In this document: in pieces, positions 1 to 53,571 of the stretch
Layout: the number at the start of each line of letters is the position of its first letter
Position numbering within the stretch: position 1 is the stretch's first letter
Origin: Chitinophagales bacterium
Lineage (GTDB): Bacteria > Bacteroidota > Bacteroidia > Chitinophagales > Chitinophagaceae
Assembly: GCA_015654595.1 (NCBI GenBank)
Contig: JAATGQ010000022.1
Coordinates: 1 to 53,571 of the forward strand
DNA: 53,571 nucleotides
Reading direction: 5' to 3'
Position numbers and translations under genes: made by a program
Notes under the pieces: model-generated
Told to the model about the DNA's origin: nothing
The model's input: only the letters and a program-made list of their open reading frames with translations
Database searches by the model: none

Positions 1-582
1 AAGGTATGGCTGAACAACGCTTCTTCCTTACGCTATCCAGTCGCCTTTGTCGGCCCCGACCGTACCGTCGAGCTGACTGGCGAAGGTTATTTCGAGATCG
101 CCAAAGATGCTACCCATCCTTTTAAAGTGCGGGTTCAGCACAACGCTGATGTTAGCGAAATTACCGTTCTGGGTACGTCTTTTAACATCATGGCCTACAG
201 CGATGAATCTGTCGAGCAGGCGACATTGGTCGACGGTGCAATCCGTTTTACTGCCGGCTCAAACACCGCCACCCTGAAGCCCCACCAGCAATCCATACTC
301 GAAGCCAACGGCGAATTGAAGACAAAATCCGCCGTCGATATCGATGAGATCACCGCCTGGAAGAATGGCTACTTCCATTTTAACCACACTCCTCTCGAAG
401 CGACGATGCGTCAGCTTGCCCGTTGGTATGATGTAGACGTCGAATACCGCGGCAATATCCCCCACCAGGAATACGGAGGGAAGATTGATCGGAATATTAC
501 ATTGCCGGATATCCTCCGCGGACTGGCGAGTGATCAGGTGCATTTTAAGCTGGAGGGAAGGAAGCTGATTGTGACGCCTTAA
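1..582 (+). CDS. FecR-family anti-sigma factor, C-terminal part (5' end outside window)
   Basis: The reading frame is open from base 1, so the gene begins before the window; 193 codons are visible. The start of the visible part (VWLNNASSLRYPVAF) followed by VELTGEGYFEIAKD is the core FecR fold, and TSFNIMAY with the later ITAWKNGYFHF is the typical end of FecR and start of the DUF4974 C-terminal domain. In this family the N-terminus binds an ECF sigma factor in the cytoplasm, a single membrane helix follows, and the C-terminal part seen here lies in the periplasm, where it receives the signal from a SusC-like receptor. The paralogue at 26075-27247 is complete and shows the same motifs. A terminator follows directly. 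The partner sigma factor and receptor are not in view. Family assignment is secure; the specific signal is unknown. Confidence 0.9.
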   Translation, partial: KVWLNNASSLRYPVAFVGPDRTVELTGEGYFEIAKDATHPFKVRVQHNADVSEITVLGTSFNIMAYSDESVEQATLVDGAIRFTAGSNTATLKPHQQSILEANGELKTKSAVDIDEITAWKNGYFHFNHTPLEATMRQLARWYDVDVEYRGNIPHQEYGGKIDRNITLPDILRGLASDQVHFKLEGRKLIVTP

Positions 583-603
583 GACTGTTTTCAAAACCAT
601 ACA

Positions 604-634
604 AAGAATCCCGACAGTGTCGGAATTCTTTTTT
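604..634 (+). terminator. Rho-independent terminator after the FecR fragment
   Basis: A stem of CCGAC/GTCGG extended by AAGAAT/ATTCTT across one mismatch, with loop AGT, is followed by a run of T. It lies 22 bases after the FecR stop codon and points rightward. Confidence 0.75.
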
Positions 635-694
635 ATATACCAACTACCATATTCCGCTTTCGGCAATCCAGTAAAATTGGGTGTTTTCACTCAG

Positions 695-759
695 CGTTAC
701 TTTCGTTGTCCAGTAGGCGTATGTTCGATTAATCTTTCGCTGACGTTTTACTTCTCCAT
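695..759. repeat. 65-bp direct repeat, copy 1
   Basis: This stretch starts CGTTACTTTCGTTG and ends CTTCTCCAT. It matches 6394-6458 in the same orientation, with three differences in 65 bases by direct comparison. The two copies bracket the three-gene operon at 996-5693. The copy lies next to the transposase relic at 760-960, so it may be part of a decayed insertion sequence; on the minus strand it reads without stop in one frame. Confidence 0.85.
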
Positions 760-960
760 AACGACGTTAAGGCCATATTTTTGAGTATATCTTTTTGGGT
801 CCCTCTGCCAAAAGCCCGTCTATGAAACCCTTCCTGAGGCCACATTCTCATAAAAGTTCTGTACTACCGCATTACTCAACTCGACAAAAGCTTCCGGCGA
901 CAGATACTTCCGCGCCTGGCTGAAGGCGTTTTTAGTCACGCGACGATTATTGAACTACGC
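760..960 (-). pseudogene. IS4-type transposase relic (N-terminal part)
   Basis: On the minus strand, one frame over about 825-950 reads RRVTKNAFSQARKYLSPEAF followed by VELSNAVVQNFYENV. This resembles the N-terminal region of Bacteroidota IS4-family transposases (an AF-x-Q-AR-K-L-SPE-F pattern). The frame stops at about 825 and no catalytic DDE region is found nearby, so only a fragment survives. The identification rests on motif memory, not on an alignment. It supports the idea that the left part of the window was reshaped by mobile elements. Confidence 0.45.
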
Positions 961-995
961 ATCTCCCGTCTCCTTCAGCAAACCGTCTCCCGCAA

Positions 996-1772
996 CTAAT
1001 CCATACAGCCCGTGGGTAGCGTGGCACTCAGTCTAACCTTTCCCGGATAGTTGATTTTTTTGAAATAAGCGTCCCAGAACTTCTGTAGTTGATCGATTTC
1101 ATTGAATTCCGCCGAAGTAACGACCGTGACGATTCTGACGTTGTTATCGAAATGATAGGCTTTGCCTTCCCATTTGTTCAACACTTTCATCGCCTGGTCA
1201 TAGGTTTGTGTAAGCGTTCGCTGTTTGCTTTTCTCAAGATTGATGAATTGATCCCCCAGCGGGCAGGCTTCCTGCATATCCGATAATATTACCACAAGGA
1301 TCTTCTGATATTTTTTGCTTTCTTGCGCGTCTTCGATACTCCCATAGGCAACATCCATCATATGGATAATACAGGTCTGATTGGCAGGATCGGCATTAAA
1401 AAGCCTATCCATTGCTTTCTGGCATATACTCACTTGATGGATCTTATTTTCAGCGGTAAATCCCGTGCTACCTTTGTAAAAAGGAGGCGTGATATTTTTG
1501 TTGATGGAATACACTTCGAAATCCGTATTTAAAGGAAGGTCATGCAAAAGACCAGCGAGATTTTTCTTAACGATATTCCTCGCAGAATCGATACTGGAAG
1601 TGAGATCACACAATATGATAACTTTTCTTTTTGGCAGAGGATCCGCAGCAGCTGGCACGGAACTATTAAACGACAACAGGGGAAGTAACATTGTCATCAT
1701 CAGTGCCATCATCCATTGAATCGGGGCCGGATGGTTTGCCGGCATCTGGACGTTCAGTTCTTGTTTTATCAT
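996..1772 (-). CDS. secreted vWA-like protein
   Basis: The frame is open up to 1898, but the ATG at 1772 (protein start MIKQELNVQMPANHP) is the better start: it gives a 258-residue protein with a hydrophobic export segment (MMALMMTMLLPLLSF) near residues 21-35 and a mature part from about residue 40. The mature part starts RKVIILCDLTSSID, which looks like the first strand and MIDAS loop of a von Willebrand factor A domain, with D-x-T-x-S in place of D-x-S-x-S (residues 56-60); VVILSDMQE near residue 165 would be the later MIDAS aspartate. The protein is probably periplasmic. It is the last gene of a leftward operon and overlaps the end of the preceding membrane-protein gene by about 107 bases. 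Function is unknown; metal-dependent ligand binding is an inference. Confidence 0.7.
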   Translation of the reverse strand: MIKQELNVQMPANHPAPIQWMMALMMTMLLPLLSFNSSVPAAADPLPKRKVIILCDLTSSIDSARNIVKKNLAGLLHDLPLNTDFEVYSINKNITPPFYKGSTGFTAENKIHQVSICQKAMDRLFNADPANQTCIIHMMDVAYGSIEDAQESKKYQKILVVILSDMQEACPLGDQFINLEKSKQRTLTQTYDQAMKVLNKWEGKAYHFDNNVRIVTVVTSAEFNEIDQLQKFWDAYFKKINYPGKVRLSATLPTGCMD

Positions 1773-3369
1773 AATCGATTTTTTTGAAGCCTGTTTGGAG
1801 TATATTGTGATATAAAGTCTTTCGCATCCAATCGTACATGATCGCCATTTGGCCGGAGATTTTTCTTTTTTCCAAGGCTCCTGCCATACCAAGGACATAT
1901 CCTTTGTTGTAAAGAATACCCAGGACGTTCACGAAATTGCTAAGCCATTGGCTTTTTTGCTCAAATTCTTTTCTCTCCAACTGCCACGAATTGTATTGTC
2001 CCTCGACGACTTTTAGGGTCATGTTGCATTGGGTCACAGCCCCAAGATCTGTCTTCAGCTGCTTGTTCGTTGATTTAAGTTTTCGCCTGTTCTGCCAGGC
2101 TGTGATGCCCTGGGAAAGACAGACTCCACTGATTAAAGGGAATAATAAAGTGATAAGGATAAAGGTAGCAGGGAAAACAAAGCCACCCGTATTATCCTTT
2201 ACGTCGTTCAATATCATTCTCTCGCTGGTCAATGCGCTGTCCGCCTGTAAAGCAGACATCGATACATCGGCAACGATCTCTTTTGAACGTATATCAAAAT
2301 GCTGATCAGCATCCCGTAATTTCATTGACTTGACCCTAAAGAGACCGATAAAGAAGATGGTTATCAGTGTCAATATCAGCAATGCATATTTGAAACCGGC
2401 TTTTTTCCGGGTATCCCTTTTTATCTGATTGAAATCGTCCCCTTCAAAAAAGCCACCTACTTTTTCTTTCTTTTCCGTGTTCTTTTCGGCAGGCTGGGCT
2501 TCCGGCAATTGCTTGCCGGGCGGAGAAAAGGATTTACTGCCGTAAGGCGTAAATAATTCCAGGTGCTTTTTCTTTTGAAGGATCCAGGCGCCGTAAGCAG
2601 TCCCTATTTCTTCATCATAATAAAGCTTGATCAATATCGTACAGAGCGATATACCAATCGCCGTTACGAATACTTCCCAATTGGCCTGAAAAACAGGCCA
2701 GAAATCATGAAACAAGTAGCGGATATCCGATTTCTCGATAAGGGCCTGCAATTTATCCGGATCGTATCCCGCCTGTGCCAGATCCGGTTCGATTCCTTTT
2801 AATGTAAATCCGGTCTTAATCAACTCCACGGCCAGGGGAATATCCGCCAACATCAGTAGTATGCCAACCAGCAATCCTATCCAGATGACAGCCCGGCTAA
2901 AACTATACGCCGCATACCGCCGGTTGTGCTCCAGATATTCTTTATAATGCTGCGTACTCTCCAGCGTCTTCATCGCTTCCGCATAATGCCGCCGTTCGTC
3001 ATTCAATTGGACCTCTACTTCCCGATGACTGGCCTCCATGATACAAACAGCCCGATGATAAGCATCTCTACTTTTCTTCTCTGCCATATCCTGGATATAG
3101 CTTTTACCTCGGAAAAATCCAAGCGATCCATCTATCTCCCCTTCATCCTGCATTTCTTTCTCGGCAGCATTGACGATCTCGTGCATTTTCTTTACGCGTG
3201 CGTCGATCTCTTCGAGCTCCTTGTTTGGCTCTTCTGGTGTAGGCGAGGGATCCAATTTCGGCGCCGGATCGGGTGGCAGACTTTCCGGCGGTTTCACACC
3301 GGATGCAGCGGGAGTAAAGTTAAGAGGACCATTATTTAAGTTGGATTTACCGTTTGGAGCTAATGGCAT
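1666..3369 (-). CDS. membrane protein with N-terminal coiled coil, unknown function
   Basis: A 567-residue protein that I do not recognise. It opens with a proline-rich segment (about residues 27-50), continues with a charged, probably coiled-coil region (50-150), and has four likely membrane helices near 159-181, 231-250, 328-346 and 397-418. A second charged region (420-480) and a basic-then-acidic tail follow. There is no signal peptide and no catalytic motif that I can name. The upstream gene (3396-5693) has the same plan, coiled coil plus several membrane helices, and the downstream gene encodes an exported vWA-like protein, so the three may form one envelope complex. The gap to the upstream gene is 26 bases; the overlap with the downstream gene is about 107 bases. 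Confidence 0.7.
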   Translation of the reverse strand: MPLAPNGKSNLNNGPLNFTPAASGVKPPESLPPDPAPKLDPSPTPEEPNKELEEIDARVKKMHEIVNAAEKEMQDEGEIDGSLGFFRGKSYIQDMAEKKSRDAYHRAVCIMEASHREVEVQLNDERRHYAEAMKTLESTQHYKEYLEHNRRYAAYSFSRAVIWIGLLVGILLMLADIPLAVELIKTGFTLKGIEPDLAQAGYDPDKLQALIEKSDIRYLFHDFWPVFQANWEVFVTAIGISLCTILIKLYYDEEIGTAYGAWILQKKKHLELFTPYGSKSFSPPGKQLPEAQPAEKNTEKKEKVGGFFEGDDFNQIKRDTRKKAGFKYALLILTLITIFFIGLFRVKSMKLRDADQHFDIRSKEIVADVSMSALQADSALTSERMILNDVKDNTGGFVFPATFILITLLFPLISGVCLSQGITAWQNRRKLKSTNKQLKTDLGAVTQCNMTLKVVEGQYNSWQLERKEFEQKSQWLSNFVNVLGILYNKGYVLGMAGALEKRKISGQMAIMYDWMRKTLYHNILQTGFKKIDYDKTRTERPDAGKPSGPDSMDDGTDDDNVTSPVVV

Positions 3370-3395
3370 ATCGATCGGTTAAGTGAATGAGATAA

Positions 3396-5693
3396 TTAAT
3401 TTTTTTCGGCGCGATTGGTAAAAATGGTTTTGAAGCCACTTTCCTGATAGATCTGCCTGAGCTCGACCCCTTTCCGAAACTCGATCAGTGCCCTTTGATA
3501 TCTCGTCTCCATATTGCCAATCGCCATCCGCGTGGCCAGTCTCAGATTCTCAATCTGTCGCTTGCGCTCTGTTATTTCCTCCTTGACTTTTTGAAAATCT
3601 TCCAGGATCGACGATAAAGGAATCTTTTTCTTATCTGTCCATTCCAGGATGCTTTTTTGTAGCCTGTCCAGCTCTTTATCGATCCTTAATAAAGCTCTTC
3701 GCGCAACTTTTAGCCTTTCAGTAAGGTCGGGAAAGAATTGCTCTTCCCATGGAATGGCAACTTGCAGGATGCTATAGCCTGGGGCGGAATTCTCCTTTTG
3801 ATTTTCATCAGGCAGGATTAGATCATTGATCAGCTTACACAGATAAACCCAGACTTTATCCAGCATCTTCAAAAAGAGCAACACGATTTCTGCCAGAATA
3901 TCCGTCCAGCTACGCTTCTTTTCTACTTGAGACTCGACCAGCCGCGTTTTGTATTCTTCTCCCGCATCTGCTTCTTCCTCCGTTATGCGCCTTGCCTGAA
4001 CCACACGGAGATCGTCATTAAAAAGCCTGAAGTTTTTATCTCCTACCTGTTTTAACAAGCCCTGTAGCAAAGCATCCGCTTGCATATTGAGCCTTTTGTT
4101 TGGTCCAATACTGATCGGCGAATCCAGCCTCCCTGCCAGGTCGATAAAATAGCGGATCCGATAGTCCAGGTCGTCATTCAGATCCTGAACAGACTGGTAG
4201 TGCAACCCAAACCCCAACGACACCGCAGCCAGGAGGGAAGCAGGGAGAAAAAGCAACAATGAAAGAATCATCTTATACTGAGGCTTCAATTCGTGTTCAA
4301 GCGGCGCTTGCCGGTTGGCAATCGCCTCATGCATCTCCGCCCCATGCTGCATCACATAGAAGATGGCCGCCCCCGTCGCGGCAAAGAATAAAAGGGCTAC
4401 CGCGGTCAACTCCCAGGAGCCAAACCAACGCTTGACCTTTGTCGGATTTGTCGCCCATCGATGCATCGAGACCCGGGCAACATAAAGAAAAGCCAATGCC
4501 CCCAGCCCCAAAGCGATCCCCGTCCCCACCACCAGGCCAGGAAGGGATTTCTCAAGGTCTTCCAAAGATCCCTTTATATGCATATCATAGGACAGTAAGA
4601 TGACCAGCACACCGGCGATCAGTAGTATCGGCATGGCACTGATATAAAAAAGGCTCCAGTTCCCGGATTTGAATTTGCTGCTGTATTTAAAGCGTTCGCT
4701 TTTTATCTCCATCTCGAGCAGATGTTCTTCAGGGTCTTCGGCATGCTTATCCGCCTTTGATTTTCGTTTGATATGAACAGCTACGGCCCGCCATATCAGA
4801 AGCGCTCCCGTCATGGTCATCAATACCAGGATCCACTGACAAATAACACTAAAAGGACTCCCCTGCTCTCCGAGGGACATATGCGTAATCCCTTTGTATA
4901 AAAAGAAAAAAATATCGCTGCTGCTAAAGCCGGCATTCATCGTAAAGATGGAGAAGATCCACCCCGCCGTGACAGCGGTTGCATACCCCAAACCGATAAG
5001 AAAAGTGGAGGTCTTGCGCGAGATACCGTCGGACTGTAACCCCGAGAGTTTACCCTTGGCTATATCGGACTGCAAACGAAGCATCGTGATGATTTCTTTT
5101 ACTTCCTTGATCAGGCCCAGCCGGCTTTCTTTGGTGGAGGTAAGATGTTCGGTGATGAATTCCTGCCGTTTTTGCTGCAACTCCTTATCGACCTGGAGGA
5201 TCTTCAGGATGATCTCTTTTGCCTGCTCTATCCAGTTGCTGATAATATTTACCTTGGCATCGACCAGGGCTTTTTCAGCCTGCTCCAGTTCATCCACCGC
5301 CTTCTTCCGTTTGTCCTTCCACTCCTCCTTCTCTTTCCATAACTTTTCTTCTTCACGATCATGCTTTCTTTGCTGTTCCTTTACCCGATCCATACGACCG
5401 GCAAGGTCCCGGAGTTCGGCTTCCCTATCTTCCTGGAACCGCTGCGCCAGGTGTATGATCTCCACCCGATACTGTCCTTTGGCTGCTGCCAGGGCTTCTT
5501 CAGTGGGCTTTATTTCTGCTTCCGTTTTGGAATAGCCTATACCCATATATACAGAATTACCAGCCTCAAGCTCACGTAGGGGAACGTAGGTATAACGGGC
5601 TGCCGCGAATGTCTGGAGAAAGTTGTTGTCCGAAGTGGAGGGTATAAAGGATTCCTCACTATTCGAAGAAGGCTCATCGATACCTGGTGTCAT
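3396..5693 (-). CDS. large coiled-coil membrane protein, unknown function
   Basis: A 765-residue protein, first gene of the leftward operon. Residues 60-215 are strongly charged with heptad-like spacing and should form a long coiled coil. Six likely membrane helices follow, near 230-250, 281-305, 347-368, 388-410, 430-448 and 473-495. The C-terminal 250 residues are soluble and contain another predicted coiled coil (about 650-740). It has no recognisable enzyme motif. It could be a mechanosensing, stress or defence component; nothing in the sequence decides this. The upstream 5694-6000 region is AT-rich with no other intact gene, so the operon promoter probably lies there. Confidence 0.7.
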   Translation of the reverse strand: MTPGIDEPSSNSEESFIPSTSDNNFLQTFAAARYTYVPLRELEAGNSVYMGIGYSKTEAEIKPTEEALAAAKGQYRVEIIHLAQRFQEDREAELRDLAGRMDRVKEQQRKHDREEEKLWKEKEEWKDKRKKAVDELEQAEKALVDAKVNIISNWIEQAKEIILKILQVDKELQQKRQEFITEHLTSTKESRLGLIKEVKEIITMLRLQSDIAKGKLSGLQSDGISRKTSTFLIGLGYATAVTAGWIFSIFTMNAGFSSSDIFFFLYKGITHMSLGEQGSPFSVICQWILVLMTMTGALLIWRAVAVHIKRKSKADKHAEDPEEHLLEMEIKSERFKYSSKFKSGNWSLFYISAMPILLIAGVLVILLSYDMHIKGSLEDLEKSLPGLVVGTGIALGLGALAFLYVARVSMHRWATNPTKVKRWFGSWELTAVALLFFAATGAAIFYVMQHGAEMHEAIANRQAPLEHELKPQYKMILSLLLFLPASLLAAVSLGFGLHYQSVQDLNDDLDYRIRYFIDLAGRLDSPISIGPNKRLNMQADALLQGLLKQVGDKNFRLFNDDLRVVQARRITEEEADAGEEYKTRLVESQVEKKRSWTDILAEIVLLFLKMLDKVWVYLCKLINDLILPDENQKENSAPGYSILQVAIPWEEQFFPDLTERLKVARRALLRIDKELDRLQKSILEWTDKKKIPLSSILEDFQKVKEEITERKRQIENLRLATRMAIGNMETRYQRALIEFRKGVELRQIYQESGFKTIFTNRAEKN

Positions 5694-5899
5694 TTCAATA
5701 CGTTTATGTTATAATAAGGGTGGTAAGGCGCTACCAAACGGAGTCTTGAATTTTCAAAGGATGAGGAGGATAATAGAGGAAAGAGTCTAAAATACACGGC
5801 AAAAGTAAAAAAGAGGTTGGAGCCTTGGACGCCTTCCATGCGAAAAGGAAAATCCAGTGGATGGAATACTCCTTTCCATCCACAAATCCTCTTTTTTGC

Positions 5900-5995
5900 C
5901 CTACGCTTTACACTTCAGTGACGCCGATATTCTGCTGCCGCCCCATCTGTAGTCATTTCGGAATTTGACGCCGGCGAATGGTAATAAGGATCGAC
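5900..5995 (+). pseudogene. fragment of a duplicated lipoprotein gene
   Basis: The stretch around 5930-5990 reads SVVISEFDAGEW and then two stop codons. It closely matches SIAVISEFDAGEL in the intact lipoprotein at 6687-7112, and the DNA preceding it also matches (TCTGCTGCCGCC against TACTGCTGCCGCC). Neither a start nor the remaining two thirds of the gene is present. It is a broken tandem copy. Confidence 0.55.
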
Positions 5996-6686
5996 GTCTT
6001 TAATTCACCGGCAGTCGTCACCTTCTGAAAGACGGTCTGGCTCTATCGGCCTCAACCAACGGGTCATCGGGCACTGTGTGTCGTCCGGCTGAAAATAAGT
6101 CCACGTCGTAGTTTTTTTGACCCATAGGTCGCTCCGCCAACTCATAAATGTAAGATTCGAGTATACCTCAAAATAGCCAACTTTTTGAACATGTGGCACC
6201 GTGAAAACACCCATGTTGTTAAGTTAAAACACGGTATTTTATAAGTCCTTGTAATTCATGTGACATAACCGAAGTGGTTTTTTCATCCGAGGACTCTTTC
6301 TGCCTGGTCGATCAGACTCGGTATTCGCTTCCATGTGTCGGTCAAAACCGGCCAGCCCAGCTTGAACTTTTTCTTAATAAATAGGGCGATAAACGTTACT
6401 TTCGTTGTTCAGCAGGCGTATGTTCGATTAATCTTTCGCTGATGTTTTACTTCTCCATTTCTCTTCGCCTCGCATGACTGCCGAACAAGCATAGATGGAA
6501 CAGGCCCTTACATATTAGATTGGTTATAGCACCATTGGAATTAGCCCAGCTGCCCTTTGAATTTCCGCCTATCCGCAATAGCTAAAAGCAGCGCACAAAA
6601 GCTCAGGGAATTATTGCCTTCACAAGATGAGCTGTAATGCCGCCACAGGGAAAGGGATTAGCTTTAAGGATATAAACCTTATTGCT
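5996..6686. other. region without an intact gene, mostly decayed sequence
   Basis: A minus-strand frame of 69 residues (6005-6214) contains MSWRSDLWVKKTTTWTYFQP, which has protein-like composition, but it has no clear start context and no partner. A second minus-strand stretch around 6290-6390 reads WPVLTDTWKRIPSLIDQAERVLG followed by a stop, probably the C-terminus of another lost gene. The second copy of the 65-bp direct repeat lies inside (6394-6458). I see no intact gene here. Confidence 0.5.
6394..6458. repeat. 65-bp direct repeat, copy 2
   Basis: Same orientation as 695-759, with three differences in 65 bases. Outside the 65 bases the flanks differ. Together the copies bracket about 5.6 kb that contains the coiled-coil/vWA operon. 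Confidence 0.85.
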
Positions 6687-7112
6687 ATGAAGTCCGCCCG
6701 AGGTCTGCTCTTCCTGGCAGGAATGTTACTCGCCATTGCCGGCTGCCATACCGGAAAAGGCAGCTATTATATCCCTCTCATCGAAAAGACTGCAAATTTA
6801 CTGCTGCCGCCTTCGATTGCGGTCATCTCTGAATTTGACGCCGGAGAGTTGGAGGTCGGCGGAAAGTATCGGCTCAGTGCTTCGGATATCGAACCCTTTT
6901 TGAAGAGTTTGCCCTTTCATGTCCTGGACGAAGCCTTTACTACGCAGTCGCGTTACAACTTCTTTAGCCCGGTGGACAAAATACCTATCGACCGTTGCGA
7001 CAGCATCTGGTATTATACGGGCAATAGCAAAGGGAATTCCTGGATCTTTACGCTTGATAAAAACATGGGGTACCTTTGGATAGAAGTGAGGTATGCTCCA
7101 ATCGTGAGTTAA
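6687..7112 (+). CDS. small lipoprotein, unknown function
   Basis: The frame is open from 6627, but the ATG at 6687 gives a proper lipoprotein signal (MKSARGLLFLAGMLLAIAGC), with the lipobox cysteine at residue 20 and a mature protein of about 120 residues. The mature part has no motif that I recognise. It contains a predicted beta-rich segment ending in NMGYLWIEVRYAPIVS. A broken copy of the gene lies about 800 bases upstream, so the locus went through a tandem duplication. The next gene downstream is a pseudogene; the context gives no functional hint. Confidence 0.65.
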   Translation: MKSARGLLFLAGMLLAIAGCHTGKGSYYIPLIEKTANLLLPPSIAVISEFDAGELEVGGKYRLSASDIEPFLKSLPFHVLDEAFTTQSRYNFFSPVDKIPIDRCDSIWYYTGNSKGNSWIFTLDKNMGYLWIEVRYAPIVS

Positions 7113-7172
7113 CATAGAATATTTAACGGTATTCGAGTTCCACCCGATTCATCTTTTCGGAAATTTACCGTC

Positions 7173-7725
7173 ATGAAACCATTTACCTCGTTACTTTATT
7201 TGTCTTTTTACTGACAACGCGGCTTTACGCACAATCCTCCTTCAGAGATATAATGGAAAGAAGATCGAAGACGCATTCGTGGGTATTGTGTCCAACTATA
7301 AGGACAATATCGTCGGAGTAATCGGCAGCCACACACATCTGGATGGCATCCGCGTCATCCTTTGAGACAACAATGCGCCTATCCTGACCAATATCTCCGT
7401 GCCCGGCATCAACACGGATCATGGAAACAATTCCTCCTTTAAAGAGATTGAGTTTTCTCCAGCTCAGAAATACGTGCTGACCAATTTTACGACGCATTAT
7501 TACAGAAAGGCAAATCCCGTTATCCGATACGATTCGACTTATACCTATAATTCGACTTTCGAGAATAATAGTGGACTGTCGATCCTCGGGGATATACAAT
7601 CGATTTATGCTCTCGATAAGAGTAATTGGCAAAGCCGGTTGTCGGTTTATCTGGACAGGATTTATTTGGCGAATAACGGACCGTCTTATTCGATATCGAA
7701 TGATTCACAGGAACGCTTTATATAA
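7173..7725 (+). pseudogene. metallophosphoesterase remnant with internal deletion
   Basis: A start codon and signal-peptide-like stretch (from 7173; a second frame reads LTTRLYAQSS) lead after about 100 bases directly into the C-terminal part of a calcineurin-like phosphoesterase. The later frame reads IGSHTHLDGIRVI, corresponding to the conserved GHTHxDxxR metal-binding motif, then a stop codon, then VPGINTDHGNN and the family's C-terminal domain up to 7725. The catalytic N-terminal domain is missing, the glycine of the GHTH motif is replaced by serine, and there is at least one frameshift and one in-frame stop. The gene is dead. In Bacteroidota such proteins resemble acid-sphingomyelinase-type phosphoesterases; that is family knowledge from the motif only. 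Confidence 0.6.
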
Positions 7726-8112
7726 GGGAGGCAGTGAGTGGCCCCTTTCGGGTAGCTAACTGCGGATCAGAAGGTTTTAAGTTTGAATCTCGAAATATAC
7801 CTATGCTAAAAAAAGTTCCCCAGCTTATCAATTTCTCCCCAAGTGATGACTATAGTGCGGATATACTTCGGTCTATGAATGGGCATTTTCATCCTCGATA
7901 TTTCTATGTTTATTGATAAAATATGCTACCCTATCCAACTTTTTGAATTACCCGATAGGGCGCGCCATTTTTATAACAGCTTAGTCGTACTTCTAATTTG
8001 GGAAAAATCGCAGAATAATAAAAACGGTTTATGTTTTAGCGAGAACTCTGGTCCCGAATGATAACCTTTTTATCCTGTTTGGAGATATAGGGGAGGGTAA
8101 CTTAGCCGTACC
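7726..8112. other. region without a gene; possible tRNA-Arg relic at 7752-7795
   Basis: No convincing coding frame. The stretch GCTAACTGCGGATCAGAAGG followed by a TTTGAATC box resembles the anticodon and T arms of a tRNA-Arg (anticodon position GCG), but the anticodon stem has two mismatches and neither acceptor arm nor T stem folds. If real, it is a decayed tRNA fragment. The 5' region of the next gene (about 8060-8112) should hold its promoter. Confidence 0.3.
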
Positions 8113-9048
8113 ATGAAGACGTCCACTGTTATCAACATCATTGCGTTTCTTTTCGTTTTTTTATTCCTGTATACTGCGGGGGAAAAATTTATTGATATTT
8201 CCCAATTCCGGGAAGAACTGCGATCCTCCCCACTTGTTTCGCCAGTTGCCGGAGTTGTGGCCTGGGCGCTTCCTGTCACGGAATGCCTGACGGCTGTTCT
8301 GCTTTTTGTACCGGGATGGAGGCGTACCGGGCTTTACGTAAGCCTGATCATGATGACATTGTTTACCGTTTACGTGTCTGTACTACTGGGTATTGACAAC
8401 CATCTTGCCTGCAGCTGCGGCGGCGTCATTGAAGACCTGGGCCCACAGCAGCATATCTGGTTTAACCTGTCTGCCGTGCTGCTGGCAGGGCTGGGTGTAC
8501 TATTGTACAGAAGGCCACCCGACCGTAAAGTGACCCGACGGGGCGCCGCCGGGGTCCTGATCCTGCTAACCGGTGTTATGAGCGTGCTGCTTGTTATCGC
8601 AGGTACACGTCCGCGCCAGGTCAGAACGGGCATGGAAGGGCGGCTGCTGCCTTCCTTCCAGTTACAGTTAGCCGACAGCACCGGCCAGCTGAACACTGCG
8701 GACATACCCAAGGGTAAGCCCTTTATCATGATGGGCTTTTCCCCTTACTGTGTCCATTGCCAGCATGAAACCCGTGAGATCATCAAACATATCCAGACCT
8801 TCCGGGACTGCCCTATTTACCTGGTCACCCCCATGAACTACCAGGCGCTGAAAGAATACTATACGGCGTTCCACCTGGAACGTTATAGCAATGTCATCGC
8901 AGGGGTAGACAGCCTGGATGTATTTATGCGTTATTTTAAGTCAACGGGCATTCCCTATATTGCCGTTTTCGACGGTAAGAAGCGCATGAAGATCTCGTGG
9001 ACGGGTATCGCCAGTGCGGCGGAACTTACCAAGAGTCTGCAGGAGTAA
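8113..9048 (+). CDS. MauE/DoxX-like membrane protein fused to a thioredoxin-like domain
   Basis: The 311-residue protein has an N-terminal half with about five membrane helices and the pattern of MauE-type redox membrane proteins, including a periplasm-facing cysteine pair ACSCGG (Cys100, Cys102). The C-terminal half (from about residue 165) is a thioredoxin/redoxin-like fold with GFSPYCVHCQ; Cys213 and Cys216 form the C-x-x-C active site. MauE relatives pass electrons or disulfides across the membrane, so this fusion should be a self-contained disulfide-handling enzyme. The regulator at 9189 lies 140 bases downstream in the same direction. A two-cysteine exported peptide is encoded at 12640 and is a possible substrate, an inference from context. 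Confidence 0.82.
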   Translation: MKTSTVINIIAFLFVFLFLYTAGEKFIDISQFREELRSSPLVSPVAGVVAWALPVTECLTAVLLFVPGWRRTGLYVSLIMMTLFTVYVSVLLGIDNHLACSCGGVIEDLGPQQHIWFNLSAVLLAGLGVLLYRRPPDRKVTRRGAAGVLILLTGVMSVLLVIAGTRPRQVRTGMEGRLLPSFQLQLADSTGQLNTADIPKGKPFIMMGFSPYCVHCQHETREIIKHIQTFRDCPIYLVTPMNYQALKEYYTAFHLERYSNVIAGVDSLDVFMRYFKSTGIPYIAVFDGKKRMKISWTGIASAAELTKSLQE

Positions 9049-9188
9049 AGGCCCGAGTATCGTTCACTTCAATGCCTTCACGGTGAAGGATTTTTTTTAT
9101 GGGTGATGACTTTTAGTGAACCAATCTAATTTGGCGGATGGAACCTGGTCTTTGTAAATTACATAATCATTTGCTGGCATGATTAGCC

Positions 9189-9725
9189 ATGCAGACAACA
9201 TCAGTTTTTGCTTTTTTAAAAAAGCCTAACGGGTATGCAGTTCCCTTCAACTTCTGGAAAGGTTTATGTCACCTACCGCCAGGCTTTTTTGTTACTGAAA
9301 CAATTATTCAGCAACTCAACCTTACCTATGCTATGCCTCCAAAGGTCTATTGCTCCCCGCTTGACTACAAGCGGGCCCGGCACGCCATCGACTATCTCCA
9401 GCGCCATTACACGGAAACGATCAGCCCCATACAGCTGGCGGAAGAGTGCAGTCTTCCTGAAAGGAAGTTGCAGCAGTTGTTTAAAGAACTAACGGGAGAG
9501 ACTGTCCACAACTTTCAACTGGCCCTTCGTATCGAGCAATCCAAAGAGGCCCTGGCTAATTTTGACAAGCAGGTAAAGGAGATCGCCGATGCAATGGGAT
9601 TCCGGTCGCCCTCCCATTTCAACCGCCATTTTAAAAAGCAGGTGGGCATGACACCCAAGGAATACCGGATGATATTGCTCCTGGAATCCGGGTATCTCGA
9701 TCCTGTCACGATCAGCAAAACCTAA
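9189..9725 (+). CDS. AraC-family transcriptional regulator
   Basis: A 178-residue protein. Residues 65-165 form the double helix-turn-helix of the AraC family: ISPIQLAEECSLPERKLQQL is the first unit and VKEIADAMGFRSPSHFNRHF with the terminal GMTPKEYR is the second, highly typical, unit. The N-terminal 60 residues are too short for an AraC-type sensing domain, so the regulator may respond to another protein or be constitutively active. The stop codon is two bases before the start of the outer-membrane protein gene at 9728, so the two are co-transcribed. Confidence 0.88.
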   Translation: MQTTSVFAFLKKPNGYAVPFNFWKGLCHLPPGFFVTETIIQQLNLTYAMPPKVYCSPLDYKRARHAIDYLQRHYTETISPIQLAEECSLPERKLQQLFKELTGETVHNFQLALRIEQSKEALANFDKQVKEIADAMGFRSPSHFNRHFKKQVGMTPKEYRMILLLESGYLDPVTISKT

Positions 9726-9727
9726 GT

Positions 9728-12370
9728 ATGCGCCTGCTCTTATTGCTGTTATGCTTTTGCTTCATTCAGGCACGGGCACAGCGAGACACCCTTACGGGCA
9801 GCATCATTGAAGCCAGCGGACAAACCCCGGTTATGCAAGCCTCCGTTTTATTACTGGCACGAGACTCAGCAATCATCTGTTATACCCGTAGTGATCAAGC
9901 GGGGTGCTTTACCATTACCAGGCAAGGCAAAGAAGCAGTATTGCTTTTTGTCAGCCATCCCGGCTACACCCCGGAATGGCGCGCTATAATCACACACCAG
10001 CAGGGCGCCATCCCATTGGCACCGATCGTAATGTTTCAGCAAAGGGACAGCCTGGCAGAAGCGACTGTTACGCATGCGGCACCCATCACCCGCCTCAAAG
10101 GGGATACGCTGGAATTTAGTACCGGTCAGGTGCAGTTACCCCCGAATGCCACCGTCGAGGCGCTTCTCCAGCGGCTGTCCGGAGTTGTTGTACATGCAGA
10201 TGGCAGCATTACCATTAATGGCCAACAGGTGGACCGGATACTCGTAAATGGGGAGGACGTATTTCATGATCCAAAGCTCATCACGCGGAATTTCAATGCC
10301 AGTCTGTTCAGCAAGCTGCAGGTATTTGACAAGGTCAGTGACAAGACCGCTTTTACCGGTGTGGACGATGGGCAAAGGAGCCATACGCTTAATCTTGTTG
10401 TGGGAGAGGCCAGTCAACACGGCTTTTTTGGGAAGCTGGAGGGAGGCGCCGGGACAAGCGGCTATTATAACAATACCGCGCTGGCCGGTTCATTCAGGGG
10501 CAGCAGTCAGTTTGCAGCGCTTGGGCTTTTGTCCAATACCGGTACCACGGGTTTTTCCGGAGAGACCGGCGGGAGCAATGAAGTCGCCTCGATACTGATC
10601 AGCCCCGGTGTCAGTGACGGACTCAATGCGTCTGCGGGCACAGGTGTGCCCAAAGTGGCGGGAGCCGGGCTGCATTACGCCAACCGGTGGGACAGTGGTG
10701 CACAGCATACCAGTGCCAACTACAGCTGGGGAAGCACGCGGACCCAGCCCTATACAAGCAGCCTGGTACAGCAATACCTGCACGACACTATTTATTTGCA
10801 GCAGCAGCGATCCACGTCCACCAACACCAGCTACGACCAGCATGCACAAGGCGTTTATGACATCAGGCAACGAAGCGGAAATGCGCTGCGACTTGCTGTC
10901 AGCGGCAGCACCAGTACCGCACATAACCAATTAACCGGAACAGACAGTACTGTTTTAAATGGCAAAACTGTGAACCAGGGCATTCGTCGGATACTATCTA
11001 ATGTAAGCGGGCAGGCAATCGATGGCAACCTGTTTTACAAGCGGGCCATTGGAGCCAAAGGCTGGCAGCTCTCGGCCACAGCAGAAGGCGGGTCAGCGCA
11101 AAACCAGAGCAGCGGGTACCTCTATGCCTATAACCGGTATACCGGGAGCCAGCCTAATGACTCCACTGACCAGAAAAAGGATTTCAGTAACCGAGGCTGG
11201 ACCGGATCAGGTAACGCCTATCTTACTTACCAGGCCAACCCGCGTACCACGATCAGCGCCAGCTACGGGGTAAAATATACCAGCACCCATACCTTGCTAA
11301 CTACTTATACCAATGCCAGCGAACATTACAACGAAAAGGTGGATAGCCTTAGCATTGATTATTCGCCATCCATCTTCAACCAGGAAGAGATAGTCCAGGT
11401 CGCCTATGAGCAAAAAGGGTTCAAGCTACATACAGGATTAGGATTGCACCAAACGCGGCTCGAAACTTATCATTACAACTATTTTAACCCCCATTTATTC
11501 GGGCATTACAACATTGACCCGCACCATGTGCTATATTTCAGTTACGATATTACCCAGCAGCTCCCCAGCCTGGAGCAATTGCAGCCTTTAAAAAACAATG
11601 TTGACCCGCTGCACCTAACTGTAGGCAACCCCGGTTTAAAACCCAGCAACAGCCAGAACTTCGCGGTACGGCTGCTCATTGCCCGGCAACATTCGTTAAG
11701 CGTGAATGTACAAGGTGGCATTATACAGAACGGCATAAGCAGCCAGACTATTACTGACAGTTTAGGCCGGCAAGTTACCAGAAGCGTCAATGTACATGGT
11801 AATATGGCTATTGCCAGCTATCTCAGCTATGATTTCAGCTTACCGGAACATATCGACGGTGCAGTTAACGAAAATGTTTCTTATAACCGCGATAACAGTT
11901 TTACAGGAACTTTACCTGCTACCAACCAAACCTACAATGGCGGATTAGCTATTAGTTTACAAAAGAAGATCGGGAAAGGATACTTAATACAAACCAGGTC
12001 TGCTTTTGATTATACGTATGTCCAAAGCAGCATTAACCCGGCCACTACGAATTACTTAACGCAGCACCACAGCGCCAGTATCACACTGCCGTTACTATGG
12101 GGTATGCTGGTGAACAGTGAGACCAATGTCACCATACAGCAGCCAACGGGCAGTTTCAGACAAGACAACATTACTACCAACTGGAATATAGCAGTCACCA
12201 AAGAATTCCTGGACAACCAGCTCGGAATACAACTAAAAATGAACAACCTATTTAACCAAAACAATAGTATTATCCGAACGGTCAGTGCCAATATGGTTTC
12301 AACTACGTACACTAATGGCACCACCAAAAGGTATGTATTGGCCAGTCTTATATATCACTTCCGAAAGTAA
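9728..12370 (+). CDS. TonB-receptor-like outer-membrane beta-barrel protein
   Basis: An 880-residue protein. A signal peptide (residues 1-17, ending ARAQ) is followed by a carboxypeptidase-regulatory-like beta domain (about 20-100) and a plug-like region with LPPNATVEALLQRLSGVVV and INGQQVDRILVNGEDVF, which is the short plug seen in Bacteroidota outer-membrane proteins of the 'outer membrane beta-barrel family'. The rest is rich in alternating polar and aromatic strands and ends in ASLIYHFRK, with a near-terminal aromatic residue as in barrel proteins. No SusD partner is adjacent. The ligand is unknown; its coupling with an AraC regulator suggests a regulated uptake or export role. Confidence 0.85.
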   Translation: MRLLLLLLCFCFIQARAQRDTLTGSIIEASGQTPVMQASVLLLARDSAIICYTRSDQAGCFTITRQGKEAVLLFVSHPGYTPEWRAIITHQQGAIPLAPIVMFQQRDSLAEATVTHAAPITRLKGDTLEFSTGQVQLPPNATVEALLQRLSGVVVHADGSITINGQQVDRILVNGEDVFHDPKLITRNFNASLFSKLQVFDKVSDKTAFTGVDDGQRSHTLNLVVGEASQHGFFGKLEGGAGTSGYYNNTALAGSFRGSSQFAALGLLSNTGTTGFSGETGGSNEVASILISPGVSDGLNASAGTGVPKVAGAGLHYANRWDSGAQHTSANYSWGSTRTQPYTSSLVQQYLHDTIYLQQQRSTSTNTSYDQHAQGVYDIRQRSGNALRLAVSGSTSTAHNQLTGTDSTVLNGKTVNQGIRRILSNVSGQAIDGNLFYKRAIGAKGWQLSATAEGGSAQNQSSGYLYAYNRYTGSQPNDSTDQKKDFSNRGWTGSGNAYLTYQANPRTTISASYGVKYTSTHTLLTTYTNASEHYNEKVDSLSIDYSPSIFNQEEIVQVAYEQKGFKLHTGLGLHQTRLETYHYNYFNPHLFGHYNIDPHHVLYFSYDITQQLPSLEQLQPLKNNVDPLHLTVGNPGLKPSNSQNFAVRLLIARQHSLSVNVQGGIIQNGISSQTITDSLGRQVTRSVNVHGNMAIASYLSYDFSLPEHIDGAVNENVSYNRDNSFTGTLPATNQTYNGGLAISLQKKIGKGYLIQTRSAFDYTYVQSSINPATTNYLTQHHSASITLPLLWGMLVNSETNVTIQQPTGSFRQDNITTNWNIAVTKEFLDNQLGIQLKMNNLFNQNNSIIRTVSANMVSTTYTNGTTKRYVLASLIYHFRK

Positions 12371-12639
12371 ACAACAACGAATCAAACAGTCAATTATTGA
12401 CATTTTTCCTGCTATCTTATGTGCCGAACTTAGCTTTAAACAAGCAGCTTAAACACCATTGCATGAGACCGCCATTCCAACCTAGCCGTCCAAACAGGTG
12501 CTTTTCAAACTTCCTAAAAGATAATAATCGATATGTCCGGACAAAACAATAGGGTCAAACCTGCGCCCCTATTGCACTAACCAGCAGGCCATTTTACCAT
12601 TAAAGTTTAGCTTTTTGAAATCTAAAAAGCACTTATGTT

Positions 12640-12885
12640 ATGAAAAAAGCAAAGGTATTATTGGCATCCATTGCCATTCTTGCAACTGTAGGTGGCGTAT
12701 TTGCATTTAAGGCCAAAAGCAGCTTCGGGCCAAAAATTTTCTATAATACAACTTATAGCGCTTCTTGTCCCCGAACGATTACTGCGGGCGAATTAACAGC
12801 TCTTAACCATGGTGTATTCAATGCTTACGCAACTACTGCAAGCAGTGGATGTTATACTCTCACTGGAGTTTTAACATCTGAATAA
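12640..12885 (+). CDS. small exported two-cysteine peptide (DUF6520-like)
   Basis: An 81-residue protein. The first 24 residues are a signal peptide (MKKAKVLLASIAILATVGGV, then FAFKA). The mature part of about 55 residues has exactly two cysteines, in SASCPRTI and SSGCYTLTG, which could form a disulfide. The signal peptide wording is like that of the small DUF6520-type proteins common in Bacteroidota; the rest is not diagnostic. It stands alone in its transcription unit, followed by a strong terminator. The MauE-thioredoxin fusion at 8113 could oxidise it (inference). Possible roles are a signal peptide or a ribosomally made precursor. Confidence 0.7.
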   Translation: MKKAKVLLASIAILATVGGVFAFKAKSSFGPKIFYNTTYSASCPRTITAGELTALNHGVFNAYATTASSGCYTLTGVLTSE

Positions 12886-12892
12886 AACAGAT

Positions 12893-12925
12893 GAGGCTGT
12901 CTCCACATTGAGACAGCCTCTTTTT
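12893..12925 (+). terminator. strong Rho-independent terminator after the small peptide gene
   Basis: Perfect 11-bp stem GAGGCTGTCTC/GAGACAGCCTC with a 6-base loop, followed by five T. It lies eight bases after the stop codon at 12885. Confidence 0.92.
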
Positions 12926-13011
12926 AATAGTTTGAATGATCGTGTTACCGTTCGTTTAGGATTACTACTCATAATTCCTAATTTTATTCAATGCCTTGTG
13001 CAGTGAACATG

Positions 13012-15627
13012 TTAATTAACTCCTTTTGTTTTTGCAGGCTTACCTTTTTGCATCCAATCAGGAATAGCAGATCCTTTCAAATAGGAATCAAAAAATTGCA
13101 TGACCCTTTGTGTATAATCCCACATATCTGCCGGATCATAAACACCATGATTGCCATTGTCATATTGTAATATCCAAGCCTTTTTATTCAATCGCCTTAA
13201 GGACACAAACAGCTCAACAGCTTGTTCCCACGGAACAGCACTATCATTTTTTGAATGAATGATAAGAAGAGGAGTATTAACTTTTTCAATTGCCATTATG
13301 GGCGAATTATTTAAGTATTTCAGTGGCTCATGCCAAAGTAATGCGTTAAGCTGATTTTCGTATTGCATTAATCTGCTACCCTCTTCTGGACCATTAAGTT
13401 GAAGACTAGAGCTAATATAATCCGATGTACCGGCACTCTCCACGGCTGCGGCAAATTTGTCTGTATGGGAAACGATATAGTTGGTTTCGTACCCACCGAA
13501 ACTATGTCCCATTATTCCAATTTTGCTAGAGTCAACATAATTTAATTTACTTAGATAATTATACACTCCATTGACAGCATTTAAGGCACTACTGCCTACT
13601 TCATGGTTAATAATATATATGTCTATACAAGCAACTACATAGCCTCTACTTACAAACCAAGGAATATTAATATCATTGGTCATTAATTCTGGGGTAGGAA
13701 ATTCATAAATACGTTGAGCCATTTGCCTATAATAAGTAATTATTACCGGATATTTCTGATTTAAATCAAAATTTTCGGGGACGAACAAAACGCCTTTTGC
13801 GTTTCGATCAAGACCTTGGCGAAAACTAAATAATTTCGACTTAAGCCAATTATAATTACTTGTTGGATCTTTTTTTGCAAATAAAATCATTTTTTTAAAA
13901 TCGGTGGTAACATACAGACATGGGGCCAAAACACTACTTTGTTTTTTAACCAAGTATACTTTTGTCTTTTTGGCCTTTATCGGTACCATCCCCATATTGA
14001 ACGAATGAGCCCACTCTTCAAAATCAGCATCGTGGTAATATGTACAAGAATCCATTGAAAGCAATTTAGGCTGGCCATTACTTAATAGATTTAGTCTGTA
14101 GAATCCATTAAATCTATTATCCATATTATAAGCTATCATTAATCCATGGGAGTCAATTATTTTAAATTTTATATTATTCAGACGACCGAATGAGTCTGTC
14201 AGATTTTTGGCTTGCAATCTACCTGTAACATCAATAACCCACGGGTCAAAATGATCATACAAAAGAAAAGAAGTATCATTAAGCCATTTAGAAAAACGGC
14301 CGTAGTTTGCAACTGTGCAAGTATCAATATCATATTCATTTTTTTCAGAAATATCTACATGAATATCTCTTGACACGGGGATATATTTGCCTGTCGCCAA
14401 ATTAATACTTGAATACTTGCTTTCATCTTTACTATCATAATAGACCAAATATTTTCCATTCGGCGAGAAGTGGAATTCAGTCCGATTGCTCGGTTTAAGC
14501 AACGTCCTAGAACCATCCTTCAAAGATACGAGGTAATTCTTCACATTGTCCTTTAACCAAAATCGGTCGCCGGAGGGATTATAGGCTACTACAACATAGT
14601 TACCGGTATCTGGCACTGACTCAACCTTCTCCCAACGATCGGTTAATTTCAGCGGTAATGTATTTTGCAAAGTGCCAATGACACAGTCAAACCTTTCCGG
14701 TGTTAAATGATGTAATTGTGTTGACATCAATATGGTATCTGTCCAACTCCAGATATCAAGGCTTACAAAGTTAGGCTTGGGTTTGGGCAAGTCAGGCTCT
14801 TGAATTTTGAAATACAAGTAGTGACCATCCCCGCTAAAGGAAGGCAGATCAGCAGCCAGCTTGTATTCCACAGAAATTCCTTTCGGATGAAAGTTCAACT
14901 TCTGTTCTGCATGTTGCATGCCGGAGCTATATAACCAAATATTCCGCTCACCCGTAGGATTTGACAGCACAAAGGCTACCTGTGCCCCCTGTTTATCGAA
15001 AAGGTAGCCATCCAGGCTTAAAGACTCTGCTAATAATGATGTCCAGACCTGCTTTTCCTTGCCCGTAGATAACGGCATGAGGTTTAATGACTGTCTTACA
15101 CTATCGCTTTCATGCAAGAGAACGGACATGTGGCCCGACGCAAAAACAAAATCTTTCACATTTGCAGCAATAAACTTTACTCCGGAAACCAAGTTATGGA
15201 TGACCAATTGCCCAGGATTCATTACCAGCCTGTAAGCGATCCAGTCTGTACTGCTCGACTCTCCCAAACGAGTAATTTCCATAACGCCAGGAATGACGTT
15301 TATCTGCCCTGTTTTCAGTGCCAGAAGCCGCAGGCTGTCGCGCATCATAAACACGAATCGTTTATCATCTGAGGTAAAGAATCCTGGCTGCGCACCGATG
15401 AACTCTAATTTTTTCCTACCATAACTTTCCTGTATTACCAGCGTATTGGACTGGTAAGGCATGTTATTAATGTTGTACATCACCCAATGCCCATTGTCGC
15501 TGATCGCGACTTCACTAGATATCCCATACCAGTGGTTGATCGCGAATGTATCTATAACCGGTTTGGACTGCGCGAGGCCCAGCAACCGCGCCACCAAGAA
15601 CAGGGCCAATAAAAGGAAATTTCTCAT
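13012..15627 (-). CDS. prolyl-oligopeptidase-family serine peptidase (S9)
   Basis: An 871-residue exported peptidase with a signal peptide (about residues 1-20), a long beta-propeller-like N-terminal part (to about 600) and a C-terminal alpha/beta-hydrolase domain. The catalytic serine is in GHSFGGYE (about residue 709), the aspartate in IIHSKNDSAVPW, and the histidine in NGNHGVYD. The domain order and size match dipeptidyl-peptidase-type S9 enzymes, which cleave short peptides in the periplasm. It runs toward the small peptide gene at 12640 and is divergent from the oxidoreductase fusion at 15914. The gene looks more AT-rich than the genes around 8-12 kb, which may indicate separate acquisition. 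Confidence 0.9.
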   Translation of the reverse strand: MRNFLLLALFLVARLLGLAQSKPVIDTFAINHWYGISSEVAISDNGHWVMYNINNMPYQSNTLVIQESYGRKKLEFIGAQPGFFTSDDKRFVFMMRDSLRLLALKTGQINVIPGVMEITRLGESSSTDWIAYRLVMNPGQLVIHNLVSGVKFIAANVKDFVFASGHMSVLLHESDSVRQSLNLMPLSTGKEKQVWTSLLAESLSLDGYLFDKQGAQVAFVLSNPTGERNIWLYSSGMQHAEQKLNFHPKGISVEYKLAADLPSFSGDGHYLYFKIQEPDLPKPKPNFVSLDIWSWTDTILMSTQLHHLTPERFDCVIGTLQNTLPLKLTDRWEKVESVPDTGNYVVVAYNPSGDRFWLKDNVKNYLVSLKDGSRTLLKPSNRTEFHFSPNGKYLVYYDSKDESKYSSINLATGKYIPVSRDIHVDISEKNEYDIDTCTVANYGRFSKWLNDTSFLLYDHFDPWVIDVTGRLQAKNLTDSFGRLNNIKFKIIDSHGLMIAYNMDNRFNGFYRLNLLSNGQPKLLSMDSCTYYHDADFEEWAHSFNMGMVPIKAKKTKVYLVKKQSSVLAPCLYVTTDFKKMILFAKKDPTSNYNWLKSKLFSFRQGLDRNAKGVLFVPENFDLNQKYPVIITYYRQMAQRIYEFPTPELMTNDINIPWFVSRGYVVACIDIYIINHEVGSSALNAVNGVYNYLSKLNYVDSSKIGIMGHSFGGYETNYIVSHTDKFAAAVESAGTSDYISSSLQLNGPEEGSRLMQYENQLNALLWHEPLKYLNNSPIMAIEKVNTPLLIIHSKNDSAVPWEQAVELFVSLRRLNKKAWILQYDNGNHGVYDPADMWDYTQRVMQFFDSYLKGSAIPDWMQKGKPAKTKGVN

Positions 15628-15913
15628 ACAGTTGAAAGTATATGCTTAAGCCGCTACTGCAATGCAGCAGGCTTGATTACTTTCTTAGAACGTCCTAATA
15701 AGAGAAATCACCTATAAACAGTGTATCAAAAAGACGCTTAAGTGATATGCGGATCTGAGCCAATATTATAATATATACGCTAAAGCACCCGCCTTAGTGA
15801 TACTAGTTCTTAAATAGACTATTACCGGCCTTTTTCCTCCTATCGGGTACCGATACCTTTATCCAGCTATCATATTTATCGCCGCCAGGCGAACAATATC
15901 AACCTTACTTCCT

Positions 15914-18900
15914 ATGCAACAGAAAGCGATCATCATCGGTGCCGGTCCCGCCGGCCTGACAGCAGCCTATGAACTTTTAACCCGAACGGACATCACTCCC
16001 ATCGTTTTGGAAAAGTCAGGAGAGATAGGCGGCATTTCCCGTACTACGAATTACAAGGGCAACAGAATGGATATGGGGCCGCACCGGTTTTTCAGTAAGT
16101 CAGACCGGGTGATGGACTGGTGGCTGCGTATGATGCCACTTGAAGGCCAGGCTGCTGGTCAAACCACTATCTCGTATCAAAATAAATCCAGGGAAATTCC
16201 CTCAGGCGGACCGGCCCCTAAAGATCCTAACAAGGTTATGCTGGTCATCCAGCGACTGACTCGGATTTATTTCCTGCGGCAGTTTTTTGCCTACCCCATA
16301 CAGCTGTCTATCGATACGCTGAAAACGCTGGGTCTTATCCGGACGCTTCGCATTTTATTCTCCTTCCTGTACATCCGGGTATTTCCCCGGACACCTGAAA
16401 AAAGCCTGGAAGACTTCATCGTCAATAAATTCGGGAAGCAGCTTTACCTACTCTTCTTTAAAGACTACACCCAAAAGGTATGGGGTATTCCACCCAGCGA
16501 AATCTCCGCGGAATGGGGCGCCCAGCGGATCAAAGGGGTATCGCTAAGCAAGGCTATTGCAGGCGCGGTCAAAAGTATCCGCGCCGGAAAAAAAAGAGGC
16601 ACTGATTTAAGTCAAAAAGAAATAGAGACCAGCCTGATTGAACAGTTTTTATACCCCAAGTATGGCCCCGGATCGCTGTGGGAGGAAGTTGCCCGGCAAA
16701 TTGAGGCCATGGGAGGGAAGGTTTACCTGCACCAGGATGTACAAAAGATTTATCACCAAGACGAGAAAATACAATCAATCCTGACTATCAATAGCCAGAC
16801 CGGTCAAACAGGTGCCTGGGAAGGAGACTATTTTTTTTCCACCATGCCTGTTAAAGAACTTATTGCTGATATGGGAAAGCAGGTACCGGCGGAGGTGCAG
16901 CGGATCGCCGCAGGGTTGCAGTACCGGGATTTCATCAATGTAGGTATACTGCTCAAAGAAATGCGGACCGCCAATAACAAAAAACTGGAGCTAAAAGATA
17001 ACTGGATCTATATCCAGGAAAAGGATGTGAAAGTAGGACGCCTAATGATCTATAACAATTGGGGCGATGGGATGATCCGGGATAAAAACACCATCTGGAT
17101 CGGCATGGAATATTTCTGCAATACCAGTGACGAGCTCTGGGCGCAAAGCGATACTGCCATCCAGCGCCTTGCTATTAAAGAGTTGGAGCAGATGGATTTG
17201 GCCCGTACTGAAGATGTCCTGGACAGTACAGTGCGAAGAATGGAAAAGACGTATCCAGCTTATTTCGGAACATACGAGCAATTTGACCAAATCAAAGCTT
17301 ATACTGACCAGTTCAGCAACCTCTTCCTGGTTGGCCGGAACGGCATGCATAAGTATAACAACGCTGACCATTCGATGCTTACGGCGATGGTTGCGGTGGA
17401 TAATATCATTGCAGGTATTACCACCAAGGAAAGCCTTTGGTCCATTAATACGGAGCAGGAATACCACGAGGAGAAGAAGGAAGTTTCGAGCCCTGCGCCG
17501 GCAGTGGCAAGCCGAAAGGGTGGCCTGGCTCCCCTCCGGCAGTTTTTAAGCCATAATACTCTCCAACGAAACCTTATCCTGTTCGGCATTATTGCTTCGA
17601 TCATACAGTTATGTGTATTCAAGTATTTTTACCCAGATCCCAGTTTTATCAACGGCGATTCTTATACGTATATTCAGGAGGCGCATAATAACTCGCTTAT
17701 AGGAACCTATCCTATCGGCTACCCGCGTTTTTTGCGGCTGTTCAGCGTATTCACTACATCACCTACCGCCCTGATTGCCTTTCAGTACTTGCTTATCCAG
17801 GCCAGTCTTAGTTTCTTCCTGTTCACTTTGTATTCCATTCTAAAGCCATCAAGGGGTATTCAAATCGCTAGTTTTATTTTCCTGCTATGCAACCCATTGA
17901 TCTTGTTTGTGGCCAATTTTGTGTCGAGCGACCCGTTTTTCCTGGCGATCAGCCTTTGCTGGTTCAGCCTTTTGCTGTTGAGTATGGCATCCAGCCAGCC
18001 AAGATGGTTATGGTGGCAGGTAGCTGTATTATTCCTGGCATTTATTGTACGCTACAATGCGCTTTATTACCCTGCCATTGCTACTATTGCCATATTATTA
18101 TCGCGGCACAAACCTAGAAGAAAGGGGCTGGCCATTGCCGCCAGTTACCTGGTTATTGGGCTTTTTATCTGGCAATCCAGCAACCATTATAAGGAACGGT
18201 TTGGCATCAGGGAATTTACCCCATTCACCGGCTGGCAGCTTGCCAATAATGCGTTATATGCGTATCGGTTTATTGACAGCAACCAGGTTAAACCTGTCCC
18301 TAGCCAATTCAAGGCCATTGATAAGGAAGTCAGGCATTATTTTGATACCAGCCGTAATGTGCTTACCCACCCTATTGAACTGTTGTACGCCAATACTTAC
18401 TATATGTGGGACCCCCGATCTCCTTTGCTCACGTTCCAGCACGCACAGTTTAAAAAGGATTCGGCAAAGACCGAATTTGACCAATGGGCAAGAATGGCGC
18501 CTTTGTACCAGCAGTATGGGAGCTGGCTGGTACAGCATTACCCCGGCGCGTATGCACAGCATTATCTCTGGATCAATTTTTTAAAATACTATGCCCCACC
18601 TAGTGAATTCCTCGAAGTATACAATATGGGTTTAGATACTATCGGGGCTTGGGGGCAGCTTTGGTTTAAATATAAAAACAAGCAAATCAGGCATCATTTC
18701 AAAGATAAAACCCATACTACGCTGACTTATTTTCCCGAGATCGTGGGGATCGTCAACTTACTCTTCTTTTTAGGACTGTTGTCCACCTGGGTTTTGGGGA
18801 GTGTCACAGATCCGGTGCAAAAGCGGGCGCTGTGGCTGTTTGCCGCCAACTGGCTGCTAAATATGGTTTTCAGTGTTGTTGCTTCGCCGGTTGCTCTTCG

Positions 18901-19024
18901 ATACCAGGTATTTCCTTTTGTGCTGGCGGCGGCCATGGATTTCGTATTGTTTGCGCAGATAGCCCGACTGGCCTTTACCAGGAATATCCAGCCCAAGCAA
19001 AAATGGACAGGTCAACCTGCCTGA
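15914..19024 (+). CDS. FAD-dependent amine-oxidase-like protein fused to a polytopic glycosyltransferase-like domain
   Basis: A 1036-residue protein in one uninterrupted frame. Residues 1-505 are a flavin oxidoreductase of the protoporphyrinogen-oxidase/UDP-galactopyranose-mutase type: the FAD-binding [14 protein letters not shown] at 9-22, [11 protein letters not shown] near 55, and the C-terminal [18 protein letters not shown]. From about 545 on, the protein is a membrane domain with around ten helices; its first loop contains [19 protein letters not shown], resembling the acidic first periplasmic loop of GT39/ArnT-type lipid-linked sugar transferases. The linker is about 30 residues (polar, proline-alanine). 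The fusion suggests that a sugar-nucleotide or lipid-linked sugar is modified and transferred by one protein; the substrate is unknown. Confidence 0.8.
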
Positions 19025-19028
19025 TGCC

Positions 19029-19075
19029 ATACAGGGTTCCCGCCAACAGCGCGGCGAGAACCCTGTATAATTTTT
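19029..19075 (+). terminator. terminator after the oxidoreductase fusion gene
   Basis: Eleven-base arms ATACAGGGTTC/GAACCCTGTAT around a GC-rich loop, followed within two bases by five T. It starts five bases after the stop codon. Confidence 0.88.
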
Positions 19076-19127
19076 AAAGGCGCGTGAAAAATTTGATATT
19101 TCCTTAACCCCCAGCGTGGCTGCAATA

Positions 19128-19514
19128 TCACAGACAGGCTGGAGCGTATCGGTTCACGGCGGAGACCCAACAGGAGTCCGTCCCTTCGGTTTCACGGGTA
19201 GTAATATGCATGTATTTCGGATCTGCACAGTCTGCGGCAGACTGGTTGATCACCATAAAAATGCCATCGCGCAGCCTAGGGGAAGGCCAGGTAGTCCAGG
19301 CCATCAAGGGTTTGGGGAAGTCAAAACTGCGGTTCTCGATCATTTCAGCGTAGAAACCACCATCTGCTGCCCGGTTGATGTCTTCAAAGAAAAGCCCCCA
19401 TAATGTGGGAGGAACGGGCACTACGGGATGGCTACAATTTACGCTATAGTTATCCTGGGCCAACAAAGTCCCTGCCCAGCATAAGCATGCCAGTAAAAAA
19501 TATGTCTTAATCAT
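19128..19514 (-). pseudogene. GH51 alpha-L-arabinofuranosidase stub (N-terminus only)
   Basis: A 128-residue frame with a good signal peptide (ending in TLLAQ) continues with LWGLFFEDINRAADGGFYAE and MIENRSFDF, a hallmark N-terminal sequence of GH51 arabinofuranosidases. The full enzyme has about 500-650 residues and its catalytic glutamates are further C-terminal; here the frame stops at 19128 and the remaining domain is absent, replaced by the terminator region of the neighbouring gene. It may still be translated but cannot be an active hydrolase. It points to an earlier arabinan-utilisation function of the SusC/SusD locus upstream. Confidence 0.75.
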
Positions 19515-19533
19515 CTTACAACACGCTATTAAG

Positions 19534-20895
19534 TTAAGAGGCAGGACGAACCTTCCAGGTTGGCATGCCTTTCTTCATTTTTTCTATGGTGGCCAGATAT
19601 TCACGGGCAAAGCCACCCTGCACCTGCCCTAGCTTACGCGCGGCTGCATTGTCCTCAGCAACCGCCTGCTGTTCGACATTAATGGCTTCTTTTACACGGC
19701 CAAGTTTATACAGGAGATTGGCTTTTGTATCCAGGTACTGTACATTATCGAGTGGTTGGATTTTAATTGCCAGGTTCACCCAATCCAGTGCCCGTCCCAA
19801 TAAATTTTTATCAGCCGTACCATCAAAGACCGTCCAGGCCACCCAATTTAGCCCCCAGGCATCCCCGGTTGTCGCTGTCAGAGGCATGTCAATAATGATC
19901 CCAAAGGCGTGACCCTCTTTTTTTGCAGGATAAATATGCAGCAGCCTATCCACCAAGGCAACATATTCCGGCCAGCGATGATTGGCTTCAAAGTAATTGA
20001 GTTGTGCCGGAGGCAAGTAAGTTGTTGCTTTGGCAACTCCGTATTTATTGCGAATATTGGCCTGAATGCTATCCCAGCTGCTTTGTGTAGCTGAGGATGA
20101 ATTAGCCAGCGGCACCAGGATCTCTTCCTTGACAATCACCTGCTTCATAAAATTTTGGGCTACTGCGGGATTTACGCTGATCACGTGACCAGATGTAAGC
20201 AGCCGGAAATAGGCACCTTTGCTTCCTTCAGGCAGGAAGAGATAGGAAAAAACTTCAAAGAACTGGAGGTTCTCATTTTTCATCAATGTAGTGTCGTCCG
20301 CCTTATCGAGAAACAGGGATTTGTATTTTGCCGCCACACTCTCCGCCAACTTGCCTTCGCCCATTTCACCCGCTTTCTTAGCCAGATAGGGGAGCGCAGA
20401 GGGTTCAATTGAATTATCCATGTAGGCAGATCTCAGGGTATAATATTGCTTTTGCGGGTAGATTGCGTCAGCAGTAAAGTCTAAGATTGCTTTTGTATCT
20501 TGGAAGCCAACTACTTTGTGTACAAGTTTACCAGCGGCCGAAAACACCAGTAACGTAGGAAACGCATCCACTTTATTTTCCGTAATAACCTGGTGAGCCA
20601 AAAGATATTGCGACCTTACTACTCCGCCGTCTGTGGCTGTTGTATCGGCCTGTAGCTTGATACTCACAAAATGGGCATTGATATAGGCGGCCACGGTATC
20701 ATTGGTATAGATTTTCCTGTCCATCAATTTGCAGGGTGCGCACCAGGACGCGTATACATCCACCAGGATGTATTTATTTTCTGACGCAGCTTTCGCCTGT
20801 AATTGAGGCCACGTAGAATCTTCTGCAAAATGCACCCCCTGCCCAAAAGACAGTACAGGAAAACAGATAGCCGCCAGCCATAATTTTACTTTCAT
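19534..20895 (-). CDS. exported thioredoxin-fold protein with helical repeat domain
   Basis: A 453-residue protein. It has a signal peptide (1-19, ending LSFGQG) and a thioredoxin domain (20-145) with YASWCAPCKLMD; Cys52 and Cys55 form the C-x-x-C site. The C-terminal 300 residues are helical with TPR-like character (NLLYKLGRVKEAINVEQQAV near 415). Such proteins are common at the end of SusC/SusD operons in Chitinophagaceae. It lies 63 bases downstream of the susD-type gene and is probably co-transcribed. It should act as a periplasmic disulfide reductase or isomerase for proteins made by this operon. Confidence 0.85.
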   Translation of the reverse strand: MKVKLWLAAICFPVLSFGQGVHFAEDSTWPQLQAKAASENKYILVDVYASWCAPCKLMDRKIYTNDTVAAYINAHFVSIKLQADTTATDGGVVRSQYLLAHQVITENKVDAFPTLLVFSAAGKLVHKVVGFQDTKAILDFTADAIYPQKQYYTLRSAYMDNSIEPSALPYLAKKAGEMGEGKLAESVAAKYKSLFLDKADDTTLMKNENLQFFEVFSYLFLPEGSKGAYFRLLTSGHVISVNPAVAQNFMKQVIVKEEILVPLANSSSATQSSWDSIQANIRNKYGVAKATTYLPPAQLNYFEANHRWPEYVALVDRLLHIYPAKKEGHAFGIIIDMPLTATTGDAWGLNWVAWTVFDGTADKNLLGRALDWVNLAIKIQPLDNVQYLDTKANLLYKLGRVKEAINVEQQAVAEDNAAARKLGQVQGGFAREYLATIEKMKKGMPTWKVRPAS

Positions 20896-20958
20896 AGCAT
20901 GAATATTTTAACCAGCGCTCCTGCGCCGGTTATGAATAATGATGAATAGGTTAAACTT

Positions 20959-22416
20959 CTAGTAGCCTTGGTTCTGGGTTAATTTGTTATCAGCTTTGAT
21001 GTCACTGAGCGGAATGGGATAGAGTTGCCAATCAGGACTCCATGTGCCACCCTTCTGAGCGCAAACGTTTCCCGGAGCGCCCATAACACTATTGGCCAGG
21101 CCCGTGCGTTTTAAATCAAACCAACGGTGGCCCCATTCGGAAAACAGTTCAATTTGTCTTTCATGGATAATGGCGGCCAACAAATCTGGTTCTGCAGAAG
21201 CGGCAGTAACAGTGAGGCCTGCCCTCATACGAATAGCGTTGAGGTCGGCCGCAGCGCCGGAAAGGTTATTTTCCTGTGCCCTGGCTTCCGCGCGGATTAG
21301 GTATATTTCTGCCAAGCGAAGTACCACCGTATATTCGGTAATAGGTGCCCCATAATCATAAACTTTGTATTTGTAAGGAAAATAATAAGTTTGATCCGTC
21401 ACCACGCTGTCTACCCATGCCGCCCGGCGCTGGTCCCCCGCTTCAAAGCTATTTAACAGGTTTGTACTCAGCAATACAGACCCGTCAAAGGGGCCGGAAG
21501 GTGGAATGATAAATTCCTGGGCTTCCGGCGTATTGAAATAACCCGTTACCGGCTGGAGCTGGAAAATCGCTTCATTGTTGTTAGCCAGAAAGACCCTATC
21601 CAACGATTCTAATGAGAACAAGGATGATTGGTTCAACACTGTTGTGGCAGCTGCCTCTGCTTTGTCATATTGGCCCAAATACAAATAGACCCTTGCCAAA
21701 AGCGCTTCTGCGGCCCATTTGGTTGGTCGCACCCGTTCGGTGCTGCTTTGTAATAAGGTACCATCTAAAAAATTATCGGACAATTTGGCTTCAGCATCTT
21801 TCAGATCTTCGATAATCTGGCTGTACACAGAGTCTACTGCAGCACGCCCAGCCGCCTGATTGACTTTATAATCGGACTTAGTTAACAACGGAACACTGCC
21901 GTACATATTGACCATGTAGAAATAAAAAAAGGCACGCATAAACTCCGTTTCCCCAATCAGTTGTGTCTGCACTGTAGCCGTCAAATTGCTTGTGCTTTTT
22001 AAATTTTCGAGTGCGAGATTGGTTGCATATATATAGTTATACCCGGCATTCCAATATTCGATCCCAGCTCCATTACCACTGCTTACATTATTACCGTTTA
22101 AAGCATTTTTATAATACTCATTTAAAGCTATGTTAGAGGTTCCGGTATAGACCGTCAACTCATCAGCAGAAAGGCCCATATCCAAAGAGACTCCTGACAT
22201 TCCGCCCAACCCCATCAAAGCAGCATATATACCGGTAACGCCTGCAATAGCAGTTTCGTCTGAGCTATATACAGAGGCTTCAGTTAATGTTGTCAGAGGT
22301 GCAGACACCTGAACTAACTTATTACAAGACAAAATGCCAATTACCATTATTGATATCATGCCCCACCGAAACCTCTTTACGCTAGCATACACATAATTTA
22401 AAAACATACACTTCAA
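20959..22416 (-). CDS. SusD/RagB-family nutrient-binding lipoprotein
   Basis: A 485-residue outer-membrane lipoprotein. A lipoprotein signal ends in MVIGILSCNK (Cys31). SusD features are clear: a TPR-like N-terminal part (TEFMRAFFYFYMVNMYGSVPL, PTKWAAEALLARVYLYLGQY) and the C-terminal IHERQIELFSEWGHRWFDL followed by the typical YPIP near the end. SusD proteins sit on the extracellular face of the outer membrane as the lid of the SusC channel and bind the ligand. The gene follows the susC-type gene by nine bases. The ligand cannot be told from the sequence. Confidence 0.95.
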   Translation of the reverse strand: MKCMFLNYVYASVKRFRWGMISIMVIGILSCNKLVQVSAPLTTLTEASVYSSDETAIAGVTGIYAALMGLGGMSGVSLDMGLSADELTVYTGTSNIALNEYYKNALNGNNVSSGNGAGIEYWNAGYNYIYATNLALENLKSTSNLTATVQTQLIGETEFMRAFFYFYMVNMYGSVPLLTKSDYKVNQAAGRAAVDSVYSQIIEDLKDAEAKLSDNFLDGTLLQSSTERVRPTKWAAEALLARVYLYLGQYDKAEAAATTVLNQSSLFSLESLDRVFLANNNEAIFQLQPVTGYFNTPEAQEFIIPPSGPFDGSVLLSTNLLNSFEAGDQRRAAWVDSVVTDQTYYFPYKYKVYDYGAPITEYTVVLRLAEIYLIRAEARAQENNLSGAAADLNAIRMRAGLTVTAASAEPDLLAAIIHERQIELFSEWGHRWFDLKRTGLANSVMGAPGNVCAQKGGTWSPDWQLYPIPLSDIKADNKLTQNQGY

Positions 22417-22425
22417 TTAAGTATT

Positions 22426-25400
22426 TTATAAAGATAATTGACATCCGAAAGTGATTACCCGCAGCGGAGGCAATGCAGTGGGAGACGCAGTTTCAGGATC
22501 AAAAATTTTATACTTACTAAAAGTCAACAAATTTTGTCCCTGAACAAACACTTTGAAACCTTGAACACGTAATCGTCTTGAGACAGCATCAGGCATAACC
22601 CAAGTAATCGATGCATTTTTAATTTTTAAATAAGAGGCATCAGAGTATGAAGCGTCACTCGAACTAGCCGCAATTAAATAAGCGTTATAAAACGTGTTGT
22701 CCGAATTATATCTTTGTACAGGCTTAACATCTCCGGATCTTTGCCATCGATTTAAAACATATACTGGTTCATTAGTAGATTTTAAGCCAGGGACAGCAGA
22801 AGTCCCAAAACGATAATTCACTGCTTTCATTTTTACAAATTGAATTAATATGTCCAAAGAGAATTGGCCAACTCGAAAGCTATTATTTAGCCCCCCATAC
22901 AAGCTAGGTGAAGTGTTTATTATAACATTTGCATCGGTCGTTAAATCAGGATTATAAGGATCAATTTTAGATTCAAAACGATAGACGCCTGTCTGTGGGT
23001 CAACACCTTCGCTATGGAATAATTTCTTAATTGTAATAGGTCGCCCAACTAGCAAAGAAGATGCATAGGAAGAATTTTCTATGCTAGGAAATGAAACTAA
23101 CCTATTTCTTTGAATTGTTACATTAAAGGATGAGCTCCATTCAAATATTTTGGAACTAATATTTTTACTATTTAGAGAGAGTTCCCAATCCGAATTCTCT
23201 ACAGTAGCAGGAAAATTCTCCAATACGCTTGCATACCCTATAAAATTAGGTAGTGCATAACTTAACAGTTGGTTGGAAGATCTATTCTTGGCATAATTTA
23301 CACTTATTAAAATTCTACTGCCTGTAAAGAATCCCAAATCAATACCGGCCTGCAATTTTTTGGTAGTTTCCCATTGTACGTAAGGATTTGCCAAACCCGT
23401 AGGATAAACTGGAGTAATATTTTGATACTGAACATTAGAATTTGCGCCATATTGAGACAAGTATGCATAATCACCAATTTGGTCATTTCCCGTAATTCCA
23501 TAACTACCCTTTAACTTTCCAAAGTTTAGTACCTTAAGACTATTTTTTATAATCCCTTCATTAGAAAATATCCAGCCTCCGCCCACAGACATAAAATTAT
23601 GAAACCTATTTTCAGGGCCAAAGCGACTACTTCCATCCCTTCTTCCTGATAAATCTATAATATACTTGTCTTTTAGCACGTAATTTAACCTCCCGAATAG
23701 TGCATTGTATTTGTAAAAGCCAGAGTAACTGTATCCTTTTATTAAAGAACCAGCTGCACTTACATCGCCTAATTGTTCGTCATTACTATAACCGCTCGCA
23801 GTAAATTGATACGACTTACTGCTATTTTCCTGTATCGTAGTCCCTGCAAGCAAATCCAACTTACCTCCAAACAAACCAACTTTATAATTCAATTGTGGTT
23901 CCAATATCCAACTGTTTGAAACATTATTTCCAATGGTTGCATCAGGCAGCATGAACGTTCGGTATTGTGGCTTTATTGACTCTAAAGGAATAGTCCAAAC
24001 TTGGTCTGAACGCAAAGTTGTATATCCAGAATTTAGCCTGATACTCAACCCAGTAAATAATTCATAATTAAGAGATAAATTAGAAACCAAATTTTCTGTA
24101 GTGTTTTTATAATCCTGTAGGACATATGCTACGGGATTATTCCAAGTAGCTGAACCAGCCGCATTTGTGGCCCAATTAATTTTACCATTATTATCATATA
24201 ATGCAGGTGCGTCAGGTGGAGTAACCGTTGCGTATTGAGTTAAGTCCGTCCCTGGTAATTTATTTAAATCATATTGGTAGTTTGTAGAAAATAGCGCCTT
24301 AAATTTCCTGTTCGGTGAATTCATATTCAGGTTCATATGCACCGAACCTTTCTGATCATTAAAATCGCCCGGGAATACCGTTGTCTCCCTATGATAAGTT
24401 CCGCCAACCAAATACTGTATATTAGGCGCCCCTCCCGAGATTGTAGCGGATGTGTTCATATACTGCGCAGTACCGCCTAACAGCGTTTTTTGCCAGTTGG
24501 TATTTCTCGTTGTATCCCAGAAGCCATTCATGTCGTAGTCAGAGGAATAAATTGAAGCGTTGTCATTGGCTTTAGCCTCATGCCGCATTTCTAGATATTG
24601 TTTTGTATTCATCATGTCGATGAACTTGGGCACTTTACCAAAACCATCCTGAAAGCTGATATCGACCCTTGATTGCCCTACTTTACCCTTCTTGGTCGTA
24701 ATCAGGATGGCACCATTGGCAGCCCTAGAGCCATAAATTGAAGTTGCATCTGCATCTTTTAATACCTCAATGCTTTCAATATCGCCTGGATTTAAAAAAC
24801 TCATCGGATTGCCTTCTACCGCGACACTACCTGGCCCTAATGCGCCAGATCCCCCCAACATGTAATTTATGGAGGGAAGTAATTGTGAATTGTACGGAAC
24901 CCCGTCAATCACATATAATGGGTCATTACCGTTCTGTATACTGTTCTGCCCCTGTACCCGCACGGTCACGCCGCTGCCTGGCAAACCTGTACTTTGTGTT
25001 ACCAGCAAGCCCGGTACCTGGCCCTCTAAGGCAAGAAGAGGGTTTGTTACATTCTGCCGTTCTATGGTTTCCGCTTTAACGGTTGTTACATTGCCTACCT
25101 GCTCACGGGTGGATACTGATCCATAGGCAATCACCTGCGCTTCGTCGAGCGTATTGGTGGCCTCGTTCAAGGCAATTGTGTAGTCAGCAGCACCCGTTTT
25201 TACCTCATATTCCAAGCGGTCATATCCCACGTATGTTATGATAATTTTGTAGGCCCCAGAAGGGATGCCTTTAATCAAAAAATCGCCTTTTGCATCGGTT
25301 ATGGCGATCTTGTCCGTCCCCTTCAACGTTATGGTTGCACCTGCCAGCGGCAATGCTTTATTTGAAATTATCCGTCCCCTGATCTCTGTAGGCTGGTTGT

Positions 25401-25776
25401 CCTGCGCAGCCACGGTTTCCGCCGCCTTGGCCTGAAGCTTTTCCTGGACTACAATAATTTTTTCAATGATGGAATAGGTAAAGGGTTGGTCTTTGAAACA
25501 GAGATTCAGTGCTTCCTGCAGCGGGGTATTTTTTATGCTAACGGTTACATTATGCGAAATAGTCCGCCATTTCTCCAGCATAAAGTACTGATACCCTGTT
25601 TGCTTTTGTATGTCTTTCAGGACATTTTCGAGCGGCGCATCCACGACATTTAATGTCACCGACTCCTGGGCCATGCCTTTGGCATAGACATGCAATGAAA
25701 CCACCAAGCAAATAACAGTGAGTTTCATAACCAAGCATGTTTTGGTGATGATCTGGTAACGAGCCTTACCTTTCAT
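22426..25776 (-). CDS. SusC/RagA-family TonB-linked outer-membrane receptor with STN domain
   Basis: An 1116-residue protein. A long signal peptide (to about residue 37) precedes an STN domain (about 50-105, VTLNVVDAPLENVLKDIQKQ), a carboxypeptidase-like beta domain (133-215, IRGRIISNKALPLAGATITL), and a TonB plug with the SusC signature VRVQGQNSIQNGNDPLYVIDGVPYN (quoted in parts: VRVQGQNSIQ, LYVIDGVPYN). A beta-barrel follows. The STN domain indicates that this receptor signals to an anti-sigma factor; the FecR-type protein (26075-27247) and ECF sigma factor (27340-27948) directly upstream are the obvious partners. The central and 3' portion of the gene is more AT-rich than its 5' end. Confidence 0.95.
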   Translation of the reverse strand: MKGKARYQIITKTCLVMKLTVICLVVSLHVYAKGMAQESVTLNVVDAPLENVLKDIQKQTGYQYFMLEKWRTISHNVTVSIKNTPLQEALNLCFKDQPFTYSIIEKIIVVQEKLQAKAAETVAAQDNQPTEIRGRIISNKALPLAGATITLKGTDKIAITDAKGDFLIKGIPSGAYKIIITYVGYDRLEYEVKTGAADYTIALNEATNTLDEAQVIAYGSVSTREQVGNVTTVKAETIERQNVTNPLLALEGQVPGLLVTQSTGLPGSGVTVRVQGQNSIQNGNDPLYVIDGVPYNSQLLPSINYMLGGSGALGPGSVAVEGNPMSFLNPGDIESIEVLKDADATSIYGSRAANGAILITTKKGKVGQSRVDISFQDGFGKVPKFIDMMNTKQYLEMRHEAKANDNASIYSSDYDMNGFWDTTRNTNWQKTLLGGTAQYMNTSATISGGAPNIQYLVGGTYHRETTVFPGDFNDQKGSVHMNLNMNSPNRKFKALFSTNYQYDLNKLPGTDLTQYATVTPPDAPALYDNNGKINWATNAAGSATWNNPVAYVLQDYKNTTENLVSNLSLNYELFTGLSIRLNSGYTTLRSDQVWTIPLESIKPQYRTFMLPDATIGNNVSNSWILEPQLNYKVGLFGGKLDLLAGTTIQENSSKSYQFTASGYSNDEQLGDVSAAGSLIKGYSYSGFYKYNALFGRLNYVLKDKYIIDLSGRRDGSSRFGPENRFHNFMSVGGGWIFSNEGIIKNSLKVLNFGKLKGSYGITGNDQIGDYAYLSQYGANSNVQYQNITPVYPTGLANPYVQWETTKKLQAGIDLGFFTGSRILISVNYAKNRSSNQLLSYALPNFIGYASVLENFPATVENSDWELSLNSKNISSKIFEWSSSFNVTIQRNRLVSFPSIENSSYASSLLVGRPITIKKLFHSEGVDPQTGVYRFESKIDPYNPDLTTDANVIINTSPSLYGGLNNSFRVGQFSLDILIQFVKMKAVNYRFGTSAVPGLKSTNEPVYVLNRWQRSGDVKPVQRYNSDNTFYNAYLIAASSSDASYSDASYLKIKNASITWVMPDAVSRRLRVQGFKVFVQGQNLLTFSKYKIFDPETASPTALPPLRVITFGCQLSL

Positions 25777-26074
25777 AAATTTGACTAGATTTTGGTTGTA
25801 AGCAAAGCAGTTTTTCTCATTGCTCTACTACGCCATTCCAGCCGGGGTGCCGGGAGCACTTCCGGCTTTTTCTTTGCGTAACAGATCTCAGCTACTAATC
25901 GTATGATTTTGTCACCTCCTTTTTTACATTTAAACAGGTTGAATAAGAATACCCCCTTGGAACATACCATCGTTATGGACATGTTCATGAAATTGACAGA
26001 ACCCCACCAAGGGTTGTGTCATGGAACTGCGTTTATATCTTATCAGGCAAGCAAGTTATGGCGAGAGCTGTTGA

Positions 26075-27247
26075 TCAGGGCTTCACCGTGATGGTGTTTT
26101 TATCCATGGTAAAATGAAGGCCGCCGGCGGCAAGGACTTTTAATAAAACAGACAGCTTATTAACACGGCTCAAGCTAAACGAAGCCCTGACAGCACCAAC
26201 ATCCCCTTCGTAATTGATCTGTATGTTGTACCACCTGGCCAGCGCCCGCATGACCGTCTTGATGTCTGCATTGTCAAACTCAAAATAACCTTCCTTCCAG
26301 GCTATGACCGTTTCAACAGGCACTTTGTTTACCTGTATCTCTTTTCCTATGGTAGCTTGTAAACCGGGTTTTAACAGGACACGCGTAGCCGGGTTGGATA
26401 CCGCTGCAGCGCCCTCCACCAGGGTGGCCTGCAATTCAGGCTCGTCCCCATACGCCATGACATTAAATTCAGTCCCGATATCTGTAATTGTAGCATCACC
26501 CACATGCACCATAAACTGGCGGCCTGCATTTTTTGCTACTTCAAAGTATGCCTCCCCGGTCATCCAGACTTCCCTTGCTTTACCGGTAAAAACTGTAGGA
26601 AACCTGACAGAGGACATGGCATTCAGGTAGACAACCGTGCCGTCAGGAAGGCTTATCGTGAACTTGCCACCCGCCGGCGTGACAATTTTATTGTATTGCA
26701 CCGGCTCGTCGATATTGGCAGCATTTTGGTAAACCAAGCTACCGGAATCATGTTTACTTACAGTTGATCCACCCTGGTCAGCAATTTTACCGTTACCTGT
26801 TTCATCCAATACCACCACCTTACCGTTGCCCAGTGTCAGCGTTGCCCTGTCGGTGCCTGGCGCTACATCTGTACTGGATGCCACGGTGGGTGTCTTTGGC
26901 ATATTTTCATTTGAGTGGCTGCGCGACCACCAATATACCAAGATACCGCAGCCGACGATTACTACCGCCGCTGCCTTAAAAGCAAAGAGCTTTATGAGCC
27001 TCAACAAACCAGTACGTTCCTTCTCTTTAACCCAGGGCATTTCTTCTAACATGGCGGGCTTTGCAGCCCTTGCTTCTTCGGAAGCGATATAACTACGGAT
27101 GATATTTTCCTCCGATGTACGTTTTCCAAACCTTTCCCTGTTTGACGGATCTTTATCCAGCCATTCATTCAATTCTGCCGCCCCTTCCGGAGAAAGTTCA
27201 TGGTTCAGATATTGAATGGTAAGGTCTGTTAACCGTTTTGGGTCCAT
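26075..27247 (-). CDS. FecR-family anti-sigma factor
   Basis: A 390-residue inner-membrane regulator. The N-terminal 80 residues (LTDLTIQYLNHELSPEGAAE) form the cytoplasmic sigma-binding part, a membrane helix lies at about 87-106, and the FecR domain follows (GGKFTISLPDGTVVYLNAMS, EVWMTGEAYFEVAKNAGRQF). The C-terminal DUF4974 region starts near 315. It transmits the ligand signal from the STN domain of the SusC-like receptor encoded next. The gap to that gene is about 300 bases without other coding content and should contain the sigma-dependent promoter. Confidence 0.95.
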   Translation of the reverse strand: MDPKRLTDLTIQYLNHELSPEGAAELNEWLDKDPSNRERFGKRTSEENIIRSYIASEEARAAKPAMLEEMPWVKEKERTGLLRLIKLFAFKAAAVVIVGCGILVYWWSRSHSNENMPKTPTVASSTDVAPGTDRATLTLGNGKVVVLDETGNGKIADQGGSTVSKHDSGSLVYQNAANIDEPVQYNKIVTPAGGKFTISLPDGTVVYLNAMSSVRFPTVFTGKAREVWMTGEAYFEVAKNAGRQFMVHVGDATITDIGTEFNVMAYGDEPELQATLVEGAAAVSNPATRVLLKPGLQATIGKEIQVNKVPVETVIAWKEGYFEFDNADIKTVMRALARWYNIQINYEGDVGAVRASFSLSRVNKLSVLLKVLAAGGLHFTMDKNTITVKP

Positions 27248-27339
27248 GAGATTATTATTAAACTGCTCAGGAAGTTTACCGGCCCTACTTAATAAAACGA
27301 GCGCCTGCCAAAAAACCCCTACTGAAATTTTACAAAAAA

Positions 27340-27948
27340 TTAAAGTTGCCTTAACGAAGTGATAATCTTACTTACCAGGAGGACGAACGAAGCCACTTTA
27401 AAATCAAATCCGCGGCCTTTAAACGATTTCCGGAGATTTCGCAGGGCCTGGCCGAGCAAGTTTTCTACTGTACGCGGTGATATATCCATTGCACGCGCAA
27501 TGTCTTTCTGTTTCATTCCTTCCAGATAGAACAATTGAACAACACGCCGCGCCCGTTGTGGCAATGCGGCTACCAATTCATGCAAACGATCTGCAAATTC
27601 TTCATCCAACTGTTCATTGATCCGGTCATAATCTATTACACTGCTTTTTGAGTACTGTATTTTAGTAACGTTGATCCTCTTCCTCTTACGCAGCGCGTCG
27701 ATTGACCTGCTCCTGCAAGACAAATTCAGGTAAGTATCCAGTTGTTTGATAGACATAAATTCCTTTGGAGATTCAAATAAGCGCTGCAGAACAATTATTG
27801 CGATGTCCCTCGATTCATCGCTATCCAATGTAAATGCATATGCCTGGCGAAAGAGCTTTTCTGAATAACGTTCAAATATCTCCTCCAAAGCATGCTTCTC
27901 CATGCACAGAAGCCCTTGCAGCAAGGCATACTCATGCTCCTCGTCCAT
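27340..27948 (-). CDS. ECF-type RNA polymerase sigma factor
   Basis: A 202-residue sigma-70 relative. Region 2 is at about residues 15-95 (ALEEIFERYSEKLFRQAYAF) and region 4 at 125-180 (ALPQRARRVVQLFYLEGMKQ, then KDIARAMDISPRTVENLLGQ). No region 3 is present, as in the ECF class. The FecR gene follows after 92 bases in the same direction, which is the standard sigma/anti-sigma order, and the SusC/SusD pair is the likely target of the sigma factor. Confidence 0.95.
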   Translation of the reverse strand: MDEEHEYALLQGLLCMEKHALEEIFERYSEKLFRQAYAFTLDSDESRDIAIIVLQRLFESPKEFMSIKQLDTYLNLSCRSRSIDALRKRKRINVTKIQYSKSSVIDYDRINEQLDEEFADRLHELVAALPQRARRVVQLFYLEGMKQKDIARAMDISPRTVENLLGQALRNLRKSFKGRGFDFKVASFVLLVSKIITSLRQL

Positions 27949-28138
27949 AATGCAAAAGCTTAAATGCGATATTTTACGAAGCGGGTGGATCTGAAATCAA
28001 ATTTCTTGGTTAATAAAATACGAAAAACTATTTGCGCGGCTTTTTCAAAAGCAAGGCTGAGGAATAATGGTGAAATGGAATATTTGATAAAAAGCTACAG
28101 GATGCAGGTATGAAGAGCCATTCAAGATACTATATACT

Positions 28139-28571
28139 TTGGATAAAATCAAAAGGACGGTCATAATAGTTTTCTCATTTTATTGTTGTTTGGTTTCTGC
28201 AAGAAAGCCTGACAACCGTTGCTGCCGCTTCACCAGACACAAGCATTCAAGCGGCCCGGTCTTATTTCGAAGACAGTGTAAAAAAACAGGCATTCGTGCC
28301 GTTGATCAAAGAGCATCCCTGCAACTTATCGGGTTTTACACAGTTATTAATTTACACAAAGCCGGATCATCAAAAACGTGCCATTACTATAACGACAATC
28401 TGGAATTCTAACCATCAAAATGACCCAAAAAGTTACTTTTTCGGTATAAAACATGTCCAAAACTGGAATGGAGAGTTCCTAGGACGGTTCTTTTTTACTT
28501 CAGATTATACGAAATATAGGCCCATACCCGCAAACAGCCAGTTTCAGCAAGGCAGCCAGCGTATTGAATGA
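28139..28571 (+). pseudogene. decayed exported-protein gene
   Basis: One frame begins MDKIKRTVIIVFSFYCCLVS, a signal-peptide-like start, but then becomes unlikely protein. A second frame carries TTVAAASPDTSIQAARSYFE and continues open to 28571. The two frames overlap around 28190-28220, as expected of one gene split by a frameshift. The frame ends early and the following sequence contains no further open part. I do not know the family; the SPDTSIQAARSYFEDSV wording is reminiscent of exported Chitinophagaceae proteins. Confidence 0.42.
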
Positions 28572-28766
28572 ATTCAATGCAGTTGAATATAGAGGATGGG
28601 CTGACATTATATCTCGGGGATTTCCCTGTCAGCCGTTTAGTATTGCAGGAAAATGAAAGCGAGGGCGGGGTGACGACCGTTATCTCCAGCCTAGCCATCG
28701 TATAAAGTCCTGCTCGATACTATGCATGATCAGCTGTCCACGTATAGGCTCTTCGACTTTCCTCTT

Positions 28767-29531
28767 TCAATTTCCACCCGGCAGGCCTAATAATCTTAAT
28801 CGCTCTTTCTTACCCACACCTATCCTGAAGGCATTCAGAAAATTCTCACATTCTTTTATCGTATTACTTAATGCCCGGAATTCGATTTTGACATTCTTTT
28901 CGGGAAGGTTAAAAACAAAATAAATATCATCCGCAAATCCTTTGATCAGAAAAAACTCATTGTCACGCCATTCCCAACCGTGAAAAAGGCCTAAAAACAT
29001 TGAAATATCCTGGAATCCACTCCAAAAAAGAATTTCTGTTGCTGCACCTTTCTTTCTATCCCAGGTACGAATAAAATAGTCAGTCCGCTCCGGATATAAT
29101 CTGCATAAAACCTGAGCTTTTAATTTTTTATCCTGGCTGGCGAGGGCTTTTCTCGCTTCATACTCCGAAATGAATGATTCATCGATGATCTGCTGATGCA
29201 TTGTTTTTAAATCTGCCTCATTCCATTCGTTCAATCTCCACATTTTCTGCAATGCAGCAAATACAAGATCATAGATAGGCCCAAAATTATTAAACTTTCT
29301 GAGGCAGTGTATGAATTCATCGTCTATCCGACAATGCATTGTAAGAGCCCATCCCCAATCTTTATCAACAATAAAAGACTCCTGTATACCTTCGATTAAT
29401 TCAAAATCGATTCTTCTATATTTAAGATATTTTATCTTTCTGAGGCGCTTATAAACATTAAACTGTACATGAGACAACCACAAATAATCTAAAGATTCAG
29501 ATTTAAAAAGCAGATGAAATTCGCCAAGCAT
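28767..29531 (-). CDS. hypothetical protein downstream of the left defence wing
   Basis: A 254-residue soluble protein without signal peptide or membrane helix, which I do not recognise. It is rich in aromatic residues (WGWALTMHCRIDDEFIHCL; FLGLFHGWEWRDNEFFLIKG). It lies 225 bases after the end of the left Z1 gene in the same direction, so it could be the last member of that operon or an independent gene. The gap holds no obvious terminator. It could be a specificity or accessory component, but nothing supports a function directly. Confidence 0.6.
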   Translation of the reverse strand: MLGEFHLLFKSESLDYLWLSHVQFNVYKRLRKIKYLKYRRIDFELIEGIQESFIVDKDWGWALTMHCRIDDEFIHCLRKFNNFGPIYDLVFAALQKMWRLNEWNEADLKTMHQQIIDESFISEYEARKALASQDKKLKAQVLCRLYPERTDYFIRTWDRKKGAATEILFWSGFQDISMFLGLFHGWEWRDNEFFLIKGFADDIYFVFNLPEKNVKIEFRALSNTIKECENFLNAFRIGVGKKERLRLLGLPGGN

Positions 29532-29756
29532 AATCTGGAATTCGCAATTAGGTCAAAAGATACGGAAGATTGTGTTATATTGTCTTACCCGTACTTTCAA
29601 CAATTGGCCGGATGACATTCAACTAGCGCATCTCCAGCAGCAGCAAATTATTTCTGCCAGCCATATTCATCCAGAATGTCTTTAAAAACAGTCCATTATC
29701 GCCGCCTCCTAAAACATACCCTAATTTCATTATATTTTTTTAAACCTGGGTGTCGT

Positions 29757-32370
29757 TTATTGCCCAAAATAATTATCAGGCTCGCGCTTACTGTTCGGAA
29801 ACACAATAGCTATACCCAATACGTCTTTCTGGTTTTCAACGGCAATATCCTTAAACAGCGGCTCTCGGCCGGTGCTGTTTGTCTGTGGCGCACTTTCTTT
29901 CGCGATAAGATACAGCAACAACAAGGGATTCTGCTCGGACCGGTCATCATTGGGATCTCCGGTGCGGCCGGGCAGATCGATCCGCAGGTGTTCGGACTCG
30001 GTCAGCACCCCGATATTATAGCCTTTCTCCGTCGATTTGCGGCTACGACCCGTCCGGTTGACCTGCAGTCCGCCATAGCTGACGGGGGTGGAGGAATAGA
30101 CAGGGGTAAGATTTCCGGCCACCGCCACCGACCATTTCGTCAGTTCAGGATTATAGGGATCATTCAATCGACGACCGATATAGTCGAGCATGCCTTCGGA
30201 ATCAAGCCCCGGACCATATACTCCGTCTCTTTCTACAAACTGATACTGCCGGAGGAAGTCCAGCACCACTTTCCCTTCGACTTTATAATCCGCCAGAAAG
30301 ACACCCGTACCCGGGATCTTCTGAAAAGCACCTCCTGATGCAACGCTGCTGATAAATCGTTCGCCCAGCTCGTAGTTCGCGGTCAGCACATCCGGCTTAT
30401 CCAATGGCATCCAGATCGTCTGCGAAGTACTTCCGCTGAAGGAGACCTTCTGATTGCGGCCGGCGCCCAGTTTATTTGGCGCCGTTATCGAAAGCCGCTC
30501 GTGATCCCGGATAGCCAACGCCATATCCATCGGAGTCATCTCTTCTTCTTCATACCGGTAGATCTCGCTTCTCAATTCTTTCTCCACCAGCGCCAGGTGC
30601 TCGAAAGACTCCCAGATCAGCCCTGTTGTAAATACCCTTGTCAGATCTTCATATCCATGACGATAGCCAAACCAACGGGCCATCTGTAACAGGGTGTCGT
30701 ATTGCTTGCTCTTCCGCAGAAAATAACTGATCATCAGCCCGTCCAGTGTCAGACCCCCGGGAAAGCTGGTTGCCCCCGATAGCAATGACCTTTATTTCTT
30801 CCCGGACGGTATAATCGAGCCGGTCCTCCGATTCGCTGTTCAGCTTTACCAGCCTGACAACCTTCAATACCTCTCCCAACTCTTCCCATACAGAATCGTA
30901 ATCGGGGAAAAGATAATCCAGTACCAATTCCCTCCGGATAGCCTCTGCATTCCTCCGGAAATCATTCCATACTTTTTTAAACTCGTCTTTCAACAAGGAA
31001 CGATGCGCTTTTTTACCGTACCGGCCAGCGATAGCATTGAGATAATCGTCGATCAGCCCTTCGATCGTTGTCATGCTGGTCTTTGTATGCTTTACGTGTA
31101 CAAGCATACTCATCGGCTTTTCCCGATCCCCTCTCAGGTTACGGACCGCACAGGCCAGCAGAAAAGTGTCGATCGCCTCCGTCAGCTTATCCGTCATTTC
31201 CCCATTGTCCACCAGGTCTGTTGTCTCATCAGGTATGATACAGGCGAACTGATCCGACAGCGCACTGTCGAAGATCTGGGAAGTACCGAAATAACCCTCT
31301 GGCTCGGGGAGAGACACGATAAAATCTCTGGGATATAAATCATCGCCGTGTGTATCCAGACTGCTGTTCATATCGATCAGCACATTGGCGAAAGGCGTCG
31401 CGGTATACCCGATATAGGTTTTTCGGGGAAACAGCATCAGCAGTCTCCGGATAGCTGCATTTGTCTTCTGGGGATCGGCGTCCGGATCGTTTGCGTTTGT
31501 GTCGATAGATGCCTGATCGGCCTCATCATCGATCACAAGCAAGGGGATTGAAGCCCGTTGTTCAGCAGGAGCCTGTGCAAGATAATCTATCAGATTGTTC
31601 AACACGGAAACGCGCTTTTTTACAACCGCCAGGATTGTTAGTCCTTTTTCCGCAACATGCCGGAAAGGAGTATTCGTCTTGAAATCCTGGTCACAGGACG
31701 TCAACCTCCACCAGTCATGTAGCTGTCCCGGCATGTCTATATAAGGCTCATCACTTTCTACTTCCTTTATACCTGTCAGCTCCTTGTCCAGTCGGATCTG
31801 TGTCTGCCGCCGCAAGGCATTATGGATACCTGCCAGCACCACGATCAGCCGGTAGCCGGCATCCGCCGCCTTTGCGATCAGCGCGGTAAAATTGGCCGTC
31901 TTTCCACTCTGTACGTATCCAACTACCAGCCCCTTGCAATTAAACTCATTTCTTTGAGGATTGGCAATACTGCGCATGATGGCATGCGTTGCCGAATCTA
32001 TCGACCGCACGATTCTATGGGCATTCTCCTCGCTATACTTTTCGGAAAGAGTCCGGAGAAGGAAGTCTTCCAGCCTCCGCCAATGATAACTATTTGCCGG
32101 ATCTGCATTCTGCGCCAGCCAACGGTCATACCACTCCCGGTCAGTGCCGGGGTCGACGACGACAGCAGCCGGGGGCGGCTCTTCTCTGAGGACAAGATTA
32201 TTATAACGGGCCAGCATCTGACTCTTTACATATTCCTTTTCGTCAGCCGTCATTCTTTTATCCGTGACCGGATCTGGCATATCCAGTTCGCGGATCAGAT
32301 CGAAGGACTCTCCCTTGAACTCGTATTTCTGTTCGAGAAGCAAAAGCATCCTTTCTGCGACTCCGTTCAT
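29757..32370 (-). pseudogene. Z1-domain helicase-like protein with a +1 frameshift
   Basis: Two overlapping frames (30649-32370, 573 residues, and 29757-30785) together make one Z1 protein of about 870 residues. The first part has Walker A GYVQSGKTANF (near 147), the DEAD-type VIDDEADQAS, GYTATPFANVLID and KVIAIGGNQLSRG. It then loses the frame at a run of five C (30754-30758 on the plus strand); dropping one base restores LSRGLTLDGLMISYF and links to LLQMARWFGYRHGYE in the second frame. The intact Z1 gene at 36596 has LSRGLTLEGLVSSYF at the same place, which confirms the repair. The cause may be a sequencing error, phase variation at the homopolymer, or inactivation. It starts one base after the ATPase stop. 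Z1 proteins are superfamily 2-like ATPases of predicted restriction systems. Confidence 0.85.
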
Positions 32371-32371
32371 A

Positions 32372-33988
32372 TCAGAAGATTTTTTCTTTCGTCAGCCGCT
32401 CGAGTGCCTGGGAAGAAACTGCCTTGAAGGTATCGAACAGCTGTTGGTTTTTATCATTCCTGTTGTACAGCTCGGCATAGGCCAGCGAGAAGATCAGTGC
32501 ATCGATAGCGCTGGTGGCAGCCTTTGTAGCTGCCGATTTGTACACGTTGGTATAAAAGGGATGAGAGGCGTTGATGATGACTTTGATTTTCTCGCCTTCA
32601 TTACAAACGATCTTCCACAGCTGGTCTTTGTCCAGCTTGTCGGATACGATTTCAAAGTCCTCTTCCCCGCCATATTTCAGGAATTCCTTTATCTTATTGG
32701 GGCTCCAGCTTCCACCGGGATTCTTTACCTGGACGGCCGTCTCCTGTTTGTCTTCGGGATGCTTTCCATTCATCGACTTTGTCCGGATACCATGGTTGCT
32801 CAATAGCTCTTTTGTGACCCGGCTCATCTCCGCGCCGTTTCTGCGGATAACATTGTTGACAACGAAGTGTTCGTCCGACTTTTTATAGACCGACTTTGCC
32901 TTTTTGATTACCTGCGGATTCACGACAAGTTTCAGATGCTGAAATAGCAATTCGGGGAACTGCACCCTTGCCTTGTTTACCGTGATCCGGAAGAGCTCAT
33001 CCATAGTGGGGTCGATATCGATACTGATTCTCGCCAGCTTGTCGTGCTCATCCTTAGCCTTTGTCCCCTGCCAGCCACCAAAACGGATTAAGCGGTTCGC
33101 CCTGTAGATATAATATCCCTGCCCGTCATTCCAGGATAACAATCCCTTCCCCTCTTTCCAGGCCTCTTCGCTGGAAAAACTCTCTTGCGTGGGCAGGATA
33201 TAGGCTTTAATCTTTACTGCTGTCCGGTAACCAGGAATTTTGAGCTGGGCATCTTCCTTTTTAAGCTCGATCTCCCTCGTCTCCTCTTCCTGCCGGCAAA
33301 AAGGGTCCCAGGGTTTCAGCTTTTCGCCGTTGAGCATGATATTGACCGACCCCGCCTTTCCGAGGCTGCCGTCCAGAAACCGGTGATAGACCATCCGGAG
33401 ATGAAGCTCGAGCTCGTTTTGCATGCGGAAGAAGTAATTCTGCCCCAGTTTGTCATTCGTATAGGAGCGGAATTCATTATTGATCCAGTAAAGGTCATCC
33501 CATAACACCAGGGTACCGGGCTTATCGAATTGCACTTTTTCCTTTGCCAGCAGCTTCTGAATTTCTCCGGGTTCGAGCTGGATCAGCTCCCAGCCCTTGT
33601 TCCGGACATGACTCATATCCCATCTGTAGCCGCAGATGGCAGAGCGGCTTTTCTTTGAAATGACCGTCAGCTCATTACAATGGCTGAGGGATGCGGCTTT
33701 CATTCCCATTCCGAACTTACCCAGATCGTCGGGTCTGTATTCCGTCTGAACGCCGAGACGCATGGCTTCTTCCAGCTCCTTCTCACTCATCCCGCAGCCG
33801 TCGTCTTTTATCCGGCACACAATTTTCCCGGACCGGAATGCAAATGTGACGTCTACATTGGCGGCGGCAACTTTTTCGGTAATGGAATTGTCGACGACAT
33901 CCGCTACAGCGGAGTTAAGATCATACCCGATGGCCCGCAACGCTTCGAACATTCTTGCCGCGTTGGGGATGCTGTTGATTACCTTCAT
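32372..33988 (-). CDS. GHKL ATPase of the MORC/MutL-like restriction-system type
   Basis: The frame is open to 34057, but the ATG at 33988 starts MKVINSIPNAARMFEALRAI, exactly the usual N-terminus of this family, and gives 538 residues. GHKL motifs: N box AVADVVDNSI (Asn34), D-x-G-x-G in KDDGCGMSEKE (62-66) and GKFGMGMKAAS (90-100). Such ATPases beside a cytosine methyltransferase, a Vsr-like nuclease and a Z1 helicase were described by Iyer, Abhiman and Aravind (2008) as restriction-type systems ancestral to MORC proteins. The protein is expected to dimerise on ATP binding and clamp DNA. It overlaps the end of the methyltransferase gene by 68 bases in another frame and is followed by the Z1 gene after one base, so translation is coupled. 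Confidence 0.88.
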   Translation of the reverse strand: MKVINSIPNAARMFEALRAIGYDLNSAVADVVDNSITEKVAAANVDVTFAFRSGKIVCRIKDDGCGMSEKELEEAMRLGVQTEYRPDDLGKFGMGMKAASLSHCNELTVISKKSRSAICGYRWDMSHVRNKGWELIQLEPGEIQKLLAKEKVQFDKPGTLVLWDDLYWINNEFRSYTNDKLGQNYFFRMQNELELHLRMVYHRFLDGSLGKAGSVNIMLNGEKLKPWDPFCRQEEETREIELKKEDAQLKIPGYRTAVKIKAYILPTQESFSSEEAWKEGKGLLSWNDGQGYYIYRANRLIRFGGWQGTKAKDEHDKLARISIDIDPTMDELFRITVNKARVQFPELLFQHLKLVVNPQVIKKAKSVYKKSDEHFVVNNVIRRNGAEMSRVTKELLSNHGIRTKSMNGKHPEDKQETAVQVKNPGGSWSPNKIKEFLKYGGEEDFEIVSDKLDKDQLWKIVCNEGEKIKVIINASHPFYTNVYKSAATKAATSAIDALIFSLAYAELYNRNDKNQQLFDTFKAVSSQALERLTKEKIF

Positions 33989-35600
33989 CAAGGAAAGATT
34001 TAAATATTTTGAATACGACTTTAGCGATCTGATTGGCCAGCAACGGGGGCACTGCATTCCCGACCTGGGTAAACTGTGACGTCCTCGTTCCGCAAAAGAA
34101 ATAGTTATCCGGAAAGGTCTGTATTCTGGCAGCCTCTCTTACCGTCAGGCTGCGGCATTGGGTCGGATCTGGATGGATATAATAATGGCCGTCTTTTGAA
34201 ATATGACTGGTGATGGTCTTGGATGGTTTGTCCCATACCTGAACGCGAAACCGGTCCGCAAAAGTATCAAAGTCTTTTTTATCCGTCACATTTTTATGCG
34301 CGGGCAGTAATGACTCGGGGAAATCACTGAGCACAGGCGAGACTTTTTTTGCCAGCGCAAAGCTCGCAATAAAGAAGTACCGGTGAAGGTCACTCACCAT
34401 ATGCGTCTTGGAAAAATGATTGCAGACTCCGCCGATGTTTTTATCCAGATACCAGTCGGGTCTATACTCGACAGAAGCCGCTTCGTAAGCAATATAGTCG
34501 GCGCCCATCCCATTCTGAGGGGTGTTTACCTGATCAAGATTTTTCCGGATGATCTCCTGTACCTCCGCATCAATCCCCTTAAGCGTGGCTGCTTCACCGA
34601 TACCCGCAACGGCTTCTCTCCAGGCTTCGCTGGTATCGGCGCCTCTTGAAATACCGCTTCGTATACGGGGTAGGCCGGAGAGTACTTTTGAGATGGGTAC
34701 TTCGGGCGCTTTTGTCAGAATATCTGGAATGGCAGTAATATCGTTCCGTACGCCCAGCAGGATAACCCGGTGTCTGGATTGCGGGATGCCGTAATTCTCC
34801 GCCATGATCACATAATCCATCTGTTTGGCATAACCGGGCTTTCCCTCGAAGTCATAACTATTGGGTTTGACCACCAGCGAATAGATCTTATAGCCGGGAC
34901 AAACCAGACTGGTATCCTTGTTCTGGCCTTTGCTGTCCTGCCGGTAAACCGCCGCCGGGTCTGAAAGATCGGTCAGCATTTTATGAAACATATGATTTTC
35001 AGTCGTCTGGGCTGACAACAAGCCCTTTACATTTTCCATCACAAAGACAGAAGGGCTATGAACCGCCAGTATCCGAAGGTATTGTTTATAGAGTCCTACC
35101 CGTTCGTCCTTGCTTTCATCCAGTTTTTTTTCCTGTCTTCTTGACCGGCCCACAACCGAGTAGGCCTGGCAGGGCGGACCACCGATCAGCAGCCAGTCTT
35201 TCCGGCCTGCAAGAGCTGTTTCGATCCGCAGATCTACCTCTGAAGACTTCACGGCTCCTTCCCCTTCGCCGAGCATAGCATGCCAGGCTTCTTCCTGAGC
35301 GGCTTTTGCCTGTTCGGGGTACATAAAGTATAAATTGGAAAGCGATAGCTTTCCTTTCATAAAGTCGTAGTAATCCTCCGGAACCTCTCCGGGCTTAAAC
35401 TGACGGAAGAAGGCTCGCAGCGTCAATGTCTGATGGGCATTAGCTTCCTTTTCCACCGACAAGGCGATCCTGAATATTTCAGTTCCTGGCTTCTCCGAAA
35501 ATGCCGAAAACCCTTCCCCCAGTCCGCCCGGTCCTGCAAACAGGTCAATTACAGGTATAGCCAATCTTGTGCGATTTAAATTTTGGTGATTAATCCGCAA
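33921..35600 (-). CDS. dcm: DNA cytosine-5 methyltransferase
   Basis: A 559-residue C5-cytosine methyltransferase. Motif I is IDLFAGPGGLGEGF (18-31), motif IV GGPPCQAYSVVGRSR (catalytic Cys144), motif VI FVMENVKGLL (near 190), motif VIII QSRHRVILLGVR and motif X QVGNAVPPLLANQI. It transfers a methyl group from S-adenosylmethionine to C5 of cytosine within a target sequence that cannot be read from the gene. An insertion of about 70 residues between motifs I and IV makes it longer than typical (about 350-450). It follows the vsr gene after 35 bases. It should protect host DNA from the nuclease activity of this wing. Confidence 0.93.
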   Translation of the reverse strand: MRINHQNLNRTRLAIPVIDLFAGPGGLGEGFSAFSEKPGTEIFRIALSVEKEANAHQTLTLRAFFRQFKPGEVPEDYYDFMKGKLSLSNLYFMYPEQAKAAQEEAWHAMLGEGEGAVKSSEVDLRIETALAGRKDWLLIGGPPCQAYSVVGRSRRQEKKLDESKDERVGLYKQYLRILAVHSPSVFVMENVKGLLSAQTTENHMFHKMLTDLSDPAAVYRQDSKGQNKDTSLVCPGYKIYSLVVKPNSYDFEGKPGYAKQMDYVIMAENYGIPQSRHRVILLGVRNDITAIPDILTKAPEVPISKVLSGLPRIRSGISRGADTSEAWREAVAGIGEAATLKGIDAEVQEIIRKNLDQVNTPQNGMGADYIAYEAASVEYRPDWYLDKNIGGVCNHFSKTHMVSDLHRYFFIASFALAKKVSPVLSDFPESLLPAHKNVTDKKDFDTFADRFRVQVWDKPSKTITSHISKDGHYYIHPDPTQCRSLTVREAARIQTFPDNYFFCGTRTSQFTQVGNAVPPLLANQIAKVVFKIFKSFLDEGNQQHPQRGKNVRSVAGHRV

Positions 35601-35635
35601 ATATTACTTTTTTGTCAACAATATCAGCGACAATT

Positions 35636-36073
35636 TTATCCCACCCCTTCCACCTCGGCCCGATCCCGGATTGCTGCCGCCAGTGCCGCAAGCGTTCCCT
35701 CCGCCCTGCCCTTCTTCAGCTGACACTCCCAGACGACAAAGACCCGCCAGCCCATAAAGGTCAGCTGGCTTATATTCTTCACGTCGTTGGACCGGTTCGT
35801 ATTTATTTTGGTCATCCATTTTTCAGGATTTGTCTTTGGGACAACAAAATAGGCGCAACCCTCATGCCCATGCCAGAAACAGCCATGGACAAAAACAACA
35901 GCCTTGTACCGGGGCAACACAATGTCCGGCCTCCCGGGCAGGGGGGCATGGATTCTGTACCTGAAGCCTTTTGAAAATAAATATCTCCGGACCATCAGTT
36001 CGGGCTTGGTGTCCTTACCCCGGATCCGGCTCATGTTGTAACTTCTTGTCTCCTTTGAATGAACGTCCGCCAT
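35636..36073 (-). CDS. vsr: Vsr-type very-short-patch-repair endonuclease
   Basis: A 145-residue nuclease. The start MADVHSKETRSYNMSRIRGK with DTKPELMVRRYLFSKGFRYR is the hallmark N-terminus of Vsr. GRPDIVLPRYKAVVFVHGCF carries the catalytic aspartate (Asp50), and FVHGCFWHGHEGC carries the histidines and zinc-binding cysteine. Vsr nicks DNA 5' of T:G mismatches caused by deamination of methylcytosine. Its place directly before a C5 methyltransferase fits that repair role. In GHKL/Z1 restriction systems a Vsr-like protein may instead serve as the restriction nuclease (inference). It is the first gene of the leftward wing. Confidence 0.95.
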   Translation of the reverse strand: MADVHSKETRSYNMSRIRGKDTKPELMVRRYLFSKGFRYRIHAPLPGRPDIVLPRYKAVVFVHGCFWHGHEGCAYFVVPKTNPEKWMTKINTNRSNDVKNISQLTFMGWRVFVVWECQLKKGRAEGTLAALAAAIRDRAEVEGVG

Positions 36074-36595
36074 ATCCTCATCAGTAACAGGCAGAATTTA
36101 CGCTTTTTTTGCTGACGACATGCCCGTTAACACATTTAAACTTTCAAACTACGTATTTTGTTTATTTTCAGTCGACCTTACTTTTCCTTTGCCATCGATT
36201 GGACAGTATCTGTAAGATTGGAAATCGAAGTAAATGCCGTCGATCGGGAGAAACAACAGTATCCATTACTTATACTCTGCAGAATTGACGACCGCCGCGA
36301 TGAAACACAACAAGCGGACAGAGATTGCCATTTCCAGGAAGAACAACAGAAAATATCACACTAACGTCCATCCCAACTTTCGATTTGTTATGGGAATAAA
36401 TCATATCAGCCTTAAGCGTTATCTGAAGAGAGAAATTCCGGTTTACCGTAAGTTGTTTTATGGATTTTTTTTAATTTTATTTCTTCCGTTAAGGCTCCTT
36501 GTTTTTTAGACCAAACCCATTCCCGGATTACCGTGTTTTAACGGTACGGGGTATCTTTTTTATTTCGTTAACTTACATTAACTGCCGGATTGACT
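36074..36595. promoter_or_regulatory. divergent promoter region between the two defence wings
   Basis: A 520-base gap separates the divergent vsr and right Z1 genes. A 91-codon plus-strand frame (36234-36509) is present but has no start context and a low-complexity hydrophobic end; I do not consider it a gene. The part just before the right Z1 gene is AT-rich. I cannot define a -33/-7 pair with confidence. Both wings must be controlled from here, so joint regulation is likely. Confidence 0.5.
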
Positions 36596-39331
36596 ATGAA
36601 TATATTCGAGCTTATCAGAACGCATGTCGAGACCCTTCGGACCGAAAGCGGGCAACCCCCTATCGAAGTCGTAAATCAGATCATAGCATCAGACACCGCA
36701 AAAGCCCAGATAATTCTGACTGCCAACATCTTTAAGATAAGCATCAACAATCAGTCACTGGATGAGGCGCTCCTGATGTATAAAGCTCAGATCCAGAGAG
36801 TTGTTGCTATGGAAGATGGCTTATTCCGGGACCGGGATCTCGCCAACGGATACACGCTTACGGAAGAGGAATCCTCCTGCTGGGGCAACTACTACAATAA
36901 GCTGGTCCATGAGGGACGCAGCCCGGAGGACCTGAGCAGGATCATTGACGAATGTAATGTTCTGGTCCAGCAATTCCTTCCACAGCCGGCTCAGAATGCT
37001 TTCAGACGCGGGCTGGTCATCGGGCAGGTCCAATCCGGGAAGACGACTATCTTTAACGGAGTCATCTCTGCGGCTGCTGATATAAATTTCAATCTGATAC
37101 TCATTCTTTCCGGTACCCTGGAAAGTCTGAGAAAACAAACCCAGAAGCGGATCATGAGAGACGTCACCGCTCCATGGGGGACTAACAATGTCAATCCGCC
37201 GTTTTATTTCACCTGGATCTCCGATCCGGACAATCCGGGCTTACGCGTTGCAGGGCGAGCCAACCATACGCTACCCGAGCTGAGTAATCCCGGCAGAAGA
37301 CAGGTTGCTATTGGTGTCTTTCTTAAAAATGCAGCTGTTCTGAACAATCTTAAAAATTTCCTGAAAACAATCAATCCATTCGACCAGCGCAATATCCGGG
37401 CATTAATTATAGACGATGAAGCAGACCAGGCTACACCGAATGCAGGTGTCAACCAGAATACGATCACGGCGATCAACAGAGCAATAAAATCTTTAGTCAT
37501 CCCTTCGGTCCTCGACAGTTGCCCGACCCAGGGTCAGACATCCTACCTGGGATTTACGGCCACCCCCTTTGCCACCCTGTTGAATGAAGGTGGAGAAGAC
37601 ACTTTATATCCGAAAGACTTTTTATACTTTTTACGTTCCTCGGACCGCTATTTTGGCCCCTGGCAGTTGTTCGGCAATCCCGACGAAGTAGAAGGCGAAG
37701 AAACGATTATTCCACTGGACGTCATCCGGATCCTGTCCGATAACGATATCAATGCCACCGTTCCACAGACGGGTAGACCCAAGCCGCCTTATGTACCAGT
37801 GGTATCCGGTGGGCTGCTCAAGGCCATACGCTGGTATGCGCTGGCTGCAGCCGCAAGAAGAGTTACCGATCCCATGTCCTGGTCTACTATGTTAATCCAT
37901 ACCAGTAGCAAAACGTCCGACCACGAAGCGCTTTTCAGAGCGGTCAATGCGTTCTGCGCGGACCTGCCGACGGACTGGTCAGTCAACCAATGGGAATGGA
38001 AAGCCCTGTGGGAACAGGAAACGCAGCTGGTTACGCTGAACAATTTCGCACAGGCCTTTCCCCGTTATGGCAATCCTGCTCCGGTGAATTATCCGGAGTG
38101 GAATCAGTTAGCGGGCATGATGGACCAGGTCATCCGGGATATAAGGATCAAAGTGGATAACAGTCTGTATGGCGGTTCGGAAAGGCTTCAGTACGATGAG
38201 GATGCTCCGGCATCTGACAGATTGCAGATTGCCATTGGCGGCAACACCCTTTCGCGTGGACTAACGCTGGAAGGACTGGTCTCTTCCTATTTTGCAAGAC
38301 GAATAAACGCCTACGACACGCTCTTACAGATGGGACGCTGGTTCGGCTATCGGCAGGGGTACGAACTGCTTTGCCGGCTATGGACGACCGAAGCTCTTAA
38401 AACCGCGTTCAGAGATCTGGTCATCATGGAATTAAATCTGAGAAAAAGTCTGCAGATCTATCTGCAGGGACAGAGCCCTGCGGATAAAGCACCGGTCATT
38501 ACCAGAATGCCATCGATGGCCATTACCAGACAAAGCGTTCTTGGCAATACCCAGGTCGTCGAAGCAGATTATTCCGGCGCCGCGCCGCAGACCATCTCTT
38601 TTGTCAACCAGCGTGACTGGCTGCAAAACAATCTGGCCGTAACACATGATCTGCTGGCCCAGGCGGATCAGTACCTTGCTCCCTCTTCTCCGGACACAAA
38701 CAAACTTATCTACAACAACGTGCCCGTAAATCTGATACTCGCCTTTATCAGGAATTTCAACTTCTGGCCGACTACCAATACGTTTAACAAGCGGCACATG
38801 CTTGATTTTATCGAGCGGAACAACAACCTCTACAGCCTCTGGTCTGTCGTGGTTATGGGAGGTAACAAAGAAAGAACATTTGGCAGAGGGACTAACACTG
38901 TGCGTATGATCAACAGAAGCCGGATCAAAGGGATGGGGGAAACACCAGGAAAAGCGCCCGTAGACATCAATATAAAATCGCTCCGCGCGACAAGAGATCT
39001 GTTAAGCGACAGAACCGACCTGCTCCCTTCGGGAGTGGTGCCAGAAGAGGATATGTGGGACATAAGAAGGAAAAATAACCTTAACCCCGTCTTACTTATC
39101 TATCCTATCGATAAAGATTCAGCACCACTGCCCAACAATTCCAACCCGCAAAGAACCAACCTCGATGCCGTGGAAGATATCATCGGTATCTCATTAATTA
39201 TGAGTCCTCCCGGCGGCCAGAAAGGGGCAGTAGGTATCAGCCTCCGACTGGAAGACGTCTATTCCAACGATGATGACGCCGACAGCAACCCTGACCTGCA
39301 GAATCCTCTTACTTCAACACCGGCGATATGA
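36596..39331 (+). CDS. Z1-domain helicase-like protein, intact copy
   Basis: A 911-residue protein from the ATG at 36596; an in-frame TTG six bases earlier is less likely. Walker A is IGQVQSGKTTIFNG (near 144), the Walker B/DEAD-like motif IIDDEADQAT (near 271), motif III GFTATPFATLL (near 319), then IAIGGNTLSRGLTLEGLVSS (near 547) and LLQMGRWFGYRQGYELLCRL (near 577). The order is that of superfamily 2 ATPases with a Z1 domain. It is a distant paralogue of the left Z1 gene and lies head-to-head with the left wing. Its stop overlaps the next start (ATGA), so the two are translationally coupled. Its likely role is ATP-driven DNA remodelling or translocation for the nuclease that follows. Confidence 0.93.
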   Translation: MNIFELIRTHVETLRTESGQPPIEVVNQIIASDTAKAQIILTANIFKISINNQSLDEALLMYKAQIQRVVAMEDGLFRDRDLANGYTLTEEESSCWGNYYNKLVHEGRSPEDLSRIIDECNVLVQQFLPQPAQNAFRRGLVIGQVQSGKTTIFNGVISAAADINFNLILILSGTLESLRKQTQKRIMRDVTAPWGTNNVNPPFYFTWISDPDNPGLRVAGRANHTLPELSNPGRRQVAIGVFLKNAAVLNNLKNFLKTINPFDQRNIRALIIDDEADQATPNAGVNQNTITAINRAIKSLVIPSVLDSCPTQGQTSYLGFTATPFATLLNEGGEDTLYPKDFLYFLRSSDRYFGPWQLFGNPDEVEGEETIIPLDVIRILSDNDINATVPQTGRPKPPYVPVVSGGLLKAIRWYALAAAARRVTDPMSWSTMLIHTSSKTSDHEALFRAVNAFCADLPTDWSVNQWEWKALWEQETQLVTLNNFAQAFPRYGNPAPVNYPEWNQLAGMMDQVIRDIRIKVDNSLYGGSERLQYDEDAPASDRLQIAIGGNTLSRGLTLEGLVSSYFARRINAYDTLLQMGRWFGYRQGYELLCRLWTTEALKTAFRDLVIMELNLRKSLQIYLQGQSPADKAPVITRMPSMAITRQSVLGNTQVVEADYSGAAPQTISFVNQRDWLQNNLAVTHDLLAQADQYLAPSSPDTNKLIYNNVPVNLILAFIRNFNFWPTTNTFNKRHMLDFIERNNNLYSLWSVVVMGGNKERTFGRGTNTVRMINRSRIKGMGETPGKAPVDINIKSLRATRDLLSDRTDLLPSGVVPEEDMWDIRRKNNLNPVLLIYPIDKDSAPLPNNSNPQRTNLDAVEDIIGISLIMSPPGGQKGAVGISLRLEDVYSNDDDADSNPDLQNPLTSTPAI

Positions 39332-40302
39332 ACCTGAATCCATCCCAGCTGGAAGAGCTTGTCAGCCAACATTTTTCAGCCCTTTTCAATCCGAATGACA
39401 CTGTGTTACTTGCCGGTGGAGGACTTAGCGAAACGTGGCTCCGCTGTGCCCTGACAGAAAAGGGAAAAGCTTTGTTAATCGAAACCGACTCTCCCAATAG
39501 TCCCTTTACCAGACAGTTCCCTGTACCTGGCCGGACCTTTCCCGGTAGAATAAGAGTAGAAGAAATACAACGCAATCTTCATCATCAGCCGGTAAACTTT
39601 ATTGCGTTTTATTGCAGAAACGAGAGAATCATCCGGCTTTTCTGCCGGCTGATGGCCGATATTATCTGGCACCTCTGTAACGAAGGGCCGCAGACCGGCG
39701 ACCCCTGGACTTATCTGCAGACGAGACTGGAAGGCTGGCGGATGTTGTTTTCCGGGGCAGACAACCTGGCAATTGAAAAAGGATTGATTGGTGAATTATA
39801 TCTTCTCCGGCATCTGATTACCCGCCATAACCACCCGATAACCATATGGGATGGCCCGTTGGGCGGAACAAAGGACTTTCGTCTCCCCGATCAGAATATA
39901 GAAGTAAAAACAACTTCCGTAAGAACGGGTTATCTGGTAGAGATCAGCGGACTCTTTCAGACTGTGTCGTTGCAAGCCCGGGAAAAGCTGCTCTTTATCC
40001 GGCTGGAGCAGACGAGCAATGGGCCTTTGTCTGTCCGGTCACTCAGAGATGAAATACTGGCACTGACTAACGAGACCGAAGAGCTCAACCGAAGGCTGGA
40101 AGATTTTCCCCCGGAACTATTTGAATCGCCCAACAGATGGGAGGTACTGGAAGCTGTTGTCATGGATATCGATGCCCGGTTCCCCCGGATTTCGGAACAC
40201 TCTTTTGTCAACCAGCAGCTTCCTGACGGTATCGTACAGATAAAATGGACCGCAGATCTGTCCATGCTGGATAAGACAAGGCTGATGGATGCAAACTTTT
40301 AA
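39328..40302 (+). CDS. PD-(D/E)XK nuclease-like protein (DUF4420 type)
   Basis: A 324-residue protein. EKGLIGELYLLRHLI (Glu156), then WDGPLGGTKDFRL (Asp183) and NIEVKTTSVRT (Glu192-x-Lys194) form the E/D ... D ... E-x-K core of a PD-(D/E)XK nuclease fold, in the spacing of the DUF4420 'PD-(D/E)XK motif protein' family, which usually accompanies Z1 and GHKL proteins. This is the best candidate for the DNA-cleaving subunit of the right wing. It overlaps the Z1 gene by four bases and is followed by the second GHKL ATPase after five bases. Confidence 0.85.
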   Translation: MNLNPSQLEELVSQHFSALFNPNDTVLLAGGGLSETWLRCALTEKGKALLIETDSPNSPFTRQFPVPGRTFPGRIRVEEIQRNLHHQPVNFIAFYCRNERIIRLFCRLMADIIWHLCNEGPQTGDPWTYLQTRLEGWRMLFSGADNLAIEKGLIGELYLLRHLITRHNHPITIWDGPLGGTKDFRLPDQNIEVKTTSVRTGYLVEISGLFQTVSLQAREKLLFIRLEQTSNGPLSVRSLRDEILALTNETEELNRRLEDFPPELFESPNRWEVLEAVVMDIDARFPRISEHSFVNQQLPDGIVQIKWTADLSMLDKTRLMDANF

Positions 40303-40307
40303 CCCGC

Positions 40308-42251
40308 ATGCCCATGCTTACAAGACATATGCTTTCGGATCAGCAGATGACCGTACAGGCCAGCACCGTTCTGAAGGTGCTTGGAAGATCGACCCTTTTC
40401 ATCCTCGATATTCTCCTTCGCGAGTCGGTACAGAATTCACTCGATGCTACTAATCTCTCGACAGGATTTATTACGTTTGAATTCGACATCCTGCCGCTGG
40501 CTTCGCACGACGAACTGGCGGCAAGGCTGGAATTTCTCCGGCAGGATGAGGATGACCAGCTTTTTACCAGGCTGCAAAGCCGGTTCAGACAGGGAGACCC
40601 TGTTTTGCTGACGCTGTCCGATAAAGGCACCACCGGTCTTTCGGGCCCGGTCAGGCGGGATGCACCAGAGTGGTCATCCTATGACGGACACAGAAACTTT
40701 GACAGTCTGGTTTATCAGCTGGGGAGGAATCACGGTGACTCAAAAGCGGGAGGATCCTATGGATTTGGCAAATCCATTCTTTATCGCCTGTCGCCAGCCG
40801 GAATCGTTCTTTTCTATTCCAGAAGCGTAGAGGGCGAAAGACTCGCTTTCAGTATGATTTCAGCGGAAGAAAACAAGATCAGACAAAATTATACCGGAAT
40901 TGCATGGTGGGGAGAAGTCTGCGAGTTCGATGGCCAACGCTACTCCGCGCCGGTAGAAGACCCCGAAAAAATCGGAGAAGTCTTGTCGGCACTAGGCCTG
41001 TCACACAAAAGATTACCTGAAGGAGAGACGGGAACGCTGATCGGGGTTATCGCTCCCCGGCTGCAATACCTGCTGAACACAGAAAGAGACTCACATGATG
41101 ACATTCCTGAGGTGCAGCAATCCGACACCGACAGCAAGATCCGACTTATCAAAAACGCCGTTGCCCAATCCGTCCAGAAATGGTACTGGCCTCGGATGAC
41201 GATTACCAATGAGGTCAAACCCGACGGGCTTTTAAAACCATTGCGATTCCTCAACTTTGGAGAAGAGATTCAGTTAGCTCCACAGTATGTCGCGATGGGC
41301 AGTCTACTGAAAGCTGCTGAAAACTATAACAACAACGACACGACATCGCTACCTGGTTGTGTCGTCGAAAGCATAAACCACAATTATGGATCGGTCATGC
41401 TGGGGACCCTGGCCTACCAGATCATCGGTCAAAAGGCCAGTATGGATCACCTGAACAAAATTGCGATGATCAGATGGCCCCGCATGGTGGTATTTGAGAT
41501 CCCTGTACAGGAAAGAGGCAACCGGTCTGTAGCAGCCTTGTTTCTGGTAAATTCAAAAGTCGAGGTCAGGCCCAACAGACACAGCACAGACTTCCAGGAA
41601 CTAGACAATGTTTTTAAGGATTGCGAATCAGCCACGCATTCGGAATGGAACTACCAGGGTATGGATCCTGACAAAAACTGGTTCAAGTCCTATGTCAAGG
41701 CTGCAAGAGAAAAGACGGTAGATGCATTACGAGTAGCGCTTAATCCAACTACCCCCAACACCACGGAAGCAGAATTTTCACCGTCGGCTAAGCTCCTTGG
41801 GCAGCTGTTACTCAGTTCCGGAGGAGGAGTCGTCCAGACCTTTACGGCAAATGGCAGCGGAGGTGGCGGTGGAAATGGGGCCGGAGGCAGACGCCCCACC
41901 TATCCCGGACTGGACATCCAGTCTCCCGTGTATCTGCCAGACGGCGATCTCCTTTTCGAAATCAACCTGACCAATATCACCATAGGAGACTATAAAATCG
42001 CTGTGCTGGCGAGAGGCGGATCCCAATCACTCGATCAGAGCAGCTGGAAGAAAAGACTTGGCAACGAATTCCCGTTTATCATCCGGACAGTAAAGCATGA
42101 CGGAACGCTGAGTATCCGGACAAGCGAAGAAGCAGAGCTGCTGTTTTCCTACGATGGGTCCGGGGATATTACTGCACCACTCATCGTAACTATACACCCG
42201 GTTAAAAAAGATGCATTGATATCGTTCCGCATTTCACCAATAAACGAATAA
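40308..42251 (+). CDS. second GHKL ATPase (HSP90-like ATP-binding protein)
   Basis: A 647-residue protein unrelated in detail to the left-wing ATPase but with the same fold motifs: LLRESVQNSLDA (Asn43, Asp46), LSDKGTTGLSG (Asp105, Gly107) and the G2 box GGSYGFGKSILYR (148-160). A glycine-rich linker (GSGGGGGNGAGG, near 520) separates a C-terminal beta-rich domain of about 120 residues. Such proteins lie next to DUF4420 nucleases in Z1-type defence clusters. The next gene starts one base after the stop, so the operon is tight. It probably acts as an ATP-gated clamp. Confidence 0.88.
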   Translation: MPMLTRHMLSDQQMTVQASTVLKVLGRSTLFILDILLRESVQNSLDATNLSTGFITFEFDILPLASHDELAARLEFLRQDEDDQLFTRLQSRFRQGDPVLLTLSDKGTTGLSGPVRRDAPEWSSYDGHRNFDSLVYQLGRNHGDSKAGGSYGFGKSILYRLSPAGIVLFYSRSVEGERLAFSMISAEENKIRQNYTGIAWWGEVCEFDGQRYSAPVEDPEKIGEVLSALGLSHKRLPEGETGTLIGVIAPRLQYLLNTERDSHDDIPEVQQSDTDSKIRLIKNAVAQSVQKWYWPRMTITNEVKPDGLLKPLRFLNFGEEIQLAPQYVAMGSLLKAAENYNNNDTTSLPGCVVESINHNYGSVMLGTLAYQIIGQKASMDHLNKIAMIRWPRMVVFEIPVQERGNRSVAALFLVNSKVEVRPNRHSTDFQELDNVFKDCESATHSEWNYQGMDPDKNWFKSYVKAAREKTVDALRVALNPTTPNTTEAEFSPSAKLLGQLLLSSGGGVVQTFTANGSGGGGGNGAGGRRPTYPGLDIQSPVYLPDGDLLFEINLTNITIGDYKIAVLARGGSQSLDQSSWKKRLGNEFPFIIRTVKHDGTLSIRTSEEAELLFSYDGSGDITAPLIVTIHPVKKDALISFRISPINE

Positions 42252-42252
42252 C

Positions 42253-43128
42253 ATGAAGACGTTTTTTGCCTGGAATACAATAGACGGTTCTCATTTTGAC
42301 AAGGAGATCCTTTATATGTTCGGCAGTCCGGTGGAGGCTAGGGACTTCGAGTCTTGGAACAGTATAAATGAAGATCTGGAAATCCAGGTGACGATTACTC
42401 CCCGGCCGACGATGCCCGGGCTTGCTGATTATATCCTGCCGGGAGAACAAGCAGGAGTTCTTCTAAGATGGACGGGAGATAATAAATTCAGCGGCTGCAG
42501 TACGATCATCTCTTATGATCCATCTGTCCCATCTGTTGTAAGATGTACAATTGAAAAAGGGTATAGCGCCACCCATATTTCTGTGGAATGCAATCTGATC
42601 ATCCAGTCTCCTGCCGGAAACGCCCCTGCAGAATGGCCGAGACCGCCCGGAAGCATTTTAGCCGTGATCCCGGTTTTAGAGAATAAACGCATCGGAAGCG
42701 GAAGCATTTTTCCGATGTGGGAGTTCAACGGGGATGGCAAAAACCTGATACAATGGGAGTTTGCCTCGAATGAAGACCTGGAAATGCCGGTCATATCTGC
42801 GGTGACTGTCCTTATCGACAAAACACATCCTCTAATCAGCAAGACCGAATATGAAATCAATAAGCCCCTGGTCAATCTTATCATTATCCAGGAATTTGTG
42901 AGGAAGGCTTTCAACCCTGGTATATTTGACCAGCTGCTCCAGAAACATCAGCATAACGATCCCTGGCCAGCGGATTGCATCGGGGCCTCCTTCGACGCGC
43001 TGCTGAAAAAGATCGCGGCCTTCCTGCATGTTGACTCCTATCAGACACTGAAGGATATCTATGCGGAAAGGCCAGAAAGAATTGACCAAGCCGTTGACAC
43101 TCTATTTTCTCCGACATTAAAGCTCTGA
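42253..43128 (+). CDS. hypothetical protein of the right defence wing
   Basis: A 291-residue soluble protein that I do not recognise. The first 200 residues look beta-rich (LEIQVTITPRPTMPGLADYI, GSGSIFPMWEFNGDGKNLIQ), the last 80 helical. There is no catalytic motif. It lies between the GHKL ATPase and the last gene of the wing with gaps of one and two bases, so it is certainly part of the same transcription unit. A structural or target-recognition role is possible but not shown. Confidence 0.78.
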   Translation: MKTFFAWNTIDGSHFDKEILYMFGSPVEARDFESWNSINEDLEIQVTITPRPTMPGLADYILPGEQAGVLLRWTGDNKFSGCSTIISYDPSVPSVVRCTIEKGYSATHISVECNLIIQSPAGNAPAEWPRPPGSILAVIPVLENKRIGSGSIFPMWEFNGDGKNLIQWEFASNEDLEMPVISAVTVLIDKTHPLISKTEYEINKPLVNLIIIQEFVRKAFNPGIFDQLLQKHQHNDPWPADCIGASFDALLKKIAAFLHVDSYQTLKDIYAERPERIDQAVDTLFSPTLKL

Positions 43129-43130
43129 TC

Positions 43131-44000
43131 ATGCATAAAAAATTTCCAGCTTACAGACCAGATGCCATAGCCAGGAGTAATGCAGACCGCGAAACCATCC
43201 TCGGCTGCGTCACTATTTCCGATCTGAGTAATAGTCTGCTGGGTATGGATATAGAACAGGCGCTTTCGGAACAGGGCATCAAGAGATATCTCGATGGTCC
43301 CGATTTCAATGCGGCGGCAGATTATTTCCGGAATCCGGCCTATACGGATTTTCTGAAATCGCTTATTGCTAAACTAAATGACGTGGCGGCCAGCTTTGGC
43401 TTTCCCGAGGCGCCAGCCCAACGTCTTAATGGAAGTAAAATCGACATAGCACTATCCATTGCATTGATCGAAAGTATGGAAGCAGAAGGGTTTGTCACCT
43501 CTCCTTATCAGATGAATGACCGGCGGGTACAGGCTTTTATGACCCAAAGGGTACTTCCTCTGATTACTTTCTGGCGCTGGAAAGTGATATCAGGCAAGAC
43601 GCTTTCCGTAGATCGGGTACAAAGTTCCACCAGAAATTACTTCTATACCCTATGGTTGTCCGGCTGGCTGTTCGATAAAGGAGCATCCGGAGATTCAAGA
43701 TGGGAATTACTGCATACCATGACCGCCGATTCTCTCGTACAGATCATCGAGCGATCAGGGATTGGCTACAGAAAAGGATTTGCACAGGCTATAGCGCGGG
43801 AAAGGAAGAACCGCAGCCAGGAGAGAGGCTCTGTCGAGCTTGATCTGCTTGTAAGAGGATGTATGAAAAGGGCTGTCTTTACTTTTTCTACTTCCGCCAT
43901 GCCCGACAGTGAAGCTTTCTATACTGAAATCTGCCGGTACCTTTTTGACTGGGCCGCAACCAACTATCTGCCGGAAGAGGAAGATCAGGAATCACTATAA
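43131..44000 (+). CDS. hypothetical protein, last gene of the right defence wing (DUF6339-like?)
   Basis: A 289-residue, largely helical soluble protein. Its central region (RRVQAFMTQRVLPLITFWRW) and ending are not diagnostic. From context it resembles the DUF6339-type proteins annotated beside Z1 clusters, but I cannot verify this. It starts two bases after the preceding stop and is followed directly by a terminator, which closes the operon. No nuclease or ATPase motif is seen. Confidence 0.75.
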   Translation: MHKKFPAYRPDAIARSNADRETILGCVTISDLSNSLLGMDIEQALSEQGIKRYLDGPDFNAAADYFRNPAYTDFLKSLIAKLNDVAASFGFPEAPAQRLNGSKIDIALSIALIESMEAEGFVTSPYQMNDRRVQAFMTQRVLPLITFWRWKVISGKTLSVDRVQSSTRNYFYTLWLSGWLFDKGASGDSRWELLHTMTADSLVQIIERSGIGYRKGFAQAIARERKNRSQERGSVELDLLVRGCMKRAVFTFSTSAMPDSEAFYTEICRYLFDWAATNYLPEEEDQESL

Positions 44001-44005
44001 AATAA

Positions 44006-44037
44006 AACCCGCCCTAGACAGAGGCGGGTCCTTCTTT
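44006..44037. terminator. bidirectional terminator between the right wing and the kinase gene
   Basis: Stem ACCCGCC/GGCGGGT with a nine-base loop. It is followed rightward by CCTTCTTT and preceded by AAAA, giving a T-tract on the minus strand as well. It lies between two convergent genes. Confidence 0.75.
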
Positions 44038-44086
44038 ACCCTCGCAGTGCACAAACTGCAGGGCTATATGCTAAACCAATAGACAC

Positions 44087-45091
44087 TTACAATTGCTTCA
44101 ATGCTTCCTCAAAGGCAGGCTGGCGTATCTGCCGGATCACCTCGTTCATCTGCGCCTTACCATAGATTAGCTGCCCCTCATAGCTGACCAGGTCAATGCT
44201 CCGGTCGGCCATCTTGCTGGCGAAGTATTGGAGGTCCACACCTTCCATCTGCTGGTCGTGTTTGTAGTCCGCCGGCTTTTGTCTTGCCGCGACCTGGAAC
44301 ATCAACATGGAATAGATGATGCGGCACACCTGACGCATAAGATAGTACTGCGCCTTCTGAAGATTGGTCGGCTCCTGTCCAAAGTACGTACGCAGGTAGA
44401 TGAGGTCCTGTTCGCCGGGTATGATAAAGAAGTTGGCCGCCGCTGCGAGATCGACATAGCGATTATTGACAAAGGCGGAGCGCCAGTCGACCAGCCAGAG
44501 TCTGCCTGCATCGGATAAAATGTTGGCAGGGTTCAGATCATTGTGGCTAAACACACGGTCTGCCGGATCATTATGCCAGGCAGCTTTTACGCGTGCATAA
44601 GCCGAAAATCCTTCTTCAAAAACGGGGTCGTTCAAAATTGCCATTTGCCGGAAAGTAGCAATCAGTCCATCTACGAAGTCCCAAAGATTTGGCGCCCCTG
44701 CCCCATCTCCATAAGGAATGGCGTGGACGGCCCTTATCTTCTCTGCCAGCGCTGCCGCAAGTTCGTCTGGCTCATACGCTGCTCTTGCCGGTTTGGCATC
44801 GATGAAATCGCTGATCGTAATACCTGCTGCTGCGTCCTGGTAGTATAGCTTTGGCGCTACACCTGCATCCGATGCCAGCTTAAGACTGGACGACCCCGAT
44901 GCCGCTGGATTGGGTTGTTCTATCTTTAATACGTATGGCTTGCCTGCCACTTCGAGCTTATATACGCTCGATCCCGATAAGCCTCCGCCCATGAGAACGG
45001 GCTCAGCAATATCGGTCGTACCAAAGGTTTCTTTTAATGCTGCTGAAACAACAGTAACTTTCGAGTTGGGAATATTTTTAATTTCGCTCAT
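44087..45091 (-). CDS. aminoglycoside-phosphotransferase-fold kinase
   Basis: From the ATG at 45091 (MSEIKNIPNSK) the protein has 334 residues; the frame extends to 45118 but nine further residues look unlikely. VLKIEQPNP carries the ATP-binding lysine, RVFSHNDLNPANILSD the catalytic loop (HND-x-N-x-x-N) and LWLVDWRSA the Mg-binding aspartate. This is the APH/choline-kinase fold. Family members phosphorylate antibiotics or small metabolites such as choline, and which one applies here cannot be told. It is a single gene, convergent with the right defence wing. Confidence 0.85.
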   Translation of the reverse strand: MSEIKNIPNSKVTVVSAALKETFGTTDIAEPVLMGGGLSGSSVYKLEVAGKPYVLKIEQPNPAASGSSSLKLASDAGVAPKLYYQDAAAGITISDFIDAKPARAAYEPDELAAALAEKIRAVHAIPYGDGAGAPNLWDFVDGLIATFRQMAILNDPVFEEGFSAYARVKAAWHNDPADRVFSHNDLNPANILSDAGRLWLVDWRSAFVNNRYVDLAAAANFFIIPGEQDLIYLRTYFGQEPTNLQKAQYYLMRQVCRIIYSMLMFQVAARQKPADYKHDQQMEGVDLQYFASKMADRSIDLVSYEGQLIYGKAQMNEVIRQIRQPAFEEALKQL

Positions 45092-45245
45092 GCGGGTAAA
45101 GATAGAGAATAGAATCATTACAACGCAAGCCAGAAGCGATTTTTTATGAGATTATTTAAATGTTATGCATAACCGAAAACAAGAATAAAACTATTGTAAA
45201 CATTTTTTAAAACAAATCAGATGCAATGGGATTGCCGTTGCATAA

Positions 45246-45902
45246 ATGTTCTTATTTATCGGTTCAACATTGCGATTTTCGGCCTTTTTTAAAGAAGTAA
45301 TTTCCGCCAAAAGTAAGGAAATGGGAAATCACTTCTCTTTAGGGCAATCGTCCTATCAGGCAGCGATGCAATCACCAGATGCAGCGGAGAAAAGCTCTTT
45401 ACTAAAGACAGCCCTTGACCACTTTGCTCGATTTCTACAAGGCCGGATAAGAAAAGGCGACCAGTACTTTTATGCATATCTATCCAGCGGAATCATTATG
45501 CAGGTATTATCTTATGAATGGAAGGAAGTCGAAAGGATGTTCCTGCTGGCATACGAGTCAACGCCAACAAGAGGCGAATCGATAAAAGAGATAATCAAAC
45601 ATTATATATCCGAAAAAAAATGGCCCGTTGCTTACATTTTTACGCTGTATGCCAGAGATCATTTTTTGGGCAATCCTCCTGCAAACAACAATTGGGGCGT
45701 GGATCGGGACTTCTACAACTGGAAAGTCCTCGATTACCATGCCGTCACCTGCCTTTCTTTAGGAAAAACAAAAGAAGCCAATTCCTCTTTTTCATTATTG
45801 TACCAACATACACTGGAACATCCGGAGCTTTTTTCATCCGACCAGATAAAACAAATTTACCAAAAACAACAGTACTTCCTGGAAACAAAACAGCATGATT
45901 AG
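45246..45902 (+). CDS. stand-alone TPR-like protein related to the C-terminus of the next gene
   Basis: Up to 218 residues; the ATG at 45321 (MGNHFSLGQSS) is an alternative start. It has no glycosyltransferase domain. Residues 105-190 (VERMFLLAYESTPTRGESIK, YISEKKWPVAYIFTLYARDH) align well with the C-terminal region of the following protein (VQEILLNAYNLQMVRGETIS, YMEERHWNTAYIFSYFAEKN). It therefore appears to be a separated helical-repeat domain. The next gene starts eight bases before its stop, so both are translated together and may form a complex. Confidence 0.7.
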   Translation: MFLFIGSTLRFSAFFKEVISAKSKEMGNHFSLGQSSYQAAMQSPDAAEKSSLLKTALDHFARFLQGRIRKGDQYFYAYLSSGIIMQVLSYEWKEVERMFLLAYESTPTRGESIKEIIKHYISEKKWPVAYIFTLYARDHFLGNPPANNNWGVDRDFYNWKVLDYHAVTCLSLGKTKEANSSFSLLYQHTLEHPELFSSDQIKQIYQKQQYFLETKQHD

Positions 45903-47121
45903 AATAGCCTTAAATATTATCTGTAAAGACGAAAGTCATGTCATAAATGATCTATTGACTTCCGTAAAGCCCGTAATCGATCTGATCGTAGCTGTTGACA
46001 CCGGCTCTACCGATAATACAATCGAGTTAATAAGGGAATTCGGTAAAACGCATTCGATCCCAACGACTGTATTCGAAAGACCTTTTGATAATTTCTGTAA
46101 TTCCAGAAATTATGCCCTCGACAAGCTGCTTGAGGTTGCCAGAGAACAAAACTGGAATCTACACGATTCCTGGGGATTGAGCATAGACTGTGACGAAACG
46201 CTTTTACTGTCCGAACGCTTTTCGAAAGATCAGCTCACAAAAGACTTATATGAGGTGATCGTGACAGAAGAAGGCATTTCATATAACAAAAGATTGATCT
46301 TCCGGCTCTCGATAGATTTCAGATGGGAAAGCCCGGTTCATGAATTAATAACCTGGAAAGACCCGGACGTAAAAACCGGCGTTGCCGAACACCTGTACAT
46401 TCATGCGCAACATACCGGCTCCTCCTGGAAGGGTGGATTAGAGAAAAAATATCTTAATTATGCCAGACTGCTCACGGCCTACATCGAGGAGGGCCATACG
46501 GATTTCAGGACCTTATACAATACCGCTCGTGCCTTTCTGGATGCCGCGGCCGATTGCCAGTCGCCGGAAAGACGCAGGGAACATAGCCTGACCGCCCAAA
46601 AATATCTGAGTCTGGCCACGCAGGTACAAGGCATATCCAAAGAGGAACGAATCCTGCTTTATCAAAGCACCGCCTCAAATATGCTGGAATTGGAAGAGCC
46701 TTGGAGCGACGTTCAGGAGATCCTTTTAAATGCCTATAATCTCCAGATGGTCCGGGGAGAAACAATCTCCATGATCATAGATCACTATATGGAAGAAAGA
46801 CATTGGAATACTGCCTATATATTCAGCTATTTTGCGGAGAAGAACTATAACGGGAAAAATCCCGCAGGAAAAATAGGCGGAAAAATATCGGCACGTCTAT
46901 ATCAATGGGAATTTCTCCTGCAACATACTATATGTTCGTACATGTCCGGCCATCGTCAGAATGCAAAACTTCTCAGAGACAAGTTAAAGGCATATCTGGA
47001 CAAACATTTCGATTCCCTGAAGACGATCGAAATACTAAAGATCCAATCCTCAAAGATCTCTACCTTAAAGATCAAATACTGGATTCAGCGGCTATTCTTT
47101 TCATCGCCCCGGTCTTTTTGA
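45895..47121 (+). CDS. family 2 glycosyltransferase with C-terminal helical repeats
   Basis: A 408-residue protein. The N-terminal GT2 domain starts IALNIICKDESHVINDLLTS and has LIVAVDTGSTDNTIELIREF, the nucleotide-sugar binding region, and WGLSIDCDETLLL as the DxD-like metal site. The C-terminal 200 residues are TPR-like helices. This arrangement is that of glycosyltransferases that modify proteins or peptides. The companion gene overlaps by eight bases and duplicates the repeat domain. The gene ends about 100 bases before the predicted tracrRNA promoter. Confidence 0.88.
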   Translation: MIRIALNIICKDESHVINDLLTSVKPVIDLIVAVDTGSTDNTIELIREFGKTHSIPTTVFERPFDNFCNSRNYALDKLLEVAREQNWNLHDSWGLSIDCDETLLLSERFSKDQLTKDLYEVIVTEEGISYNKRLIFRLSIDFRWESPVHELITWKDPDVKTGVAEHLYIHAQHTGSSWKGGLEKKYLNYARLLTAYIEEGHTDFRTLYNTARAFLDAAADCQSPERRREHSLTAQKYLSLATQVQGISKEERILLYQSTASNMLELEEPWSDVQEILLNAYNLQMVRGETISMIIDHYMEERHWNTAYIFSYFAEKNYNGKNPAGKIGGKISARLYQWEFLLQHTICSYMSGHRQNAKLLRDKLKAYLDKHFDSLKTIEILKIQSSKISTLKIKYWIQRLFFSSPRSF

Positions 47122-47216
47122 CCAAGCACCCCTTTGATCGTCTTTATGACCTGCTTCACGATCGCATCACTGGCTTTAGGAGCCGAAATTCAAGGCTTGT
47201 TTTGCCTTCGGCTCGC

Positions 47217-47248
47217 TTGACATGAATATTTTTTTACTTTTTTAGATA
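47217..47248 (+). promoter_or_regulatory. possible tracrRNA promoter
   Basis: TTGACA at 47217-47222 and TAGATA at 47243-47248 with a 20-base gap, in a T-rich stretch. This would start a transcript near 47255, shortly before the anti-repeat. In Bacteroidota the usual -7 element is TAnnTTTG, and TACTTTTT at 47235 is a near match, so the exact element is uncertain. Confidence 0.35.
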
Positions 47249-47254
47249 AAAATT

Positions 47255-47345
47255 TTACTTTTACATCATTGAAAGCTTATCACAATAAGGCTATAAGCCG
47301 AAGATAATTCTCGAGCCCTGCGTATTCCGTGGGGTTCTTTTTTTT
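47255..47345 (+). ncRNA. tracrRNA
   Basis: The anti-repeat is at 47268-47286 (ATTGAAAGCTTATCACAAT). It pairs with the first 19 bases of the repeat read from the minus strand at 17 of 19 positions (one G-U), with a two-base U/U bulge at repeat positions 9-10, the usual tracrRNA:crRNA shape. A nexus-like hairpin GGCT-ATA-AGCC follows at 47289-47299, as in other tracrRNAs. It ends in a hairpin at 47313-47337 (ten pairs, three of them G-U) and eight T (47338-47345). All three parts in the right order, 330 bases before cas9, make this identification strong. The 5' end is estimated. It reads in the same direction as cas9. Confidence 0.85.
47313..47345 (+). terminator. Rho-independent terminator of the tracrRNA
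   Basis: Stem GAGCCCTGCG/CGTGGGGTTC with three G-U pairs and a five-base loop, then eight T. It separates the tracrRNA from the cas9 transcript, so cas9 needs its own promoter downstream. Confidence 0.85.
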
Positions 47346-47397
47346 AACCCCTTGTTGGTTCAATAAACTTCGCCTTTATTCATTATGATTAAAAAAA

Positions 47398-47443
47398 TAT
47401 AATCGTAGGATAGTTAAATTCTACATTCTACAGTAAATATAAT
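47398..47443 (+). promoter_or_regulatory. presumed cas9 promoter region with an 11-base match to the crRNA-like guide
   Basis: Two TATAAT boxes (47398-47403 and 47438-47443), each preceded by AAA, lie in the AT-rich part between the tracrRNA terminator and cas9. No good TTG element is found at the right distance, so the promoter assignment is tentative. The 11 bases GTAGGATAGTT at 47405-47415 start two bases after the first TATAAT, around the expected start point. They are identical to the 11 bases before the half-repeat at 47590-47600. The bases after the match (AAATTCTACA) would be the PAM-side flank. Confidence 0.45.
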
Positions 47444-47546
47444 TAGAGCGTGTTCCTGCCATCATATACAGGATAAGTTTTCCAGGAAACCTGGCACAGG
47501 TTGGGTCTCATAAGCCCTATACCTAACACGCCGCATGCTTGTGCAC

Positions 47547-47641
47547 AATCAGGAAAGCAAAAGCTTTATTCCCTGGCAATTATTACCAGGTAGGATAGTT
47601 GTTGTGATTTGCTTTCACTTCACATTGCTTTCCTGATTTTT
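47547..47641 (+). promoter_or_regulatory. inverted repeat and U-tract in the cas9 leader (possible attenuator)
   Basis: A perfect 14-bp inverted repeat (AATCAGGAAAGCAA at 47547-47560, TTGCTTTCCTGATT at 47625-47638) encloses 64 bases and ends in a run of T (47637-47641). The 5' arm contains GAAAGCAAA (47553-47561), which can pair instead with TTTGCTTTC in the half-repeat (47608-47616). The two pairings exclude each other, as in an attenuator. A smaller hairpin (CCTGG-CCAGG, 47572-47590) lies inside. The cas9 start codon follows at 47672. Confidence 0.55.
47571..47620 (+). ncRNA. crRNA-like element (spacer-like stretch plus half-repeat)
   Basis: GTTGTGATTTGCTTTCACTT (47601-47620) is identical to the first 20 bases of the terminal repeat of the array read in crRNA sense, and to the first 17 bases of the consensus repeat. 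The rest of the 47-base repeat is absent. It stands on the plus strand, the strand of tracrRNA and cas9, with no other repeat near. The 30 bases before it occupy the spacer position, and their last 11 bases (47590-47600), the seed of a Cas9 guide, recur exactly at 47405-47415. The half-repeat is the part that pairs with tracrRNA. The element thus has all that is needed for a Cas9 guide RNA; expression is inferred. An alternative reading is an anti-repeat on the minus strand. Confidence 0.6.
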
Positions 47642-47671
47642 AAACTTTATTAACCAAACCCCAATTGCCGT

Positions 47672-50600
47672 ATGAACAAAATCCTTGGTCTGGATCTTGG
47701 CACCAACTCTATTGGCTGGGCGATCAGAGATACCAGCGTTTCTGACAATCAAATCGTTGACAAAGGCGTGCTCACCTTTGAGAAAGGTGTAGGCGAAGGA
47801 AAATCCGGAGAATACCCCCTCGTTCAAAAGCGGACCGAGAGCCGGTCGAAAAGACGTAATTACCAGGCCGAGAAATATCGCAAATGGGCGCTATTACAAG
47901 CCTTGATCAGTCGAGGCATGTGTCCCTTATCTCTTTCGGAACTCGATGAATGGCGCAAATATACCAAGGGGTCTCCACGCAAGTATCCTCAATCAACAGC
48001 CTTTACCCAATGGCTGCACTATGATTTTGACGGGGACGGAGTGACGGACTATGAGCGGCTTGGCTTTAGCAAGCACGAGAATCATTATCTGTTCCGGATG
48101 CTAGCCGCCAGCGAAAAGCCGGAACATAAAGTCATTTTTACAGAGAACCCTCTGCTCCTGGGCAGAGTCCTCTATCATATGGTACAGCGCAGGGGTTTCC
48201 GAGGTCGGGACGAAGAAGAATCTAAAACCATCATGCAGGGCGCTAAGGACGGCAGCACCGTCGGCGTCGATGCGATTGCCCCCTATCTGGATCGATACAA
48301 AACTCTGGGGTCGGCCCTATATTTTCTCCACAAGGAAAAAGGGGAAAAAATCAGACGGCGATACAATTTACGTTCGGACTATGAACAGGAATTGAAGGTC
48401 ATCTGCGAAGTTCAAGGCATCGAAGACGCGCTTTACAAACAATTCTGGAAAGCCATTATCTGGCAACGACCGCTCAGATCGCAGAAAGGCCTGGTCGGCG
48501 TCTGCACATTTGAATCGAATAAGACACGCTGTCCCGTGAGTCATCCTTTTTATGAGGAGTTCAGAATATGGAGGGAAATCAATGATCTAAAGATAGTTTT
48601 TCCCGACGACGACAATCGCGAACAGCTGATCGCTGAAAAGGTCTATCCCCTCTTTTATGTCGCTTCACGGGATTTTAAATTAAAGTCAATTGCAACTACC
48701 CTTCAAAAGATTAACGGGAAGATCACCTCTTTAAAAGCGACGGATAAGGATCCGGAAAGGGAAAAATACAAACTGGAGAATACAAAATTGATTTCGGCAG
48801 GGTTGCTCTATCAACTGTCGGAGCTTCTGGGCGAAAAATGGAAAGAAAACCATGGTTGGCAGGAAGCGCTAGAGAATAAGCCCAAATCCTGCTCCTACTC
48901 CGTCGAAGATATCTGGCACGTTCTATTTACTTTTGATAGCCGCGAAAAGCTACGCTCTTTTGCTGTCGAAAAGCTGCACTTAGACGACGAAGCTGCAGAA
49001 AAGTTTTCGAAGTTAAAGCTGGCGCAAGGTTACGCTCCGCTAAGCCTCTCCGCCATCAAGAAAATTCTACCTTATTTGCGGCAAGGTTATCAGTATAGTC
49101 ATGCTGTATACCTGGCGAATGTCCACAAAGTATTAGGTGAAACTCATCTTAGCAGCGACAAAGCAAAAGCCATCGCAGAGACCATTAAATCGATATTTAC
49201 GCAGTCATCAGACGAGAAACTTTTAATAGCTGCTGTCAATGGACTGATCAGCGACCAACTCAATAGCGATACTCGTTTTGGTATGGATCCGTCCTATCAG
49301 CTCGATAAAGACGATGCATCCGATATAAACAGGAAACTTGAGGAAGTATTCGGAACAAGATCCTGGTCAGAAAAGAGTGACGATGCGAAACACCAGGCCT
49401 ATGACTTCGTCGCCCGACATTATCTTGCCTTTCTTCAAAAGCCTATACAGTATACAAAAACGGACCTGTTCCTGAAATCTCCCCGCCAGCATGACAGAAT
49501 TTTCACCTATCTGCAGGAGACCTACGGCGTTCCCTCTGATCGTAAGGTCTTGCTTTGGCATCCTTCCGAACAGGAAACTTATCCGAAGGCCAAACCGGTC
49601 AATGGAATACCCCAGCTGGGCTCACCTGTGCCCATCAGCCGCGGATTTAAAAATCCTATGGCGCTGAAGACGCTCCATAAGTTAAAGCAGCTGATCAATC
49701 ATCTTCTCCGGTCTGGAAAAATTGACGAAGACACGAGGATTGTCGTTGAAATCGCAAGGGAGCTAAATGACGCCAACAAAAGAAAAGCAATAGAAAAATG
49801 GCAACGAGACCGGGAAAAGCAAAATGAGGAATATAGAGCCCGAATAAAGGAACTCAATGACGAATACCAGCTTGACCTTGACATTTACAACAAGAACCTG
49901 ATTGATAAATACAGGCTTTGGGTCGAGCAAAAAGGGCAATGTCTTTACACAGGAGAAGTCATCAACTGTAAGGACTTGTTCGACGGCACAAAGTATGACT
50001 TTGAACATACTATACCTGCCAGCATCAGCTTTGACAGTGAGTTGAAGAATCTCACCATTGCCAACAGCAAGTACAACAGGGAAACAAAGGGAAATAAGTT
50101 TCCATCACAGCTGCCCAATTATGAACAGTCGATGCTTGGCTTTGGAGCAATTACTTCTAATATTCAGTTCCTCAGCGACGAGGTGGGACGTCTCGAAGCT
50201 CTTTATGAGGAATGGTCGAACAAAGCAAAATTTGCATCCACAAAGGATATAAAAGACGCTTGTATTCAGCGCAAGCACATTATTCGTATGGACCTGGACT
50301 ATTGGCGCTATAAGCTCCATACGTTTACGCTTAAAGAATATAAGGCGGGCTGGCGTAACAGTCAGCTAAAGGACACGCAGATAGTGACAAAATACGCGCT
50401 GCCCTATCTAAAGACTGTTTTCGAAAAAGTGGAGGTAGAAAAGGGCTCGGTAGTTTCGGATTTTAGAAAGATCTATAAGATAAATCCCCCTAACGAAACA
50501 AAAGACCGCACTTCTCACAGCCATCATGCCAAAGACGCCGCCGTGCTTACTCTCATACCTCCAGCGTCGATCCGGGACAAAATATTACTCAGATGGAACC

Positions 50601-51706
50601 AGGCCAAAGACCAGCAGATTTCGATTCATGAACCGGTACGCGACTGGAAGACTTTCGATCCTCGTTATATTCTCTCCATAGAAGACGAGGTACTAATCAA
50701 TTTTCAGGCACAAAACAGAACGCTGACACCTACGCAGAAGAATGTCCGGAAAAGAGGGCGGCAGCAATATGTAAAGGTCAGTGGAGCTGACGGCCATCTT
50801 AGATTTAAATTAGACGATAAGGGAAACCGTATTCCGTTAAAGGCCCAGGGTGACTCTATCCGTGGACAGCTTCATAAAGAAAGCATGTTTGGAGTAATTG
50901 ACCGGGCCGGAGAAAAATGGCTGGTAGAACGGTACCCTATTTCGCAATTTACAAGCATCAATGACTGTCGGAATATCGTGGATGACGCCGTCAGAAAGAT
51001 TGTCGAGGGCGAACTTTCGCGAAGAATGGCAGCCGGCGAATCTTTTGAAAAAGCAAAATATGCAGAGTTCAAGTTTCCATCCGGTAGGGTTATTAAAAAA
51101 GTTCGTTGTCGTGTTGCAGCCGGCAGGGGATATCTTACGCCTGAAAAGGCCGTAGAAGTATCCCGTCGCAGCCACCTATCCCGCCACGATTACAAGCGGG
51201 TAACGTACGCTCAAAACGACGAAAACACGCTTTGCCTTTATTATGAAAACGGATCAGACAGAGGGTTTCGCATCGTCGGGCTATTCGAACTGGCTCGACT
51301 AAAGGCCCGCCGTTTTAGTGATATTGCAGCAGAGAAATATTATCAAACTTTAGAGGTCGGTAAAGGAAAGAATAAAAAGGAGTTGCCGCTGGCTCATATT
51401 ATTACGGTTGGATTGAAGGCTATTATCTGGAAGGAAGACAAAGAAGAGCTAAAAGATCTCTCGCAGCAAGATCTTTTTAAGCGGGTATACAGAATTTTCA
51501 AATTTAATGAGCGTCCCTCCCCCTATGTTTACATGCAGCATCATATGGAAGCGAGACCAGATGGCGAACTGGGCAATGGAGCTAGTGAGATCAATTTAAC
51601 CGAGTACCAACCCCGGCTTTCACTAAGCGGGGGGAATTTTCAATGCGCGTTGGAAGGCAGAGATTTTACGGTTTCCCTTGATGGAAGAATCGAATTGAAA
51701 TTTTAA
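47672..51706 (+). CDS. cas9: Cas9 endonuclease, type II-C
   Basis: A 1344-residue Cas9, in the size class of Bacteroidota type II-C enzymes. RuvC-I is ILGLDLGTNSIGWAI (Asp8), the bridge helix KRTESRSKRRNYQAEKYRKW (52-71), RuvC-II RIVVEIARELND (Glu near 693), the HNH core CLYTGEVINC with YDFEHTIPAS (His near 779) and NSKYNRETKGNKFP, and RuvC-III HSHHAKDAAV (Asp near 955). All catalytic residues are present, so the enzyme should be active. The C-terminal PAM-interacting domain does not reveal its PAM. cas1 follows after 54 bases. The leader of 320 bases between the tracrRNA terminator and the start contains a crRNA-like element and an inverted repeat. Confidence 0.98.
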   Translation: MNKILGLDLGTNSIGWAIRDTSVSDNQIVDKGVLTFEKGVGEGKSGEYPLVQKRTESRSKRRNYQAEKYRKWALLQALISRGMCPLSLSELDEWRKYTKGSPRKYPQSTAFTQWLHYDFDGDGVTDYERLGFSKHENHYLFRMLAASEKPEHKVIFTENPLLLGRVLYHMVQRRGFRGRDEEESKTIMQGAKDGSTVGVDAIAPYLDRYKTLGSALYFLHKEKGEKIRRRYNLRSDYEQELKVICEVQGIEDALYKQFWKAIIWQRPLRSQKGLVGVCTFESNKTRCPVSHPFYEEFRIWREINDLKIVFPDDDNREQLIAEKVYPLFYVASRDFKLKSIATTLQKINGKITSLKATDKDPEREKYKLENTKLISAGLLYQLSELLGEKWKENHGWQEALENKPKSCSYSVEDIWHVLFTFDSREKLRSFAVEKLHLDDEAAEKFSKLKLAQGYAPLSLSAIKKILPYLRQGYQYSHAVYLANVHKVLGETHLSSDKAKAIAETIKSIFTQSSDEKLLIAAVNGLISDQLNSDTRFGMDPSYQLDKDDASDINRKLEEVFGTRSWSEKSDDAKHQAYDFVARHYLAFLQKPIQYTKTDLFLKSPRQHDRIFTYLQETYGVPSDRKVLLWHPSEQETYPKAKPVNGIPQLGSPVPISRGFKNPMALKTLHKLKQLINHLLRSGKIDEDTRIVVEIARELNDANKRKAIEKWQRDREKQNEEYRARIKELNDEYQLDLDIYNKNLIDKYRLWVEQKGQCLYTGEVINCKDLFDGTKYDFEHTIPASISFDSELKNLTIANSKYNRETKGNKFPSQLPNYEQSMLGFGAITSNIQFLSDEVGRLEALYEEWSNKAKFASTKDIKDACIQRKHIIRMDLDYWRYKLHTFTLKEYKAGWRNSQLKDTQIVTKYALPYLKTVFEKVEVEKGSVVSDFRKIYKINPPNETKDRTSHSHHAKDAAVLTLIPPASIRDKILLRWNQAKDQQISIHEPVRDWKTFDPRYILSIEDEVLINFQAQNRTLTPTQKNVRKRGRQQYVKVSGADGHLRFKLDDKGNRIPLKAQGDSIRGQLHKESMFGVIDRAGEKWLVERYPISQFTSINDCRNIVDDAVRKIVEGELSRRMAAGESFEKAKYAEFKFPSGRVIKKVRCRVAAGRGYLTPEKAVEVSRRSHLSRHDYKRVTYAQNDENTLCLYYENGSDRGFRIVGLFELARLKARRFSDIAAEKYYQTLEVGKGKNKKELPLAHIITVGLKAIIWKEDKEELKDLSQQDLFKRVYRIFKFNERPSPYVYMQHHMEARPDGELGNGASEINLTEYQPRLSLSGGNFQCALEGRDFTVSLDGRIELKF

Positions 51707-51760
51707 CTTTATTCAATAAACATATAACCTATTCGTTTTATGAAGACCTAAATCCATTCT

Positions 51761-53012
<1,252 letters not shown>

Positions 53013-53041
53013 AAAGTATTCCGATAGGATGGGGAAAATGA

Positions 53042-53077
53042 GAAAAAAGGGCATTTTTACCAACGTAAAAATGCCCT
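53042..53077 (-). terminator. minus-strand terminator between array and cas2
   Basis: Perfect 13-bp stem AGGGCATTTTTAC/GTAAAAATGCCCT (53048-53060, 53065-53077) with a four-base loop. On the minus strand the stem is followed by six T; on the plus strand there is no T-tract outside the stem. It therefore stops leftward transcripts, i.e. those from the CRISPR array. Confidence 0.8.
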
Positions 53078-53112
53078 GAAATGCAGTACAGATAAGGGGT
53101 TTACCCAGATCT

Positions 53113-53544
53113 GTTGTGTCGGATCGAAGTTACCGATAAAATTGAAAGCAAATCACAACATAATAGCGCACCCAAAAAACCAGAAGAGAGTTGTGTCGGA
53201 TCGAAGTTACCGATAAAATTGAAAGCAAATCACAACCTGGTAGTGTGTGGCAGGTGAATAACGGAGGTTGTGTCGGATCGAAGTTACCGATAAAATTGAA
53301 AGCAAATCACAACACCTAACGGTGTCTGTCGATTTCGGCATGTGTTGTGTCGGATCGAAGTTACCGATAAAATTGAAAGCAAATCACAACCGCGATTTTG
53401 TGTATGTCGCTTTCGTTTTGGTTGTGTCGGATCGAAGTTACCGATAAAATTGAAAGCAAATCACAACAAGCGGACCTATCTTGCCTTAAGCGTTTGCGTT
53501 GGGTCGGATCGAAGTTACCGATAAAAGTGAAAGCAAATCACAAC
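53113..53544 (-). CRISPR. type II-C CRISPR array, six 47-nt repeats and five 30-nt spacers (may continue beyond window)
   Basis: Repeats start at 53113, 53190, 53267, 53344, 53421 and 53498, each 47 bases. All five spacers are 30 bases. On the plus strand the repeat begins GTTGTGTCGGATCG and ends AAAGCAAATCACAAC; in crRNA sense (minus strand) it begins GTTGTGATTTGCTTTCA, the common start of Bacteroidota II-C repeats, and its ends are inverted (GTTGTG/CACAAC). The first five repeats are identical; the sixth differs at two bases (position 5 and 31 of the plus-strand repeat), which marks the old end of an array. The anti-repeat of the tracrRNA pairs only with the minus-strand reading, so crRNAs are made leftward, toward cas2. 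TAACTTCG in each repeat is one base away from the Bacteroidota -7 element TAnnTTTG and might allow internal transcription starts. The window ends 27 bases after the sixth repeat. Confidence 0.97.
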
Positions 53545-53571
53545 CAAAGAAGCTCGATTCTAATAGCACAA

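Follow-up and report, generated by a model that had tools for sequence, protein, structure and literature searches.

Upstream of cas9 in a Chitinophagales bacterium lies a solitary CRISPR half repeat whose preceding 11 nt recur exactly at a candidate target on the same strand, and in five related loci a comparable guide and half repeat are joined to the 5' side of the tracrRNA. On balance we favour, with moderate confidence, the explanation that an ectopic CRISPR repeat has turned into a regulatory guide for Cas9, fused to the tracrRNA in the relatives and split from it in the window (i.e. the whole stretch of 53,571 nt analysed here). Comparison of the loci makes autorepression of Cas9 well supported for the five relatives and likely but unproven for the window.

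By its gene content the window locus is II-C-like: cas9, cas1 and cas2 adjoin an array, and csn2 and cas4 are absent, as judged within the window from the ORFs at 47672-53012 and their families. Its features are the following.

About 47267 to 47345, plus strand: tracrRNA with anti-repeat, nexus AAGGCTATAAGCCGAAGA, terminator hairpin and T run, identified by a core identical to that of the relatives and by its fold
47398 to 47403, plus strand: TATAAT, candidate promoter element, contained in no listed sigma-70-type site
47405 to 47415, plus strand: candidate target GTAGGATAGTT, an exact copy of the guide
47416 to 47425, plus strand: AAATTCTACA, adjoining the target on its 3' side at the PAM position, not NNNNCC
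47547 to 47560, plus strand: left arm (14 bp) of an inverted repeat without mismatches that surrounds guide and half repeat
47590 to 47600, plus strand: spacer-like guide GTAGGATAGTT, directly preceding the half repeat
47601 to 47620, plus strand: solitary half repeat GTTGTGATTTGCTTTCACTT in crRNA sense, with the letters of the array repeat and not those of the anti-repeat
47625 to 47638, plus strand: right arm (14 bp) of the inverted repeat, followed by TTT
47672 to 51706, plus strand: cas9 (1344 aa, TIGR01865)
51761 to 52657, plus strand: cas1 (TIGR03639)
52668 to 53012, plus strand: cas2 (TIGR01573)
53113 to 53571, minus strand: CRISPR array extending to the contig end, with six repeats here and the crRNA sense on the minus strand

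The array repeat is 47 nt long, and contig C114 also terminates in it, with degenerate copies. One variant repeat (53498-53544, GTTGGG..., AAAAGTGAAAGC) has an end identical to the half repeat, whereas the five remaining repeats of the window differ there. The tracrRNA contains a terminator-like stem at 47313-47337, and an Rfam scan of 47100-47700 returned a single, sub-threshold match, to Phe_leader, overlying it. Elsewhere in the window, a 647-aa protein (40308-42251) partially matches PADLOC PDC-M33A (7e-11) and is a candidate defence protein; the two genes after it have no family matches.

The half repeat, which the earlier note had described as solitary, on the plus strand and in crRNA orientation, is complementary at 20/20 positions to the copy of the repeat at 53525-53544; for the remaining window copies the figure is 95%. 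The same note had read from the letters that the 11 bases before it recur at 47405-47415, that the match ends there, and that the copy starts two bases past the TATAAT; all this is borne out, and the letters on both sides of the match differ between the two places. A match of 11 to the guide in the rest of 47348-47671 (both strands) was reached in one of 20,000 dinucleotide shuffles (P = 5e-5), near the earlier estimate of about once in ten thousand. The guide 11-mer occurs five times in the 6.03-Mb genome of the organism. The three occurrences outside the locus pair could be taken as the main targets of an scaRNA-like RNA acting elsewhere in the genome; simple counting, however, predicts about three, while the local match is unlikely to be accidental and the same relation is met again in relatives, so we regard such distant action as very improbable.

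Direct copies of 11 bp that border a compact, structured stretch might also be a target-site duplication left by an inserted element of 174 bp (47416-47589). No terminal inverted repeat was seen by eye at its ends, only short matches to it were found elsewhere in the same genome (up to 29 nt) and in 8 of the other 32 genomes of the genus, and an end falling exactly at the repeat would need an accident; this origin seems improbable to us. The region 47405-47671 folds with a z of -3.3, a strongly structured segment (GCGTGTT...AACACGC) lies at 47448-47535 between target and guide, and in the predicted fold of the leader RNA part of the guide and half repeat is paired.

The predicted duplex of the half repeat with the tracrRNA of its own locus (-20.0 kcal/mol) nearly equals that of the array repeat (-21.9), whereas 1000 shuffles gave a mean of -6.3 and a lowest value of -18.1. 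This pairing agrees with one part of the earlier proposal, in which a crRNA-like RNA joins the tracrRNA and would then let Cas9 repress its own gene. It might be argued that the half repeat is instead what remains of the anti-repeat of an earlier, divergently oriented tracrRNA, next to an accidental 11-base match, as the anti-repeat of the relatives sits similarly far before cas9 and looks repeat-like on the plus strand; the half repeat, however, shares GTTGTGATTTG with the array repeat, where the reverse complement of the anti-repeat reads ATTGTGATAAG, and GCCTT does not stand ahead of it, which leaves this idea with hardly any credibility.

The comparison with relatives comprised a pattern survey of 69 loci, duplicates included, in 67 of which the N-terminus of Cas9 was located. 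The tracrRNA core is divergent from cas9 in 60/67 loci and absent by the pattern used in 6/67, and the window is the sole locus of the 67 with the core on the cas9 strand. In six loci with Cas9 proteins 50-59% identical to that of the window, the tracrRNA lies shortly before the ATG and runs opposite to cas9, without a half repeat, and the closest relatives by Cas9 sequence (L040-L045) lack the element. In nine loci (L052, L055, L119, L129, L130, L135, L163, L164 and L174) the core lies at least 200 nt before cas9, and five of these (L052, L055, L119, L130 and L135) have a half repeat with a guide 5' of the tracrRNA; L129 has kept the long gap with no recognisable half repeat. L163 has a second tracrRNA core nearer to cas9, and L174 has upstream of cas9 a second anti-repeat, then AAGGTCC.

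In all five loci the half repeat lies directly 5' of the tracrRNA and on its strand, divergent from cas9, and the guides of 10-11 nt recur in their own cas9 upstream regions, 39-61 nt ahead of the ATG on the coding strand (5/5). Each of the five targets is flanked by NNNNCC, i.e. by CC at positions 5-6; the background of CC, taken over the 250 nt upstream of each of the five ATGs, is 30/1245 positions. The match to the own target has a shuffle P of 6e-4 in L052, 2.9e-3 in L055, 5e-5 in L119 and 1.4e-3 in L130, and was reached in 0/20,000 shuffles in L135. Against the regions of other loci the guides match at most 8 nt, save for L119 and L135, which have one guide in common. The comparison of cas9 upstream regions that the earlier note had proposed shows guides varying across five loci, each fitting its own target, and returned no close relative of the window with the window's arrangement. 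The autorepression reading is strengthened by these same-group relatives, in which guide, half repeat and own-target match occur together; the free crRNA form is not, for in all five the RNA would be a single guide fused to a tracrRNA divergent from cas9.

The predicted folds of all five RNAs have a free 10-nt guide, a helix of half repeat and anti-repeat and two hairpins, nexus and terminator, from which the RNAs are predicted to be natural single-guide RNAs. The aligned helix is 92.7% paired, vs 29-55% after a shift of 1-3 columns. Two of its pairs vary on both sides, as happens in 137/500 shuffles, and its covariation score was reached by 19/500, controls that are modest with n=5 sequences. 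L119, L130 and L135 have in common a stretch TCCAAAAC between tracrRNA and cas9; read in the sense of the tracrRNA it precedes the guide, and in L130 it sits within a hairpin. A small CRISPR-like array in Riemerella phage vB_RanS_CRP19 (OR089151.1; L205, about 1394-1660) has repeats ending in TTTTTGAAAGCAATTCACAAC, similar to that of L055, a locus of a Salegentibacter strain, and two identical spacers.

A hexamer GTTGT[AG] adjoining a repeated seed of at least 9 nt was found in 12/114 regions, and permuted hexamers gave 1-7/114; short matches by themselves therefore mean little, and a chance match next to a stray, silent repeat fragment might be suspected in the window as well. We nevertheless give this hardly any weight, since the 11-nt match of the window has a P of 5e-5 and five cases that look independent agree in geometry and flank. 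Retained from the 12 regions were the window (L009), L052, L055, L119, L130 and L135. Set aside were L050, L054, L124 and L026, where the letters after the seed are not repeat-like, L018, repeat-like with a seed of 9 nt only, and L076, repeat-like with 12 nt that are AT-only (shuffle P 0.013). Among 51 loci with a detected array (a set without L119, L130, L135 and the window), only L052, L055 and L076 have a half repeat in crRNA sense ahead of cas9, and the remaining matches resemble the reverse complement of the anti-repeat. Upstream of cas9 in L076 (Confluentibacter lentus), the repeat-like GTTGTGGCTTGATAGAG is preceded by a 12-nt AT-only repeat of ATTAAATATAAA and followed by a terminator-like hairpin, possibly a separate crRNA-like RNA; L164, on a contig of equal length (669655), is apparently the same contig.

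Wider searches yielded no relative on contigs with the single Cas9 protein, and with a Cas9 alignment (A1) 80 places were kept of the 510 confirmed among the matches listed; Cas9 searches gave 14 weak matches in plasmids and hits in 2/33 genomes of the genus, the window's own included. The pattern of half repeat plus tracrRNA was found in 2/395 genomes of the class and in none of the viral contigs, and searches with tracrRNA-core patterns gave 17/394, 26/388, 6/59, 5/59 and 1/201. In the Cas9 tree the window stands beside L040/L041 (support 0.64), with L135 and the pair L052/L055 nearby, and the carriers of the element are scattered; sequence data could thus address whether self-control was repeatedly gained or repeatedly lost.

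The 'presumed cas9 promoter' that had been placed at the window target was not recovered, as a sigma-70-type scan gave three sites in 47150-47700, none with this TATAAT. The -7 motif of Bacteroidota is TAnnTTTG, and no good instance was found just downstream of the target or before the guide. Ahead of the guides, equal or better promoter-motif scores occur at 30-87% of local positions, so that a motif there is not evidence.

The target in the window is flanked by AAATTC, vs NNNNCC in the five relatives. In its PAM-interacting part the window Cas9 shares 45-56% identity with L040, L041, L042, L045, L050 and L053, 34% with L052 and L055, 27% with L130 (L184) and 24%, over 141 residues, with the truncated sequence of L135 (L183), the Cas9 of L119 and L135 being incomplete at contig ends; by these identities the window domain is of another class than that of the NNNNCC relatives compared. 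PAMs of II-C Cas9 vary among close orthologs, according to the portions available of two reports (PMC9433092, PMC8482600). With such variation and a different PAM-interacting domain, the AAATTC flank taken by itself counts neither for nor against. To derive a PAM, the arrays of seven relatives and of the window were compared with phages, which gave weak or no matches, and two window spacers had no match in viral contigs.

The serious rival is an ancestral working guide followed by a move of the tracrRNA to the other strand, with the guide and target that are left in the window now non-functional. It would accommodate the flank other than NNNNCC, the lack of a recognised promoter, the loss or original absence of the element in several relatives and the gap retained without a half repeat in L129; against decay stand the 11/11 guide letters and 17/17 leading repeat letters that are intact, and a pairing with the tracrRNA nearly equal to that of the array repeat. 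We consider such a relic unlikely, with a real chance of being right.

Under the favoured explanation of a regulatory guide, the single-guide RNA of the five relatives would take Cas9 to the region just ahead of cas9, where a pairing of 10-11 nt, too short for cutting, would let it repress its own gene; binding without cutting at 11 nt is suggested by analogy with tracr-L and scaRNA. In the window the parts would be split: the tracrRNA is encoded by itself, on the strand of cas9, and 47590-47620 would give a crRNA-like RNA, perhaps freed from a transcript running into cas9, as its position suggests, which would pair with the tracrRNA and send Cas9 to 47405-47415. From the sequences, matches, geometry and predicted folds observed here we infer transcription, processing, Cas9 binding and repression. 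The window agrees with the five loci in guide length, adjacency of the half repeat and polarity of the target and departs from them in tracrRNA strand, unfused guide, target distance (257-267 nt upstream of the ATG) and flank, so that it looks like a derived, two-RNA version of their arrangement. The explanation is favoured by the improbable match and the repeat-type half repeat of the window, and by the own-target matches, common geometry, CC flank and single-guide folds of the five. Points against it are the flank, the far target, the lack of a recognised promoter or good -7 motif and the partly paired guide in the window, L040-L045 and L129 without the element, and the modest covariation controls. 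Tentatively, and with somewhat less confidence, we suggest that II-C Bacteroidota may have a scattered class of Cas9 autorepression guides of their own, mostly single-guide, of which the window would be a split form with the guide in the cas9 leader. As this guide lies within the leader, a transcript into cas9 would carry the means of silencing its own source.

If this is true, self-repression of Cas9 by a short natural guide extends beyond type II-A. The five relatives would then provide candidate natural single-guide RNAs for II-C-like Cas9s, their flanks point to NNNNCC as a PAM with no protospacer known, and the guide-target pairs can be tested directly via matching changes. No description of cas9-directed guides in II-C Bacteroidota was found in the open literature searched, as far as its accessible text goes (including PMC11417352, PMC10013973, PMC6199352 and PMC12609912; subscription papers and preprints were outside the scope).

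Among known systems, the five relatives share their fused guide-repeat-tracrRNA layout with tracr-L, the long-form tracrRNA of type II-A Streptococcus, whereas they are II-C-like Bacteroidota loci known from sequence. Workman et al. reportedly described tracr-L in 2021 as a natural single guide. Its short guide to the cas promoter, of 11 nt (PMC8616872) or 9 bp (PMC8730458), leads to autorepression of Cas9 according to the available parts of these papers, the first of which states there that tracr-L is absent from other subtypes. In the window, unlike tracr-L, guide and tracrRNA are separate, and the tracrRNA has no half repeat on its 5' side (best match 8/12); a match of about 11 nt is present and a promoter at the target is not recognised. 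CreR RNAs, which are crRNA-like regulators in type I and V-A systems, are ectopic, have a limited match to a cas promoter and mediate autorepression (PMC12737573, in the part available); they work with Cascade and Cas12a, whereas the effector in the window is Cas9. Closest in layout to the window is scaRNA, a separate RNA with a repeat-derived part and a short guide. In Francisella (II-B) its diverged repeat pairs with the tracrRNA and its 15-bp guide is directed to lipoprotein genes (PMC8730458), and in Neisseria meningitidis (II-C) it acts on efeO mRNA by direct RNA action (PMC13431127), both as given in the accessible portions; in the window the pairing is predicted, and the candidate target lies upstream of cas9 itself.
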